55,932 bases of DNA, taken from contig JAGRDO010000062.1 of assembly GCA_020447005.1 (NCBI GenBank), positions 26,202 through 82,133 of the forward strand. Reading direction: 5' to 3'. A program made the translations under genes and the position numbers. The stretch comes from Paracoccaceae bacterium (GTDB taxonomy: Bacteria; Pseudomonadota; Alphaproteobacteria; Rhodobacterales; Rhodobacteraceae). Under the pieces are notes generated by a model. It was not told the origin of the DNA and did not search any database. It saw only the letters and a program-made list of their open reading frames with translations. Numbering within the stretch: position 1 is the first letter of the stretch; the number at the start of each line of letters is the position of its first letter. This document shows positions 1 through 55,932 of the stretch, one piece after another.

Positions 1-1600
1 AGACGTAGAAGGGCGAGTGGATGAAATGCGGGATATAGGACCAGAACGTTTCGTAACCGTCCATGAATTCGAAAACGGGACCGAGGCTTTCGCCCTGAAC
101 GCTCATCCACAGGGCGTTGATGTCTTCGGGGGTCAATTCGCCTTCGCGCCGCGCGGCATGAAGTTTGCATTCGAAATCGTAAAAGGCGATCTGACGGACC
201 ACCGTATTGATCATATCCTCAACCTTGCCCGCCAGCAGGGTCTTGCGCTCGGTCTTGTCCCGCGCGTCTGACAGAAGCTTGCGGAAGGTCAGCATCTCGC
301 CGAATACGGATGCGGTTTCGGCCAGTGTCAGGGGGGTAGAGGCCAGCATTTCGCCTTGTGGCGCCGCAAGAACCTGATGAACGCCGTGGCCCAATTCATG
401 CGCCAGGGTCATCACGTCGCGCGGTTTTCCAAGATAGTTCAGCATCACATAAGGGTGGACGTCGGTGACCGTCGGATGTGCGAACGCGCCCGGCGCCTTG
501 CCCGGTTTGACGGCCGCGTCGATCCAGCCCTTGTCGAAGAAAGGTTCGGTCAGCGCGGCAAGCTCCGGTGAAAACGCCGAATACGCCTGGGTGACGGTCC
601 GGCGGGCCTCGTCCCATCCGACCGTGCGCCTTGCCTCGACCGGCAGGGGGGCGTTGCGGTCCCAGACCTGCAATTTCTCAAGACCCATCCACTTCGCCTT
701 CAGCTTGTAATAGCGGTGCGACAGCTTGGGGTAGGCGGCGACGACGGCATCGCGCAGCGCCTGAACCACCTCGGGCTCGACATGGTTCGAAAGGTGCCGG
801 GCGGTTTGCGGCGTCGGCATCTTGCGCCAGCGGTCATCGATTTCCTTTTCCTTGGCCAGCGTGTTGTGGATACGCGCGAATAGCTTCACGTTTTCACCGA
901 ACACCTTCGCCAGCGCCCTTGCGCCCGCTTCGCGGCGGTCGCGCTCCTGCTCGCTCAGAAGGTTCAGCGTGGCTTCCAGGCTCAGTGGTTCATCCTCACC
1001 CGCCACAGTGAACGTCAAACCTGCCATGGTTTCATCGAAAAGCTTGTTCCATGCCGAAGCGCCAACAGGCGATTGATCGTGAAGGAACTTTTCCAGCTCA
1101 TCCGACAACTGATGCGGTTTCATCGCGCGCATGCGGTCGAAGACCGGCTTGTAGCGGCCAATCGTCGCGTCGGCTCCGAAGACCGACTGATAGGTCGCGT
1201 CGTCGATCCGGTTGAATTCCAACGAGAAAAACACGAGCGGAGTGGTGATTTCCGTTATCTTGTCCTGACAGTCCGACATGAACTTGGCGCGCGACGCGTC
1301 CATCGTGTTCTGATAGTAGCGCAGACCCGCATAGGACATGATCCGCCCTGCTGTGGCCTCGATCCGCTCATATTCTCGAATGCACGCCAGCATGGCCCCT
1401 GCATCGAGACCCGCAAGCTTGCCCTGATAGCGGGCCGCGAAGTCCGCACATGCGGCTTCAAGCCAATTCATGTCGCGTGAAAGTTCGGGTGCATCCGGGG
1501 ACGGATAAAGATCGCTCAGGTCCCATTCGGGCAGATCCCCAAGCCCGCCTTTCGAAATCGAAGTGTCGAAGACGGGGCGGGGCAAGTGCATAGCTGGCAT
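1..1600 (-). CDS. pepF: Oligoendopeptidase F, M3 family (3' end outside window)
   Basis: Zinc metallopeptidase of the M3/PepF family, which cuts short peptides in the cytoplasm. About 533 residues are visible and the C-terminus runs off the left edge. The HELGH zinc motif (HExxH) is encoded at 386-400 (minus strand), followed by a TLAETASVFGE segment that supplies the third zinc ligand (Glu) in this family. The start is taken at the ATG at 1598-1600 (protein begins MPAMHLPRP); a second ATG lies three codons in. It is divergent from the Anbu-like gene across about 144 bp. The family call is firm; the exact substrate range is not visible. Confidence 0.93.
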   Translation of the reverse strand, partial: MPAMHLPRPVFDTSISKGGLGDLPEWDLSDLYPSPDAPELSRDMNWLEAACADFAARYQGKLAGLDAGAMLACIREYERIEATAGRIMSYAGLRYYQNTMDASRAKFMSDCQDKITEITTPLVFFSLEFNRIDDATYQSVFGADATIGRYKPVFDRMRAMKPHQLSDELEKFLHDQSPVGASAWNKLFDETMAGLTFTVAGEDEPLSLEATLNLLSEQERDRREAGARALAKVFGENVKLFARIHNTLAKEKEIDDRWRKMPTPQTARHLSNHVEPEVVQALRDAVVAAYPKLSHRYYKLKAKWMGLEKLQVWDRNAPLPVEARRTVGWDEARRTVTQAYSAFSPELAALTEPFFDKGWIDAAVKPGKAPGAFAHPTVTDVHPYVMLNYLGKPRDVMTLAHELGHGVHQVLAAPQGEMLASTPLTLAETASVFGEMLTFRKLLSDARDKTERKTLLAGKVEDMINTVVRQIAFYDFECKLHAARREGELTPEDINALWMSVQGESLGPVFEFMDGYETFWSYIPHFIHSPFYV

Positions 1601-1744
1601 GTCTGTTCCTCAGATAGGTTCGTCACTGAAATGGCAGGGGGGGCACCACAACGCAAGACCGGGCCAGCGATTCAGTCGCGCGCGGTGTTGCCGTGGCCCG
1701 GTCCCGGCCTTACTGTGGCGCGGTTCGGACCGGAGTATATCATC

Positions 1745-2470
1745 ATGACCTATTGCGTCGGGTTGCTGTTGAACGAAGGCATGGTGCTTTTGTCCGACAC
1801 AAGAACCAATGCCGGGCTCGATCACATTTCGTCTTACCGCAAGATGTTCACATTCGAGGTGCCGGGCGAACGCGTCATCACGATCCTGACCGCTGGCAGT
1901 CTTTCGGCCACCCAACTGACGATCGCGCGCCTTCAGGAAGCCATCGATGCACCGGATGCGACGGGCGACAATTCCATCCTTCTGGCGCCATCGCTCTTGA
2001 AGGTTGCCGAGATCGTCGGTGCGACGCTGTGGTCCGTGCGCGACGCGATGGATCAGCGGCTGAAAGCGAACGGCCATTTCGGATCCGCTTCGATGATCGT
2101 CGCCGGCCAACGCAAGGGCGGCGTGATGCGCATGTTCCTGATCTACCCGGAGGGCAATTTCATCGAGGCGACGGCGGAAACGCCGTTCTTGCAGGTTGGT
2201 GAGCACAAATACGGCAAGCCGATCCTCGACCGGATCGTGCGGTCGGAAACGACGCTCGACGACGGGAAGAAGGCGGTGCTGCTGTCGATGGATTCGACAT
2301 TGCGGTCTAACCTGTCGGTCGGGATGCCGCTTGATCTTGCCGTAATCAGGGAAGGTGATTGTCGACTGTCCCATCAGCGCAGGATCGAGGCCGGCGATGC
2401 CGATTTTGCAAAGATGAGCGCAGCCTGGTCGCGCGTGCTGCGCGACGGTTTCCTGAAAATGAAGATCTGA
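1745..2470 (+). CDS. Anbu-type proteasome-like peptidase (ancestral beta subunit)
   Basis: A 241-residue protein of the 20S proteasome beta-like Ntn-hydrolase fold, Anbu branch. After removal of Met the N-terminus is Thr1 (MTYCVGLLL), followed by Asp17 in LLSDTRTNAG and Lys32 in SYRKM, the expected catalytic set. The reading frame is open upstream, but this ATG has a GGAG at 1732-1735 with 9-nt spacing and is the only start that exposes Thr1. Anbu genes are often found beside a transglutaminase-like protein, an alpha-E protein and an ATP-grasp protein; none is here. The neighbours are pepF (divergent) and a lysophospholipase (convergent). The in vivo role of Anbu is unsettled, so no pathway is assigned. 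Confidence 0.9.
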   Translation: MTYCVGLLLNEGMVLLSDTRTNAGLDHISSYRKMFTFEVPGERVITILTAGSLSATQLTIARLQEAIDAPDATGDNSILLAPSLLKVAEIVGATLWSVRDAMDQRLKANGHFGSASMIVAGQRKGGVMRMFLIYPEGNFIEATAETPFLQVGEHKYGKPILDRIVRSETTLDDGKKAVLLSMDSTLRSNLSVGMPLDLAVIREGDCRLSHQRRIEAGDADFAKMSAAWSRVLRDGFLKMKI

Positions 2471-2485
2471 GAGGCGGGGCGTCGA

Positions 2486-3421
2486 TCAGCCTGCTGATTT
2501 TCCGAAAAGGGCAGCGGCGGCATCGTAGAACCTGGTTCGGATCGCAGGGCCTTCCATCATCAATTCATGCTCGGCACCTTCGGCCAGGATAAAGTCCGCC
2601 CCGGGCCACCGGGTCATCCTGTCTTGAATTGCCGCGGTATCGACGATCCGCTCGTTCAGTCCCAACATCGTGATGCAGGCATAGTCGGGCGACGCCATCC
2701 GGCGCAGCGCGTCCGTTTCAAGCAGGGCTTCGTGCAGCCATTGCAGGGTCGGGCCGCCGATGGAAAGGTCTGGATGTTCGACCACCTGACGGCGAATGAA
2801 ATTGTACATCGCTTCGTCACGCGTCAACACATTGCCTGCAAAGCCGGCAGTGACCACATAGTTTTCGCGTGACGTGCTGGGCACCAGACTGTTGCCGTAG
2901 CCTATCGCCGTTCCGATTGACGACATGCTGCGCGCGATGGGGCGCATCAGCGGATGGATGCGGATACCCCACATCGGTGCTGAAAAGGCGACCGCACGAA
3001 CGCCGATGCCTTCATGAAGCGCCCGCAAGCCGATGCATCCGCCCATCGAATGGCAGACGAGGAAAAACGGTTCGGGCAGGCTTTCGCTCCGCGCGAATTC
3101 GACGAATGCCGCCACGTCCAGTTGATAGTCGGAAAACCTTCCGACATGGCCGGGGTCCGGGTCCGCGATCAACCGGTCGGCCAGCCCCTGCCCCCGCCAG
3201 TCCAGCGTGGCCATCGAATACCCGCGCTTGGCAAACTCCGCAGCGGCGGGGCCATATTTCTCGATGCACTCGGTGCGGCCGGGAAACAAGAGAACCGTAC
3301 CCTTGTCGCCCTTGTGCCAGCTGGCGGCCCGGATGCGTACAGCGTCAGAGGTTTGCAGCCAGCGGCAAAGAACGCCGTCCGGTGCGTCGGCGACGTCCAC
3401 GTAGAAGGGGGCGGCGGCCAT
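2486..3421 (-). CDS. Alpha/beta hydrolase, lysophospholipase (PldB-like)
   Basis: A 311-residue serine hydrolase resembling monoacylglycerol lipase/lysophospholipase L2. The nucleophile elbow reads CHSMGG with Ser about residue 125; the usual first Gly of GxSxG is Cys. FPGRTE near residue 46 is the oxyanion-hole region, and the catalytic His is probably in EGAEHELM near the C-terminus. No signal peptide is evident, so it is likely cytoplasmic or loosely membrane-associated. It lies 9 bp downstream of the SCP2-like gene on the same strand, so the two are probably cotranscribed, which suggests a shared lipid-handling role. Substrate is inferred from family only. Confidence 0.85.
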   Translation of the reverse strand: MAAAPFYVDVADAPDGVLCRWLQTSDAVRIRAASWHKGDKGTVLLFPGRTECIEKYGPAAAEFAKRGYSMATLDWRGQGLADRLIADPDPGHVGRFSDYQLDVAAFVEFARSESLPEPFFLVCHSMGGCIGLRALHEGIGVRAVAFSAPMWGIRIHPLMRPIARSMSSIGTAIGYGNSLVPSTSRENYVVTAGFAGNVLTRDEAMYNFIRRQVVEHPDLSIGGPTLQWLHEALLETDALRRMASPDYACITMLGLNERIVDTAAIQDRMTRWPGADFILAEGAEHELMMEGPAIRTRFYDAAAALFGKSAG

Positions 3422-3430
3422 CCCGGATGA

Positions 3431-3718
3431 TCAGGACAGGGCGGCGCCAAGCTGCATGGCAAGGCCCATGTCGCCATCCACCGCAAGTTTTCCCTGCATG
3501 AAGGCAGCCGTCGGGTTCACGTCACCACTCAGGATGCCTTCAAAAGTTTCCCGGTCCGCCGTCAGAGTGACATCGGCTTCGTCATCCCCGGCACGCACAC
3601 CATTGCCGTCGACAACCAGGGCGCCTTCGCCCTCGATCACGAATTTTGCCGTTCCCGAAATCCCGCCGGACAGCTTTTCGCTCAGCGCGGCGACCGCCGC
3701 ATTCACAACGTCACTCAT
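3431..3718 (-). CDS. SCP2 sterol-binding-domain protein
   Basis: A 95-residue single-domain protein of the sterol carrier protein 2 fold, which binds lipids or acyl-CoA in a hydrophobic tunnel. The typical closing pattern is present: TADRETFEGILSGDVNPTAAFMQGKLAVDGDMGLAMQL, where the GDVNPTAAFMQGKL core is diagnostic. The frame is open further upstream, but the ATG at 3716-3718 has a strong GGAGGAA Shine-Dalgarno sequence just ahead of it. It precedes the lysophospholipase gene by 9 bp, consistent with a small lipid-metabolism operon. Bacterial ligands are unknown. Confidence 0.88.
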   Translation of the reverse strand: MSDVVNAAVAALSEKLSGGISGTAKFVIEGEGALVVDGNGVRAGDDEADVTLTADRETFEGILSGDVNPTAAFMQGKLAVDGDMGLAMQLGAALS

Positions 3719-3797
3719 TCTTCCTCCAATCGTGATTGCCGGAGAACCGCAAATCCCTCGCCATCTCCGGGCCCGTTCGGATACACTGTGCATCGTT

Positions 3798-4358
3798 ATG
3801 GGACGTTTCGCCACCCACCTGTGCGTGTTTTTCATCGTGCTTGCCGCCACGTCGCTGGCCGCGGGGCCGATCCGCGCGGCGTCGGAAACGCTCGACCAGC
3901 TTTACTCGGAACTGGCCGATCCGGATAACGCTGACTGGCCACGCGTACAGGCCGACATTCTGCGGGAATGGTCGCGGTCCGGTTCCCCGTCCATGGACCT
4001 TCTTTTGAAGCGCGGACGCGATGCGATGAACGCGGGCGATCTTCAGGCGGCGATCGAACATCTTACCGCGCTGGTGGATCACGCCCCTGACTTTGCCGAA
4101 GGATGGAACGCGCGTGCGACAGCTTACTATCTTGCCGGAGAGTTCGGGCCATCCGTCTCCGACATCCAGCATGTGCTTGCGCTGAACCCGCACCATTTCG
4201 GCGCCCTGTCGGGCTATGGCAAGATCCTTGAGGCGCTTGGCAAGGATGATCTGGCCAAACGTGTATATGCGGCGTCGCTCGCTATACATCCCCATCAAGA
4301 GGCGATAAAGCAGGCCCTCGAACAGCTGAACCTTAAATCCACAGGTACCGAGCTTTAG
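3798..4358 (+). CDS. Exported TPR-repeat protein
   Basis: A 186-residue protein with an N-terminal signal peptide (hydrophobic FFIVLAATSLAAG after MGRFATHLC) and tandem tetratricopeptide repeats over about residues 65-170 (A-x-x-x-G pattern in GDLQAAIEHL, AEGWNARATAYYLAGEF and FGALSGYGKILEALGK). TPRs mediate protein-protein contact, here in the periplasm. The frame is open upstream, but only the ATG at 3798 gives a clean signal peptide. It is divergent from the SCP2 gene and ends 10 bp before the helicase gene, so it may be read through into it. Partner unknown. Confidence 0.85.
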   Translation: MGRFATHLCVFFIVLAATSLAAGPIRAASETLDQLYSELADPDNADWPRVQADILREWSRSGSPSMDLLLKRGRDAMNAGDLQAAIEHLTALVDHAPDFAEGWNARATAYYLAGEFGPSVSDIQHVLALNPHHFGALSGYGKILEALGKDDLAKRVYAASLAIHPHQEAIKQALEQLNLKSTGTEL

Positions 4359-4368
4359 GAGCGGTTCA

Positions 4369-7134
4369 ATGGCGGCAGAGACGAGGATCACTGCGGTCCT
4401 CGGGCCGACGAACACGGGCAAAACCCATTACGCGATCGAAAGGATGCTGGCGCATCGGACCGGTGTGATCGGCCTGCCATTGCGGCTTTTGGCGCGCGAG
4501 GTCTATGACCGTGTCGTTGCGGCGCGCGGGCCATCGGTGGCAGCATTGGTGACCGGGGAAGAACGGATCGTCGGGTCCCGAGCGCAATACTGGATCTGTA
4601 CGGTCGAAGCGATGCCGACGGATATCGGTTGCGACTTTCTGGCCGTTGACGAGGTTCAGCTTTGCGCCGACCCGGACAGGGGCCATGTCTTTACGGACCG
4701 GCTGCTGAACGCGCGCGGCCTTTCCGAGACGCTTTTCCTGGGCTCGGACGCAATGCGCGGAACAATCGCGGCATTGGTCCCGAAAGTTCAGTTTCTGAAG
4801 CGCGACCGGTTTTCGACGCTGACCTATACCGGTTCCAAGAAACTGAGCCGGATGCCGGCGCGCAGTGCCATTGTCGGGTTTTCGGTTGAAAACGTCTATG
4901 CGATCGCCGAGCTGATCCGCCGCCAGAAGGGCGGGGCGGCCGTGGTGATGGGGGCGCTGAGCCCGCGCACCCGGAACGCACAGGTGGCGATGTACCAGAA
5001 CGGCGAGGTGGATTACCTTGTCGCCACGGATGCCATCGGCATGGGGCTGAACCTCGATATCAATCACGTCGCGTTTTCGGCCACGGCGAAGTTTGATGGC
5101 TGGCGAATGCGTGATCTGTTTCCCCATGAACTGGGCCAGATCGCCGGGCGGGCCGGACGCTACATGACACCCGGCAGCTTTGGCGTGACGGGTGAAGCCG
5201 CGCCCCTTGGCGATGATGTCGCCGAGGCAATCGAAAACCATCGCTTCCGTCCGATCGACCGAATCAACTGGCGGTCGAGCGATCTGGATTTCAGCGGACT
5301 GGACGGCTTGATCGCCTCGCTCGAAGCCGGCCCGCAGAATGAACGCCTGATGCGCGGCCGCCCGGCAGATGACCTTCGCGCGCTCAAGGCGCTTGCCGAG
5401 CAGCAGCAGATTATCGATCGCGTGCGTCATCCCCGCGATCTGCGACTTTTGTGGGATGTCTGCAGAATCCCTGATTTTCAGGGCATTTCGGCGCAAGAAC
5501 ACGCGAATCTGCTGCTGCGCATACACGGATTCCTGCAAGACGGCCACGTTCCGGACGACTGGCTGGCAGCGCAAATCCGCCGGATCGACAAGATTGCGGG
5601 CGATATCGAAACAATATCGAAAAGGTTGGCATATATCCGCACATGGACATACGTCGCGCAGCGCTCGGGCTGGGTCGCGGATGAAAGCCATTGGCGGCAG
5701 GAAACACGCGCTGTAGAAGACCGCCTGTCAGATGCTCTGCATGAAGCTCTGACCCAAAGATTTGTGGACCGGCGGACAAGCGTTCTTCTTCGCCGGCTCA
5801 AGCAGAAGGAGGGCCTCGTGGCCGAGGTGAATGACAAGGGTGAAGTTGCGGTCGAGGGCGAATTCGTCGGTCGGCTGGAAGGGTTCCGCTTCCGGCAGGA
5901 CAGCTCGGCCTCGCCCGACGCTGCCAAGACGCTGAAGCAGGCTGCCTATGAAGCCCTGCGCCCGGAGTTTCATCTTCGCGCGGATCGTTTCTATAACGCG
6001 CCGGATACCGAGATCGACTTTACCGAGCAGGGCGGCCTGATGTGGGGAACATCCGCGGTCGGCAAGCTCGTCAAAGGCCCCGACGCGATGAGGCCGCAGG
6101 TCGAAGCCTTCGTCGACGAAGAAGCGGGCTTTGACGTGGCTGAAAAGGTGCGCCGTCGGTTGCAGCATTTCATTGACCGCCGGGTCGCGACGCTGTTTGA
6201 GCCGTTGCTGAACATTCAGCGCGATGAAACGCTGGCCGGGCTTGCACGCGGCTTTGCGTTCCGCCTGATCGAGGCGCTGGGCGTGCTGCCCCGCGAAGGG
6301 GTTGCGGATGAAGTCAAGGCGCTGGATCAGGACATGCGCGGCGCCCTTCGAAAGCACGGCGTCCGGTTCGGTCAGTATACGATCTTTCAGCCCGCGCTGC
6401 TGAAACCCGCTCCGACGCGGCTGCGGCTTGTCCTGTGGTCGTTGAATGAGCGTCTGGACGAATTTCCCGAAAGCCCGCCGCCGGGTCTGGTGACCGTGCC
6501 GAACCTGCCGGATGTTCCGAAAGGGTATTACACGCTTTCCGGATATCACCCCGCCGGTGCACGCGCGATCCGCATAGACATGCTGGAACGCCTTGCCGAT
6601 ATCTTGCGGACGATGGACAGCCGTACGGGGTTCGAGGCCAACCCCGACATGTTGTCCATCACCGGCATGACGTTGGAGCAGTTCGCCGATCTTATGGACG
6701 GGCTGGGCTACAAGGGCGAAAAGGGCGAACGCGAGAAAGTCCGCTCGGAACCGGTCGCGGCCCCGGTCGAGGAAGGCAAGACCGCCAATCCGATCACCGA
6801 GGAAGAAGCGGCCCTTCAGACGGTCACGGAAACCGAAACCTACTTCACCTTCACCTGGGTGCCCAAACCGCGCGCGCCGCGGGGCGAACGCCCGCAACGC
6901 AATCGGCGGCCCGAGTCCGGGGAACGCCGGGCCGACAAGCCGCGCGGAGACCGGAGCGGGGCAAAGTTCGGCAAGGGCAAACCTGGCGGCAAACCTGGCG
7001 GCAAACCTGGCGGCAAGCCCAAGCGCGAGGATCAAGGCGAGCGCAAGTTTGAATCCCGCCCGCCGAAGAAGGACCGTATTGACCCGGACAACCCCTTCGC
7101 CGCCGCCCTTATGGGATTGAAGGGCAAGATCTGA
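4369..7134 (+). CDS. Suv3-like DEAD/DEAH-type RNA helicase
   Basis: A 921-residue SF2 helicase related to mitochondrial Suv3. Motif I is GPTNTGKT (residues 12-19), motif II is DEVQ (94-97), ATDAIGMGLNLD (219-230) is motif V, and QIAGRAGR (257-264) is motif VI. The long middle and C-terminal part has no motif I can name. The end is a basic, disordered tail rich in Lys/Gly/Arg with a perfect repeat of the tetrapeptide KPGG (about 6979-7017), a plausible RNA-binding or protein-contact tail. In mitochondria Suv3 works with a 3' exonuclease in RNA turnover; the bacterial role is inferred. The next gene is an S4 RNA-binding protein, 7 bp downstream, suggesting a joint RNA function. Confidence 0.88.
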   Translation: MAAETRITAVLGPTNTGKTHYAIERMLAHRTGVIGLPLRLLAREVYDRVVAARGPSVAALVTGEERIVGSRAQYWICTVEAMPTDIGCDFLAVDEVQLCADPDRGHVFTDRLLNARGLSETLFLGSDAMRGTIAALVPKVQFLKRDRFSTLTYTGSKKLSRMPARSAIVGFSVENVYAIAELIRRQKGGAAVVMGALSPRTRNAQVAMYQNGEVDYLVATDAIGMGLNLDINHVAFSATAKFDGWRMRDLFPHELGQIAGRAGRYMTPGSFGVTGEAAPLGDDVAEAIENHRFRPIDRINWRSSDLDFSGLDGLIASLEAGPQNERLMRGRPADDLRALKALAEQQQIIDRVRHPRDLRLLWDVCRIPDFQGISAQEHANLLLRIHGFLQDGHVPDDWLAAQIRRIDKIAGDIETISKRLAYIRTWTYVAQRSGWVADESHWRQETRAVEDRLSDALHEALTQRFVDRRTSVLLRRLKQKEGLVAEVNDKGEVAVEGEFVGRLEGFRFRQDSSASPDAAKTLKQAAYEALRPEFHLRADRFYNAPDTEIDFTEQGGLMWGTSAVGKLVKGPDAMRPQVEAFVDEEAGFDVAEKVRRRLQHFIDRRVATLFEPLLNIQRDETLAGLARGFAFRLIEALGVLPREGVADEVKALDQDMRGALRKHGVRFGQYTIFQPALLKPAPTRLRLVLWSLNERLDEFPESPPPGLVTVPNLPDVPKGYYTLSGYHPAGARAIRIDMLERLADILRTMDSRTGFEANPDMLSITGMTLEQFADLMDGLGYKGEKGEREKVRSEPVAAPVEEGKTANPITEEEAALQTVTETETYFTFTWVPKPRAPRGERPQRNRRPESGERRADKPRGDRSGAKFGKGKPGGKPGGKPGGKPKREDQGERKFESRPPKKDRIDPDNPFAAALMGLKGKI
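6979..7017 (+). repeat. 12-bp in-frame tandem repeat (KPGG) in helicase tail
   Basis: The unit aaacctggcggc occurs three times head to tail, followed by a diverged fourth copy. Each unit encodes KPGG. The copies are identical at third positions, which points to recent slippage expansion rather than selection on the protein alone. Copy number may differ between strains. Confidence 0.85.
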
Positions 7135-7141
7135 GACGCCG

Positions 7142-7444
7142 TTGCCCGACGACCGCATCCGCATCGACAAATGGCTCTGGCAGGCGCGGTTCTTCAAGAC
7201 CCGCGGTCTCGCCTCTGAAATGGTGACCGCCGGGCATCTTCGTGTGAATGGCGACAAGACCGCCAAACCGGGCCGGGCGGTCGGGCAGGGCGATGTACTG
7301 ACCTTTCGTCAGGCGGGCGTGATCCGGGTGATACGGATCCTCGCCTGCGGGACAAGGCGTGGACCCGCGCCCGAGGCGCGCGGTCTCTACGAAGATCTTG
7401 CCGTCCCCGACGGCGTCCCGGTTTCCGCCAGCGAAGGGGAATAA
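7142..7444 (+). CDS. S4-domain RNA-binding protein (Hsp15/HslR-like)
   Basis: A 100-residue protein starting almost directly with the S4 fold: RIDKWLWQARFFKTRGLA, then VTAGHLRVNG and a GQGDVLTF strand, as in Hsp15. Hsp15 binds 50S subunits carrying stalled nascent chains; that role is known for E. coli and only inferred here. It is shorter than E. coli Hsp15 (about 133 residues), lacking much of the basic C-terminal tail. The start appears to be TTG at 7142, 7 bp after the helicase stop; no ATG or GTG in frame would keep the first S4 helix. Probably translated together with the helicase. Confidence 0.85.
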   Translation: MPDDRIRIDKWLWQARFFKTRGLASEMVTAGHLRVNGDKTAKPGRAVGQGDVLTFRQAGVIRVIRILACGTRRGPAPEARGLYEDLAVPDGVPVSASEGE

Positions 7445-7559
7445 TTTCTCGCCGGGCCGTGCCATCGGCATTGCCCGGTCTTTCCGCCAGTCCGCGACTT
7501 GAATGATGGTCGTCTTGGGGCTAGGTAGCGGCGGAAACACCATGACCCGGATGCTGAAC

Positions 7560-7898
7560 ATGACCTATGTCGTCACCGATAACTGCATCGCCTGCAAATA
7601 CACCGACTGCGTGGAAGTCTGCCCGGTCGACTGCTTCTACGAAGGCGAGAACATGCTTGTCATCCACCCCGATGAATGCATCGATTGCGGTGTCTGCGAA
7701 CCGGAATGCCCCGCTGACGCGATCCGTCCGGATACCGAGCCGGATCTGGATAAATGGGTCGAGTTCAATCGCAAATATTCCGAGATGTGGCCGGTTATCA
7801 CCCAACGCAAGGATCCCCTTCCCGAAGCCGAGGCGCGCGACGGGGAAACCGGTAAGCTGGACAAGTACTTCTCCGAAGCGCCGGGCGAGGGCGATTGA
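7560..7898 (+). CDS. fdxA: 7Fe ferredoxin (3Fe-4S/4Fe-4S)
   Basis: A 112-residue FdxA-type ferredoxin. Two cluster motifs are visible near the N-terminus: [17 protein letters not shown] for the 3Fe-4S side and [12 protein letters not shown] for the 4Fe-4S side, in the usual Azotobacter FdI-like order. A small cytoplasmic electron carrier. The frame is open from 7503, but the ATG at 7560 gives the conserved N-terminus MTYVVTDNC. It ends in a pair of hairpins (see 7897-7937). Physiological partner not evident. Confidence 0.93.
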
Positions 7899-7937
7899 TT
7901 CGCTGCGAATCGCCTTTCTGATTCGTTTTGGCGAATC
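7897..7937 (+). terminator. Two tandem GATTCG/CGAATC hairpins at the fdxA 3' end
   Basis: Two inverted repeats with the same 6-bp arms follow one another: GATTCG-CTG-CGAATC (7897-7911, overlapping the fdxA stop codon) and GATTCG-TTTTGG-CGAATC (7920-7937). There is no clear run of T after either. They could act as a terminator/mRNA-stabilising pair or a protein-binding dyad. The rest of the 7938-8197 gap is unusually AT-rich near 8015-8045, with a TATATT at 8037-8042 that may be the carD -10 box, but the -35 is weak. Confidence 0.5.
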
Positions 7938-8197
7938 GTTGGAAACAAAGAAAATCAAGCACGTAATCTTGTGCGTCTGTGCGGCATTGGTCCCCACCGC
8001 TGCATCGCGGCACTTTAAAATATTTGGTTTTTCGATTATATTACTGTCACACAGTTGGATGAGGATACCCGATCTCGCCGAGGGCTGAGCCGGTGGTGGG
8101 GACTGCTGCGACGAAATAACGGTGCGACCGGCTCTTGTTTGAACCGGGCGCATTTTCTTCGCCGTGACGATCGGTGTCCGGACAAGGATGAATGTTT

Positions 8198-8707
8198 ATG
8201 AGCAAGACCAAGAAGAACGAATTCCATCCCAATGAATTCGTCGTGTATCCGGCCCATGGCGTCGGCCGCATCATGGCCGTCGAAGAGCAGGAAATCGCCG
8301 GGCTGAAGCTTGAGCTTTTCGTGATCTCGTTCGAAAAGGACAAGATGACCCTGCGCGTGCCGACGCATAAGGCGACCGAAATCGGCATGCGGCAGCTGTC
8401 GTCGCCCGATCTGATTTCCAAGGCGCTGGAAACGTTGAAGGGCAAGGCCCGGACCAAGCGGGCCATGTGGTCGCGCCGGGCGCAGGAATACGAACAGAAG
8501 ATCAATTCCGGTGACCTCATGGCCATCGCGGAAGTGGTGCGCGATCTGCACCGGACCGATGACCAGCGCGAGCAAAGCTATTCCGAGCGGCAGCTTTATG
8601 AAGCCGCGCTCGATCGCCTGACCCGCGAAGTGGCGGCCGTCTCTGGCGTTGACGAGGCCGGTGCCCAGAAAAAGGTCGACGATGTTCTGTTGTCGCGCGC
8701 TGCGTGA
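8198..8707 (+). CDS. CarD/CdnL family transcription regulator
   Basis: A 169-residue protein with an N-terminal RNA-polymerase-interacting domain (FVVYPAHGVGRI, a CarD-family hallmark) and a helical C-terminal half (SRRAQEYEQKINSGDLMAIAEVVRDL). CarD/CdnL proteins bind the RNAP beta subunit and stabilise open promoter complexes, notably at rRNA promoters. Of two in-frame ATGs (8192 and 8198) the second is better placed behind AAGGA at 8184-8188. It is a single-gene unit, closed by a strong terminator at 8733-8759. Confidence 0.93.
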   Translation: MSKTKKNEFHPNEFVVYPAHGVGRIMAVEEQEIAGLKLELFVISFEKDKMTLRVPTHKATEIGMRQLSSPDLISKALETLKGKARTKRAMWSRRAQEYEQKINSGDLMAIAEVVRDLHRTDDQREQSYSERQLYEAALDRLTREVAAVSGVDEAGAQKKVDDVLLSRAA

Positions 8708-8732
8708 TCCGGAAGTAATCGGCAATGCCAAG

Positions 8733-8759
8733 AACCGCGGCCGGTGGCCGCGGTTTTTT
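8733..8759 (+). terminator. Rho-independent terminator after carD
   Basis: Perfect stem CCGCGGCC-GGT-GGCCGCGG (8735-8753), extended by A-T pairs, followed by TTTTTT at 8754-8759. A canonical intrinsic terminator, 27 bp after the carD stop codon. Confidence 0.93.
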
Positions 8760-8789
8760 CTTTCCAACGTGCTTTGAAGGCCGAGACCG

Positions 8790-9662
8790 ATGCAATTGTT
8801 TTTGCTGACGGCCCTGACGATGACGGCCTTCGCCGCGAACTCCGTTCTTAACCGTTGGGCCGTTGGACAGAACCTGATTGATCCGGTCAGCTTTGCCCTG
8901 GTCAGGCTTGTCTCCGGGGCGTTTGTCCTGGCCGTCCTGCTTGCGGCGCGGCGGATTCTGTCCGGCCGGTCGATGGGCCCGGGTGGCTGGCTGGCCAGAA
9001 CCGTCGGGGCCGCATCGCTGCTGGTCTACCTTATCGGCTTTTCGCTGGCCTACCGAAGCCTTGACGCCGGAATGGGCGCATTGGTGCTTTTTGGCATGGT
9101 CCAGATCACTATGTTCATCGGTGCGCTGATTGGCCGGGAAAACCTGCCCGCCCGGCGTTGGGTCGGGTCGAGCATCGCGTTTCTGGGATTGATCTATCTG
9201 CTGGCACCCGGTGGGCGGGCTGGGTCCAGCCCGACGGCGGCCTTGTTGATGGCGACGGCGGGAATCGGCTGGGGGGTTTATTCTCTTTCGGCGCGCAACG
9301 CCTCTGACCCGTTGGCCGCCACTGCGTGGAACTTCATGCTTGCCGTGCCGGTGATGCTGGCGGTCGCAGGGCTGGTCCTGCAAGGAGGCAATCCGGTTGC
9401 GGACGGTGCCGGAGCCGCGTTGGCCATACTGTCAGGCGCCGTCACGTCCGGGTTGGGCTATGCGCTTTGGTACAGGGTTCTGCCGCTTCTGGGCGCCGCG
9501 CGCGGTGGGGTGGCGCAACTGACCGTGCCTGTCATCGCGCTGGCGGGCGGCATCGCATTTTTGGGCGAGGTGATGACGTTGCGCTTTCTGATCGCCTGCG
9601 TCCTGGTTCTGGGCGGTGTTGCCTTCGCAATGCTGGGCCAGCGTCGCGGATCCGGTTCGTAG
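8790..9662 (+). CDS. EamA/DMT-family transporter (first of three)
   Basis: A 290-residue inner-membrane protein with about ten hydrophobic segments in two EamA repeats. The opening MQLFLLTALTMTAFAANSVLNRWA and the closing LGEVMTLRFLIACVLVLGGVAFAML are typical of drug/metabolite transporters. The substrate cannot be told from sequence. It starts 30 bp after the carD terminator and ends about 58 bp before the convergent Nudix gene. No close paralogy to the other two DMT genes in this window is evident by eye. Confidence 0.88.
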   Translation: MQLFLLTALTMTAFAANSVLNRWAVGQNLIDPVSFALVRLVSGAFVLAVLLAARRILSGRSMGPGGWLARTVGAASLLVYLIGFSLAYRSLDAGMGALVLFGMVQITMFIGALIGRENLPARRWVGSSIAFLGLIYLLAPGGRAGSSPTAALLMATAGIGWGVYSLSARNASDPLAATAWNFMLAVPVMLAVAGLVLQGGNPVADGAGAALAILSGAVTSGLGYALWYRVLPLLGAARGGVAQLTVPVIALAGGIAFLGEVMTLRFLIACVLVLGGVAFAMLGQRRGSGS

Positions 9663-9720
9663 AAGGGCGGGGGCATATCGCGATCGAACCCTGGTATCGT
9701 CGCTGCAGCGCGCAACGGCA

Positions 9721-10221
9721 TTAGCCAACGATCACCTCCAGCGGATCGTAATGCGCGGCATGGCCCGGATCGAAGGCAATCCGGGGCAGGCTGTCTGGCT
9801 TGAGCCGGATCGAGCCGAGCTCGGCCCGACTGAAAAACCGGCGCGTATGAACGACGCGGCCGGGATCGGTCCAATCGGGATCCAGCAACCCCCCGGTGAC
9901 CGTACAGCGAAAGAACAGATCGACCTGATGGAAGCCGGTGCGCGGGTCATGAAATTCGTTGACCAAGGCCAATGGACCGACACTGACAGCCAGCCCGCAT
10001 TCTTCATGGACTTCACGCATCAGGTTTTCGGGAAGGGATCGCCCGGGGTTCACCCCGCCTCCGGGCGCGCACCAAAGGTCGGAACGCTTGCCGGGAAACG
10101 CGTTGACCAGCAGCAGACGCCCATCGCTTACGATGATCGCACGGGCCGCAAGACGTGGGCTTTTGTGTCTCATTCGCGCAAGGTGGCCCAGCGCCCGGAA
10201 AACGGCAAGGGACTCGTACAT
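9721..10221 (-). CDS. Nudix hydrolase with altered Nudix box
   Basis: A Nudix-fold hydrolase of about 166 residues. The Nudix box is GGGVNPGRSLPENLMREVHEECGL read in two parts: the REVHEECGL metal-binding half is intact, but the first conserved Glu (GX5E) is Arg in NPGR. The start is uncertain. The ATG at 10219-10221 lies only 27 bp from the divergent esterase start, leaving little room for two promoters; the ATG at 10171-10173 (MRHKSP) would give 150 residues. Substrate unknown; the family hydrolyses nucleoside diphosphates linked to another moiety. Confidence 0.85.
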   Translation of the reverse strand: MYESLAVFRALGHLARMRHKSPRLAARAIIVSDGRLLLVNAFPGKRSDLWCAPGGGVNPGRSLPENLMREVHEECGLAVSVGPLALVNEFHDPRTGFHQVDLFFRCTVTGGLLDPDWTDPGRVVHTRRFFSRAELGSIRLKPDSLPRIAFDPGHAAHYDPLEVIVG

Positions 10222-10248
10222 ATCCGGACAATCGCTTATTGATGGGGC

Positions 10249-10974
10249 ATGTTGCGCGTGTCCTGGCTTATCGCCTCTATCCTTTTTGCCGCCCCTGCGT
10301 CTGCCGACTGCGTTGTCCTTCTGCATGGGTTGGCGCGCAGCGGATCCTCCCTTCGGCTGATCGAACGGGTGCTTTCCGATAAAGGGTACCGACTTATCAA
10401 TGACGGATACCCTTCTACGCAGGCGCCGATAGAGACGTTGATCGACGCCTATGTCGGGCCTCAGGTCGAACGTTGTGGGGATGACCGGGTCCATTTCGTC
10501 ACGCATTCCATGGGGGGCATCCTGGTGCGGGCATGGCTTGCCGATCACCGGCCGCCGAACATGGGCCGTGTGGTCATGATGGCGCCCCCCAACCACGGTT
10601 CGGAACTTGTCGATGCCTTTGGCGACCTTGGCGCATTCCAGTGGCTGAACGGACCTGCGGGGTTGGAATTGGGCACCGGCCCGGCAAGTGTGCCGAATGC
10701 CTTGCCTGCGGTCGTATTCGACCTGGGCATCATCGCGGGCAATCAATCATTGAACCCGGTCTATTCGGCCCTGATCGCCGGTGACGACGATGGAAAGGTC
10801 AGCGTCGCAAGTACGCGGATCGAAGGAATGCACGATCATATCGTCCTGCCCGTCACGCACACGTTCATGATGAACAACCCACTGGTCGTGGCCGAGGTGA
10901 TCGAATTTCTGGAAAATGGCCGGTTCGACCATTCGCTGACCTATCTGGACGCATTGAAGCGCCTGATTGAATAG
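10249..10974 (+). CDS. Exported alpha/beta hydrolase (lipase/esterase-like)
   Basis: A 241-residue hydrolase with a signal peptide ([18 protein letters not shown]) and a triacylglycerol-lipase-like fold: [14 protein letters not shown] is the oxyanion region and THSMGG the nucleophile elbow. A late [13 protein letters not shown] segment probably carries the catalytic His. Expected to be periplasmic. It is divergent from one Nudix gene and convergent with another; a 7-bp inverted repeat (10965-10985) covers the shared 3' end. Confidence 0.87.
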
Positions 10975-10985
10975 GTATTTCAATC
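10965..10985. terminator. Candidate bidirectional hairpin between convergent genes
   Basis: Inverted repeat GATTGAA (10965-10971) and TTCAATC (10979-10985) with a 7-nt loop. It spans the stop codons of the esterase (plus) and the Nudix gene (minus), which are 9 bp apart. AT-rich stem, no long T tract, so termination is only plausible. Confidence 0.4.
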
Positions 10986-11682
10986 AAGAAAGACGACGAA
11001 AAATCGGTTCCGGACCAGAATTGTCAAAGAACGGAACGCCGGCCGGATCAACGGAGGGGCCGGCAAGGCGGGCCGCGATCTCTCCCAGGACGACTTCGGT
11101 TATGAAGGGCAGATTGAGTTCGCGGGCTTCACGCAGGTTGACCCAGTGGAGGTGGCTCAGTTCGTCGGACGCGCGGCTGAAATCATCCGGATCGGTGGCA
11201 AGCGCGGCCGCATCGGCCAGAAAAAACCGCGCGTCAAATCGCCGGGGCCGACCCGGAGGCGTGATTGCGCGGAAGACGAAACGCAAGGCCGCGGCATCGG
11301 GCCGAAACCCGGCATCCGCAAATTCTCTCCAGCCCTCTGGCACCGCTTCGCCCCAGCCCTCTGCACGGCCGAGGATCTGGCCGGTTTCTTCCCAAAGCTC
11401 GCGGATCGCTGCCGTGGCAAGCGCACTGCCCATCCCGTGCGCCGCGTCAAGGCCCAACCGGTGGCGGCATGTCGCGCTCAGATCCCCCGCAAGGCCGATA
11501 CCGGTGTCGCCCGGATCGACCGCGCCACCCGGAAACACATATTTGTTCGGCATGAAGACGGCGCCCGCACCCCGCATTCCCATCAGCACCGACGGCTCCG
11601 GTCCGTCGGTGCGCAAGAGAATGACTGTCGCCGCATCGCGAATGGGCGCCGGCGCGGGTGCGATACCGTCACTCTTTGGCAT
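10984..11682 (-). CDS. Nudix hydrolase (NUDT7/8/19-like)
   Basis: A 232-residue Nudix protein. The opening DAATVILLRTDGPEPSVLMGMRG and VFPGGAVDPGD match the group that includes CoA- and fatty-acyl-nucleotide pyrophosphatases; the box core is AAIRELWEETG, with an insertion between the GG and the REx2EE parts. The substrate is not determined. Its start overlaps the end of the upstream DUF983 gene by 14 bp, so the two are probably translationally coupled. Confidence 0.87.
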   Translation of the reverse strand: MPKSDGIAPAPAPIRDAATVILLRTDGPEPSVLMGMRGAGAVFMPNKYVFPGGAVDPGDTGIGLAGDLSATCRHRLGLDAAHGMGSALATAAIRELWEETGQILGRAEGWGEAVPEGWREFADAGFRPDAAALRFVFRAITPPGRPRRFDARFFLADAAALATDPDDFSRASDELSHLHWVNLREARELNLPFITEVVLGEIAARLAGPSVDPAGVPFFDNSGPEPIFRRLS

Positions 11683-12079
11683 CGGTGCCCGAACCGAAGC
11701 CGTGCATGCGTTTTGCCCATTGGATCGCGACCATAAGCCCCTTCATCCGCGGCAGCAGGATAAGCGACGCCGCCACACAGCCAACCGCGAAGACCGAGGC
11801 CAATACGGCCGGCGATGGCCGGTATTCGATGAATGCCCACATGATCAGCGGGGCCATGAGATGCCCGACGATCAGAATTGTCATATAGGCGGGGCCATCG
11901 TCGGCACGCTGGTGATGCAGTTCCTCGCCGCAATGCGGGCAAGTGTCGCGCACCTTCAGATACCCGGTCAGCAACCTGCCTTCGCCGCAGGACGGGCAGC
12001 GCATCCGCAGACCACGCATTATTGCCGGCCGCAGGGGCCGTTCTTCTTCATCTGCCTTCATCGCACTTGCATCTGTCAT
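11669..12079 (-). CDS. DUF983 zinc-ribbon membrane protein
   Basis: A 136-residue protein with two CxxC pairs in the N-terminal half (MRCPSCGEG and DTCPHCGEE), then DDGPAYMTILIVGHLMAP and two hydrophobic segments. This is the DUF983 family, common in alphaproteobacteria, of unknown function. The start ATG at 12077-12079 has GGAG eight bases ahead. It overlaps the following Nudix gene. The upstream side is the divergent EF-hand gene with about 160 bp between. Confidence 0.88.
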   Translation of the reverse strand: MTDASAMKADEEERPLRPAIMRGLRMRCPSCGEGRLLTGYLKVRDTCPHCGEELHHQRADDGPAYMTILIVGHLMAPLIMWAFIEYRPSPAVLASVFAVGCVAASLILLPRMKGLMVAIQWAKRMHGFGSGTDAKE

Positions 12080-12174
12080 CGTCGCCTCCGTGATGGGTAG
12101 ATCTATCACTCCTTGCGCTGCGTGCAAAACGTGACGGTAGGTCGCGGCATTTCTTTTGCGATGCGGCGACGGAA

Positions 12175-12188
12175 TCCCGGTGCCGGGA
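12175..12188. promoter_or_regulatory. Inverted repeat upstream of the EF-hand gene
   Basis: TCCCGG-TG-CCGGGA is a perfect 6-bp dyad, 55 bp upstream of the EF-hand start and in the divergent gap with DUF983. It could be an operator or a leader hairpin. No regulator is identified. Confidence 0.35.
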
Positions 12189-12242
12189 CGTTGAACTGCT
12201 GAAATTGGCCGAATGAACGGCCGGAAGCAGAAAGGAAATGAC

Positions 12243-12836
12243 ATGACATTTAAGAAACTTGCAACCGGTATGGCGATTGCACTTGCTATTGGGACCGCAG
12301 CGGCCCCGATCGCGGCCCTTGCCAATCAGGGCGACGGAACGGGTGGCCCGCAAGGTATGGGCCCGATGGGTGAAATGGGGGGCATGTTCGCAGCGGGCCC
12401 GGAATTTGATTTTGCGGCGGTGGATACCGACAATGATGGCAAGATCACCAAAGCTGAAATGCAGGCTCACCGGCAGGCCCAGGTCGCCGCGCTCGATGCC
12501 GATGGTGACGGTTTGATCTCGGCAGATGAGCTTTCAAACTCCATGTCCGCGAGGATGGCCGAGCGGATGAAGGCGATGGCCGGGAATTGGATCGCCCGGG
12601 CGGATTCCAATGGCGATGGCAAACTGTCTGCTGCCGAATTCCTGGCGGCGCCGAAGGGTGACCGCATGTTTGAACGTATCGACGCCGACGGCGACGGGGC
12701 AATCACCGAAGACGAGATCGCGAAGGCGCGCATGGCATTTGCCGACCGCATGGGCGAGCGCCGCCACCAGCGTCACGGAAACGAACGTGGCTGGAGCTTC
12801 TTTGGCTGGGGTCACGGGGACGGCGACAGCCAGTAA
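12243..12836 (+). CDS. Exported EF-hand calcium-binding protein
   Basis: A 197-residue secreted protein: signal peptide (LATGMAIALAIGTAAAPIAALA), a Gly/Met-rich linker, then four EF-hand loops, DTDNDGKITKAE, DADGDGLISADE, DSNGDGKLSAAE and DADGDGAITEDE. All keep Asp at 1, 3 or Asn at 3, and Asp/Glu at 12, so calcium binding is expected. The C-terminus is His/Gly-rich (RRHQRHGNERGW), possibly a second metal site. The ATG at 12243 follows AAAGGAA. It is 43 bp upstream of the ECF sigma gene, likely one operon, and may report envelope metal or calcium status. Confidence 0.92.
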   Translation: MTFKKLATGMAIALAIGTAAAPIAALANQGDGTGGPQGMGPMGEMGGMFAAGPEFDFAAVDTDNDGKITKAEMQAHRQAQVAALDADGDGLISADELSNSMSARMAERMKAMAGNWIARADSNGDGKLSAAEFLAAPKGDRMFERIDADGDGAITEDEIAKARMAFADRMGERRHQRHGNERGWSFFGWGHGDGDSQ

Positions 12837-12879
12837 GTGCCGATTGCACGCGATGGGTGCCATGAGCTAGGCAGGTCCG

Positions 12880-13461
12880 ATGACGACGGCGAAAGAAGAC
12901 AGCACAATCGCGGACGAAGACCTGCTGGCCGCGATGGCCAGCGGGGACGCATCTGCGGCGCGCCGTCTGTCGGCGCGCCTTGCGCCGGTCGCCTTTCGTG
13001 TTGCCTATCGCATGCTGGGTGATCGCGCCGAGGCCGAGGATGTCGCACAGGAAAGCTTGCTTCGGCTTTGGCGCATCGCTCCGGATTGGCGCACCGGGAA
13101 TGCCAGGGTAACGACCTGGCTTTACCGGGTCGCCAGCAATCTGGCGACGGACAGGCTTCGCCGGAACCCCAGCCTGCCGATTGACGCTGTTCCCGAACCG
13201 GTGTCGGAAGAACGTGACGGTGAACAGATGCTGATCGAGGCGGATCGCGCCCGCGCACTTGACGCGGCGATCCTGACGTTGCCGGACCGTCAACGTCAGG
13301 CCATCGTGTTGCGATATCTGGAAGGTCTGGGAAACATCGAAATTTCCGAGATCATGGATCTCGGGGTCGAAGCGGTCGAGAGTTTGCTTTCGCGCGGCAA
13401 GCGCGGTTTGAAATTGGTACTTTCACCGCAGAAAGAGGAGTTGGGTTATGGCAATGCATGA
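12880..13461 (+). CDS. ECF-type RNA polymerase sigma factor
   Basis: A 193-residue group IV sigma factor. Region 2 includes AYRMLGDRAEAEDVAQESLLRLWR and VTTWLYRVASNLATDRLRR; region 4 is LPDRQRQAIVLRYLEGLGNIEISEIM. There is no region 1.1 or 3. It overlaps the following small membrane-protein gene by 14 bp and follows the EF-hand gene, so the neighbour is a candidate anti-sigma factor. Target promoter not identifiable here. Confidence 0.92.
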   Translation: MTTAKEDSTIADEDLLAAMASGDASAARRLSARLAPVAFRVAYRMLGDRAEAEDVAQESLLRLWRIAPDWRTGNARVTTWLYRVASNLATDRLRRNPSLPIDAVPEPVSEERDGEQMLIEADRARALDAAILTLPDRQRQAIVLRYLEGLGNIEISEIMDLGVEAVESLLSRGKRGLKLVLSPQKEELGYGNA

Positions 13462-13822
13462 CGCCGATCATGGCGACGACCTGCTTGACGCCTATTTTTC
13501 GGCCGGGCGGTCCGACCCGCCACTGCCGGATGCGGACTTCATGGCCCGGGCCGTTGCCGAGGCGGAAGACGCCGCCCGCAAACTGGGGCAAGCCGGAACC
13601 GCGGCGCCGCCGCAAAAGGGGTTTCTTGACCGGTTTCTGGCCCGATGGGTCGCGCCTGGCGGATTTGTCGCGGCATCGTGTCTGGGGCTATGGATCGGTT
13701 ACGCCGGCGTTGGGCAGTTGGGCAGCGCGGCAAACGATCTCTTTGCCCAGACGAATGGAAGCGTTCTGGAACTGATGCCCGCGACGGACCTGTTCACGAT
13801 TAGCGGCGTAGGAGGACAATGA
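13448..13822 (+). CDS. Small single-span membrane protein, candidate anti-sigma factor
   Basis: A 124-residue protein with an acidic N-terminal half (about residues 1-60, DADHGDDLLDAYF then PPLPDADFMARAVAEAEDAA), one membrane segment around residues 68-92, and a short periplasmic tail. No named domain is recognised. The 14-bp overlap with the ECF sigma gene and the cytoplasmic-then-TM layout fit an anti-sigma factor or its docking partner. This function is inferred from context only. It overlaps the next gene by 4 bp (ATGA). Confidence 0.75.
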   Translation: MAMHDADHGDDLLDAYFSAGRSDPPLPDADFMARAVAEAEDAARKLGQAGTAAPPQKGFLDRFLARWVAPGGFVAASCLGLWIGYAGVGQLGSAANDLFAQTNGSVLELMPATDLFTISGVGGQ

Positions 13823-14295
13823 TGTCTGGAACGGAGGATCGCAAACCGCGCCAATGGCAAAAATGGCTGCTGGCGATTTCGCTGACACTCAATTTTCTGG
13901 TGATCGGCGCGGTTGTCGGCGCTGGAATCGGCCATCGCCTTCACGACGCGCGGGGCGAGTTGCGCGAGGTCGCGTTCGGCCCCTATACGAAACTTCTTGA
14001 ACCATCCGATCGGGACGAACTCCGCCGCGCATTTCTGGCCGCTGCCCCCCGTCTTGGCGAAATGCGCCGGATTGGACGCGAGGATTTTTCGGAATTGGCT
14101 GCCGCCCTGCGCGCCGATCCTTTTGATCCGGATGCGGTCAAGACGATCATCATGCGCCAGACCGGCCGCGCCAGCGAAAGGTTGCAGACCGGCGCGGGCC
14201 TGCTGATTGATCGTCTTGTTTCGATGCCGGCGGAATCAAGACTTGCTTTGGCGGATCGGATCGATTCCGATACGCGATACCGCGATCACGACTAG
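13819..14295 (+). CDS. Periplasmic heavy-metal-sensor-like protein (CpxP/CnrX-like)
   Basis: A 158-residue protein with one N-terminal membrane anchor (WLLAISLTLNFLVIGAVVGAGIGH) and an all-helical periplasmic part of the heavy-metal-resistance/CpxP type (EPSDRDELRRAFLAA, RADPFDPDAVKTIIMRQTGRASE). The family senses periplasmic metal or protein damage and controls ECF sigma or two-component signalling. With the EF-hand, sigma and small membrane genes it forms a four-gene stress module. The start ATG at 13819 has GGAGGA six bases ahead; an adjacent ATG at 13822 is equally possible. Confidence 0.82.
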   Translation: MMSGTEDRKPRQWQKWLLAISLTLNFLVIGAVVGAGIGHRLHDARGELREVAFGPYTKLLEPSDRDELRRAFLAAAPRLGEMRRIGREDFSELAAALRADPFDPDAVKTIIMRQTGRASERLQTGAGLLIDRLVSMPAESRLALADRIDSDTRYRDHD

Positions 14296-14316
14296 GGTTT
14301 GGCCGGGCCGTTCCGC

Positions 14317-15699
14317 TCAGGCGGCCGTGCGCCCTACCGTTACCTGATTTCGGCCTTCGGCCTTGGAATCGAGTAGGGCGCGATCCGCCAGCGCGATCAT
14401 CCGATCGACAGAAAGGTCTTCCGAACCCTTTGAATTGCCGATGGCCAAACCGATCGACATCGTGACGGATATGCAGCACCCTTCGCTGATAAGCACGGGC
14501 ATTCCCGCCAGCATCCGGCGCAACCGCTCTGCCGTTGCGCGGGCGGACTCGATCGTCGTGTCCGGCAAGGCAACCAAAAACTCCTCGCCACCTATTCTGG
14601 CGATCAGGTCGACAACGCGAAGGTTCGCGCGCAGACGTTTTGCAACCTCGACAAGCACGGCGTCGCCTGCGGCATGACCGTAGGTGTCATTGATCGACTT
14701 GAACCGGTCAAGGTCGATTACCATCACCGCAAATTGTCGCCCGGAAGCCACGGCACGTTCCGCAATTCGCGAAAGGTGCGGCATGGCGTAGCGCCGATTG
14801 TGCAACCCGGTCAGCGGGTCGGTCATTGCCAGACGCAGGCCATCGGCAAGCGACTCGCGCAGCTTGTCGGCCTGCCGCTTGCGGACAGTCTGGGTGCGAA
14901 CGCGTTGCGCCATCTCGGCCGGATCTGCCTGTGCCTCGATCAGGTCATTCGCACCAAGGTCAAGCGCCACGGCGGCCGTCTCATGGGCGGTCTCTGGCAG
15001 AACCATGCAGATCGACGAATACCGCGTGGCGGGGCGGGACCGCAGTTCCGACATCAGCCGCAACCCTTCGCCCGGTTGCGCAAGATCCATGGCCACCAGA
15101 AAAACATCGGGCACCGCGGTGTCCTGAAAGTTCCCCATCGCGCCGTCGCGATCCAGTATCACGATCCGATCAGAAAGGTGCGGCTGCAATTCCTGCTTCC
15201 AGCGCAGCGCGGTTTTCAGATCCCCAGCGACAAGCCCGATCAGGGATTGGGAGGTGAAATCCTGCCGGGGTTCGGCAAAGCCCAATTCGCGATAGGTGCT
15301 GTCGCGCAGACCAAGTTGTTCCGAAGTCTCGCGCGCCCGGAGAAGGCTGCGAAGGCGGGCGAGCAGCACAAGTTCGTCAAGCGGTTTCCAGAAAACTTCG
15401 TCAGCCCCGGCTTCCAACGCCTCGATCTTGCGGACATTGTCACGAAAGGCCGTGATCATGACGATGGGAATCTCGCGTGTTTGCGGGTCGGACTTCAATT
15501 GGCGACAAACGGCAATACCATCCATATCCGGCAGTTCGACGTCCAGAAGGACCAGATCGGGCCGCGCCGCGCGTGCAATCCCTAACGCTTCTTTGCCGGA
15601 AGATGCCTGAAGCGTTTCATAATAGGCCGCGGCAAGCTTGACCTTCAGGACGATTCTGTTCGTCGCAACATCATCAACTATAAGGATTTTCCCAGCCAC
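14317..15699 (-). CDS. pleD: PleD-like response regulator with diguanylate cyclase domain
   Basis: A 460-residue REC-REC-GGDEF protein. The first receiver (1-125) has the acidic pair DD at 9-10 and the phospho-acceptor Asp53 in LLDVELPD; the second receiver (about 150-270) is degenerate (AMDLAQ). The C-terminal domain has GGEEF, so it should make cyclic-di-GMP, and the product-inhibition site RVVD lies five residues before it (RVVDLIARIGGEEF). In Caulobacter PleD controls polar development; the target here is not shown. It is convergent with the stress module and divergent from the DUF3572 gene. Confidence 0.92.
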   Translation of the reverse strand: MAGKILIVDDVATNRIVLKVKLAAAYYETLQASSGKEALGIARAARPDLVLLDVELPDMDGIAVCRQLKSDPQTREIPIVMITAFRDNVRKIEALEAGADEVFWKPLDELVLLARLRSLLRARETSEQLGLRDSTYRELGFAEPRQDFTSQSLIGLVAGDLKTALRWKQELQPHLSDRIVILDRDGAMGNFQDTAVPDVFLVAMDLAQPGEGLRLMSELRSRPATRYSSICMVLPETAHETAAVALDLGANDLIEAQADPAEMAQRVRTQTVRKRQADKLRESLADGLRLAMTDPLTGLHNRRYAMPHLSRIAERAVASGRQFAVMVIDLDRFKSINDTYGHAAGDAVLVEVAKRLRANLRVVDLIARIGGEEFLVALPDTTIESARATAERLRRMLAGMPVLISEGCCISVTMSIGLAIGNSKGSEDLSVDRMIALADRALLDSKAEGRNQVTVGRTAA

Positions 15700-15787
15700 A
15701 AGGTGACTCCGTACACTTTACTTGCCCGATCTTCGCCTCCATCATCGGTGAGCAATGGTTAAGAAACGCTTTACGGCGGAGTAAGGA

Positions 15788-16084
15788 ATGCGAAAGGCTG
15801 AACGTCTCGGGCGGGATTATGCCGAAACGGTCGCGATCAGGGCCTTGGGCTGGCTTGTCGGAAATGATGAGTTGAGGTCAGTGTTCCTTGGCGCCAGCGG
15901 GCTGGCACCAGAAGAGTTGAGCCAGCGCGCAGGTGATCCGGATTTCCTGATTTCCGTGCTCGATTTCATTCTCATGGACGATGCCTGGATCACGGCTTTC
16001 TGTGACGCAGAGGGCCTGAGCTATGACGTACCGATGGCCGCCCGGTCGGCGCTTCCGGGTGGGGCGGAAACACACTGGACCTGA
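15788..16084 (+). CDS. DUF3572 family protein
   Basis: A 98-residue small, mostly helical, soluble protein. AIRALGWLVGNDELRSVFLGASGL and FLISVLDFILMDDAWITAFCDAEGL match the DUF3572 family, which is found mainly in alphaproteobacteria and often sits beside pleD; function unknown. The start ATG at 15788 follows GGAGTAAGG. The gap upstream carries the pleD start and probably the promoters of both genes. Confidence 0.82.
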   Translation: MRKAERLGRDYAETVAIRALGWLVGNDELRSVFLGASGLAPEELSQRAGDPDFLISVLDFILMDDAWITAFCDAEGLSYDVPMAARSALPGGAETHWT

Positions 16085-16150
16085 GCGCTTGCCTTCCGGC
16101 ATGGCTCGGTTGAAAACGATGCCTGACTATTCCAGAAAAGGAACCCGGAT

Positions 16151-16849
16151 ATGGCTGCGATCCGCGGACTTATCTTCGACAAGGACGGCACGTTGTTCGA
16201 TTTCCGCGCGACATGGGGCGGATGGGCGCGCCGGGTTGTGGGCGAGCTTTCAGAAGGGTCGGCCGAACGCGCCGCCGCGCTTTCCCGAGAATTGGGCTTC
16301 GATCTGGACACAGGCGATTTTCAGCCCGACTCACCGGTTATCGCCCATACCCCACGGGAGATTGCCGAGATCATCCGCCCGCTTTTACCCGGCAAGGATC
16401 CCGCGATCCTGACGGAACGGCTGAACCTGGCCGCCGCGGAAACCGAAATGGTCGAAACCGTTCCGCTCGCTCCTCTCTTCCACACGTTTTCGGCTTTGGG
16501 CCTGCGGGTCGGACTGGCGACAAACGATTCCGAGCACGCCGCGAAGCTGCACCTGATGCGTGGCGGAATTGACCGGTACTTCGGTTTTGTCGCCGGATTT
16601 GACAGTGGACATGGTGCCAAACCCGATCCCGGTCAATTGCTTGCCTTTGCTCTCAGCCAGGGGCTGAAGGCCGAAGAGATCGCCATGGTTGGCGACAGCC
16701 GCCATGATCTGGTCGCCGCCAAGGCCGCGGGAATGCGAGGCGTCGCGGTGCTTACGGGCATTGCCCGGGCCCCGGAACTTGCCCCGCACGCAGATGCCGT
16801 CCTGCCGGACATAGGGCATCTGCCGGCGTGGATCAGCACGGTTCGGTAA
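16151..16849 (+). CDS. HAD-superfamily phosphatase (phosphoglycolate-phosphatase-like)
   Basis: A 232-residue haloacid-dehalogenase hydrolase. Motif I is DKDGTLFD (residues 9-16, with Lys replacing the usual first-turn hydrophobic), motif II is GLATNDSE, and motif III/IV is KPDPGQLLAF followed by MVGDSRHDLVAAKAAGM. Soluble. The overall form is like Gph/HAD-IA phosphatases; the true substrate is not evident. An AAGGA lies ahead of the ATG at 16151. It is followed by about 110 bp before the MttB-like gene. Confidence 0.87.
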   Translation: MAAIRGLIFDKDGTLFDFRATWGGWARRVVGELSEGSAERAAALSRELGFDLDTGDFQPDSPVIAHTPREIAEIIRPLLPGKDPAILTERLNLAAAETEMVETVPLAPLFHTFSALGLRVGLATNDSEHAAKLHLMRGGIDRYFGFVAGFDSGHGAKPDPGQLLAFALSQGLKAEEIAMVGDSRHDLVAAKAAGMRGVAVLTGIARAPELAPHADAVLPDIGHLPAWISTVR

Positions 16850-16962
16850 AGTCTTGCCGGCAGTCACGGCAGTTAAAAACGACATCGGTGCGTCGCAGAA
16901 CGTGGCGAATGCGCCGAAATACCCCTCAACATTGCGGTGAGTGATCTATTTCGAGGGTGACC

Positions 16963-18516
16963 ATGGCCGATGATCCAAGGCGAAAACGGGCAGGTGGGCG
17001 CGCCGGTCATGCGCTGCGCGCGGGCGTCAAGGCCATCGACCAGATGCCCTGGAGGATCCCGGTCAATCCGGACCGGCCGATCGAACCGCTTGACGCCGAC
17101 GGCGTTGCGGCCATCCACAAGGGTGCGATGCGCATCCTTGGCGAAATCGGCATCCGCTTCTTGAATGACGAAGCGCTTCTGATTTTTCGCGAGGCAGGGT
17201 GCAAGGTTGACGGCGACACCGTGCGCATGGACGAGGATTTCGTGATGGACATGCTGGCGCGCGCGCCGGCCGAGTTCACCATCACACCCCGAAATCCGGA
17301 ACGTGCCATTCCTCTCGGCGGGAAACACATCCTTTTCGGCAACGTTTCATCGCCGCCGAACTACTGGGATCTGGAACGCGGCAAGGTTTCCGGCTTCATG
17401 GAAGGGTTCCGCGATTTCATCAAGCTGACCCAATACTTCAACTGCATTCATTTCGCCGGCGGCTATCCGGTGGAACCCGTCGATATCCATGCGTCGGTCC
17501 GCCATCTCGATTGCCTTTATGAAAAGCTGACGCTGACCGACAAGGTCTGCCACGCCTACGCGCTGGGCAAGGAGCGTGTCGAGGACGCGATGGAAATGGT
17601 ACGCATCGCGGGTGGGCTGACGCCCGAGGCGTTCCGTGCCAAGCCGCGGATGTACACCAACATCAACTCGGTATCGCCTCTGAAACATGATTTTCCGATG
17701 ATCGACGGCGCGCTGCGGCTGGCCCGGGCAGGGCAGGCGGTCATCGTCACGCCCTTCACGCTGGCCGGTGCCATGGCCCCCGTAACGATGTCCGGCGCGG
17801 TGGCCCTGTCGATTGCCGAAGCTTTGTCGGCCATCGCCCTTTTGCAATATGTGGCCCCTGGCGCACCGGTCGGGATCGGCACATTCACGTCGAATGTCGA
17901 TATGAAATCCGGTGCGCCGGCCTTCGGTACCCCCGAATACATGCGGGCAACACAGATGACCGGCCAGATGGCGCGCTTTTATAAGCTGCCATTGCGCTCA
18001 TCCGGCGTGTGCGCCGCCAACGTGCCGGACGGGCAGGCGATGTGGGAAACCTGCAATTCGCTTTGGGCCGCGATGCAGTCGGGCACCAACATGGTCTATC
18101 ACGCCGCCGGCTGGCTGGAAGGCGGGTTGATCGCAAGCCCCGAAAAATTCGTGATGGATTGCGAAGTGCTGCAGATGATGCAGCGATACATGGAGCCTTC
18201 GGTCTGGGCGACGGGGCAAGACGAGATTGCGATTGAAACGATCGCCGAGGTCGGTTCCGAAGGGCACTATTTCGGATGCCAGCACACGCAAGACCGTTAC
18301 ACGACGGCCTTCTATCAGCCCATAGCGTCGGACTGGCGGAATTTTGAGGCTTGGCAGATCGACGGCGCCGTCTGGACGGCAGAGCGCGCACACCGCATCG
18401 CCAAGAACATTCTTGCCGAGTTCGAGGCCCCGCCCATCCCAGACGATATCCGCGAAGAGCTCACCGCCTTTGTCGATCGTCGCAAGTCCGAAGGTGGTGT
18501 GCCGACCGATTTCTAG
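16963..18516 (+). CDS. MttB-family methyltransferase homologue without pyrrolysine
   Basis: A 517-residue member of the trimethylamine methyltransferase (MttB) superfamily. It is a single open frame with no internal amber codon, so it belongs to the non-pyrrolysine branch, members of which demethylate glycine betaine and related quaternary amines via a corrinoid protein. Family blocks include VAAIHKGAMRILGEIGIRFL near the N-terminus and FTLAGAMAPVTMSGAVALSIAEAL mid-protein. The ATG at 16963 is preferred over the GTG at 16957, since GAGGG ends six bases before it. No corrinoid protein, MtbA or reactivase gene is in the window, so the substrate is open. Confidence 0.88.
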   Translation: MADDPRRKRAGGRAGHALRAGVKAIDQMPWRIPVNPDRPIEPLDADGVAAIHKGAMRILGEIGIRFLNDEALLIFREAGCKVDGDTVRMDEDFVMDMLARAPAEFTITPRNPERAIPLGGKHILFGNVSSPPNYWDLERGKVSGFMEGFRDFIKLTQYFNCIHFAGGYPVEPVDIHASVRHLDCLYEKLTLTDKVCHAYALGKERVEDAMEMVRIAGGLTPEAFRAKPRMYTNINSVSPLKHDFPMIDGALRLARAGQAVIVTPFTLAGAMAPVTMSGAVALSIAEALSAIALLQYVAPGAPVGIGTFTSNVDMKSGAPAFGTPEYMRATQMTGQMARFYKLPLRSSGVCAANVPDGQAMWETCNSLWAAMQSGTNMVYHAAGWLEGGLIASPEKFVMDCEVLQMMQRYMEPSVWATGQDEIAIETIAEVGSEGHYFGCQHTQDRYTTAFYQPIASDWRNFEAWQIDGAVWTAERAHRIAKNILAEFEAPPIPDDIREELTAFVDRRKSEGGVPTDF

Positions 18517-18606
18517 AGTGTCTGACGGCGCCGTGCGATGATCTGAAGCAGGCGGAGTGAGACATGATGCGCTGACAATCCAAGATGTTCGGGATATGGT
18601 CCCATC

Positions 18607-19290
18607 ATGTCGATCTGGACCCGAATTTCCGAAGCACTTGCCGCCCTTGCCAAGGGCGAAGGGCTGTCGGCCGTTTTCGAACAGCTGAAAACGCCGCCGG
18701 AAAAGACCATAGGCTTTACCATCGCGGTGATCGCGCTGGGCGCGAAGATGGCGAAGGCCGACGGGCATGTCAGCCGGGACGAAGTTGCCGCGTTTCGCGA
18801 AGTGTTCGCCATCCCCAAGTCCGAGGAACCAAACGCCGCCAGAGTTTTCAATCTGGCCCGTCAGGATGTCGCGGGGTTTGATCTTTACGCCGCCAGGATC
18901 GCGGCGATGTTCGGCCCGGGTGATGCGGTTCTGGTCGACCTTCTTGAGGGGCTTTTCCATATCGCCATGGCCGACGGCGACTATCACCCCGATGAGGAAG
19001 CATTCCTGCGCGAGGTGGCGCAGATATTCGGGGTTGGCGACGGATGTTTCCGCTCGCTTGTCACGCGTTTCGTCCCCGACCACGAGCCCGATCCCTATCA
19101 TGTGCTTCAAGTTTCCCGGGACGCCTCTGACGAAGAAATCCGCGCCGCGTGGCGGCAGGCGGTGCGCGATTGCCACCCGGATCGTCTGCGCGCGCGCGGA
19201 TTGCCTGACGAAGCGCTGAAACTGGCCGAACAGCGCCTTGTCTCGATCAATCGGGCCTGGGAAGAAATCCGCCAATCCAAGGCGGCCTGA
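18607..19290 (+). CDS. TerB plus J-domain protein (DjlA-like, soluble)
   Basis: A 227-residue protein with a TerB-like helical domain (about residues 35-145: IAVIALGAKMAKADGHVSRDEV and IAMADGDYHPDEEAFL, the two acidic metal-binding repeats) and a C-terminal J domain (about 160-225: DPYHVLQVSRDASDEEI and CHPDR with the HPD motif). E. coli DjlA has an N-terminal membrane anchor; no such segment is clear here. Expected to stimulate a DnaK-type chaperone. It starts 90 bp after the MttB-like gene and ends 2 bp before the EEP gene. Confidence 0.88.
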   Translation: MSIWTRISEALAALAKGEGLSAVFEQLKTPPEKTIGFTIAVIALGAKMAKADGHVSRDEVAAFREVFAIPKSEEPNAARVFNLARQDVAGFDLYAARIAAMFGPGDAVLVDLLEGLFHIAMADGDYHPDEEAFLREVAQIFGVGDGCFRSLVTRFVPDHEPDPYHVLQVSRDASDEEIRAAWRQAVRDCHPDRLRARGLPDEALKLAEQRLVSINRAWEEIRQSKAA

Positions 19291-19292
19291 TC

Positions 19293-20324
19293 ATGCGCAT
19301 CGCGACATATAACGTCGAATGGTTCACCAGTCTTTTCGACCGCAACGGCAGACTTCTCGAAGATGGCCGGTGGTCGTCCCGTTACAATGTGACACGTGCC
19401 GATCAGCTTGGCGCGCTTGGTATCGTGTTCACGGCCATTGATGCCGATGCCGTCATGGTTGTCGAGGCCCCGGACGATTCGGGGCGCCACCCGACAGTCA
19501 CGCAGCTTGAAACCTTCGCGACCCGTTACGGATTGCGGACGCGCAAGGCGTTGATCGGCTTTGAAAACGAAACGCAACAGGAAATCGCGCTGCTTTACGA
19601 TCCCGACAAGCTAAGCGTTGAACATGACCCGAAAGGTGCGTCCGATGGGGACGGCGCCACCGATATCGCTCCGCGTTTTGACGGGCACTACCGCATCGAT
19701 CTCAATGTCGATGGCCAGCCTGACACCATCGCGTTTTCCAAGCCGCCGCTTGAAATCGCGGCACGAAGTTCGGCGGGCACCGCGTTTCGCATGATCGGCG
19801 TCCACATGAAGTCCAAGGCGCCGCATGGCGCCATGTCGGAAGAACAGGCCCGCCGCATCTCGATCGAGAACCGGCGCAAGCATCTTGCGCAATCTGTCTG
19901 GCTGCGCCAGCGCGTGGCCGAACATCTTGCCGCCGGTGACAGCCTGCTGGTTATGGGCGATTTCAATGACGGGCCGGGGCTGGACGAGTTTGAAAAGCTC
20001 TTTGGCCGCTCCGGCGTTGAAATCGTCCTTGGCTGGGACGACCCGGAGGCGATGCGTCTTTATGACGAGAATGCCCGGATGGCGCTCGGGCCGCGGAACA
20101 GCACCGTTCCGTTCAGCGCACGGTTCTATCTTGACGAACATTCGCGCTACTTCAACGCACTGCTTGATTATATCATGATCTCGCAGGATCTGATGGCCAG
20201 AGGGCCGAAATGGCGCATCTGGCATCCCTTCGACGATCCGGGTTGTTACAAGGTGCCCGAACTGCGCGAGGCGCTTCTGACCGCATCGGACCACTTTCCC
20301 GTGACAATCGACATCGATCTTTGA
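19293..20324 (+). CDS. Endonuclease/exonuclease/phosphatase-family hydrolase
   Basis: A 343-residue EEP-fold protein. The beginning MRIATYNVEWF carries the catalytic Asn, MVVEAPDDSG is the Glu strand, MGDFNDGPGLDEF carries the D-x-N pair and TASDHFPVTIDIDL at the end has the catalytic DH. The fold includes nucleases, phosphatases and sphingomyelinases; with no signal peptide, a cytoplasmic nuclease or phosphodiesterase is most likely. It starts 2 bp after the TerB/J gene, so the two are probably cotranscribed. Confidence 0.87.
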   Translation: MRIATYNVEWFTSLFDRNGRLLEDGRWSSRYNVTRADQLGALGIVFTAIDADAVMVVEAPDDSGRHPTVTQLETFATRYGLRTRKALIGFENETQQEIALLYDPDKLSVEHDPKGASDGDGATDIAPRFDGHYRIDLNVDGQPDTIAFSKPPLEIAARSSAGTAFRMIGVHMKSKAPHGAMSEEQARRISIENRRKHLAQSVWLRQRVAEHLAAGDSLLVMGDFNDGPGLDEFEKLFGRSGVEIVLGWDDPEAMRLYDENARMALGPRNSTVPFSARFYLDEHSRYFNALLDYIMISQDLMARGPKWRIWHPFDDPGCYKVPELREALLTASDHFPVTIDIDL

Positions 20325-20367
20325 TGCCGCACTGTAAAAACCGGCGCTTCTGCCCTATCATGACAAT

Positions 20368-20718
20368 ATGAAGATTATCGTTGCATGTTTCGCGGCATGG
20401 TCGGCTTTGGCCACGCCGGTTCTGGCCGAGGAGGCACCGCCCACGGCCGAGGAAGGCTTCGACATGCTTGGCGAGGCCGCCCGTATTATCCTGCGATCAA
20501 TGCTCGACGGGGTCGAACCGACGCTCGACGAACTCCGCGATCGAATGGATGAGGCAATGGCCGAAATGGGCCCGGCGATCGGGCGCATGATCGAATTGAT
20601 GGACGACGTGAAGAATTATCAGGCGCCGGAAATCCTGCCGAATGGCGATATCATCATCCGGCGAAAACCGCTGTCCGAACAGACGCAGCCGGTACCGGGC
20701 GACCAGATCGAGATCTAG
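20368..20718 (+). CDS. Small exported protein of unknown function
   Basis: A 116-residue protein with a signal peptide (MKIIVACFAAWSALATPVLAEE). The mature part is acidic and helical (MLGEAARIILRSMLDGVEPTLDELRDRMDEAMAEMGPAIGRM), then YQAPEILPNGDIIIRRK. Homologues are common in Rhodobacteraceae and are sometimes labelled AAA ATPase in databases, but no P-loop is present here. Periplasmic location inferred. It is convergent with ppx, with 12 bp between. Confidence 0.82.
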   Translation: MKIIVACFAAWSALATPVLAEEAPPTAEEGFDMLGEAARIILRSMLDGVEPTLDELRDRMDEAMAEMGPAIGRMIELMDDVKNYQAPEILPNGDIIIRRKPLSEQTQPVPGDQIEI

Positions 20719-20730
20719 GCTTGCGAAGAT

Positions 20731-22311
20731 CTAGCCTTCGATCATCGTGACTTCGGGTTTTGCCCCAAGCGCATCCGCCAATGACGCAAGCCGCGCCTGC
20801 GCGACTTCACCATAAAGTGCGACTGATTGTTTGCGCAGTCGCAACTCCAGCACCTTGGCATCGGCCTTCCAAACCAGTTCGCCCGCTTCCTCGGGCGATT
20901 TCACGGCGAACATGGCGCCGAAGCGCATCGCCTTGCCCAACACCTCGGCTTCGGTGATCTGCGCTGGCGTCAACAAGGAAAACAGCGCTTCCAGCCGCGA
21001 TCCGGCGCGCGAATTCTTGTAGCGATGCAGCAGAGCCAGCCCAAGAAAAACACGTTCCGGATGGCTGAGCCCGCCAAGGTTTGCCCGGGTGGCGTTGTCG
21101 AAACAGACTTCCGCCCGGTAATCGGGATGGGCACGCCATGTCGTGTCATGCAAAAGGCATGCCGCGCGGATAATGCGGCGCTTTTCAAACGGCGCGTCGG
21201 GAAAGATCGGCAAAATGAAGTTGTACAGCTTTTTGCCAAAGCCCGGCATTCGTGCCATCGTCCGTTCGGCATAGCGGCAGGCCTCGATCAGCGGATCGCG
21301 CATGCGCAGGCGCTCGGGCATCTGCTCATAAAGCAGCCCTTCACGAATCCCGTATGACGAAACGTCGATCTCGTTCGGATCGAAGCACCTGATAAGTTCT
21401 CGCAAGACCTGCGAGGCAAGCGGAACAAGGTTCATCCGTGCCGCAGAGGTGCCGGTCACCGCCCGCAAGGCGCCGATATCATTGTTTGCGATCCAGTCTA
21501 TCGTTTGCAGAACCGATTTTGGGTCCATGCGGTATTCGTGAAGAACGGTCATCGGATAGTCGCGCCGTGCCATGTCCAGACGGGCAATGGCGCGCCATGA
21601 TCCTCCAACCAGATATATCCGTTCATGCTTGGTCCCAAGCTGTCCGGCCAGGCCCTCGACAGTCTCCCGGATGAATTTTGCAATTCCCTTGTCGCCGCCG
21701 GGAACCTGTTGCAACCGGAACGGCCCAAGGGGCGAGGTCACGCGCCGCCCCACGGACCCGTTGGCCACCTCCGCCAGTTCCATCGAACTGCCGCCGATAT
21801 CGCAGACCAGCCCTTCGGCTTCGGGCCAGCCCAGAAGCACCCCCTGCGCCGAAAGCCGTGCCTCTTCCAGGCCGTCGACCACCCAGAGTTTCAGCCCGGA
21901 TTCCTTTTCGACCCGTTCGCAAAACTCCGCGCCATCCGCGGCCTCGCGCACGGCGGCGGTGGCGACACAGGACATCGAGGGCAGTTGCATGCCCTTTGCA
22001 AGTGCCGCAAATCGCTTCAGCGCCGCAAGCGCCCTTTCCTTGCCTTCCGGGTTCAGGCGCCCTGTTTCGGCAAGCCCCTGACCGAGGCCCGCCATCACCT
22101 TTTCATTGTAGAAATAGGCGGGGCTTCGCGCGGCGCCGTCAAACACCACCATCCGGACCGAGTTCGAGCCGACATCGACAACGCCGACGCGTTCCAGTGC
22201 CCGCGCGGACGGGTCTTCGAACAGCGGGCGGCCGAACGGGGTGAATTCATCGCGATCATCATGACGTCTGCGACGTGACCGTGGATCAGTTCGGGTCCGG
22301 GTTTTCATCAT
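20731..22311 (-). CDS. ppx: Exopolyphosphatase/guanosine pentaphosphatase (Ppx/GppA)
   Basis: A 526-residue protein of the ASKHA fold. The phosphate-binding loops are VVDVGSNSVRMVVFD and CDIGGSSMEL; the latter half is the HD-like C-terminal domain. It removes phosphate from polyphosphate or pppGpp. The N-terminus has a basic, charged stretch (TRTDPRSRRRRHDDRDE) before the fold. The frame is open upstream, but the ATG at 22309-22311 overlaps the ppk1 stop by 1 bp, so the pair is translationally coupled. It is the last gene of a four-gene minus-strand run. Confidence 0.92.
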   Translation of the reverse strand: MMKTRTRTDPRSRRRRHDDRDEFTPFGRPLFEDPSARALERVGVVDVGSNSVRMVVFDGAARSPAYFYNEKVMAGLGQGLAETGRLNPEGKERALAALKRFAALAKGMQLPSMSCVATAAVREAADGAEFCERVEKESGLKLWVVDGLEEARLSAQGVLLGWPEAEGLVCDIGGSSMELAEVANGSVGRRVTSPLGPFRLQQVPGGDKGIAKFIRETVEGLAGQLGTKHERIYLVGGSWRAIARLDMARRDYPMTVLHEYRMDPKSVLQTIDWIANNDIGALRAVTGTSAARMNLVPLASQVLRELIRCFDPNEIDVSSYGIREGLLYEQMPERLRMRDPLIEACRYAERTMARMPGFGKKLYNFILPIFPDAPFEKRRIIRAACLLHDTTWRAHPDYRAEVCFDNATRANLGGLSHPERVFLGLALLHRYKNSRAGSRLEALFSLLTPAQITEAEVLGKAMRFGAMFAVKSPEEAGELVWKADAKVLELRLRKQSVALYGEVAQARLASLADALGAKPEVTMIEG

Positions 22312-24476
22312 CAGTCCATTGAATGGGCAAGCTTTGGAACATCCTTCGCTCCCGCCGAGCCGCGGCCGGACAGTGAAGGATTCTCCATGAAGAAGCGGTG
22401 GCAGTTGAACAAGTCGTCGCGCCCCTCGGGCAGGTCGCGCAGATAGCGACCGTCGGGCATCAGAATCCAGCTTTGCGCCTCGTCCGCAAGGTTTGCCGCC
22501 ATGATCTGGCTGACGATCTGCGCCTTGACGGTCGGGTTGGTTGCCTCGACCAGCGTTTCCACACGGCGTGTCAGGTTTCGGCCCATCCAGTCCGCCGACG
22601 AGATGAAAACCCGCGCGCGTTTTGACGGCAAACCATATCCGTTGCCGAAACACACGATCCGGCTGTGTTCCAGGAACCGGCCGACAATCGATTTCACACG
22701 GATATTTTCGGAAAGGCCCTTGATGCCGGGCCGCAAGCCGCAGATGCCGCGCACAACAAGCTGAATTTTCACTCCCGCCTGGCTGGCGGCATAAAGCGCG
22801 TCGATCACATCGGATTCGATGACCGAATTCATTTTCGCCCAGATTTCTGCGGGCCGGCCAGCGCGGGCATGATCCGCCTCGGCGGCGATCATCTCCAGCA
22901 GTCTCGGCTTCAGCGAGATCGGGGAAATTGCGATGTTTTCAAGATATTCCGGCTGCACATAGCCTGAAAGGTAGTTGAAAACCCGTGTCGCGTCCCGACC
23001 CAGCGCCGCGTCGCAGGTGAACAGCGACAGGTCAGTGTAGATCCGGGCGGTAATCGGGTGGTAGTTGCCCGTACCATAGTGCGTATAGGTGACAAGGTTG
23101 TCGCCTTCGCGGCGGACAACGGTGCTGATCTTGGCGTGCGTCTTGTAGTTGATGAACCCGTAGACGACATGTGCGCCCGCGCGCTCCAGCCGCCGCGACT
23201 GGCGAATGTTCGCGGCTTCATCGAAACGGGCCTTCAACTCGACAAGCGCCGTCACCGACTTGCCCGCTTCGGCCGCATCGCAGAGTGCCGTGACAATGGG
23301 GCTGTCTTGCGAGGTACGGTAGAGCGTCTGCTTGATTGCCAGCACATTCGGATCGACGGCGGCCTGATTCAGGAACCGGACCACCATGTCGAAGGTCTCA
23401 TAAGGGTGGTGCAGCAGCATGTCCTTCTGACGGATCGCCGCGAACATGTCGCCGTCATGGTCCTGCACACGTTCAGGCACACGCGGGGTAAAGGCGGGCC
23501 ATTGCAGATCGCGCCGGCTGTCCAGCACCAGTTCCTTCAGATCGGCCATGCCGACCATGCCCTTGACCTCGACCACCTCGTCCGAGGTGACGCCAAGTTC
23601 TTCCATGATCAGCGTGCGCAATGTTTCCGGCGCGCCGGCGGTGATCTTCATGCGGATGACCTGCCCGCGGCGGCGCCGCTTCAGCGCTGTCTCGAACTCT
23701 CGCACAAGGTCTTCGGCTTCATCCTCGACTTCGATATCGCTGTCGCGCAGCACGCGGAACGCGCAATGCCCGGTATCGCGATACCCCGGAAACAGCGAAT
23801 GCAGGTGCAAAAGCAGCATCTCTTCCATTGGAAGAAAACGCTTGCCCCCCGGCAGAGCCACGAAGCGCGGGATTTGCTGCGGGATCGGCAACAGGGCCTG
23901 CAATCGCCGCCCGTCCGCCGCCCGTTCCAGTTCAAGGGCAAGGCAGAAGCCGGTGTTCGGAATGAAGGGAAAGGGATGTGCCGGATCGATGGCCAAAGGC
24001 GAAAGTACCGGAAAGACCTTGTTCAGAAAGTGGTCCTTCAGAAATTCCTCATCCTTCTTTCCAAGCTTTGATCGCGTCATCAAGGCGATGCCCGCCAGGT
24101 CCAGTTCGCGGCGTATCTTGTTCCAGACGGCTTGCTGAACCGACATCAGTTTCCGCGCGTCCGCATTGATCAGCGCAAGCTGTTCTGCGGGCAAAAGCCC
24201 GTCATCGGAGCGCAGCGCGTTGCCTGATCGCACAAGCTCGCGCAAGCCGGCAACACGAACGGTATAGAATTCATCAAGGTTCGTCGCCGATATGGACAGG
24301 AAGCGCAGCCGCTCCAGAAGCGGGACGCGCGGGTTGCGTGCCTCGTCCAGCACGCGCCAATTGAAGGCCAGCCAACTTAGTTCCCGGTTGAAGAAGCGCC
24401 CCGGACCGGCCGTGATCTGGGCCGGCAGAACCGCAACGTCCGGGAATGGGGCTTTCAGGAAATCGGCATTTGTCAT
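22311..24476 (-). CDS. ppk1: Polyphosphate kinase 1
   Basis: A 721-residue PPK1. It starts with [19 protein letters not shown], a family mark, and has the phospho-accepting His segment HYGTGNYHP with a second conserved His in [13 protein letters not shown]. It reversibly makes polyphosphate from ATP at the membrane. Partner of the exopolyphosphatase ppx, which starts in its stop codon. Length is close to the family norm (about 690-720). Confidence 0.95.
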
Positions 24477-24533
24477 TGCGGGTTTATCGCTGGTGATTGT
24501 GACCGTTTGGTGACTGATATTGGCATCGCCGCA

Positions 24534-25208
24534 TCATGGACCGTCAAACTCGGCACTGTCCAGAACCTCTCCTGCCAGAATGACCGTGACCGGCCGGCGA
24601 AGACGTAGTGACGCCGCGTCGAGCAGGGCCACCGCATCGCGCGCCGCCGAGAACGATCTGTCAATCCGGCGCAATAGCCAGTCGATCAGACCGGGGGCGA
24701 CCTTCACCTGGCGATCGGCGAAGAGCTTTACCAGAACAGCGGCGAGCAGAGTGTCATCAGGTGGTTCAATCCGGGCTATTGCCGTGGCCTGCATCCGGCT
24801 TTCCAGGTCGGCAAGCAGAATGCCCCACTGAGCAGGCGGCTGGCGCGCAGTGATCAGCAACCTCGCACCTTGTTCGAGCATGCGGTTGTGCCAGTGAAAC
24901 AGGGCTGTTTCGGCACCAGCCTGACCGGCGATCCGGTCGGCGTCCTCGATCACCAGTGCTGGCAGGCCCGGCGGGTCCTGACGTTCCAATTCGTCGGCGG
25001 GCACGATCGATGCGGCATTGTCATGGGCCCAAACCCGGGCGATGTGGCTTTTGCCGGCGCCTTCAGGACCGACCAGCAACATCTTGCCCAGGGGCCAGTC
25101 GCCCTTGTCGAGGGCCGCCAAGGCCAGTTCATTGGCGCGCGCGACGAAAAAATCCTCGCGCCCCAGCGCAGGGCGCACTGGCAGGTCGAAGATCAGCTGC
25201 TGGGCCAT
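24534..25208 (-). CDS. hdaA: HdaA, DnaA-like regulator of replication initiation
   Basis: A 224-residue AAA+ protein of the Hda type. The N-terminal MAQQLIFDLP carries the beta-clamp-binding motif, the P-loop is VGPEGAGKSH and the Walker B-like segment is LVIEDADRI. In Caulobacter HdaA, bound to the clamp, triggers ATP hydrolysis by DnaA. There is no C-terminal DnaA DNA-binding domain, as expected. The ATG at 25206-25208 starts 1 bp after the upstream gene's stop (TGAGATG); an upstream start at 25241 would overlap the permease and hide the clamp motif. It shares an operon with ppk1-ppx, linking replication and polyphosphate. Confidence 0.93.
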   Translation of the reverse strand: MAQQLIFDLPVRPALGREDFFVARANELALAALDKGDWPLGKMLLVGPEGAGKSHIARVWAHDNAASIVPADELERQDPPGLPALVIEDADRIAGQAGAETALFHWHNRMLEQGARLLITARQPPAQWGILLADLESRMQATAIARIEPPDDTLLAAVLVKLFADRQVKVAPGLIDWLLRRIDRSFSAARDAVALLDAASLRLRRPVTVILAGEVLDSAEFDGP

Positions 25209-25209
25209 C

Positions 25210-26277
25210 TCAGCCGTCGTCCTCGCCTGAAAGTCCGACATAGAGGCGGCTGCTCACATATTGTGCGATGACGAAGCGCGCGATGACCCCGATTGCGGCG
25301 GCCACCGGCACCGCGACCAGCATCCCGACAAAACCGAAAACGGTTCCAAAGGCGGAAAGCGCGAACAACAGCCAGACCGGGTGCAATCCGACTGATTTTC
25401 CGACAAGGCGGGGCGTGATGATATTTCCTTCCAGAAACTGCCCGACAGCGAAAATCCCGGCCACCAGAGCGATTGATGCCCATTCGCCCCAGAACTGGAA
25501 CAACGCAAGGCCGATCGCCAGCGCACCGCCAATCAGCGCACCAATATATGGAATGAAGGTAATCAGCCCGGCGATCGCGCCGACGATCAGGCCGAAATCG
25601 AGCCCCGCCAGCATCAATGTCGAGGCGTAAAACGTGCCCAGGATCAAGCAGACGGAAACCTGACCACGCACAAATCCGGCCAGCACCCTGTCGATGTCGC
25701 GTGCAATCGCCCGGATCGTTCCGCTGTGATCGCGCGGGAGCAGCGCATCGATCCTGGCGATCATGGTGTCCCAGTCGAGCAGGAGATAGAAGGCGACGAC
25801 CGGAACGACGACGATGAAGAGCAGGGCGTTGAGGACGGAAAGCGCCGAACTCAGAAGCCCCTGCGCCAGTTCGCCCCCACGCGCCTTGACCGTCTGGCCG
25901 ATTGCACCGAGCGTATCGCGCACAACCCCTTGCTCATCGAGCAGGGTGGGAAATTTCTCGGTCAGGAAAGCCTGCAATCGGGCCGCGATATCGGGCGCCG
26001 AATTTATCAGACCGATCAGCTGGCGGACCAGCATCGGCACGACCAGAAGCGCCAGCAGAATGAAGACGAACAGCGCGAAGATGGAGATCAAAGCCGTCGC
26101 GGCGCTGCGCGACATGCCCGCCGCCTCCAGCCGGTCCGCGACCGGATCAAGGAAATAGGCCACCGCACCGCCGACGATGAACGGCAGGATCACATTGCCA
26201 AGGCCCCAGAGCGCCAGCAGAAAGACAACCGCGGCGGCCCCCCAATATTTCGCCTGTTGCCGGACTGGCAGCGCCAT
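25210..26277 (-). CDS. AI-2E family transporter (PerM-like)
   Basis: A 355-residue membrane protein with about eight membrane segments; FIVGGAVAYFLDPVADRLE and the late LIVGAIAGLITFIPYIGALIG are typical of the AI-2E/PerM family. Members export a range of small molecules; the AI-2 name should not be taken as substrate. The ATG at 26275-26277 has AGGAGG ahead; a TTG directly before it is out-competed. First gene of the hdaA-ppk1-ppx operon. A gap of about 240 bp separates it from the divergent PepSY gene; it holds a small CGGCG-CTTT-CGCCG hairpin and no other clear site. Confidence 0.9.
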   Translation of the reverse strand: MALPVRQQAKYWGAAAVVFLLALWGLGNVILPFIVGGAVAYFLDPVADRLEAAGMSRSAATALISIFALFVFILLALLVVPMLVRQLIGLINSAPDIAARLQAFLTEKFPTLLDEQGVVRDTLGAIGQTVKARGGELAQGLLSSALSVLNALLFIVVVPVVAFYLLLDWDTMIARIDALLPRDHSGTIRAIARDIDRVLAGFVRGQVSVCLILGTFYASTLMLAGLDFGLIVGAIAGLITFIPYIGALIGGALAIGLALFQFWGEWASIALVAGIFAVGQFLEGNIITPRLVGKSVGLHPVWLLFALSAFGTVFGFVGMLVAVPVAAAIGVIARFVIAQYVSSRLYVGLSGEDDG

Positions 26278-26516
26278 CAATGTCCTCCTTCACCAGCTTC
26301 TTTCAGATGGCAGACTGGGAACGTCCATGCAAGCGCGACCTGAAACGGGCGGATTTCCGCTGTCAGCATTTGCTTAGGCGGACGCGAATAAGCGCCTGAC
26401 GCATCGACGGCGCTTTCGCCGCGCCCTTACTGCAGGACAGCCAAGTCACCCGACCTGGTAACCACGCCCGGAACCGGCCACGCCCCGGGCGCAAATTCAA
26501 ATCGAAAGGAAACTCA

Positions 26517-26780
26517 ATGATCCGCTCCATTCTCGCCGCCGCAGCCCTCGCCGCCCTGCCGATGGCTGCTTTGGCAATGCCCTCAGTCGGAGATATCGTC
26601 GGGACCACTCCCGATACCGCCAAGGCCGCACTTGAAAAGGCCGGATGCACGGTCGACCGGTTCGAGGCGGAAGACGGAAAGATCGAAGCGAAATGTGTCG
26701 AAGTCGCAACCGGCAAACACTGGGAAATCTATCTCGACCCCAAGACCGGTGCCGTCGTCGATCTCAAGAACAACGACTGA
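26517..26780 (+). CDS. Small exported PepSY-domain protein
   Basis: An 87-residue protein with a signal peptide (ILAAAALAALPMAALA) and one PepSY-like repeat (SVGDIVGTTPDTAKAALEKAGCTVDRFEAEDGKIEAKC, ending WEIYLDPKTGAVVDLK). Two Cys in the mature part could form a disulfide. It ends 1 bp before the cytochrome b gene, an arrangement commonly seen for PepSY and b-type cytochromes. An AAGGAAA lies ahead of the ATG. Role probably electron-transfer related; inferred. Confidence 0.87.
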   Translation: MIRSILAAAALAALPMAALAMPSVGDIVGTTPDTAKAALEKAGCTVDRFEAEDGKIEAKCVEVATGKHWEIYLDPKTGAVVDLKNND

Positions 26781-26781
26781 C

Positions 26782-27453
26782 ATGGCACGTCCGGTCGCTG
26801 GCGATCCCCCCGTCCTTTGGGACGGGGTGGTCCGCATCAGTCATTGGGCGGTCGCCACAGTGGTGATCGCCAATGCGATCATCACCGATGGCGGCAGCCC
26901 GGTCCACGTGTGGTTGGGGTGGCTCGGGATGATCGCCCTCGCGATCCGCCTGATCTGGGGCATTCTCGGACCGCATGAGGCGCGGTTTGCGTCCTTCCCG
27001 CCACGTCCGCGCGCCGCCATTGTGCATATGGCCGAGCTTTTGCGCGGCAAGCCAAGCGAATATCCGTCGCATAACCCGGCCGGCGCCATGATGATCTACG
27101 CGCTCTGGTCGACCCTTGCGGCGGTGATCCTGAGTGGCCTGATCCTGACCGGTGGCGCGACACCGATGGAAGTGGCACGGCAGAACGCCGCCGTCGCCGC
27201 CGGCGATTGGGCGGCCATCGCGGCGAATTCGGCGTCGGACGAAGAACAGGCACTTTCGCGTGGTGAACGGCACCTTGTCGGGCTGGTCCATGAGACCGGC
27301 GGAAACCTGCTGCTTATCCTTGCCGTGCTTCATGTCGGGGGTGTGTTGGCAGAAAGTGTCGCGTTGCGGCGCAATCTGATCAGGCCTATGGTCGCGGGAA
27401 ACAGACAGCAGCCATTTCGAAAGGGCCGCGATGCCCCCGGGGCCGACAGTTGA
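26782..27453 (+). CDS. Cytochrome b/b6-domain membrane protein
   Basis: A 223-residue di-heme cytochrome b561-type protein. It opens DGVVRISHWAVATVVIANA, where His is a heme ligand, and has further His in VHVWLGWLG, GERHLVGLVHETGG and AVLHVGGVLAES. About four membrane segments. It probably passes electrons between the quinone pool or periplasm and a partner; the PepSY gene starts the operon. The frame is open upstream, but the ATG at 26782 follows the PepSY stop at once. It overlaps the next gene by 23 bp. Confidence 0.88.
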   Translation: MARPVAGDPPVLWDGVVRISHWAVATVVIANAIITDGGSPVHVWLGWLGMIALAIRLIWGILGPHEARFASFPPRPRAAIVHMAELLRGKPSEYPSHNPAGAMMIYALWSTLAAVILSGLILTGGATPMEVARQNAAVAAGDWAAIAANSASDEEQALSRGERHLVGLVHETGGNLLLILAVLHVGGVLAESVALRRNLIRPMVAGNRQQPFRKGRDAPGADS

Positions 27454-27976
27454 AAGCGAACGGCGGCGGCGCAAGGCCGCCCTCGTTGCCTTTGTCGCGG
27501 TTCAGGCCTTCGCGGCGGCGTTCTTTGTCCTGGACGCCACCGCCGATCTTTCGGGATCGGTCGTTGACATTCACACCGTGATCGAAGCGATCATCGCGAT
27601 TGGTCTTGTCGGCGGGTCCCTTTTCGGTGTCAGCGAACTGCGTCAAAGCCACCGGCTGATCGCAAGCCAGGAAACCGCCCTTGCCACCGCCTCCGGGGCA
27701 TTGGCCGAAGTGATCGACAGACAGTTCGAAGCATGGCGACTGACCCCGGCAGAGCGCGATGTCGGGTTGCTGGCCCTGAAGGGTTTTGACATCGCCGAGA
27801 TCGCGGAGCTGCGCAACGCCGCCCAGGGAACTGTCAGGGCGCAGATGACGGCGATCTATTCCAAGTCGGGTCTTTCAGGACGCGCCCAGTTCGCGGCGTT
27901 CTTCGTTGAAGATCTGATGAATGGTGGTGTCCGGGCTGTCACCGGTCCGCAGCGAATTTCGAACGACGCCGCCTGA
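27431..27976 (+). CDS. Membrane-anchored LuxR-type HTH regulator
   Basis: A 181-residue protein with two predicted membrane segments (AALVAFVAVQAFAAAFFVL and IEAIIAIGLVGGSLFGV), a short coiled linker (SHRLIASQETALATASGALAEVID) and a C-terminal GerE/LuxR HTH (LTPAERDVGLLALKGFDIAEIAEL, GTVRAQMTAIYSKSGLSGRAQ). It should bind DNA from the membrane. The 23-bp overlap with the cytochrome b gene suggests that it reads the redox state or assembly of that protein. Targets unknown. Confidence 0.85.
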   Translation: MPPGPTVESERRRRKAALVAFVAVQAFAAAFFVLDATADLSGSVVDIHTVIEAIIAIGLVGGSLFGVSELRQSHRLIASQETALATASGALAEVIDRQFEAWRLTPAERDVGLLALKGFDIAEIAELRNAAQGTVRAQMTAIYSKSGLSGRAQFAAFFVEDLMNGGVRAVTGPQRISNDAA

Positions 27977-28057
27977 CAAGGTTACACCTTTGCCCGGCTT
28001 GCCTGCGCCGCGCCGGGGGGGTAGGAACGCGAAAACCGCAATCCATGAGAGTCCGCC

Positions 28058-29395
28058 ATGCGCCTGTCGAGATATTTCCTGCCCGTTCTGAAGGAAAACC
28101 CAGCCGAGGCGCAGATCGCCAGTCATCGCTACATGCTGCGGGCGGGCATGATCAAGCAGCAGGCCGCCGGCATTTACTCGTGGTTGCCGATGGGGTTCCG
28201 GGTGCTGCGCCGGATCGAGGAGATCGTGCATCAGGAGCAGGTCCGGGCGGGGCATATTCCGCTGCTCATGCCGACGCTCCAGCCCGCCGACCTCTGGCGC
28301 GAGAGCGGGCGTTACGATGACTATGGCGAAGAGATGCTGCGCATCACCGACCGCCACAAGCGTGACATGCTTTACGGGCCCACGAACGAGGAGATGATCA
28401 CCGACATCTTCCGTGCCCATGTCGGATCCTACAAGGACCTGCCGCTGACGCTCTATCATATCCAGTGGAAGTTCCGCGACGAAATCCGCCCGCGCTTCGG
28501 TGTCATGCGGGGGCGCGAATTCCTGATGAAGGACGGCTACAACTTCGACCTGACGAAGGAAGACGCGCTGCATGCCTATAACCGCCACATGGTCAGCTAT
28601 CTGCGCACCTATGAGCGCATGGGGCTGACGGCCATTCCGATGCGTGCGGCCTCTGGCCCGATCGGTGGCGACAACACGCACGAATTTCTGGTTCTTGCCC
28701 AAACCGGTGAGAGCGAGGTCTTCTACGATGACCGGGTAATGGCGCTGAAGCTTGGCGCGCGCGACATCGACTATGACGACAAGGATCAGGTGGCGAATGT
28801 CTGCGAGGAATTCACCACGCTTTACGCGCGCACCGACGAAACGCATGACGCCGGCGCGTTCGAGACTGTCCCCGAGGCCCACCGCAAGGTCGGGCGCGGC
28901 ATCGAGGTGGGCCAGATCTTCTACTTCGGTACGAAATATTCCGAGCCGATGGGGGCCACCGTTGTCACCGCTGACGGGGCGCGGGTGCCTGTCCACATGG
29001 GTTCGCACGGGATTGGCGTCAGCCGCCTTCTGGGCGCGATCATCGAGGCCAACCATGACGACAAGGGCATCATCTGGCCCGAAGGGGTCACGCCTTTCCC
29101 GGTGGGCATCGTCAATCTCAAGCAGGGTGATGCGGCAACGGATGCGGCCTGTGCAGAGATCTATGCGGCACTTCGCGCAAGGGGGCTTGAAGCGCTTTAC
29201 GATGACCGCGACGAACGCGCGGGCGCGAAATTCGCGTCGATGGACCTGATCGGTCTGCCTTGGCGGATCACCGTCGGGCCGCGCGGGCTGGCGTCCGGCA
29301 AGGTGGAACTGACGTCGCGCCGCAGTGGCGAGAGCGAGGAGATGAGCGCAGCGGATGCCGTCGAGCGTATTTCCTCGATCTATCAAGGTATCTGA
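28058..29395 (+). CDS. proS: Prolyl-tRNA synthetase
   Basis: A 445-residue class II aminoacyl-tRNA synthetase: motif 1 region [15 protein letters not shown], motif 2 [21 protein letters not shown], motif 3 [14 protein letters not shown], and a C-terminal anticodon-binding domain ([20 protein letters not shown]). It is the short form without the editing insertion (INS), as in other alphaproteobacteria. The start follows [23 protein letters not shown]. An 80-bp gap separates it from the LuxR gene. Confidence 0.95.
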
Positions 29396-29399
29396 GGCG

Positions 29400-30035
29400 T
29401 TGAGTGAGGTTCTGGCCTTTGGCGACAGCCTGACCTGGGGATCGCGCCCGGACGGGCTTGGGCGGCATGCCCTGCGCGACCGCTGGCCAACGGTTCTGGC
29501 CGAAGGGCTGCCCGGTGTGCATATCGTCGCCGAAGGCCTGCGCGGCCGCACCACCGCCTTTGATCGCCCGACCAGTTCCTGCGACGTGAATGGCGCGCGG
29601 GTTCTGCCCGCGCTTTTGCACAGCCATGCCCCGCTCGACCTGATCATCGTTATGCTTGGCACCAACGACATCTGGGAAGATCATCCGTTGTGGCAGGTCG
29701 AAGCCGGGCTGTCCCGCGTGGTCGAAGTCATTCGTCACCATGCGTATCGGCTGGTCGATGCACGGCTGCCCGACATCCTGCTGGTTGCGCCGCCCCCCAT
29801 CATTCCAAGCGAGAGCGAGGCGATCACCGAAGCCAAGATCGCGCGGTCGCGCGACTATCCGGCCTCTGTTGCCAGAGTGGCAAAGACGAACGGCCTGCCA
29901 TGGTTCGATGCCGGCACGGTTGCTTCGCCGTCGCCCCTCGACGGGGTGCATCTTGATGCCACCGCTACCCGCGCCATCGGCATGGCCCTGCGCGAACCCG
30001 TTTCGGAACTTCTCGCACAGCGCGAAAGGGTCTAA
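29400..30035 (+). CDS. SGNH/GDSL esterase (arylesterase-like)
   Basis: An approximately 211-residue SGNH hydrolase. Block I is LAFGDSLTWGSRPDG with the nucleophile Ser, block III is VMLGTNDIWED, and block V is SPLDGVHLDATATRAIG with Asp and His. The start is unsure. An ATG at 29355 would add 15 residues and overlap proS by 41 bp; TTG at 29400, five bases after the proS stop, gives the family's usual short N-terminus. Cytoplasmic form likely, as there is no signal peptide. Probably translated after proS. Confidence 0.85.
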   Translation: MSEVLAFGDSLTWGSRPDGLGRHALRDRWPTVLAEGLPGVHIVAEGLRGRTTAFDRPTSSCDVNGARVLPALLHSHAPLDLIIVMLGTNDIWEDHPLWQVEAGLSRVVEVIRHHAYRLVDARLPDILLVAPPPIIPSESEAITEAKIARSRDYPASVARVAKTNGLPWFDAGTVASPSPLDGVHLDATATRAIGMALREPVSELLAQRERV

Positions 30036-30083
30036 ACTCCTCTGCCAATTGGCACGGGCAGGCCGGGTAAAAAGGGGCAATCC

Positions 30084-30575
30084 ATGATCAGGTTATTGAG
30101 CATCGCAGGCGCGGTCACAGGGGCGGTCGGCCTCTCGCAATTCCCCGAATTCTCGCAGCAATATCTTCAGCGCCTTGCGGGGCAGGTCGATGCCCTTACC
30201 GCGGTGACGGCCGATTTCGACGCTTCCGCCCAGAAGGCCGGGCTTGATCGTGAAGCGGCACTTGCCTCGATGAACGGGACCGAGTTTCTGGGGTTTCGTC
30301 AGGAGGATATGCGCAACGCGTTCTCGCGGCACGAAAACCTGCAATCGGATCTGACACTTTTGCGCGCGGCAGGTCCGATCGAACGCGTCTTCATGCCGCA
30401 GCGATTTGCTGACCCCGCACTTCTGGACGCGACATGGTCCGATTTTCAGCCGGCGGTGCCGACGACCACGGCCGGCCTGACCACGGCCGCGATTGGCTTC
30501 GTTGCGGGTTGGGGCCTGATTGGCGGGGCGCTGGCGCTTCTGGCGGCGCCGTTCCGGCGGCGCGCCCCGCGATAG
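30084..30575 (+). CDS. DUF2937 membrane protein
   Basis: A 163-residue protein with a short N-terminal hydrophobic segment, a helical middle (YLQRLAGQVDALTAVTADFDASAQKAGL and FRQEDMRNAFSRHENLQSDLTLLRAA) and a C-terminal membrane segment (TTAAIGFVAGWGLIGGALALLAAPF). FSQQYLQRLAGQVDAL is the DUF2937 signature. Function unknown; probably anchored with the helical part in the periplasm. It lies just upstream of lolC/E, which may hint at an envelope role. Confidence 0.82.
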   Translation: MIRLLSIAGAVTGAVGLSQFPEFSQQYLQRLAGQVDALTAVTADFDASAQKAGLDREAALASMNGTEFLGFRQEDMRNAFSRHENLQSDLTLLRAAGPIERVFMPQRFADPALLDATWSDFQPAVPTTTAGLTTAAIGFVAGWGLIGGALALLAAPFRRRAPR

Positions 30576-30639
30576 CTCTGCCCGCCCTTGACCTTTCCGC
30601 CCCGCACGGCCACGTTGCCCGCCACCGAAAACCGGAGCC

Positions 30640-31929
30640 ATGATGGCCAACCGCACCGCACCCTTTTCCGCATTTGAATTTCTGATCGCCTGGCGGTATC
30701 TGCGTGCGCGCCGCGCCGAAGGTGGCGTCAGCGTGATGACTTGGATCAGCCTTATCGGGATCGCGTTGGGCGTGATGGCCCTTGTCGCCACGATGGCTGT
30801 TCGGGCAGGGTTTCGCGCCGAATACGTGGACACGATCCTGGGCGCCAATTCCCATGCCGAGATCGGCAGCTATCCCTCTGTCGGTGACGGGGGGGTCAAG
30901 ACCCCGACAATGTCCGATTATCAGGCCCTTACGACGGCGATCGAGGGCGTGCCGGGCGTCCTGCGCGCCAATCCCCGGGTTCAGGGCTTCGCCATGATCA
31001 CCTTTGGCGACAGATCGACGGTGGGAGAGGTGTTCGGAGTGTCGGCAGATGTGCTGGCCGCCTTGCCGACATTTGCCGGAGCGCCCGAGGCTCTGGGCGA
31101 TATCGATCGCTTTGACGAGGGCATCGCGGTGGGATCGGAAATCGCACGGTTCATCGGCGTCGGGCCGGGCGACAAGGTCAAGCTGATCCAGCCAAACGGC
31201 GTGAAAACCGCCTTTGGCATCACACCGCGCGTCAACGTCTACGAAGTGGTCTATGTCTTTTCCGCGGGTCGCTCTGATGTGGACCGAACCCGCATCTATA
31301 TGCCCTTTGCCGAGGCGCAGGCCTTTTTCAACCGTGAAGGTGCCGCAGATCAGATCGAGCTTTATGTAGAAGACCCCGAGCGGATCGAAGACCACGTGCC
31401 CGCGCTGGAAGAGGTGGCCGGACCGGGCCGGTATGTCTGGACGTGGAAGGACCGGTCGGGCGCGTTCCTGAACGCGCTGGCGATCGAGGATGACGTGATG
31501 TTCGTCATCCTGACGCTGATCGTGCTGATTGCCACGCTGAACATCGTTTCGGGCCTGATCATGCTGGTCAAGAACAAGGGCCGCGACATCGGCATCCTGC
31601 GGACGATGGGCCTTACCGAAGGGTCGGTGATGCGCATCTTCTTTCTTTGCGGGGCTTTTACCGGTGTCGTCGGCACACTTTGCGGGCTTTTGCTCGGCTG
31701 CCTTCTGGCGTGGAACATCGACGCGATCATGTCGGCCATCAACTATGTCTCGGGTGGTGGCGCGTGGGATCCCTCGATCCGCGGCATCTACCGTCTTCCG
31801 GCCGAGTTGCGGGCATGGGATGTCGGGCGTGCTGTCGGACTGTCTCTCCTTCTTTCGTTTTGCGTCACGCTGTTCCCCGCCCGTCGCGCGGCACGGATGA
31901 ACCCGGTCGAGGCGCTGCGCTATGAGTGA
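30640..31929 (+). CDS. lolC: Lipoprotein-releasing ABC transporter permease (LolC/E)
   Basis: A 429-residue inner-membrane permease. An N-terminal membrane segment ([24 protein letters not shown]) is followed by a large periplasmic domain, and three C-terminal segments ([23 protein letters not shown], then the FtsX-like [19 protein letters not shown]). It extracts outer-membrane lipoproteins and hands them to LolA. Only one permease gene is beside lolD, as expected for the LolCE homodimer (LolF-like) form of alphaproteobacteria. It overlaps lolD by 8 bp. Confidence 0.93.
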
Positions 31930-32599
31930 CACCGTGCTTCAGCTTCGCGATGTCTCGAAGTCGTATCTGCGGGGACTGCCGGGGGAAATCGTGGTCCTGT
32001 CGGGACTGGACGTGGTCGTTGGGCGGGGTGAAGCGGTTGCACTCGTCGCGCCATCAGGGGCCGGCAAGTCGACGCTGCTGCATATCGCCGGGCTGCTCGA
32101 TACGCCGGATTCAGGATCGGTCATCATCGCCGGGCGCGATATGGCCGGGATGCCGGACAGCGACCGCACGGCCGCCCGGCGCGAACAGATCGGTTTCGTC
32201 TACCAGTTTCATCACCTTCTGCCCGAATTCACCGCGCAGGAAAACATTGTCCTGCCGCAACTTGCCAATGGCGTAGGTCGCGGGGCCGCCGATGCGCGGG
32301 CACGGGACCTGCTGGAGCGTGCGGGCGTGGGCGCGCGCGCCCAGCATCGTCCGGCGGCACTTTCGGGCGGCGAACAACAGCGCGTAGCCTTCTGCCGCGC
32401 GCTTGCCAACGGGCCGAAACTTCTGCTTGCGGACGAACCGACGGGCAACCTCGATCCGGCAACGGCCGATCAGGTCTTCGACATCCTCATGGGGCTTGTT
32501 CGCGACACCGGGATGGCGGCGTTGATAGCAACACACAACCTCGACCTGGCTGCCAGAATGGATCGTGTGGTCAGGCTTGAAGGCGGAACGATTCGCTGA
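31922..32599 (+). CDS. lolD: Lipoprotein-releasing ABC transporter ATPase
   Basis: A 225-residue ABC ATPase: Walker [11 protein letters not shown]-loop region [14 protein letters not shown], signature LSGGEQQR, Walker [13 protein letters not shown] and H-loop ATHNLDLA. The [10 protein letters not shown] stretch is characteristic of LolD. It powers release of lipoproteins from the inner membrane and pairs with the upstream permease, which it overlaps by 8 bp. Confidence 0.95.
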
Positions 32600-32626
32600 A
32601 CAACCCACCCGGACGGAGGCAAGCCC

Positions 32627-33610
32627 GTGCCAAAGGTAGACATCGACCATATCGTCGCGACATCGCGCGAAGCGCTGGCACGTCACGGCGCGAATGACAC
32701 CGCCGCCGAACGGGTCGCGCAGGCGATCGGGCGGGCGGAAGCCACGGGAAATGTGATCTGCGGACTGTACTATCTGGAGAGCTATTGTCAGCAACTGCTG
32801 AGCGGCCGTGTGCGCGGTGACGTGGCACCGCGGACCACCCGCCCGCGACCGGGATCGGTGCGCGTCGATGCGGGCTTTGGCTTTGCGCAGGTGGCCTTCG
32901 CCGCCGCACTGCCCGTGGCCCTGGAAGCGGCACGCGATTGCGGCACCGCATCGCTTGCCATCGGCCATGCGCATACCTGCACCTCGCTTGGCTATTTCAC
33001 CGAACAGATCGCGCTTGCCGGAATGATCGGGATCGGATTTACCAATGCCTCGCCCATCGTTGCCGCGCCCGGTGGCGCCAAACGGATCATCGGTACCAAT
33101 CCGATCGCCTTTTCGGTCCCCGACGGGAAGGGCGGTGTGGCGATGCAGTTCGATTTTTCGACCTCTGCCGTGGCGCTGGGCAAGATCACCATGGCCAAGG
33201 CGGCAGGCCAGCCGATCCCCTTGGGTTGGGCGGTCGATGCGCAGGGCAATCCGACAACCGACCCCGAGGCCGCACTTGCCGGGGCACTGGTTTCGGCCGG
33301 AGGGCACAAGGGCTGGGGTTTCGGCTTGATGGTCGAGCTTCTGGCCGCCGGAATGACCGGGGGCGTCAACTCGCTGGACGTCAAACCCCTCAAGGCACCC
33401 GAAGGCCCGCCTCATGACCTTGGCCAGTACTACCTTCTGATCGATCCGTCGCTTTCGCCGGATTTCGCAGACCGCTTGGCCCGTGTGGCCCGGGCCGTCG
33501 CGGCTGACGAGGGGGCACGGATTCCCGGCGCCCGGTTGCAGGGCATCTCCACGGTGGACGTGCCGGACGCGCTTTGGGCGCAGGCGCGGGCGCTGGCGGC
33601 GCGCGATTGA
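32627..33610 (+). CDS. Ldh-family NAD(P)H oxidoreductase (malate/lactate dehydrogenase-like)
   Basis: A 327-residue protein of the YlbC/YbiC/Dpk family of non-Rossmann NAD(P) dehydrogenases. GTNPIAFSVPDGKGGVAMQFDFSTS and the Gly-rich GHKGWGFGLMVELLAAGMTGG are family blocks. Members act on 2-oxo acids, malate, ureidoglycolate or piperideine-2-carboxylate; the substrate is not determined. The GTG start at 32627 has GGAGG seven bases ahead. It ends inside the FNR box of the next gene. Confidence 0.87.
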   Translation: MPKVDIDHIVATSREALARHGANDTAAERVAQAIGRAEATGNVICGLYYLESYCQQLLSGRVRGDVAPRTTRPRPGSVRVDAGFGFAQVAFAAALPVALEAARDCGTASLAIGHAHTCTSLGYFTEQIALAGMIGIGFTNASPIVAAPGGAKRIIGTNPIAFSVPDGKGGVAMQFDFSTSAVALGKITMAKAAGQPIPLGWAVDAQGNPTTDPEAALAGALVSAGGHKGWGFGLMVELLAAGMTGGVNSLDVKPLKAPEGPPHDLGQYYLLIDPSLSPDFADRLARVARAVAADEGARIPGARLQGISTVDVPDALWAQARALAARD

Positions 33611-33620
33611 TATGCATCAA
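33607..33620 (+). promoter_or_regulatory. FNR/FnrL box upstream of the cytochrome c gene
   Basis: TTGAT-ATGC-ATCAA is a perfect match to the FNR consensus TTGAT-N4-ATCAA. It overlaps the stop codon of the Ldh-family gene and is 28 bp before the cytochrome c GTG. Its centre is at 33613.5. A weak -10 (AGATAA near 33641-33646) would put a class II start point near 33653-33655. FnrL activates or represses many low-oxygen genes in Rhodobacterales; direction here is inferred. Confidence 0.75.
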
Positions 33621-33647
33621 TGACGGGTTTGGCCGATCAAAGATAAA

Positions 33648-34103
33648 GTGAAGATCGATCGCCGAAGGAGTCGAAGAATTTCCGGAAACTTCCTTTTCCG
33701 CGCAACAGTGCTTGCGCTTCCCGTAACGCTCGGGTTCCTGCCGATGGCTTGCGCGCCGGAACGGCAGGGTTCGGGGCGCGCGCTTTTTGAAACCTACTGC
33801 GTATCCTGCCACGGCCCGCAAGGGAAAGGTGATGGGCCCGCGGCCGGCGGGCTGGGCAAAAGGCCGGCCGATCTTACCGGTATTGCCGCGCGCAACGGCG
33901 GCACGTTCCCGATGGTGCGTGTGATGTCTGCAATCGACGGCTATTCGCGCCGGAATGACCGTACTTCGATGATGCCGGAACTGGGAATCGCGCTTCAGGA
34001 AGGGCCGCTGGCGGTCTTCGACGCGGGCGACGGACATCCGACGCCCACCCCCGCGAAACTCATCGCACTGGCGGAATATCTGCGCAGCATCCAGCGCCCG
34101 TGA
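33648..34103 (+). CDS. Exported c-type cytochrome (monoheme)
   Basis: A protein of about 151 residues with a basic, hydrophobic N-terminus ([10 protein letters not shown], then [19 protein letters not shown]) for export and one heme motif CVSCH, followed by [23 protein letters not shown] as in class I cytochromes; the Met ligand is probably within MMPELG or nearby. A Cys after LPMA might be a lipobox, though -3 is Pro. The start is unclear. GTG at 33648 is a few bases before a transcription start predicted from the FNR box, and a strong AAGGAG at 33665-33670 lies inside the frame, 7 nt ahead of an ATT. Electron carrier in the periplasm, probably in low-oxygen respiration. Confidence 0.85.
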
Positions 34104-34173
34104 AATTGACGGTTTCACCCGTCGCCCAGCCCGGCTATACGGGGCCCGTTTGCCGGGAACAGGAGCATGTAGA

Positions 34174-35466
34174 ATGGCCAATGTCGTAGTTGTTGGTGCG
34201 CAGTGGGGCGACGAGGGCAAAGGCAAGATTGTCGACTGGCTTTCCGAGCGCGCCGACGTCATCGCCCGCTTTCAGGGCGGCCATAACGCCGGGCATACTC
34301 TGGTAATCGACGGCAAGGTCTACAAGCTGAACGCCCTGCCTTCGGGTGTCGTGCGGGGCGGCAAGCTTTCGGTCATCGGCAACGGTGTTGTTCTTGACCC
34401 CTGGCATCTGGTCAAGGAAATCGCCGCGATCCGTGATCTGGGCGTCGAGATCAGCCCCGACGTGCTGATGATCGCCGAGAATACGCCCCTGATCCTGCCG
34501 TTCCATGGCGAACTTGACCGTGCGCGCGAAAACCAGAATTCGGTCGCCAAGATCGGGACCACCGGGCGCGGGATCGGACCGGCCTATGAAGACAAGGTCG
34601 GCCGCCGGGTGATCCGGGTTGCCGATCTGGCCGATGATGCGACGCTTGAACTGCGTGTCGACCGGGCGCTTGTGCATCACAATGCGCTGCGCGCTGGCCT
34701 TGGCCTTGGCCCGATCGACCGTGACGCGCTTCTGGACGACTTGCGCGCCATAGCGCCGCAGATCCTTCCCTACGCCGCCCCGGTCTGGAAGGTGATGAAC
34801 GAGGCCCGCAGGTCCGGCAAGCGCATCCTTTTCGAAGGTGCCCAGGGATCGCTCCTCGATATCGATTTCGGGACCTACCCGTTTGTCACCTCGTCGAACG
34901 TGATCGCGGGGCAGGCGGCGACTGGGGTCGGCCTTGGTCCGAATGCGATCGATTTCGTCCTTGGCATCGTCAAGGCCTATACGACCCGTGTGGGCGAGGG
35001 ACCGTTTCCGACCGAACTTTTTGACGCGGACGGTGACCGGCTGGGGACGCGCGGGCGCGAGTTCGGCACCGTAACCGGGCGAAAACGCCGCTGCGGCTGG
35101 TTCGATGCGGTACTCGTTCGCCAGACCTGCGCCATTTCCGGCATCAACGGGATCGCCCTGACCAAGCTCGACGTGCTCGACGGGTTCGACAGGATCCGGA
35201 TCTGCACCGGCTATGAACTCGACGGCGCCGTGCTCGATTACCTGCCAACGGCAGCGGATCAGCAGGTGCGCTGCAAGCCGGTCTACGAGGAAATCGAGGG
35301 CTGGCAGGAATCGACCGAGGGGGCGCGCAGCTGGGCCGACCTGCCTGGCGCGGCAATCAAGTATGTGCGCCGGGTCGAGGAGCTGATCGGCTGCCCGGTG
35401 GCCATGCTCTCGACCAGCCCCGAACGCGACGATACCATCCTTGTCACTGATCCTTTCGCCGACTGA
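34174..35466 (+). CDS. purA: Adenylosuccinate synthetase
   Basis: A 430-residue enzyme of purine biosynthesis that turns IMP, Asp and GTP into adenylosuccinate. It has [20 protein letters not shown], the GTP-binding and catalytic start of the family, and [25 protein letters not shown] is a further signature. The ATG at 34174 has AGGAG with 8-nt spacing; an upstream ATG-like start at 34150 has none. It overlaps the DUF2842 gene by 1 bp (TGATG). Confidence 0.96.
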
Positions 35467-35711
35467 TGCCCAGTTATCAAACCCGCCGCCGGATGTCGTT
35501 GCTGATCCTTCTGGTCGGGCTGCCTGTCTACCTCGTGGTCGTTGTCACGCTGATGAACTGGCTTGATGCCCGTTTCGGACGTCAACCGATCCTGGTCGAG
35601 GTGGCGGTGTATCTGGTTCTTGGCATCGCCTGGATACTGCCCTTCCGGGCGATGTTTCGCGGTATCGGCAAGGCGGATCCGGACGCCGAAAACAAATCGG
35701 AGCGACCCTAG
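35466..35711 (+). CDS. DUF2842 small membrane protein
   Basis: An 81-residue protein with two membrane segments (SLLILLVGLPVYLVVVVTLMNWL and ILVEVAVYLVLGIAWILPF) and a short acidic tail. It is the DUF2842 family, found in alphaproteobacteria, of unknown role. The start ATG overlaps the purA stop codon, so it is translated with purA. It ends within a hairpin at 35698-35721. Confidence 0.87.
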   Translation: MPSYQTRRRMSLLILLVGLPVYLVVVVTLMNWLDARFGRQPILVEVAVYLVLGIAWILPFRAMFRGIGKADPDAENKSERP

Positions 35712-35721
35712 GGCCGCTCCG
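35698..35721. terminator. Hairpin over the DUF2842 stop codon, convergent with the acidic-protein gene
   Basis: CGGAGCG at 35698-35704 pairs with CGCTCCG at 35715-35721; the inner CCCTAGGG is itself a palindrome. The DUF2842 stop (TAG) is inside. No long T tract on either strand, so a Rho-independent role is plausible but not certain; it lies between two convergent genes. Confidence 0.5.
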
Positions 35722-35744
35722 GTCAGTTAATCGGATGTTTCGCC

Positions 35745-38525
35745 TTACCGCGAAGCGCGACGGGCTTCCGACATGAACTTCGACGTTTCCGTGATCATGA
35801 ACTGACCCCGGCTGATCTTCTGGATCTTGCCCTGACGCAACAGCATCCCAAAGGATCTCAGCCCGTCTTCGCGGCTGTAATCCTCGTCATCGGCGGCATT
35901 GAGCGCGCGACGCAGGATCTGCGGGCGCGAGAAATGCGGCTGGCCCTCGACGGTCTGCGTGTAGGCGCCGGCGGCTTCCAGAAGCTCGGGCAAGGTCGAT
36001 GCGCCAAGGCGTTCAGCAAATTCCGCGAAGCTGTGCGCGTCCTCAGGCGAAATCGGTTCGACCAGAGTGTCGGTATCATCCTCGACAACATCGGAGTCGA
36101 GGATCGCGTTGCGAATCCGGCGCGGCCGGATTGCCACGGCCGAGCGGAGTGCTTCCTCGCCGTCGTCAATCCGCTGCTCGGACACCAGGACAAGCGGGGC
36201 AGCGCGTGCATCCAGCGTCGGGCGGCGCGTGGTGGCCGGGGCTTCCGCAGCCGGCCGGCGCGGGCGCACGGCCTTTGACAGGTCGGCGCGGTAGCGCTCG
36301 GTTTCATCTTCGGCGTTCTGGGCCTGAGCGGTGCCTTCGTCGCCGGTGCGCAGCTTGCGGTCCGCAACGGTCGCCGCCACCGCAGCTTTCAGATGCGCGA
36401 TCGCCGAGAAGCGGCGACGGGTCTCGTCCCCTTCCAGCTTGGATTTTGCTTCCTCCATCAGCCGTTCGACCGAGGCTTCTCCGTCGCCCGTCGTCTTTTC
36501 AAGGATCGCGCGGCCCTCATGTGTGTCGCGACGGGATTCGCGGGCCACTTCGCTCAGCTCGCGCAGCAGTTCCTGTTCGGCATCGTCGTCAAGACCGCTT
36601 TGCCCCAGGGCCGAGCTGATACCCTTCAAAAGTTGAGCATCCTCTTCGTCCTCGGCCGCCGGTGCGTCGTCGTCGCCTTCGTCATCGGCATATTCTTCGA
36701 TGGCGGCGAATACACTGTCGTCCTCGGCCGCCATGTCGTCCGATGTTTCGGTCTCGTCCTCGGCGTCGATGTCCGCATCGGCTTCCGCCAAGACTTCGTC
36801 GGCGACCGGCTCCTCGACATAGTCGATTTCGTCCTGGTCCTCGACGTCGGAGGCAGAAACCGGGTGTTCGTCCTCATGATCATCAACAGCGCCTGCGCTT
36901 GCAGCGTGCGGGTCGGCCGCCGCGCCGTCCCTGCGGACCTTGATCACACGCGCGCGGGCGCGTTCAAAAAAGCCGGGTCTGGTCTCGGCTTCCGCAACCG
37001 CTTCGGCCGGCTCGGCCTCTGGCCCGGCGGCAATTTCGTTGTCGTCTTCAACCCGGTAAGCGGACAAGTCGAGCGCGGGCAACGTTTCGTCGATATCATC
37101 GCCCTCGGCGGTGTCGATGTCTGCCACTTCGGTTTCCGCGGCATCGTCATTTTCGGCTGCGGAAATATCTTCTTCACCGGTCTCGGTGATCTGCGTGATG
37201 CGGACGCCGGGGATCGCGGCCAGCGCCTTCAGCGTGGCGTCGTCATCCGCTTCGGGCTCATCGGCTTCGAACGTGTCGATCGGCTCGACGCCACCGGCCA
37301 GAGATTCCGCGACCAGCGCGGCGATATCGATCCCGTCACCTTCAACGGTCGCGTCAATGTCCTCTTCGACATCCGCCGCATCATCGGCGCTTGCCTCAAG
37401 GTTGATTGCGTCCGGTGCCCGGGTTGCACTGTCGTCGGCCATCGCGAATGCTTCGCTGTCCATCGCGACGTCGTCGAAACCGTCATGGTCTGCCATATCG
37501 GCGCTTTGGTCATCGTCGGCACTGCTGTCCGCCTCAAGGGCGGTGGCGTCGATATCTTCAGGGATGCCGGCGACATCCACGGTTTCGGCAACAGGTTCCG
37601 GCAGCGCTTCGAAGGATTGTGAAACCTCCTCGGGTTCAACTGCGTCGATCTCGGCGACGGTTTCTTCCTCCGGCTCCACCTGCATGTCCGCGTCGTCGGA
37701 GGCGACCTCGGCCGTCACGGCTTCGGCCGCGACGTCGACGGGCTTGTCCTCTGGCATCGCGTCACCGCGATCCTCGGTCTGGTCCACATCGGCGCTGGCT
37801 TCCGCCTCCGGCTCGTCATCCGATTGCGCGTCGAATTCCGCCTCAGAGGCTTGCTCGCTCTGGCTTTCCACGGGCAGTTCGTCGCCCAGATCCAGATCGA
37901 AGCCGAAATCGCCATCGGCGGCCGCGCCTTGCGAAGAAAATGCCGTTGCGGCATCGCCATCGAGGGAATCGAAATCGACCGCTTCCGAAGAGCTGTGCGA
38001 GCGTGCAACGACGGCGCGAATACGCTCAAGCTTGGCCGAGATCGAATCCGGGGCGGCACTGTCATCAGCGGTAGCTTCGGCAGGTTCAGCCACGGCAGGC
38101 TCTGCGGCAATCTTTTCCACCGCCGGTTCGGCACGGGGGGCGACGACAGGGGCGGGGCGCCTGGCCGCCGGTTCTTTGACAACTGGCGTTTCCGTGGCAA
38201 CGGGTGCCACGATCGCAGGTGCCGCTTCGGTGCTGTCCGCGGGCGTACTTTCAGTCTGGCGCAGGACGACGCCGTTATCATTGATCTTGGCTTCCACGCG
38301 GCGCTGGATTTCACGCTCGGCGATGCGGTGAAGCATTTCCGCGTCAGGCGTCGGCGGCTCTGCCCCGAAGTAGCGATCATCCGCCGCGAGGTCACGGAAG
38401 TATTCGGCAATCGCCTTCATCGTCGAGAAGGGTTCATCGAATCCCTCCAACGTGCAGGAGAATGTGCCGTAGGACACCGTGAGGATCTTACTCGCACTGA
38501 CCATGGGTCGCTCGCTTTCTGTCAT
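35745..38525 (-). CDS. Very large acidic protein with conserved N-terminal head
   Basis: A 926-residue protein. The N-terminal 70 residues are well ordered (SKILTVSYGTFSCTLEGFDEPF, TMKAIAEYFRDLAADDRYFG) and the C-terminal 200 or so are mixed charged and helical (DDEDYSREDGLRSFGMLLRQGKIQKISRGQFMI). Between them some 550 residues are mostly Asp, Glu, Ala, Ser and Val with little repeat order. There is no signal peptide or membrane segment. Homologues of similar layout exist in Rhodobacteraceae and may carry misleading labels such as CheA; no kinase or receiver motif is seen here. Function unknown. The long plus-strand ORFs across it are codon-bias shadows. Confidence 0.8.
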   Translation of the reverse strand: MTESERPMVSASKILTVSYGTFSCTLEGFDEPFSTMKAIAEYFRDLAADDRYFGAEPPTPDAEMLHRIAEREIQRRVEAKINDNGVVLRQTESTPADSTEAAPAIVAPVATETPVVKEPAARRPAPVVAPRAEPAVEKIAAEPAVAEPAEATADDSAAPDSISAKLERIRAVVARSHSSSEAVDFDSLDGDAATAFSSQGAAADGDFGFDLDLGDELPVESQSEQASEAEFDAQSDDEPEAEASADVDQTEDRGDAMPEDKPVDVAAEAVTAEVASDDADMQVEPEEETVAEIDAVEPEEVSQSFEALPEPVAETVDVAGIPEDIDATALEADSSADDDQSADMADHDGFDDVAMDSEAFAMADDSATRAPDAINLEASADDAADVEEDIDATVEGDGIDIAALVAESLAGGVEPIDTFEADEPEADDDATLKALAAIPGVRITQITETGEEDISAAENDDAAETEVADIDTAEGDDIDETLPALDLSAYRVEDDNEIAAGPEAEPAEAVAEAETRPGFFERARARVIKVRRDGAAADPHAASAGAVDDHEDEHPVSASDVEDQDEIDYVEEPVADEVLAEADADIDAEDETETSDDMAAEDDSVFAAIEEYADDEGDDDAPAAEDEEDAQLLKGISSALGQSGLDDDAEQELLRELSEVARESRRDTHEGRAILEKTTGDGEASVERLMEEAKSKLEGDETRRRFSAIAHLKAAVAATVADRKLRTGDEGTAQAQNAEDETERYRADLSKAVRPRRPAAEAPATTRRPTLDARAAPLVLVSEQRIDDGEEALRSAVAIRPRRIRNAILDSDVVEDDTDTLVEPISPEDAHSFAEFAERLGASTLPELLEAAGAYTQTVEGQPHFSRPQILRRALNAADDEDYSREDGLRSFGMLLRQGKIQKISRGQFMITETSKFMSEARRASR

Positions 38526-38645
38526 TGCCTGTTATCGCAGGTTCCACAACAAACTGGTGCGCTAGCGTGGATAAAAACAGGTAAATTGAAGGATTTTTTC
38601 GGGCCGAGATTGTGTTTTCCTGCCTTATTCGTCATCAAAGCCGGT

Positions 38646-39314
38646 ATGTTGGCCGCTATTGTTCAAACATCTTCACCAGTTACGTTGCTTGGCGGGGGCA
38701 GGATCACGGATGAGGATCTTGCGACCGCGCTGGCGTTGGCGCCCGAGGTTGTAGCCGCCGATGGTGGCGCGAATATGGCTGCGGCGGCGGGAATGGATGT
38801 GCGGGCCGTGATCGGCGACCTCGATTCGGTATCGGCGGTGGCGAAAGCGGCCATTCCCGGGGACCGGTTCCACAGGATAGCCGAACAGGACAGCACGGAT
38901 TTCGAGAAATGCCTTTTGCGCATCGAGGCCCCTTTGATCGTTGCCGTGGGCTTTTCGGGCCCGCGTGCCGATCACGCCATGGCAGTGCTGAACGCCCTGA
39001 TCCGCCACCGGACGCGGCCCTGCCTGATCCTCGGCGGCGACGATGTGGTTTTCCCCGCGCCGCGTCGCGTCATGCTTGACCTTGCGCCCGGAACGCGTGT
39101 GTCGCTGTTTCCGATGGACAGGGTCAGCGGGCGCAGCCACGGGCTGCGCTGGCCGATCGGCGACATCGCCTTTGCGCCCTCGGGGGTGATCGGAACGTCG
39201 AACGAAGCCCTTGGGCGGGTCGAGCTGGACTTCGATGCGGACGGGATGCTGATCATCCTTCCCCGCGAGGAAATCACTCGGGCGGCAGATGCGGTGACAA
39301 GGGCGCAGAAGTGA
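38646..39314 (+). CDS. thiN: Thiamine diphosphokinase
   Basis: A 222-residue enzyme that pyrophosphorylates thiamine to thiamine diphosphate. EVVAADGGANMAAAAGM and VIGDLDSVS, then EQDSTDFEKCL, are the family's nucleotide and Mg-binding blocks; a GFSGPRADHAMAVLNAL run matches the GxRxDH signature. The frame is open upstream, but the ATG at 38646 starts the fold at the expected distance. It is convergent with the DMT gene and overlaps it by 41 bp at the 3' ends. Confidence 0.9.
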   Translation: MLAAIVQTSSPVTLLGGGRITDEDLATALALAPEVVAADGGANMAAAAGMDVRAVIGDLDSVSAVAKAAIPGDRFHRIAEQDSTDFEKCLLRIEAPLIVAVGFSGPRADHAMAVLNALIRHRTRPCLILGGDDVVFPAPRRVMLDLAPGTRVSLFPMDRVSGRSHGLRWPIGDIAFAPSGVIGTSNEALGRVELDFDADGMLIILPREEITRAADAVTRAQK

Positions 39315-40218
39315 CCAGCCGTGCCTCACGGGCAAGCTGTCGTTCGCGGTGGATGACAAAAAGCCCGGAGGATACGATCACGGCGATGCCCGCCCATGTC
39401 AGCGCGTTCGGGAAATTCCCGAAGACCGCATAGCCAAGGGCCGCAGCGGTGACGATCTCGAGGTAGTGGAGAGGGGCAAGCGTCGAGGAGGGGGCGAATT
39501 TCAGCGCATAGGTCATGGCCATATGACTGACGGCCGAGGCAAGCCCGACGCAGAAACACCAAAGCCAGTAAATGCCTTCGGGTGCCGCGAAAGTCAGTGA
39601 CGGTTCGCCGAGCGCCGTCCCCAGGGCCAGAAACGGAAGGCAGAGGATTGCGGCGATGAAGGCTGTGTGGAATTGCATCGTGACCGGGTGAACCTCGCGC
39701 GACAGATGGCGGGTGACGAGGATGTAGAGCGCGAAGGAAAGCGCGGTTCCCAGAGGGAAGAGCGCCACTGCCCCGAAAGATGCAAATGCCGGCTGGATGA
39801 CCAGAAGCGAGCCTGCGAATCCGACGGCGCAAGCGGCAAGGCGGCGGGGTCCGACCTGTTCGGAAAAGACCAGCCGCCCGATAAGCAGGATTACGAAGGG
39901 TTCGACAAAGGCAATGGCAAGCGCATCCGCGATCGGCATCACCCGGACAGCCGCAACGAAGCAATAGGTGGACGAGACGAGAAAAAGGGCGCGAAGCGAT
40001 GTGAGCCATAGATTGCGCCGCGAAAGACGCAGCGACTCGTGCAGGATAAGCACGACGGGCAGCATCAATGCGGCCTGAACGATGCCGCGTCCCAGGACGA
40101 TGACGCCGACCGGAACTGCCTGCGCCGCAAGTTTCGAGGAAACATCGATCAGTGGCGCGAGAACGCAAAAGGCGATCATCAGCGCAACGCCGGTCAGAAT
40201 GCGGTCATTCGGGTTCAT
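39274..40218 (-). CDS. EamA/DMT-family transporter (second)
   Basis: A 314-residue, about ten-segment membrane protein of the DMT superfamily, with two EamA repeats (LGRGIVQAALMLPVVLILHESL and LHYLEIVTAAALGYAVFGNFPN). It resembles the riboflavin/S-adenosylmethionine group in form, but the substrate is not determined. The 3' end lies antisense to the last 41 bp of thiN. It is downstream of sdaA on the same strand, separated by about 180 bp holding a strong hairpin and a 13-bp repeat. Confidence 0.87.
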   Translation of the reverse strand: MNPNDRILTGVALMIAFCVLAPLIDVSSKLAAQAVPVGVIVLGRGIVQAALMLPVVLILHESLRLSRRNLWLTSLRALFLVSSTYCFVAAVRVMPIADALAIAFVEPFVILLIGRLVFSEQVGPRRLAACAVGFAGSLLVIQPAFASFGAVALFPLGTALSFALYILVTRHLSREVHPVTMQFHTAFIAAILCLPFLALGTALGEPSLTFAAPEGIYWLWCFCVGLASAVSHMAMTYALKFAPSSTLAPLHYLEIVTAAALGYAVFGNFPNALTWAGIAVIVSSGLFVIHRERQLAREARLVTSAPLSPHLPPE

Positions 40219-40321
40219 GGTTGTTCCGCCAGCTTCTCAGGGCCGCGGCGTCCAGTGCAGATCGGGCGCGGTCACGACAGGGTTTTCAAATTGCGGCCCG
40301 TTCCGGGCCAGGTCATCTCTC

Positions 40322-40345
40322 GCTGCTCCGGCAGGCCGGAGCAGC
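40322..40345. terminator. Perfect 11-bp hairpin between sdaA and the DMT gene
   Basis: GCTGCTCCGGC (40322-40332) pairs with GCCGGAGCAGC (40335-40345) around a 2-nt centre. Very stable. No T run follows on the minus strand, so it may terminate sdaA by another route, protect the mRNA end, or bind a protein. Confidence 0.55.
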
Positions 40346-40356
40346 TCGGGTTCGTT

Positions 40357-40387
40357 CCAAGTATGTCGGCCAAGTATGTCGGCCAAG
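40357..40387. repeat. 13-bp direct tandem repeat after sdaA
   Basis: CCAAGTATGTCGG occurs twice in succession (40357-40369, 40370-40382), with a third partial CCAAG at 40383. It begins about 10 bp after the sdaA stop. A simple slippage product; no function evident. Confidence 0.8.
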
Positions 40388-40396
40388 AATACGTGC

Positions 40397-41773
40397 TCAG
40401 CAGTTCGGGACGTTGACGGCGAGCCCGCCGAGGGAGGTTTCCTTGTATTTCTCGTGCATGTCCTGGCCGGTCTGGCGCATCGTCTCGATCGCCGCATCGA
40501 GCGGGACGAAATGCTTGCCGTCGCCGCGCAGCGCAAGCGAGGCGGCGGAGACCGCCTTGATCGCCCCAAGCCCGTTACGTTCGATACACGGGACCTGCAC
40601 GAGGCCCTTGACCGGGTCGCAGGTCATGCCAAGGTGATGTTCAAGCGCGATTTCAGCGGCGTTTTCGACCTGTTCGGGGCTGCCGCCCATCACGGCGCAC
40701 AGACCGGCCGCAGCCATGGCGGCGGCGGAGCCGACCTCGGCCTGGCAGCCGGATTCCGCACCCGAGATCGAGGCGTTGTGCTTGCAAAGCCCGCCGATCG
40801 CTGCACCGGTCAGCAGGAAATCGCCAATTTTCGCCGGGTTCGCTCCGGGGACATGGTCCAGCCAGTAACGGATCACGGCAGGAAGGACACCGGCCGCGCC
40901 GTTGGTCGGTGCCGTCACCACCTGCCCGCCCGCGGCGTTTTCCTCGTTTACCGCCATCGCGTAAACGCTCATCCAGTCGTTGATCACATGGGGCGCGGTA
41001 AGATTGAGCCCGCGTTCGGCCATGAGCGCATCGTGAATGCCCTTTGCGCGGCGTCGGACCTTCAGCCCGCCGGGCAGGATACCGTCCGTAGCCAGACCGC
41101 GTTCGATACAATCGTTCATCACCTGCCAGAGGCGGGCGAGCCCGTCATCGAGCTCGCGGCGGTTGCGGAACGACAGTTCGTTGGCACGTTTCATTTCGGC
41201 GATGGACTTGCCGGAGGCCGCCGCCATGGCCAGCATCTCGGTCGCGGACTGGAACGGATAGGGGCAGCCAGAGGGTTTGGCGGCGGTCTTGCCGGCATCC
41301 CGGTGTTCGGCTTCGGTCAGGATGAACCCGCCCCCGATGGAATAGTAGGTTTCCTGCAGGATCACGTCGCCCTGGGCATCGGTGGCCATCAGGATCATGC
41401 CGTTGGCATGTCCGGGAAGCGACGGGCCATAGTCAAAGACAAGATCCGTATCCGGGCGAAAACGCAATGTCGGCAGACCCTGGGGCGTTATGGTTCCGGT
41501 CCTGGCGATATCGGCCAGTGCGGCCTCGGCCTTTGCGTGATCGTAACTCTCCGGCACGAAGCCCGCCAATCCGAGGATGGTCGCGCGGTCGGTCGCGTGG
41601 CCCTTGCCGGTAAAGGCGAGCGAGCCATGGAGCGAGGCGCGCAAGCCGTGGGCGTGAAAGGGTGAGGCGCGAAGCGCATCGAGAAAGCGCGCGCCGGCAA
41701 CCATCGGGCCCATCGTGTGCGACGACGAGGGGCCGACACCCACTTTGAACATGTCAAAGACAGAGAGAAACAT
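40397..41773 (-). CDS. sdaA: L-serine ammonia-lyase (iron-sulfur type)
   Basis: A 458-residue SdaA/SdaB single-chain enzyme that converts L-serine to pyruvate and ammonia with a 4Fe-4S cluster. The N-terminus [19 protein letters not shown] is the family signature. Candidate cluster Cys are in GGLCKHNAS, the GCQAEVG block, GMTCDPVKG and QVPCIERN. The frame is open upstream, but the ATG at 41771-41773 has AGGCGG ahead. It lies 10 bp downstream of the GST gene, so the two form an operon. Confidence 0.95.
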
Positions 41774-41783
41774 GTGCCGCCTT

Positions 41784-42476
41784 TCAGGTCGGGCTGCCCT
41801 CGGGGGGGCAGCAAGGGTTTGGCTGGGTAAATATCGTCTCTCCAAGCCCTTCCGCAAGGGCGGCCCGGCGAGCGGCGGGCAGGGCTTCGGTTGCGGCGGC
41901 CACCGCGTGAAGGGCAGGGTAGGCGGACAGGTCGAACCAGCCCGCGTCGCCTTCCGGATAGAGCGCCAGCCAGCGCAGGAGGCAGGCGACATAGAAGGTG
42001 AGTGCCGAGGGTCGGTCGGGCGAGAACCAGACCGGGCGCCCAAGGGCCATGGCTTCGAGGAGCATCAGGTGTCGCTGGATGCGCGAACGGGTCGTCCGGG
42101 CAAAGTCAGGGATGGCGTGTTGCGATCCGGCATGTCGATCGGGGTAGAAGTGCAGCCTGAGATCGGCATGCAAGGTATTGGAAGTGAAAAAGAGCCATTG
42201 CAGGAATGGCCCGCGCGCCGCGTCCCCGTGCGCAGGGGCCAATCCGCCGTGGCGTTCGCAAAGCCATAGAAGTATGGCGCCGGTCTCGGCCATCGGCCCT
42301 TCGGGCGTTTCAAGCGCGGGGATCAGACCGCTCGGGTTCAGTCGCCGGTAGGCCGGACCGTCCTGAGCGCGGATGCTTCGGTCGACAAGTTCGGTTCGGT
42401 ATGGTTGGCCCAGTTCTTCCAGTGCGAGCCTGACGATCAGCGAGGCATTGTCAGGCGCATAATGCAGAACATACAT
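41784..42476 (-). CDS. Glutathione S-transferase family protein
   Basis: A 230-residue GST: an N-terminal thioredoxin-like domain (MYVLHYAPDNASLIVRLALEEL, with NPSGLIPALETPEG as the glutathione-binding cis-Pro/Glu region) and a helical C-terminal domain (LFFTSNTLHADLRLHFYP). The substrate is unknown. It is the first gene of a GST-sdaA pair, with AAGGAGT ahead of the ATG at 42474-42476. The frame upstream is a shadow of rpiA. It is divergent from rpiA by about 220 bp. Confidence 0.88.
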   Translation of the reverse strand: MYVLHYAPDNASLIVRLALEELGQPYRTELVDRSIRAQDGPAYRRLNPSGLIPALETPEGPMAETGAILLWLCERHGGLAPAHGDAARGPFLQWLFFTSNTLHADLRLHFYPDRHAGSQHAIPDFARTTRSRIQRHLMLLEAMALGRPVWFSPDRPSALTFYVACLLRWLALYPEGDAGWFDLSAYPALHAVAAATEALPAARRAALAEGLGETIFTQPNPCCPPEGSPT

Positions 42477-42698
42477 TGGCGACACTCCTTCTTGCGCAGT
42501 TATGGGGGCAAGCCGCGTGATGGGCGCAGCCGAATGCGACATCCTGCAAGACGATGCCGCCCGGGCTGCCGGGCAGGGTCCGTCGCAGCCTGTCTGCGTG
42601 GCGCACGCCGTCATCGTCGGGGCGCGAAGGGAGATTAGCGCTCGCGCTGGGCAAAAGGCTTGCCTATAACCGGACCAGTATCGAAACGGAGCAAGATG

Positions 42699-43487
42699 AT
42701 GCCTGCCGAGCTCTCCCCCGTCGACAAGGCGAAATTCGTCGCCGCCAAACGCGCTGTCGAATTCGTCGAGAATGGGATGCGGGTGGGCCTTGGAACCGGA
42801 TCGACGGCGGCATGGATGGTGCGCATTCTTGGCCAGCGGGTGCGGGAAGAACGGCTGCGGATCAAGGGCGTCGCCACATCCGCGCGGACTGCCCAACTGG
42901 CCCGGGAGGAAAGGATCGAGGTGGTGTCGCTTGACGAGGCGCGCTGGCTTGACCTTACGATCGACGGGACGGATGAATTCGACGGCGAGCTTAACCTGAT
43001 CAAGGGGGGCGGCGCTGCGCTCTTGCATGAAAAGATCGTGGCCACCGCTTCGGACCGGATGATCGTGATCGCGGATGCGGCCAAGGAAGTGGCCCATCTC
43101 GGGGCGTTTCCGCTGCCTGTCGAAGTTATTCCTTTCGGATGGCAGACAACCAAAGCGCTGATCGAGGAAATGCTGGTATCGCTCGACGTTCTGGGCCGCG
43201 AGGTGACGCTGCGGATGAACGGATCCGCGCCACTGGTGACAGAGCAGGGGAACCGCATCCTTGATCTGCATCTGGGTCGGATCGGGAACCCGCGACAAAT
43301 GGCGCTCGTGCTCAATCAGGTACCGGGCGTGGTTGAAAACGGGCTGTTCATAGATATCTGTGACCGTGTAATCGTGGGTCACGGCGATGGCCGGGTTACC
43401 ACGCGCGATATCTATACCGGTGAAGTCGAGCACGACCGTTATGATTTCGCCGAACCCGAAAACCTCTTTGCCGATCTCACCGATTGA
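42699..43487 (+). CDS. rpiA: Ribose-5-phosphate isomerase A
   Basis: A 262-residue enzyme that interconverts ribose 5-phosphate and ribulose 5-phosphate. MRVGLGTGSTAAW, TIDGTDEFDGELNLIKGGGAALLHEK and the LVTEQGNRILDL stretch are the family's active-site blocks. Of two in-frame ATGs (42696, 42699) the second is 7 nt from GGAG at 42688-42691. It is followed at 23 bp by gor on the same strand, so a joint transcript is likely. Confidence 0.94.
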   Translation: MPAELSPVDKAKFVAAKRAVEFVENGMRVGLGTGSTAAWMVRILGQRVREERLRIKGVATSARTAQLAREERIEVVSLDEARWLDLTIDGTDEFDGELNLIKGGGAALLHEKIVATASDRMIVIADAAKEVAHLGAFPLPVEVIPFGWQTTKALIEEMLVSLDVLGREVTLRMNGSAPLVTEQGNRILDLHLGRIGNPRQMALVLNQVPGVVENGLFIDICDRVIVGHGDGRVTTRDIYTGEVEHDRYDFAEPENLFADLTD

Positions 43488-43510
43488 CCGCGGCAACAAA
43501 CGGAACAGCA

Positions 43511-44869
43511 ATGAAATTCGACTACGATCTTTTCGTCATTGGCGGTGGCTCGGGCGGCGTGCGGGCAGCGCGGATCGCGGCGGGCGAACACGGTGCAAAG
43601 GTCGCCGTGGCCGAGGAATATCGGATGGGGGGCACCTGCGTGATCCGCGGCTGTGTCCCCAAGAAGATCATGGTTTTTGCCTCAACCTATGCCCCGGCCA
43701 TGGAAGATGCGCGGGCCTATGGCTGGAATGTCATGGCAGAGGGGTTTGACTGGGGGCGGTTCCGCAAGCGCCTCGATGCCGAAATCGACCGGCTGGAAGG
43801 CGTCTACCGCGCGGGATTGGCGGGCGCCAAGGTCGATGTCTATGACTGCCGCGCAACGCTGAAGGATGCCCATACCGTCCGGCTGGCCAACGGCGACACG
43901 GTAAGCGCCAAGCACATCCTGATCGCGACCGGCGGGCGCCCCTATTTGCCGCCGAAAGCTGAAGCCGCCGGGGTGATGACATCGAACGACATCTTCAAGC
44001 TGGAGACATTGCCGAAGTCGGTCCTGATTGTCGGCGGCGGGTTCATATCTTGTGAGTTCGCCTGTATTCTCAATGGATTGGGCGTAAACGTCACCCAGTA
44101 TTACCGCGGGGAACAGATCCTGCGGGGCTTTGATGGCGAGGCGCGCGGCCATATTGCCGAGCTTATGCGCGAAAGTGGCGTCAACCTGCATGTCGGCACC
44201 GATGTGATGGAAATGGAGAAGGTCGAAGGGGGCACGCGGGTTTCATCGACGGACGGGCGCGAAGGCATCTTCGAGGCGGTTGTCTATGCCACGGGCCGGC
44301 TTCCGAACAGCGACGGGCTCGGGCTTGAGGAACTGGGGGTCAAGCTTGGCCGCCGGGGTGAGATCATGGTTGATGAGTGGTCGCAGACGGCCGTGCCGTC
44401 GATCTTTGCCGTGGGCGATGTGACGGATCGGATCAACCTTACACCCATTGCCATTCGCGAAGGGCACGCCTTCGCCGACACGGTCTTTGGCGGGAAGTCC
44501 GTAAAGGCCGATCATGCGCTTGTCCCAAGCGCCGTCTTCACCCAACCCGAGTTCGGCACCGTTGGCCTGACCGAGGAAGAGGCCCGCGACAAGGGGCCGA
44601 TCGAGATCTATGCAACCGCGTTCCGCCCGATGCAGTCGGCCTTTGCCGGCCGCGCGGACAGGGTTCTGATGAAGCTGATCGTTTGCGCCGATACCCGCAA
44701 GGTTCTGGGTTGCCATATCGTCGCTCCGGGCGCTGGCGAGATGATTCAATTGGCGGCCATCGCAATCAAGATGGGTGCGACGAAGGAAGATTTCGATCGG
44801 ACGGTTGCGGTTCATCCCGTAATGGCCGAAGAACTGGTAACTTTGCGAAAGCCGGTCCGGACGGCTTGA
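43511..44869 (+). CDS. gor: Glutathione-disulfide reductase
   Basis: A 452-residue FAD/NADPH oxidoreductase. FAD fold VIGGGSGGVRAAR, redox motif GGTCVIRGCVPKK (Cys43 and Cys48), the second Rossmann GGGFISCEFACIL, and the C-terminal VHPVMAEE with the catalytic His. It reduces GSSG to GSH with NADPH. The ATG at 43511 begins MKFDYDLFVIGGG; an upstream start at 43484 overlaps the rpiA stop. It fits with the adjacent GST gene in thiol metabolism. Confidence 0.94.
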   Translation: MKFDYDLFVIGGGSGGVRAARIAAGEHGAKVAVAEEYRMGGTCVIRGCVPKKIMVFASTYAPAMEDARAYGWNVMAEGFDWGRFRKRLDAEIDRLEGVYRAGLAGAKVDVYDCRATLKDAHTVRLANGDTVSAKHILIATGGRPYLPPKAEAAGVMTSNDIFKLETLPKSVLIVGGGFISCEFACILNGLGVNVTQYYRGEQILRGFDGEARGHIAELMRESGVNLHVGTDVMEMEKVEGGTRVSSTDGREGIFEAVVYATGRLPNSDGLGLEELGVKLGRRGEIMVDEWSQTAVPSIFAVGDVTDRINLTPIAIREGHAFADTVFGGKSVKADHALVPSAVFTQPEFGTVGLTEEEARDKGPIEIYATAFRPMQSAFAGRADRVLMKLIVCADTRKVLGCHIVAPGAGEMIQLAAIAIKMGATKEDFDRTVAVHPVMAEELVTLRKPVRTA

Positions 44870-44937
44870 AATTCCGGGCTGGGTACCCAGTTCGGGTAGG
44901 ATTTGGTTTTGAAAAGCAAGAAGAGGGATACGACCTG

Positions 44938-46083
44938 ATGGCTGGAAGCGGAGGTCCCTGGGGCGGTGGCGGATCTGGTGGCGACGATGACGATCGGCCC
45001 GGTGGCCGCGGCGGTCGGCGTCCGGGGCAGGGTGGCTCTGTCCCCGAGATAGACGAGATCATGAAGAAGGGCGCCGAACAGCTCAAGGTGCTGATGGGCG
45101 GACGGGGCGGCGGGCCGCGCGGGCCCTCGAACGGCGGCGGCGGCGGCGGAGGGCTTCCCGGCCCGCTCATGACGCGAGGGACGCTGGGGCTTGGCGCGCT
45201 GGCCGCTGCTGCGGTCTGGATGTTCGCCAGTTTCTACACGGTGAAACCGGAAGAACAGTCGGTCGAGCTCTTCCTTGGCAAGTTTTCCCAGATCGGGCAG
45301 CCGGGCCTCAATTTTGCGCCTTGGCCCTTTGTGACCGCCAATGTCATCGCGGTGACCCCGGAACGGATCGAAAATATCGGCGTGGGCGGCAGCAATTCCG
45401 ACAGCGGGTTGATGCTGACCGGCGATGAAAACATCGTCGACATCGACTTTCAGGTCGTCTGGAACATCAATGATCCGCAGGAATACCTTTTCAATCTGCG
45501 CGATCCTGAACTGACGATCAACGCCGTCGCGGAATCCGCGATGCGCGAAATCATCGCGCAGTCCCAACTCGCTCCGATCCTGAACCGCGACCGGGGGATC
45601 ATTGCCGAACGTCTGAAGGATCTTATCCAGTCAACGCTCAACAGCTACGATTCAGGGCTGAACATCGTTCGCGTCAACTTTGACCGCGCCGACCCGCCGC
45701 GCGAGGTCATCGATGCCTTCAAGAACGTGCAATCCGCCGAACAGCAGCGCGACCGTTTGCAGAAAGAGGCGGATGCCTATGCAAACACGGTGCTGGCAGG
45801 CGCGCGCGGTCAGGCCGCGCAGCTTCTGGAAGAAGCCGAAGGGTATCGCGCCCAGGTGGTGAACCAGGCAGAGGGTGAAGCCAGCCGCTTCTCGGCGGTG
45901 CTGGGGGAATATGCGAAGGCCCCCGACGTCACGCGCAAGCGGCTCTATCTTGAAACCATGGAAGAGGTCATGGGGCGCGTCGACAAGGTAATCATCGATG
46001 AAAGCCAGGGTGGTCAGGGCGTTGTTCCCTATCTGCCACTGAATGAACTGGGCAAGAAACCGGCGACCGGAGGTACCAACTGA
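44938..46083 (+). CDS. hflK: HflK, membrane protease modulator subunit
   Basis: A 381-residue SPFH/Band 7 protein with a Gly-rich N-terminus, one membrane segment (LGLGALAAAAVWMFASFY), and the band-7 domain (VKPEEQSVELFLGKFSQ through IDFQVVWNINDPQEYLF). With HflC it forms a periplasm-side cage around the FtsH protease. The open frame that runs back into gor is a shadow; the ATG at 44938 starts MAGSGGPWG. It overlaps hflC by 1 bp (TGATG). Confidence 0.94.
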   Translation: MAGSGGPWGGGGSGGDDDDRPGGRGGRRPGQGGSVPEIDEIMKKGAEQLKVLMGGRGGGPRGPSNGGGGGGGLPGPLMTRGTLGLGALAAAAVWMFASFYTVKPEEQSVELFLGKFSQIGQPGLNFAPWPFVTANVIAVTPERIENIGVGGSNSDSGLMLTGDENIVDIDFQVVWNINDPQEYLFNLRDPELTINAVAESAMREIIAQSQLAPILNRDRGIIAERLKDLIQSTLNSYDSGLNIVRVNFDRADPPREVIDAFKNVQSAEQQRDRLQKEADAYANTVLAGARGQAAQLLEEAEGYRAQVVNQAEGEASRFSAVLGEYAKAPDVTRKRLYLETMEEVMGRVDKVIIDESQGGQGVVPYLPLNELGKKPATGGTN

Positions 46084-46952
46084 TGAACCGTGCCGCATTA
46101 CTTCTGCCCGCCACCGTCATCATCATTGCAGCTGCGCTGTCGTCGATCTTCATTGTCGATGAACGCGAAAAGGCGCTGGTTCTTCAATTCGGCCAGATCA
46201 AGGCCGTTCGAGAGGAGCCGGGACTTTATTTCAAGCTGCCGATCATTCAGGAAGTCGTGACCTATGACGACCGTATCCTCGGGCTGGATGTCGACCCTCT
46301 GGAAGTGACCCCGCTGGACGACCGCCGGTTGGTGGTTGACGCCTTCGCGCGCTACCGGATCAGCGATGTGACACGCTTCAGGCAGGCGGTGGGCGCATCG
46401 GGTGTCGCGCTTGCGGAAAACCGCATCGACACCATCCTGCGCGCCCAGACGCGCGAGGTTCTTGGTTCGGTTACCTCGTCCGAGATCCTTTCGGCAGACC
46501 GTGCGGCGCTGGCCGCGCGTATCCGCGACGCATCGCGCAGCGAAGCGAACTCGCTCGGTGTCGAGATCATCGACGTGCGCATCAAACGCACCGACCTGCC
46601 GGAACAAAACCTCGATGCCACCTTTGCCCGGATGCGGGCCGAGCGTGAACGCGAAGCCGCCGATGAAGTCGCGCGCGGTAACGAAGCGGCGCAGCGGGTG
46701 CGCGCCCAGGCCGACCGCACCAAGGTTGAACTGGTCTCCGACGCCCAGCGTCAGGCCGAGATCATCCGAGGCGAAGCCGATGCGCGGCGTAACGCCATCT
46801 TCGCGCAAGCCTACGGGGCCGACCCGGAATTCTTCGATTTCTACCGTTCGCTCGCCGCCTACCGGGCCGGCTTGCTTGCGGGGAATTCGACGATGGTCAT
46901 GGCGCCGGACAGCGAATTCTTTGACTATCTCAAGTCTCCGGAAAAGCGGTAG
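46083..46952 (+). CDS. hflC: HflC, membrane protease modulator subunit
   Basis: A 289-residue SPFH/Band 7 partner of HflK. One N-terminal membrane segment (LLLPATVIIIAAALSSIFIV), then VDEREKALVLQFGQIK, DPLEVTPLDDRRLVVDAFARYRI, a long helical part and EFFDFYRSLAAYRAGL near the C-terminus. Its start codon overlaps the hflK stop and it ends 2 bp before the DUF2065 gene. Confidence 0.95.
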   Translation: MNRAALLLPATVIIIAAALSSIFIVDEREKALVLQFGQIKAVREEPGLYFKLPIIQEVVTYDDRILGLDVDPLEVTPLDDRRLVVDAFARYRISDVTRFRQAVGASGVALAENRIDTILRAQTREVLGSVTSSEILSADRAALAARIRDASRSEANSLGVEIIDVRIKRTDLPEQNLDATFARMRAEREREAADEVARGNEAAQRVRAQADRTKVELVSDAQRQAEIIRGEADARRNAIFAQAYGADPEFFDFYRSLAAYRAGLLAGNSTMVMAPDSEFFDYLKSPEKR

Positions 46953-46954
46953 CG

Positions 46955-47158
46955 ATGGGGGCATTGGCGCTGATCCTGCTGGCTGTCGGACTGGTGCTGT
47001 CACTGGAGGGGCTGGTGCTTGCGCTGGCCCCTTCGCGCATTGATGACCTGCTGGAACTGATCCGCCAGATGCCTGTCGAGACACGGCGCAACCTCGGGCT
47101 GGCGGCGCTTGCGCTCGGGCTTGCGCTTGTGTGGCTTGCCGGAGGGCTGAGGGCTTGA
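46955..47158 (+). CDS. DUF2065 small membrane protein
   Basis: A 67-residue protein with two membrane segments (ALALILLAVGLVLSLEGLVLALAP and NLGLAALALGLALVWLAGG) joined by a short charged loop (DDLLELIRQMPVETR). It is the DUF2065 family, found after hflC in many alphaproteobacteria; function unknown. It starts 2 bp after the hflC stop, so it belongs to the hflKC operon. Confidence 0.88.
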   Translation: MGALALILLAVGLVLSLEGLVLALAPSRIDDLLELIRQMPVETRRNLGLAALALGLALVWLAGGLRA

Positions 47159-47202
47159 CGCGGAGGCTTCGTCCCTGGTGCCGGGGGTGTTCACGTCAAG
47201 TT

Positions 47203-47252
47203 GAGACGGAATGCACGTCTTTGCGTTGTACCCACATCGCCGAGACGGAATG
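47203..47252 (+). repeat. Direct repeat GAGACGGAATG upstream of degP
   Basis: The 11-mer GAGACGGAATG occurs at 47203-47213 and again at 47242-47252, 39 bp apart, in the 170-bp gap before degP. A GGCCC-GGGCC inverted repeat lies just after (47267-47283). Candidate operator or promoter elements; regulator unknown. Confidence 0.45.
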
Positions 47253-47330
47253 ATAAACAAGGATCGGCCCTTTTTCGCGGGCCTTGCCAAAACAGGTCCC
47301 GATGGGATGCGAACAGGAAGGATATGAACG

Positions 47331-48809
47331 GTGAAAGCGGAAGTCATGACCGGGCGCAAGGCGCCGAGCTGGCGGATGCAAGCCTTTGGCTGGATCTCGG
47401 CCGCAATGCTGGGCTTGGCGCTGAACGTCGCGCAGACCGAGCAGGCTGGTGCGAGCGGCGCGCCTGACAGCTTCGCCGATCTGGCCCAGATGGTCAGCCC
47501 GGCCGTGGTCAATATCACGACAACAACCGTCATCGCGGCGCCGGCCGACGGCGGACCCATCGTTCCCAAAGGCTCTCCGTTCGAGGATTTCTTCAAGGAC
47601 TTTGGCCTTCCCGATGGTCCCTCCGAACGGGGGCCACGCCGCTCGAACGCTCTTGGTTCGGGCTTCGTGATTTCCGAAGACGGTTACATCGTCACGAACA
47701 ACCATGTGATCGAGGGCGCCGATGAGATCTCGATCGAATTCTTCTCGGGCGCGACGCTCGATGCCGAACTGGTTGGAACCGATCCAAAGACCGACATCGC
47801 GCTTTTGAAGGTGAAAAGCGACACGCCCTTGCCCCATGTCAGTTTCGGCAACAGCGATGTCACGCGCGTGGGCGACTGGGTCCTTGCCATGGGCAACCCG
47901 CTCGGTCAGGGGTTTTCCGTCTCGGCCGGGATCGTTTCGGCGCGGAACCGCGAACTTTCCGGGACCTATGATGATTTCATCCAGACGGATGCCGCCATCA
48001 ACCGCGGCAACTCGGGCGGGCCCCTGTTCAACATGGATGGCGAGGTTATCGGCGTGAATACGGCGATCCTCAGCCCCAATGGCGGTTCGATCGGGATCGG
48101 GTTCTCGATGGCGTCCAACGTCGTGTCGAAAGTCGTCGCGCAATTGCAGGAATTCGGTCAGACGCGCCGCGGCTGGTTGGGTGTTCGCATTCAGGATGTG
48201 ACGCCGGACGTGGCCGAGGCGATGGGCCTGGCCAAGGCGGCGGGCGCGCTTGTGACCGAGGTGCCCGACGGGCCTGCCAAGGATGGCGGGCTTGAATCGG
48301 GCGATGTCATCATTTCGTTCGACGGTGCCGATGTAGCGGATACCCGCGAACTCGTCCGCCGTGTGGCGGATGCCGAGGTTGGCCGCGCCGTGCCGGTGGT
48401 TATCCTGCGCAATGGGGACAGCCAGACCCTTATGGTCACGCTCGGTCGCCGCGAAGAGGCCGAAAGCGTGCCTTCGGCCGCAACCCCCGGGGCGGAAGAG
48501 CCGCCGGCGCAGCAAGACCTGCTTGGCATGACGCTGGGCGTTCTGGGCAGTGATGATCGCGACCGGCTTGGGCTGTCGTCTGACACCGAAGGGCTGATCA
48601 TCGCCGCCATCGACCAATCGAGCGATGCTTTCGGCAAGGGATTGCGCGCCGATGACGTGATCACCGAGGCCGGGCAGCAAAAGGTCGCTTCGATTGCGGA
48701 TCTTCAGGCGCGGATCGACGAGGCGAAGGATGCCGGTCGCGAAACGCTTCTGCTTCTGATCCGGCGAGAGGGAGAGCCGCGTTTCGTCGCCTTGGCTGTA
48801 AACGAGTAA
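47331..48809 (+). CDS. degP: DegP/HtrA-family periplasmic serine protease
   Basis: A 492-residue trypsin-like protease with two PDZ domains. After a signal segment (FGWISAAMLGLALNVAQTEQAGAS) come the catalytic triad regions NNHVIEGAD (His), DPKTDIALLKV (Asp) and NRGNSGGPLF (Ser). PDZ domains at about residues 280-370 and 400-490. It degrades misfolded periplasmic proteins. The GTG at 47331 is used, with AGGAAGGA nearby; an ATG at 47346 is also possible. It follows hflKC-DUF2065 after 172 bp and ends at a terminator. Confidence 0.93.
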   Translation: MKAEVMTGRKAPSWRMQAFGWISAAMLGLALNVAQTEQAGASGAPDSFADLAQMVSPAVVNITTTTVIAAPADGGPIVPKGSPFEDFFKDFGLPDGPSERGPRRSNALGSGFVISEDGYIVTNNHVIEGADEISIEFFSGATLDAELVGTDPKTDIALLKVKSDTPLPHVSFGNSDVTRVGDWVLAMGNPLGQGFSVSAGIVSARNRELSGTYDDFIQTDAAINRGNSGGPLFNMDGEVIGVNTAILSPNGGSIGIGFSMASNVVSKVVAQLQEFGQTRRGWLGVRIQDVTPDVAEAMGLAKAAGALVTEVPDGPAKDGGLESGDVIISFDGADVADTRELVRRVADAEVGRAVPVVILRNGDSQTLMVTLGRREEAESVPSAATPGAEEPPAQQDLLGMTLGVLGSDDRDRLGLSSDTEGLIIAAIDQSSDAFGKGLRADDVITEAGQQKVASIADLQARIDEAKDAGRETLLLLIRREGEPRFVALAVNE

Positions 48810-48843
48810 CATTGGCCGCACGCACCATGGCCGGTACGAGAAG

Positions 48844-48874
48844 GCGCCCCCCCCCCTGCGGCGGGCGCTTTTTT
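48844..48874 (+). terminator. Terminator after degP with a 10-C tract in the loop
   Basis: GCGCCC (48844-48849) pairs with GGGCGC (48863-48868), followed by TTTTTT. The loop holds a run of ten C (48847-48856). Homopolymers of this length are rare here and may vary in length; the assembly should be checked. Confidence 0.85.
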
Positions 48875-49749
48875 CACACTCGCTGCCGGCTTGTGCCGAA
48901 CAGAAGATAGGTTGCAAGGCTGATCACGACGATCATGCCGCCGATGATCATCGGCGCAGTCATCGTTTCGCCGACGCCGATCCAGACCCATACAGGGCCA
49001 AGGACCGTTTCAAGCAGCAAAAGCAGGCTGACATTCGTCGCACTGGTATGGCGCGATGCAAGTGTCAAAAGCAGGAATGACGCGGGCAGGATGACCAGAC
49101 CGGTGATGGCGATCGCCCAGATCTCGCCCCCGGCATTGAAAAGGGCCGACGGCCCGCCGATGGCAACTGTGCCGACCAATCCGGCAAGCAGCGAGCCACT
49201 GCCAATCGCTGGCTGTATCGGCACGGCATGCACCTGTCTGATGATGACGAATGACAGCGCCAGTGACGCAGCCACCCCAAGACCGGCGGCTGCCCCCAGA
49301 ATGGCAGAGTGATCGAGGGAAATGCCGCCTTCCGCGCGGCCGAAGACCGCCAAAGCGATGCCGGCAAGCACGGCGGCGATGGCTGCCCATGTCGAGGGTC
49401 GCACAGGTTCTCCGACGAAGAGAGCGAAGATTGCGGCGAAGATCGGAGAGGTGGCCACCCCGAACAGCACGACCGCGACAGGTGCGATGGCAATCCCGAG
49501 CGTAAACAGGGCGCCGTTGACGAAATGGCAAAAGATGATCGCCAGACCCGCCGGGCCGATCAGCGCCTTCCGGCCGGGTGCACCCTGAAGAAGCCACAGC
49601 GCCATCATGACCGCCCCGGCGCCAAGGCCGCGCCATGCCAGCATCTGAAATCCTGACATATTCGACAGTCGCATGAGCATCGTGTCCGGGGTCAGGATCA
49701 GGGCGCCGATGGTGGCAAGCAGGAGCCCATAGATCGGTGTTCTCGTCAT
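48874..49749 (-). CDS. EamA/DMT-family transporter (third)
   Basis: A 291-residue DMT-superfamily protein with ten or so membrane segments (YGLLLATIGALILTPDTML at the start, and LLLETVLGPVWVWIGVGE near the end, a block typical of EamA). The substrate is unknown. Its stop touches the degP terminator, so the two genes converge. Start ATG at 49747-49749; the next gene to the right on this strand is the DnaE2 remnant, 74 bp upstream. Confidence 0.88.
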   Translation of the reverse strand: MTRTPIYGLLLATIGALILTPDTMLMRLSNMSGFQMLAWRGLGAGAVMMALWLLQGAPGRKALIGPAGLAIIFCHFVNGALFTLGIAIAPVAVVLFGVATSPIFAAIFALFVGEPVRPSTWAAIAAVLAGIALAVFGRAEGGISLDHSAILGAAAGLGVAASLALSFVIIRQVHAVPIQPAIGSGSLLAGLVGTVAIGGPSALFNAGGEIWAIAITGLVILPASFLLLTLASRHTSATNVSLLLLLETVLGPVWVWIGVGETMTAPMIIGGMIVVISLATYLLFGTSRQRV

Positions 49750-49823
49750 GGTCGCTCCGGTGACGGCTGTCTGGCGGTGTGCTTCGGTCTATCGCCACGG
49801 CGGCCGCTTGCCAATCGGCGCGT

Positions 49824-50213
49824 TTACTTGGCCGTGGCAATTCCGGTACCGCGATCCGATTGCACCAGAAGCTTATCCAGCATTGGCGTGATATCCTCGA
49901 TCGTATCCGCGACGACATGAATGACCTCGCCCTCCCGCTGGATGCGCCCGGTCACCCGCAAGAGCCGCCCGGCGATTACCGCGCGGCGGAAGCGCTCAAA
50001 GACCTTGGCCCAGATGACGACATTGGCCACGCCGGTTTCATCCTCGAGCGTCACGAAGACGACGCCGCGCGCGGTGCCGGGGCGCTGCCGTACAAGGACA
50101 AGCCCCGCCACCGTCACGCGCGCGCCAGGGGGCGGTTCGTTCAATCGCGCATGGGGCAGCGCGGCCGGCGGGCGCGGCCAGTCGCGGCGGGGGCTGGGGT
50201 CGGTCAGCAACAT
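49824..50213 (-). CDS. OB-fold protein, remnant of the DnaE2 C-terminus
   Basis: A 129-residue ORF. From about residue 28 it matches the very end of error-prone DNA polymerase DnaE2: [55 protein letters not shown] and [15 protein letters not shown], i.e. the OB domain that follows the polymerase core. The PHP, palm, fingers and clamp parts (some 950 residues) are absent, and the flanks are EamA and pepT, not imuA/imuB. The first 27 residues are Pro/Arg-rich and unplaced. A perfect LexA box and a TATATT -10 abut the ATG, so the transcript may be leaderless. Either a deletion remnant or a small SOS-induced DNA-binding protein. Confidence 0.82.
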
Positions 50214-50215
50214 AA

Positions 50216-50230
50216 GAACAAATATAGAAC
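50216..50230 (-). promoter_or_regulatory. LexA (SOS) box with overlapping -10 before the DnaE2 remnant
   Basis: On the minus strand GTTC-TATATTT-GTTC is a perfect GTTC-N7-GTTC alphaproteobacterial LexA site, 2 bp from the start codon. It encloses TATATT (50226-50221), a -10 whose expected start point falls on the A of the ATG. A TGGACT at 50248-50243, 16 bp upstream, is a fair -35. LexA binding here would block RNA polymerase directly. Confidence 0.85.
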
Positions 50231-50271
50231 AAATTCCGGAGCAGTCCAGTCCGGCGCCCTTTTCCCCCGCC

Positions 50272-51519
50272 CTAGTCGGCCGCGCGTTCGGCGATCTTCA
50301 GGCAAAGCCGGGTCGCCACGGCCATGTCTTGCACGCTGATCCATTCCAGCGGCCCGTGGATTTCCTGCATCCCGGTAAAAAGATTGGGACAGGGCAGGCC
50401 AAGTTCGGTCAGCCGCGACCCGTCCGTGCCGCCCCGGATCGGGGCCGAGACCGGCTCCACCCCCAGATCGCGGCAGGCAGCGCGGGCCAGCTCGACCGGC
50501 GTCATGTCCCCTTCCAGCCAATAGCGCATGTTGCGGTATTGTGGCTTGATCGCACAGGTGATGGATGCGCGCGGTTCACTGGCCGCGACCGCTTCGCAGA
50601 CCTGCCGCAGCAGCGCGCCCTTGGCCGCCAGCCCATCCAGTTCGAAATCCCGCAGGATAAACTTCATCGTGGTCTCGGCCGCCGTGCCGCTGATTTCGTA
50701 GACATGAATGAAACCCTCACGCCCTTCGGTCGTTTCAGGCGTCATGGTCACATGCGGCAGGGTCTGGACGATCTTCGCGGCAAGGTGCAGCGCATTGACA
50801 AGCTTGCCCTTGGCCGTGCCGGGGTGGATCGACACGCCGGTGACGGTCACGACCGCACCATCGGCCGAAAAGCTCTCATACTCGACCTCACCCACGGCGC
50901 CACCGTCGAATGTAAAGGCGAAATCGGCACCAAGGTCGGCCACCAGACGCGGATCGACGCCACGGCCGATTTCCTCATCCGGGGTGAAGGCGACGCGAAT
51001 CGGACCATGCGGGATGCCGGGATTGGCCAGCAGGTGCCGCATCGCCGTCATGATGATCGCGACGCCGGCCTTGTCGTCTGCGCCAAGCAGGGTCGTGCCG
51101 CTTGCGGTGACGATGTCATGCCCGGCCTTGCCCGCAAGGTATGGCGCCGCTTCGGGGGCGAGGACCAGCCCCGGGGCATCGGCAAAACTGATCGCGCCGC
51201 CATTGTAGTTGCGGTGAACCACTGGCTTCACGCCGCTTGCGGCAAAGGCCGGCGCGGTATCGACATGGGCGAGAAACGCGATGACCCTCGCATCCCGCGG
51301 GGCCTCTGCCGATGCCGGAATTGTCGCCAGAACCGCGCCATATTCCGTCAGCGTCACATCGGTGGCGCCGATCTCTTGCAACTCTTGCTGCAAGAGCCTG
51401 AGCATCCCGAACTGGACTTCGGTGCTTGGCGCGGTGGCGCTGTCCTCATCGCTCTGGCTGTCAATGGCGGCATAGCGGACCAGCCGCTCTTCAAGCTCGG
51501 AATCGAAGTGGGTTCGCAT
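50272..51519 (-). CDS. pepT: Peptidase T (tripeptide aminopeptidase)
   Basis: A 415-residue M20-family aminopeptidase that releases N-terminal residues from tripeptides. Zinc-site motifs are [22 protein letters not shown] and [12 protein letters not shown]. Length matches the family (about 410). It lies 8 bp after the GGCT-like gene on the same strand, so they are probably cotranscribed, and ends 42 bp before the LexA box of the next minus-strand gene. Confidence 0.95.
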
Positions 51520-51527
51520 CTGATCCT

Positions 51528-52097
51528 CTAGGTTTTCTGCCGGGCCAGGCCAAGTGCGGCAAGGTGATCATCAACCAGCCCGCGTTCGCCGCGTCCCAGC
51601 CTTTGATGTCGCGGATAATGCGGCGCGGCGCGGTCATCAAGAACCGTCGTCCAGCCCGCCGTCGTGGCAAAGAAACGCGCGACACCATCGGCCCCGAATT
51701 CGCGCAGGAAGCCCTGCACCACCGTGTCGAGATAGCTGAGCAGGATCGGATGGCCGTTTGCCGGCACTGCCGCGGTTTCTTCGACGGCGTAGATTTCGAT
51801 GCGCGCGGCCCAATCGGGCGCGTTGCAAAGGCGGTCATGGGTCACGTGGTGGCGGCGATAAGCCGCCTCGCGCTGATCGAGCAGCGCCCAGTCCCCGCCC
51901 GGCACCGCCGCGACCAGACCGTCAATCTCACCCTCTGCCTGCTCGGCCGACAGATAGGGCCAGTCGCGCAGGCGCGTATGCCGCCAGACCCGGCGCCATC
52001 CGGTCAGTGTCGAGGGTTCGCCCGGGGCATAGTCATGCGTCGCGCGATTGACGAGCGAGCCATAGCCGAAAAAAGCAGAGTGACGATCCCTGTCCAT
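51528..52097 (-). CDS. Gamma-glutamylcyclotransferase-like protein
   Basis: A 189-residue GGCT/AIG2-fold protein. AFFGYGSLVNRATH is the FGYGSL motif and LLDQREAAYRR holds the likely catalytic Glu. It should act on gamma-glutamyl peptides or a similar substrate. The frame is open upstream, but the ATG at 52095-52097 gives a normal length. It lies 8 bp upstream of pepT, which suggests peptide or glutathione turnover, and is divergent from the gcv operon. Confidence 0.82.
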   Translation of the reverse strand: MDRDRHSAFFGYGSLVNRATHDYAPGEPSTLTGWRRVWRHTRLRDWPYLSAEQAEGEIDGLVAAVPGGDWALLDQREAAYRRHHVTHDRLCNAPDWAARIEIYAVEETAAVPANGHPILLSYLDTVVQGFLREFGADGVARFFATTAGWTTVLDDRAAPHYPRHQRLGRGERGLVDDHLAALGLARQKT

Positions 52098-52236
52098 GGG
52101 CAATCCATGGCCCGCCCGTCGCCAAGCTGCAAGCCGATTTCCGTCATGGCCGCCATGGTCGGCCGACCGCGATGAATCCCGTCGCATACCGGCTTGCCAG
52201 AGAGGGGGCGAAACGGCTATGGGTTGGGTGTCAGGT

Positions 52237-52396
52237 TCGGGAGAATCCGGCTTGGGTGCAATGCCCCCGCTGGTGCCGAAGGAGCAACCGCCCCGGTAAA
52301 CTCTCAGGCAAAAGGACCGATCTGGCCGAGAAACTCTGGAGAGACCCCGTGCACGGGGCGCCGACGGGATAACGATCTCAGGCGAAAGGACAGAGG
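52237..52396 (+). promoter_or_regulatory. Tandem glycine riboswitch upstream of gcvT
   Basis: Two gcvT-type aptamers in a row. Aptamer 1 (about 52237-52321) has CGGGAGAA, GCCGAAGGAGCAA and the CTCTCAGGCAAAAGGAC core at 52301-52317. Aptamer 2 (about 52333-52396) has TGGAGAGACC, GCCGACGGGATAACGA and ATCTCAGGCGAAAGGAC at 52375-52391. These pair with glycine, and the double form is usual ahead of the glycine cleavage genes. The stretch 52397-52474 before gcvT is probably the expression platform; no T-tract terminator is seen, so translation control is possible. In 52098-52236 I see nothing else but the divergent start. Confidence 0.93.
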
Positions 52397-52474
52397 GGGC
52401 ATCGATTCGGGTGGATTGGCCGCCCGGAAGCGGTGCCGGGAAGATCAAGCCGGCGCAAGAGGGGGAGGGGCGGC

Positions 52475-53602
52475 ATGTCCGACCTGAAACGTACGGCACT
52501 TTACGATCTGCACATCGAACTGGGTGGCAAGTTGGTGCCCTTTGCCGGCTATGAGATGCCGGTGCAATACCCGATGGGGGTCCTGAAGGAACATCTGCAC
52601 ACGCGCGCAGCGGCGGGGCTTTTCGACGTCAGCCACATGGGCCAGATCCTGATGACCGCCAAGTCTGGCCGGGTCGAGGATGCGGCGCTGGCGCTGGAAA
52701 CGCTTGTTCCGGTCGATGTGCTGGGCCTCAAGGAGGGCCGCCAGCGCTATGCCCTCTTTACCGATGAGGACGGAGGCATCCTTGACGACCTGATGGTCGC
52801 CAACCGCGGCGACCATCTGTTTCTGGTCGTCAACGCCGCCTGCAAGGATCATGATTTCGCCCATCTGAAGACGCATCTTGGCGCGACCTGCGATCTTGGC
52901 ATGGTCACCGACCGCGCGCTTCTGGCGCTGCAGGGTCCGGCAGCCGAAATGGCACTGGCGCGGCTGGTGCCGGATGTGGTCGACCTCAAGTTCATGGATG
53001 TGGCGATCCGGCAATGGGATTCGGCCGAGCTCTGGATCTCGCGGTCGGGCTATACCGGCGAGGACGGGTTCGAAATCTCGGTGCCGGAAAAATTCGCGAC
53101 GAGCTTTGCGCGCAGGCTCTTGGCGATGGATGAGGTCGCACCTATCGGTCTTGGCGCGCGCGATTCCCTGCGGCTTGAGGCCGGGATGTGCCTTTACGGC
53201 CATGACATCGACACCACGACATCACCCGTCGAAGGCAACCTGACATGGGCGATCCAGAAAGCGCGCCGTGCGGGTGGCGTACGCGAAGGCGGGTTCCCGG
53301 GTGCCGCGCGCATCCTTGCGGAACTTGCCGACGGCCCGTCGCGCCGCCGGGTCGGCCTGCGCCCCGAAGGACGTGCGCCGATGCGCGAGGGCACCGAGCT
53401 TTTTGCCGGCACGGAAGGTGGCAACCCCATCGGGCGGATCACATCGGGCGGTTTCGGCCCTTCGATCGAGGGGCCGATGGCGATGGGCTATCTGCCCGCC
53501 GATCTTACCGAAGGTACGGTGGTCTACGCCGAATTGCGCGGCAAGAGACTGCCTGCCGTGATCGCGCCGATGCCGTTCCAGCCCAATCAATACAAGCGTT
53601 AA
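52475..53602 (+). CDS. gcvT: Glycine cleavage system T protein (aminomethyltransferase)
   Basis: A 375-residue protein that passes the aminomethyl group from the H protein to tetrahydrofolate. [26 protein letters not shown] and [11 protein letters not shown] at the start, and [10 protein letters not shown] and [18 protein letters not shown] later, are GcvT signatures. The ATG at 52475 has a GGGGGAGGGG ahead; an upstream start at 52433 lies in the riboswitch platform. It leads into gcvH after 19 bp. Confidence 0.96.
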
Positions 53603-53621
53603 CCAACAGGAAAGAAGACCG

Positions 53622-53981
53622 ATGAAATATACCGAAGATCATGAATGGCTGCGCGTCGAGGGCGATCTTGTCGTCGTCGGGATCACCGCCCATGCCTCGG
53701 AACAGCTTGGCGATGTCGTCTTTGTCGAACTGCCCGACGTCGGCACGACCGTGTCGAAGGGTGACGAGGTTGTCGTCATCGAAAGCGTCAAGGCGGCCTC
53801 GGAAATCGCCGCGCCGCTCGATGGCGAAATCGTCGAGGTCAACCCCGAGGTTGCCGACAATCCCGGCTCGGTGAACGAGGATCCGACCGGCGCCGCATGG
53901 TTCTTCAAGATGAAAGTGGCGGATCTCGCGGCGCTCGACGGGCTGCTGGACGAGGCCGCCTATAACGCGCTGATCGGATAA
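53622..53981 (+). CDS. gcvH: Glycine cleavage system H protein
   Basis: A 119-residue lipoyl carrier. [15 protein letters not shown] is the family start and [12 protein letters not shown] carries the lipoylated Lys57. It shuttles the aminomethyl group between P, T and L proteins. Length is close to the family norm (about 120-130). It lies between gcvT and gcvP in one operon under the riboswitch. Confidence 0.97.
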
Positions 53982-53992
53982 AGGAGCAAGAG

Positions 53993-55932
53993 ATGCCCTT
54001 CACCCCCACCGACTATCTGCCCTACGACTTCGCCAACCGCCGCCATATCGGCCCGTCTCCTGCCGAGATGGAGGACATGTTCAAGGTGCTGGGGGTGAAG
54101 GATCTGGATGAACTGATCGACCAGACCATCCCCAAAAGCCTGCGCCAGAAGGAACCGCTCGATTTCGGCAAGGCGAAATCCGAACGCGAGCTTTTGTGGT
54201 TCATGCGTCAGGTCGCCAAGAAAAACCAGGTCTATACCTCGATGATCGGGCAGGGGTTCTACGGCACCGTCTGCCCGCCGGCGATCCAGCGCAACATCCT
54301 TGAAAACCCCGCCTGGTACACCGCCTACACCCCCTATCAGCCCGAAATCAGCCAGGGCCGGCTTGAGGCGCTTCTGAACTTCCAGACCATGGTCTGCGAC
54401 ATGACGGGTCTTGAGATCGCCAACGCCTCGCTGCTTGATGAAGCGACGGCGGCGGCCGAGGCGATGACCATGGCGCAGCGCACCGCCAAGTCGAAATCGA
54501 ACCTCTTCTTTGTCGATCAGGAATGCCACCCGCAGAATATCGAGGTGATGCGCGTACGCGCCCGCCCTCTCGGGATCGAAATCGTGGTGGGCGACCCGGT
54601 CGATCTGGACCCGTCCACCGTGTTCGGCGCGATCTTCCAGTATCCCGGCACGCATGGCTATCTGATGGACTTCACCAAGACCATCGCCGCGCTGCATGAA
54701 AACGGCGCGCTCGGCATCGTCATCGCCGACATCATGGCGCTGACGTTGCTGAAGGAACCCGGCGCCATGGGGGCCGATATCGCCGTCGGCTCGACCCAGC
54801 GCTTCGGTGTGCCCATGGGCTTTGGCGGGCCCTCCGCCGCCTATATGGCCTGCAAGGACGCGCATAAGCGCAACATGCCCGGGCGTATCGTCGGCGTCTC
54901 TATCGACGCGCAGGGCGGCAAGGCCTACCGGCTCAGCCTGCAGACCCGCGAACAGCATATCCGCCGCGAAAAGGCCACGTCGAACGTCTGCACCGCACAG
55001 GCGCTTCTGGCCAACATGGCCTCGTTCTACGCGGTCTATCACGGCCCCGAAGGGCTGCGCGCCATTGGCGAGCGTATCCACCGCAAGACCGTCCGCGTGG
55101 TGCAGGGGCTCGAGGCGGCGGGCTTCGATGTCAGCCCCAAGCATTTCTTCGATACCGTGACGGTCGAGGTCGGCCCTCTGCAGGGCGCGATCCTGAAGGC
55201 CGCCCGCGACGAACGCATCAACCTGCGCAAGGTCGGCACCACAAAGGTCGGCATTTCCATCGACGAGACGACGCGCCGGATGACGATCGAACGGCTCTGG
55301 CGCGCCTTCGGGATCGACCAGAAAGACACCGGGCGCACGCCTGAAATCCGCGTGCCCGACCGGCTGTTGCGGACATCGGAATACCTGACCCATCCGGTTT
55401 TCCACATGAACCGGGCGGAAACCGAAATGATGCGCTACATGCGCCGTCTGGCCGACCGCGACCTTGCGCTTGACCGGGCGATGATCCCGCTTGGATCGTG
55501 CACGATGAAGCTGAACGCCGCGGCCGAAATGATGCCGATCACCTGGCCGGAGTTTTCAAACCTTCACCCCTTCGCGCCCGCCGACCAGACCGAGGGTTAC
55601 AAGGAACTCTTTGACGATCTTTCGGCCAAACTTTGCCAAATCACCGGCTATGACGCGATGAGCCTGCAGCCCAATTCCGGCGCGCAGGGCGAATATGCCG
55701 GGCTTCTGACGATCGAGGCCTATCACCGCGCGCGCGGCGATGATCATCGCACCGTCTGCCTCATCCCGACCTCGGCCCATGGCACCAACCCCGCCTCGGC
55801 CCAGATGGCGGGGATGAAGGTGGTTGTGGTCAAATCGGCTGAAAACGGCGATATCGACCTGGAAGATTTCCGCGCCAAGGCCGAAGCGGCGGGCGACAAT
55901 CTGGCCGCCTGCATGATCACCTATCCCTCGAC
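53993..55932 (+). CDS. gcvP: Glycine dehydrogenase (decarboxylating), P protein (3' end outside window)
   Basis: About 646 residues of the single-chain P protein are visible and the frame is open to the right edge. [15 protein letters not shown] is a typical start, [37 protein letters not shown] is a strong GcvP block of the first half, and [18 protein letters not shown]-like residues ([15 protein letters not shown]) belong to the PLP half. The PLP-binding Lys lies beyond the window. It decarboxylates glycine. The ATG at 53993 has AAGGAG eight bases ahead and is 11 bp after gcvH. Confidence 0.97.

What the first reader, a model, noticed from the sequence alone, without database searches (positions are those of the whole stretch)
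49824..50248. SOS-box-driven fragment of DnaE2: deletion scar or new small SOS protein
The 129-residue ORF corresponds only to the last OB domain of DnaE2. Seen directly: a perfect GTTC-N7-GTTC box two bases from the ATG, a TATATT within it, no Shine-Dalgarno, and flanking genes that are not imuA/imuB. Known: in alphaproteobacteria imuA-imuB-dnaE2 is a LexA-controlled mutasome. Inference: an internal deletion joined the LexA promoter to the 3' end of the cassette, and the fragment is still read as a leaderless, damage-induced OB-fold protein. It could bind ssDNA or modulate another mutasome.
Basis: partly seen in the sequence, partly recalled or inferred. Interest (0 to 1): 0.75.

Follow-up and report, generated by a model that had tools for sequence, protein, structure and literature searches.

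The report
Split-off subunit of mutagenesis polymerase
In many bacteria of one large family, the DNA-damage mutagenesis polymerase DnaE2 is encoded as two separate genes, and this small protein is the detached DNA-binding-type piece with its own damage-control switch in front of it; I found no description of such a split mutation-making machine.

Summary
The 129-aa ORF is the C-terminal OB domain of DnaE2. The rest of DnaE2 is in the same genome on another contig, cut just before the OB domain: the two pieces match positions 406-940 and 944-1043 of one 1047-position DnaE2 model. imuB and imuA lie on further contigs, each behind its own LexA-type box. In the genus, 12 of 22 genomes are split and 10 of 22 have the OB fused to DnaE2; none has both. 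Among 295 family genomes, 116 have both an OB-less-type DnaE2 and a short-frame OB row (listed rows). Of 58 stand-alone loci, 53 carry a perfect GTTC-N7-GTTC box, 46 with the start codon 1-3 nt later, implying a leaderless, LexA-repressed mRNA. Median dN/dS is 0.22. One genome shows an intermediate: DnaE2 core, inverted gene, OB gene still bearing the DnaE2 C-terminal tail. Best reading: gene fission made a DNA-damage-induced OB subunit acting in trans with OB-less DnaE2. Exceptions exist (G071, G081, G064). [quoted passage not shown] induction and physical association are untested.

The parts
49824..50213 (-). stand-alone OB-domain gene (129 aa), the detached C-terminal domain of DnaE2
   Evidence: PRK05672 positions 944-1043/1047; PF01336; predicted OB fold, mean pLDDT 86.8; dN/dS median 0.22 in the genus
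49890..50117 (-). OB-fold core (residues 33-108)
   Evidence: PF01336 match; model strands E31-42, E51-57, E60-66, E83-93, E96-106 in the 128-residue numbering
50166..50180 (-). WPRPP motif (residues 12-16), typical of stand-alone OB proteins
   Evidence: W[PI]xPP in 47 of 47 box-bearing stand-alone ORFs, a few of them one gene under two ids; in none of the 24 linkers printed for whole DnaE2; box-less L016 lacks it
50211..50213 (-). start codon, placed about where transcription should start (leaderless)
   Evidence: 7 nt after the -10 element; 46 of 53 boxed loci start 1-3 nt after the box
50216..50230 (-). LexA-type (SOS) box GTTC-N7-GTTC, perfect
   Evidence: conserved in 53 of 58 stand-alone loci
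50221..50226 (-). -10 element TATATT inside the box
   Evidence: T-A-T-N-T-T-like consensus of 45 distinct promoters
50243..50248 (-). -35 element TGGACT, 16 bp from the -10
   Evidence: lies where 45 distinct promoters have the consensus TTGC (T 39, T 31, G 33, C 35 of 45); this copy is a weaker variant

Best explanation
The ORF is one half of a split DnaE2. An ancestral dnaE2 was broken in the linker before the OB domain. The OB piece got its own LexA-controlled leaderless promoter and moved to another chromosomal site, and the polymerase core kept a LexA-type box of its own. After DNA damage RecA would trigger LexA cleavage and four separately promoted genes (imuA, imuB, OB-less dnaE2, OB) would be induced together. 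The OB protein then supplies in trans the template/ssDNA-binding function of the DnaE2 mutasome, docking on OB-less DnaE2 and/or ImuB. Shown here: homology, tiling, co-occurrence, boxes, promoter geometry, purifying selection, an intermediate. Inferred: induction by damage, physical assembly, ssDNA binding, role in mutagenesis.
Against: G071 (7 contigs, 100% complete) and G081 (91% complete) have the OB gene and ImuB but no DnaE2 found; G064 (99% complete) has OB-less DnaE2 and ImuB but no OB found, and G084, G162, G182, G200 (fragmented) also lack a convincing OB hit. Five stand-alone loci (L010, L016, L178, L184, L190) lack a box. No expression, binding or mutagenesis data were available. 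The distance correlation may reflect shared vertical descent only.
Confidence: 0.75

Rival explanations
1. The OB protein has left the mutasome and works alone, as a small SOS-induced ssDNA-binding or SSB-like protein or a regulator of another polymerase.
For: OB plus ImuB without any DnaE2 found in G071 and G081; the fold also resembles RPA, Stn1 and other OB proteins; weak SSB profile hit.
Against: Co-occurs with an OB-less-type DnaE2 in 116 of 127 genomes with a short-frame OB row; of the other 11, G088, G178 and G312 hold pieces of it and G156 a more divergent full one; in the genus it is absent where DnaE2 has its own OB; 12 columns are invariant across 57 stand-alone and fused OB sequences.
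Confidence: 0.15
2. The OB protein is a brake: it competes with whole DnaE2 or DnaE1 for a shared partner and limits mutagenesis.
For: G055, which appears to be Dinoroseobacter shibae, holds both a split chromosomal set and a whole plasmid cassette.
Against: In the genus split and fused forms exclude each other, so there is usually no fused DnaE2 to brake; the OB gene travels with the OB-less core.
Confidence: 0.06
3. Deletion scar or pseudogene kept by chance.
For: Short fragment of a larger gene.
Against: Median dN/dS 0.22; present in over 100 genera; conserved promoter.
Confidence: 0.01
4. Split intein: the halves are trans-spliced into one DnaE2, as in cyanobacterial DnaE (recalled).
For: A split DnaE-type polymerase with a precise junction.
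Against: The tail after the conserved L[TS][PQ] is 2-54 aa in 26 of 26 measured, and 7-39 aa precede the WPxPP motif in 47 of 47: too short and variable for intein halves (usual intein sizes recalled).
Confidence: 0.01

Closest known systems
ImuA-ImuB-DnaE2 (ImuC) mutasome cassette
   Same: Same homologous genes behind LexA-type boxes; here with one more piece (OB).
   Different: DnaE2 is two genes; the four genes have their own boxes and lie on four contigs in the own genome; split-lineage ImuB carries an insert (25 of 25 distinct, against none of 22 cassette-type rows); ImuA is divergent (37-41% identity to the cassette ImuA of G002 in the 12 split genomes; the ImuA of fused genome G015 is no closer, 35%).
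OB-less DnaE2 noted by Timinskas et al. (PMC3919608; passages seen)
   Different: The passages seen do not mention a separate OB gene; here the missing domain is found in trans.
Split ImuB (iPolY plus stand-alone ImuB-C) in DnaE2X systems, PMC12926913 (passages seen)
   Same: A mutasome protein that exists as separate gene products.
   Different: There it is ImuB; here DnaE2. The phrases 'OB domain' and 'OB-fold' do not occur in its main text.
Cyanobacterial split DnaE (split intein; [quoted passage not shown]
   Same: A C-family polymerase encoded in two pieces.
   Different: No room for an intein here.

Membership tests
DnaE2 (error-prone C-family polymerase) | PHP, polymerase core, fingers, HhH in the catalytic partner | tested here: met
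   Own C-terminal half: PF07733 (part), PF17657, PF14579; G214 core also PHP. The own gene is interrupted by a ten-base run of N, so its N-terminal half was not scanned in one piece.
DnaE2 (error-prone C-family polymerase) | C-terminal OB domain in the same chain | tested here: not met
   OB absent from the own OB-less DnaE2 and encoded by the window ORF.
DnaE2 (error-prone C-family polymerase) | SRDF[H/R] C-terminal motif (about 77% of DnaE2, PMC3919608) | tested here: not met
   Absent from the window ORF; present on the OB gene of intermediate G214.
ImuA-ImuB-DnaE2 mutasome | imuA and imuB in the same genome | tested here: met
   Own ImuB at C51; own ImuA homolog at C125, NCBIfam ImuA E 1.4e-8 but well below the curated cut-off (34.8 of 150 bits).
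ImuA-ImuB-DnaE2 mutasome | genes in one LexA-controlled cassette | tested here: not met
   Four contigs in the own genome; four sites over 350 kb apart on one replicon in G021.
LexA regulon of alphaproteobacteria | GTTC-N7-GTTC box overlapping the promoter (consensus recalled; also named in PMC6473078 passages) | tested here: met
LexA regulon of alphaproteobacteria | LexA binding and induction by DNA damage | not testable with these tools
   needs EMSA and RNA measurements
OB-fold proteins | five-strand OB barrel | tested here: met
   Model pLDDT 86.8 with five strands; OB domains fill the structure lists.
SSB family | Pfam SSB above its cut-off | tested here: not met
   PF00436 15.9 bits, cut-off 26.

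The most novel reading that the evidence does not exclude
The OB protein is a detachable, separately titrated subunit that the cell adds to OB-less DnaE2 (via its WPRPP N-terminus and the basic ImuB insert GDAIDQEARATRSRAAKR) only under damage, so that template grip, and therefore mutagenic synthesis, is switched by the dose of a small leaderless protein; it may also be lent to other polymerases, as genomes with OB and ImuB but no DnaE2 found (G071, G081) suggest.
Probability: 0.3. Interest if true: 0.82.

Novelty: new variant of a known kind. Interest (0 to 1): 0.7.

Why it matters
A C-family polymerase whose OB domain is a separate gene gives a natural dissection of what that domain does, and a system where mutagenesis could be tuned by one small protein. 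It may explain some 'OB-less' DnaE2 records, shows an operon dissolving while the pieces keep LexA-type boxes, and offers a family-wide, testable leaderless SOS gene that is easily missed or called a fragment.

Tried and rejected
Deletion scar or pseudogene: rejected by dN/dS 0.22 and conservation. Sequencing error hiding a full frame: rejected, since a pepT-like gene lies directly upstream and the catalytic part is on another contig. Split intein: rejected on tail lengths. ImuB insert as cause of the fission: not supported, because G214 has the split but its ImuB lacks the insert, so the insert looks later. The contrast is 26 of 26 rows against 0 of 22; the own ImuB is counted twice in the 26, and of the 22 two are repeats of one gene (L116/L175, L168/L246) and two are partial rows that do not reach the site (L036, L055), so 25 against about 18 informative; it follows the phylogeny and does not show contact.

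Stand-alone OB outside the family: in a class survey of 289 genomes (best rows listed) the rows in frames under 420 aa outside the family (G569, G595, G707, G751, G752, G769) lay mostly near contig ends; I did not open these, so a second origin is not excluded. A PDB sequence search with a profile of A1 gave nothing; the first structure model was poor and was replaced. No paper on a separate DnaE2 OB gene turned up in the listings; five papers were opened by passages only (PMC12926913, PMC3919608, PMC9426580, PMC6473078, PMC3323433). The 2006 cassette-dispersal paper (recalled, doi 10.1093/nar/gkj412) is not held, so earlier notice there cannot be excluded.

Limits of counts: the tables show only the best 150 rows of each search, so the family counts are of listed rows. 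The 127 short-frame OB rows include contig-edge or remnant cases (G041, G111, G198). Of the 122 OB-less-type genomes six had no short OB row: G025 has a DnaE2 frame of 1177 aa and is probably a cassette, leaving G064, G084, G162, G182, G200. In one search, 61 loci were given, three were not recognised by the script's motif (L185, L189, L340; boxes for them were seen), and two repeats (L005, L013) were left out beforehand; other loci may still be one genome under two ids. In one search, 4 of 44 loci gave no start motif. In one search, 48 of 69 rows passed the script's filter, only two of them from outside the family. In the genus, the fused DnaE2 of G017 runs off its contig inside the OB domain and that of G018 is a 729-aa frame.

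Full report
What was checked. The ORF (49824-50213, minus strand) and the perfect GTTC-N7-GTTC box two bases before its ATG are there. The protein matches only the end of the DnaE2 model PRK05672 (positions 944-1043 of 1047) and an OB fold. One perfect box in the window is no more than chance would give (1.84 expected); what carries weight is its placement and its conservation.

The rest of DnaE2 is elsewhere in the same genome. A search of the window's own genome for the polymerase core gave two places: a DnaE1-like core on contig C83, and a DnaE2-type core on contig C164 that stops right before the OB domain. Its C-terminal half matches PRK05672 positions 406-940 and has fingers and HhH but no OB domain in Pfam. 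The two genes therefore tile one DnaE2. The copy on C164 has a ten-base run of N; in relatives the gene runs on for 926-1005 aa from the N-terminal motif to the stop, with one broken frame (L229) among those printed. The OB gene lies 58 kb or more from either end of its own contig (134,714 bases), so it is not next to dnaE2.

The split is a lineage trait. In the genus, 12 of 22 genomes have the short OB gene and 10 of 22 have the domain in a DnaE2 frame (in G017 it runs off the contig). The same 12 have the core that is 82-86% identical to the own one, and the same 10 the less similar form (58-71%). In a survey of 295 genomes, nearly all from different genera, the script counted 127 genomes with an OB row in a frame of at most 420 aa and 122 with a DnaE2 of at least 73% identity and no fused OB seen; 116 have both. 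Where both genes lie on one contig they are 0.2 to 4 Mb apart in 15 of 16 cases; the exception is G214. In a sample of the class, the domain outside the family sits in long DnaE2 frames apart from a few rows that lie mostly near contig ends. In the order-level sample all 292 genomes listed belonged to the same family.

The set is dispersed but keeps LexA-type boxes. In the own genome imuB (C51) has a perfect box, imuA (C125) has a perfect box, dnaE2 has a box with one mismatch at L113:3057-3071 (GAACAAAACGTGAAT), and the OB gene has a perfect box. Across relatives a box with at most one mismatch stands within 72 nt upstream of the N-terminal motif of OB-less dnaE2 in 39 of 40 loci, against 3.9% of 8000 control windows. 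Perfect boxes precede imuB in 24 of 26 split-lineage rows (the own counted twice) and imuA in 10 of 12 split genomes of the genus. In the two-contig genome G021 the four genes sit on one replicon at about 0.40 (dnaE2), 0.76 (imuB), 1.41 (OB) and 3.00 Mb (imuA). In cassette genomes such as G002, imuA, imuB and whole dnaE2 lie side by side. In some split genomes imuB and dnaE2 are still within 2-5 kb of each other (G051, G063, G117, G204), so dispersal looks gradual.

Promoter. The consensus of 45 distinct promoters shows a -35 TTGC at -18 to -15 from the box (T 39, T 31, G 33, C 35 of 45), a -10 TATNTT-like element inside the box and the ATG just after it. Of 58 loci, 53 have a perfect box; in 46 of the 53 the start codon follows after 1-3 nt. 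With 7 nt from -10 to ATG, the expected transcript starts at the start codon (inference). This copy has TGGACT, 16 bp, TATATT.

Origin. G214 shows an intermediate: OB-less dnaE2 (L333:3627-6857), one inverted gene (6929-7771), then the OB gene (7813-8370) with its own perfect box and a C-terminal tail ending LFPSRDFH. SRDF[H/R] is a known DnaE2 end motif (PMC3919608, passages). In the DnaE2-core tree 36 split rows form one branch (SH-aLRT 99); G214 stands between it and the cassette rows, and the branch that would join it to the split rows has a support of only 27. The OB tree is short and poorly resolved: the free tree needed two changes, but holding the 43 stand-alone rows as one clade gave a better likelihood (AU p 0.805), and its distances follow the DnaE2 tree (24 genomes, r 0.66, 0 of 2000). 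A degP-like gene was found in 31 of 57 OB loci compared, whose flanks differ in length, which fits one relocation.

Results against. G071 and G081 have the OB gene and ImuB but no DnaE2 found; G064 has OB-less DnaE2 and no OB found; four fragmented genomes (G084, G162, G182, G200) also lack a convincing OB hit. Five stand-alone loci have no box. The pairing is strong but not absolute, or single parts are being lost.

Verdict. A conserved gene fission of DnaE2 that created an SOS-type, probably leaderless OB subunit. It works like the OB domain of DnaE2 (inference), but DnaE2 here fails one usual feature (OB in the same chain) and the set fails the cassette feature; hence 'new variant of a known kind'. 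I found no paper describing it in ten searches (listed under Tried and rejected).

Noticed in passing
G071: L339; G081: L198: Genomes that keep the SOS-boxed OB gene and ImuB but in which no DnaE2 was found; in G071 the start codon is 33 nt from the box. Possible decay after loss, or a DnaE2-independent use.
   Followed up: partly
L178 (G294), L184 (G312), L190 (G167), L010, L016: Stand-alone OB genes with no LexA box of fewer than 2 mismatches in 420 nt upstream of the QRPGT motif: constitutive expression or another regulator.
   Followed up: partly
ImuB of split genomes, e.g. L235:3465-5096: Conserved basic insert around GDAIDQEARATRSRAAKR in 26 of 26 split-lineage rows, 0 of 22 cassette-type rows (repeats and partial rows told in Tried and rejected).
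   Followed up: partly
L347 (NC_009957.1 57000-66000), D. shibae plasmid pDSHI03: A whole cassette on a conjugative plasmid, preceded by a gene annotated as SOS response-associated peptidase; genome G055, with a contig of the same length, also has the split set on its largest contig.
   Followed up: partly
window 44377-48809: HflK/HflC-like and DegP-like genes (names recalled) next to the OB locus; a degP-like gene was found in 31 of 57 OB loci compared, own included.
   Followed up: partly
L333:6929-7771: An inverted gene resembling dimethylargininase (name recalled) separates the two DnaE2 parts in G214; it may mark the insertion or inversion that broke the gene.
   Followed up: no
G257: L340, L312, L292: Has a boxed OB gene, a DnaE2 piece of 79% identity and a distant DnaE2 in a 1113-aa frame; may be a split system being replaced.
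   Followed up: no
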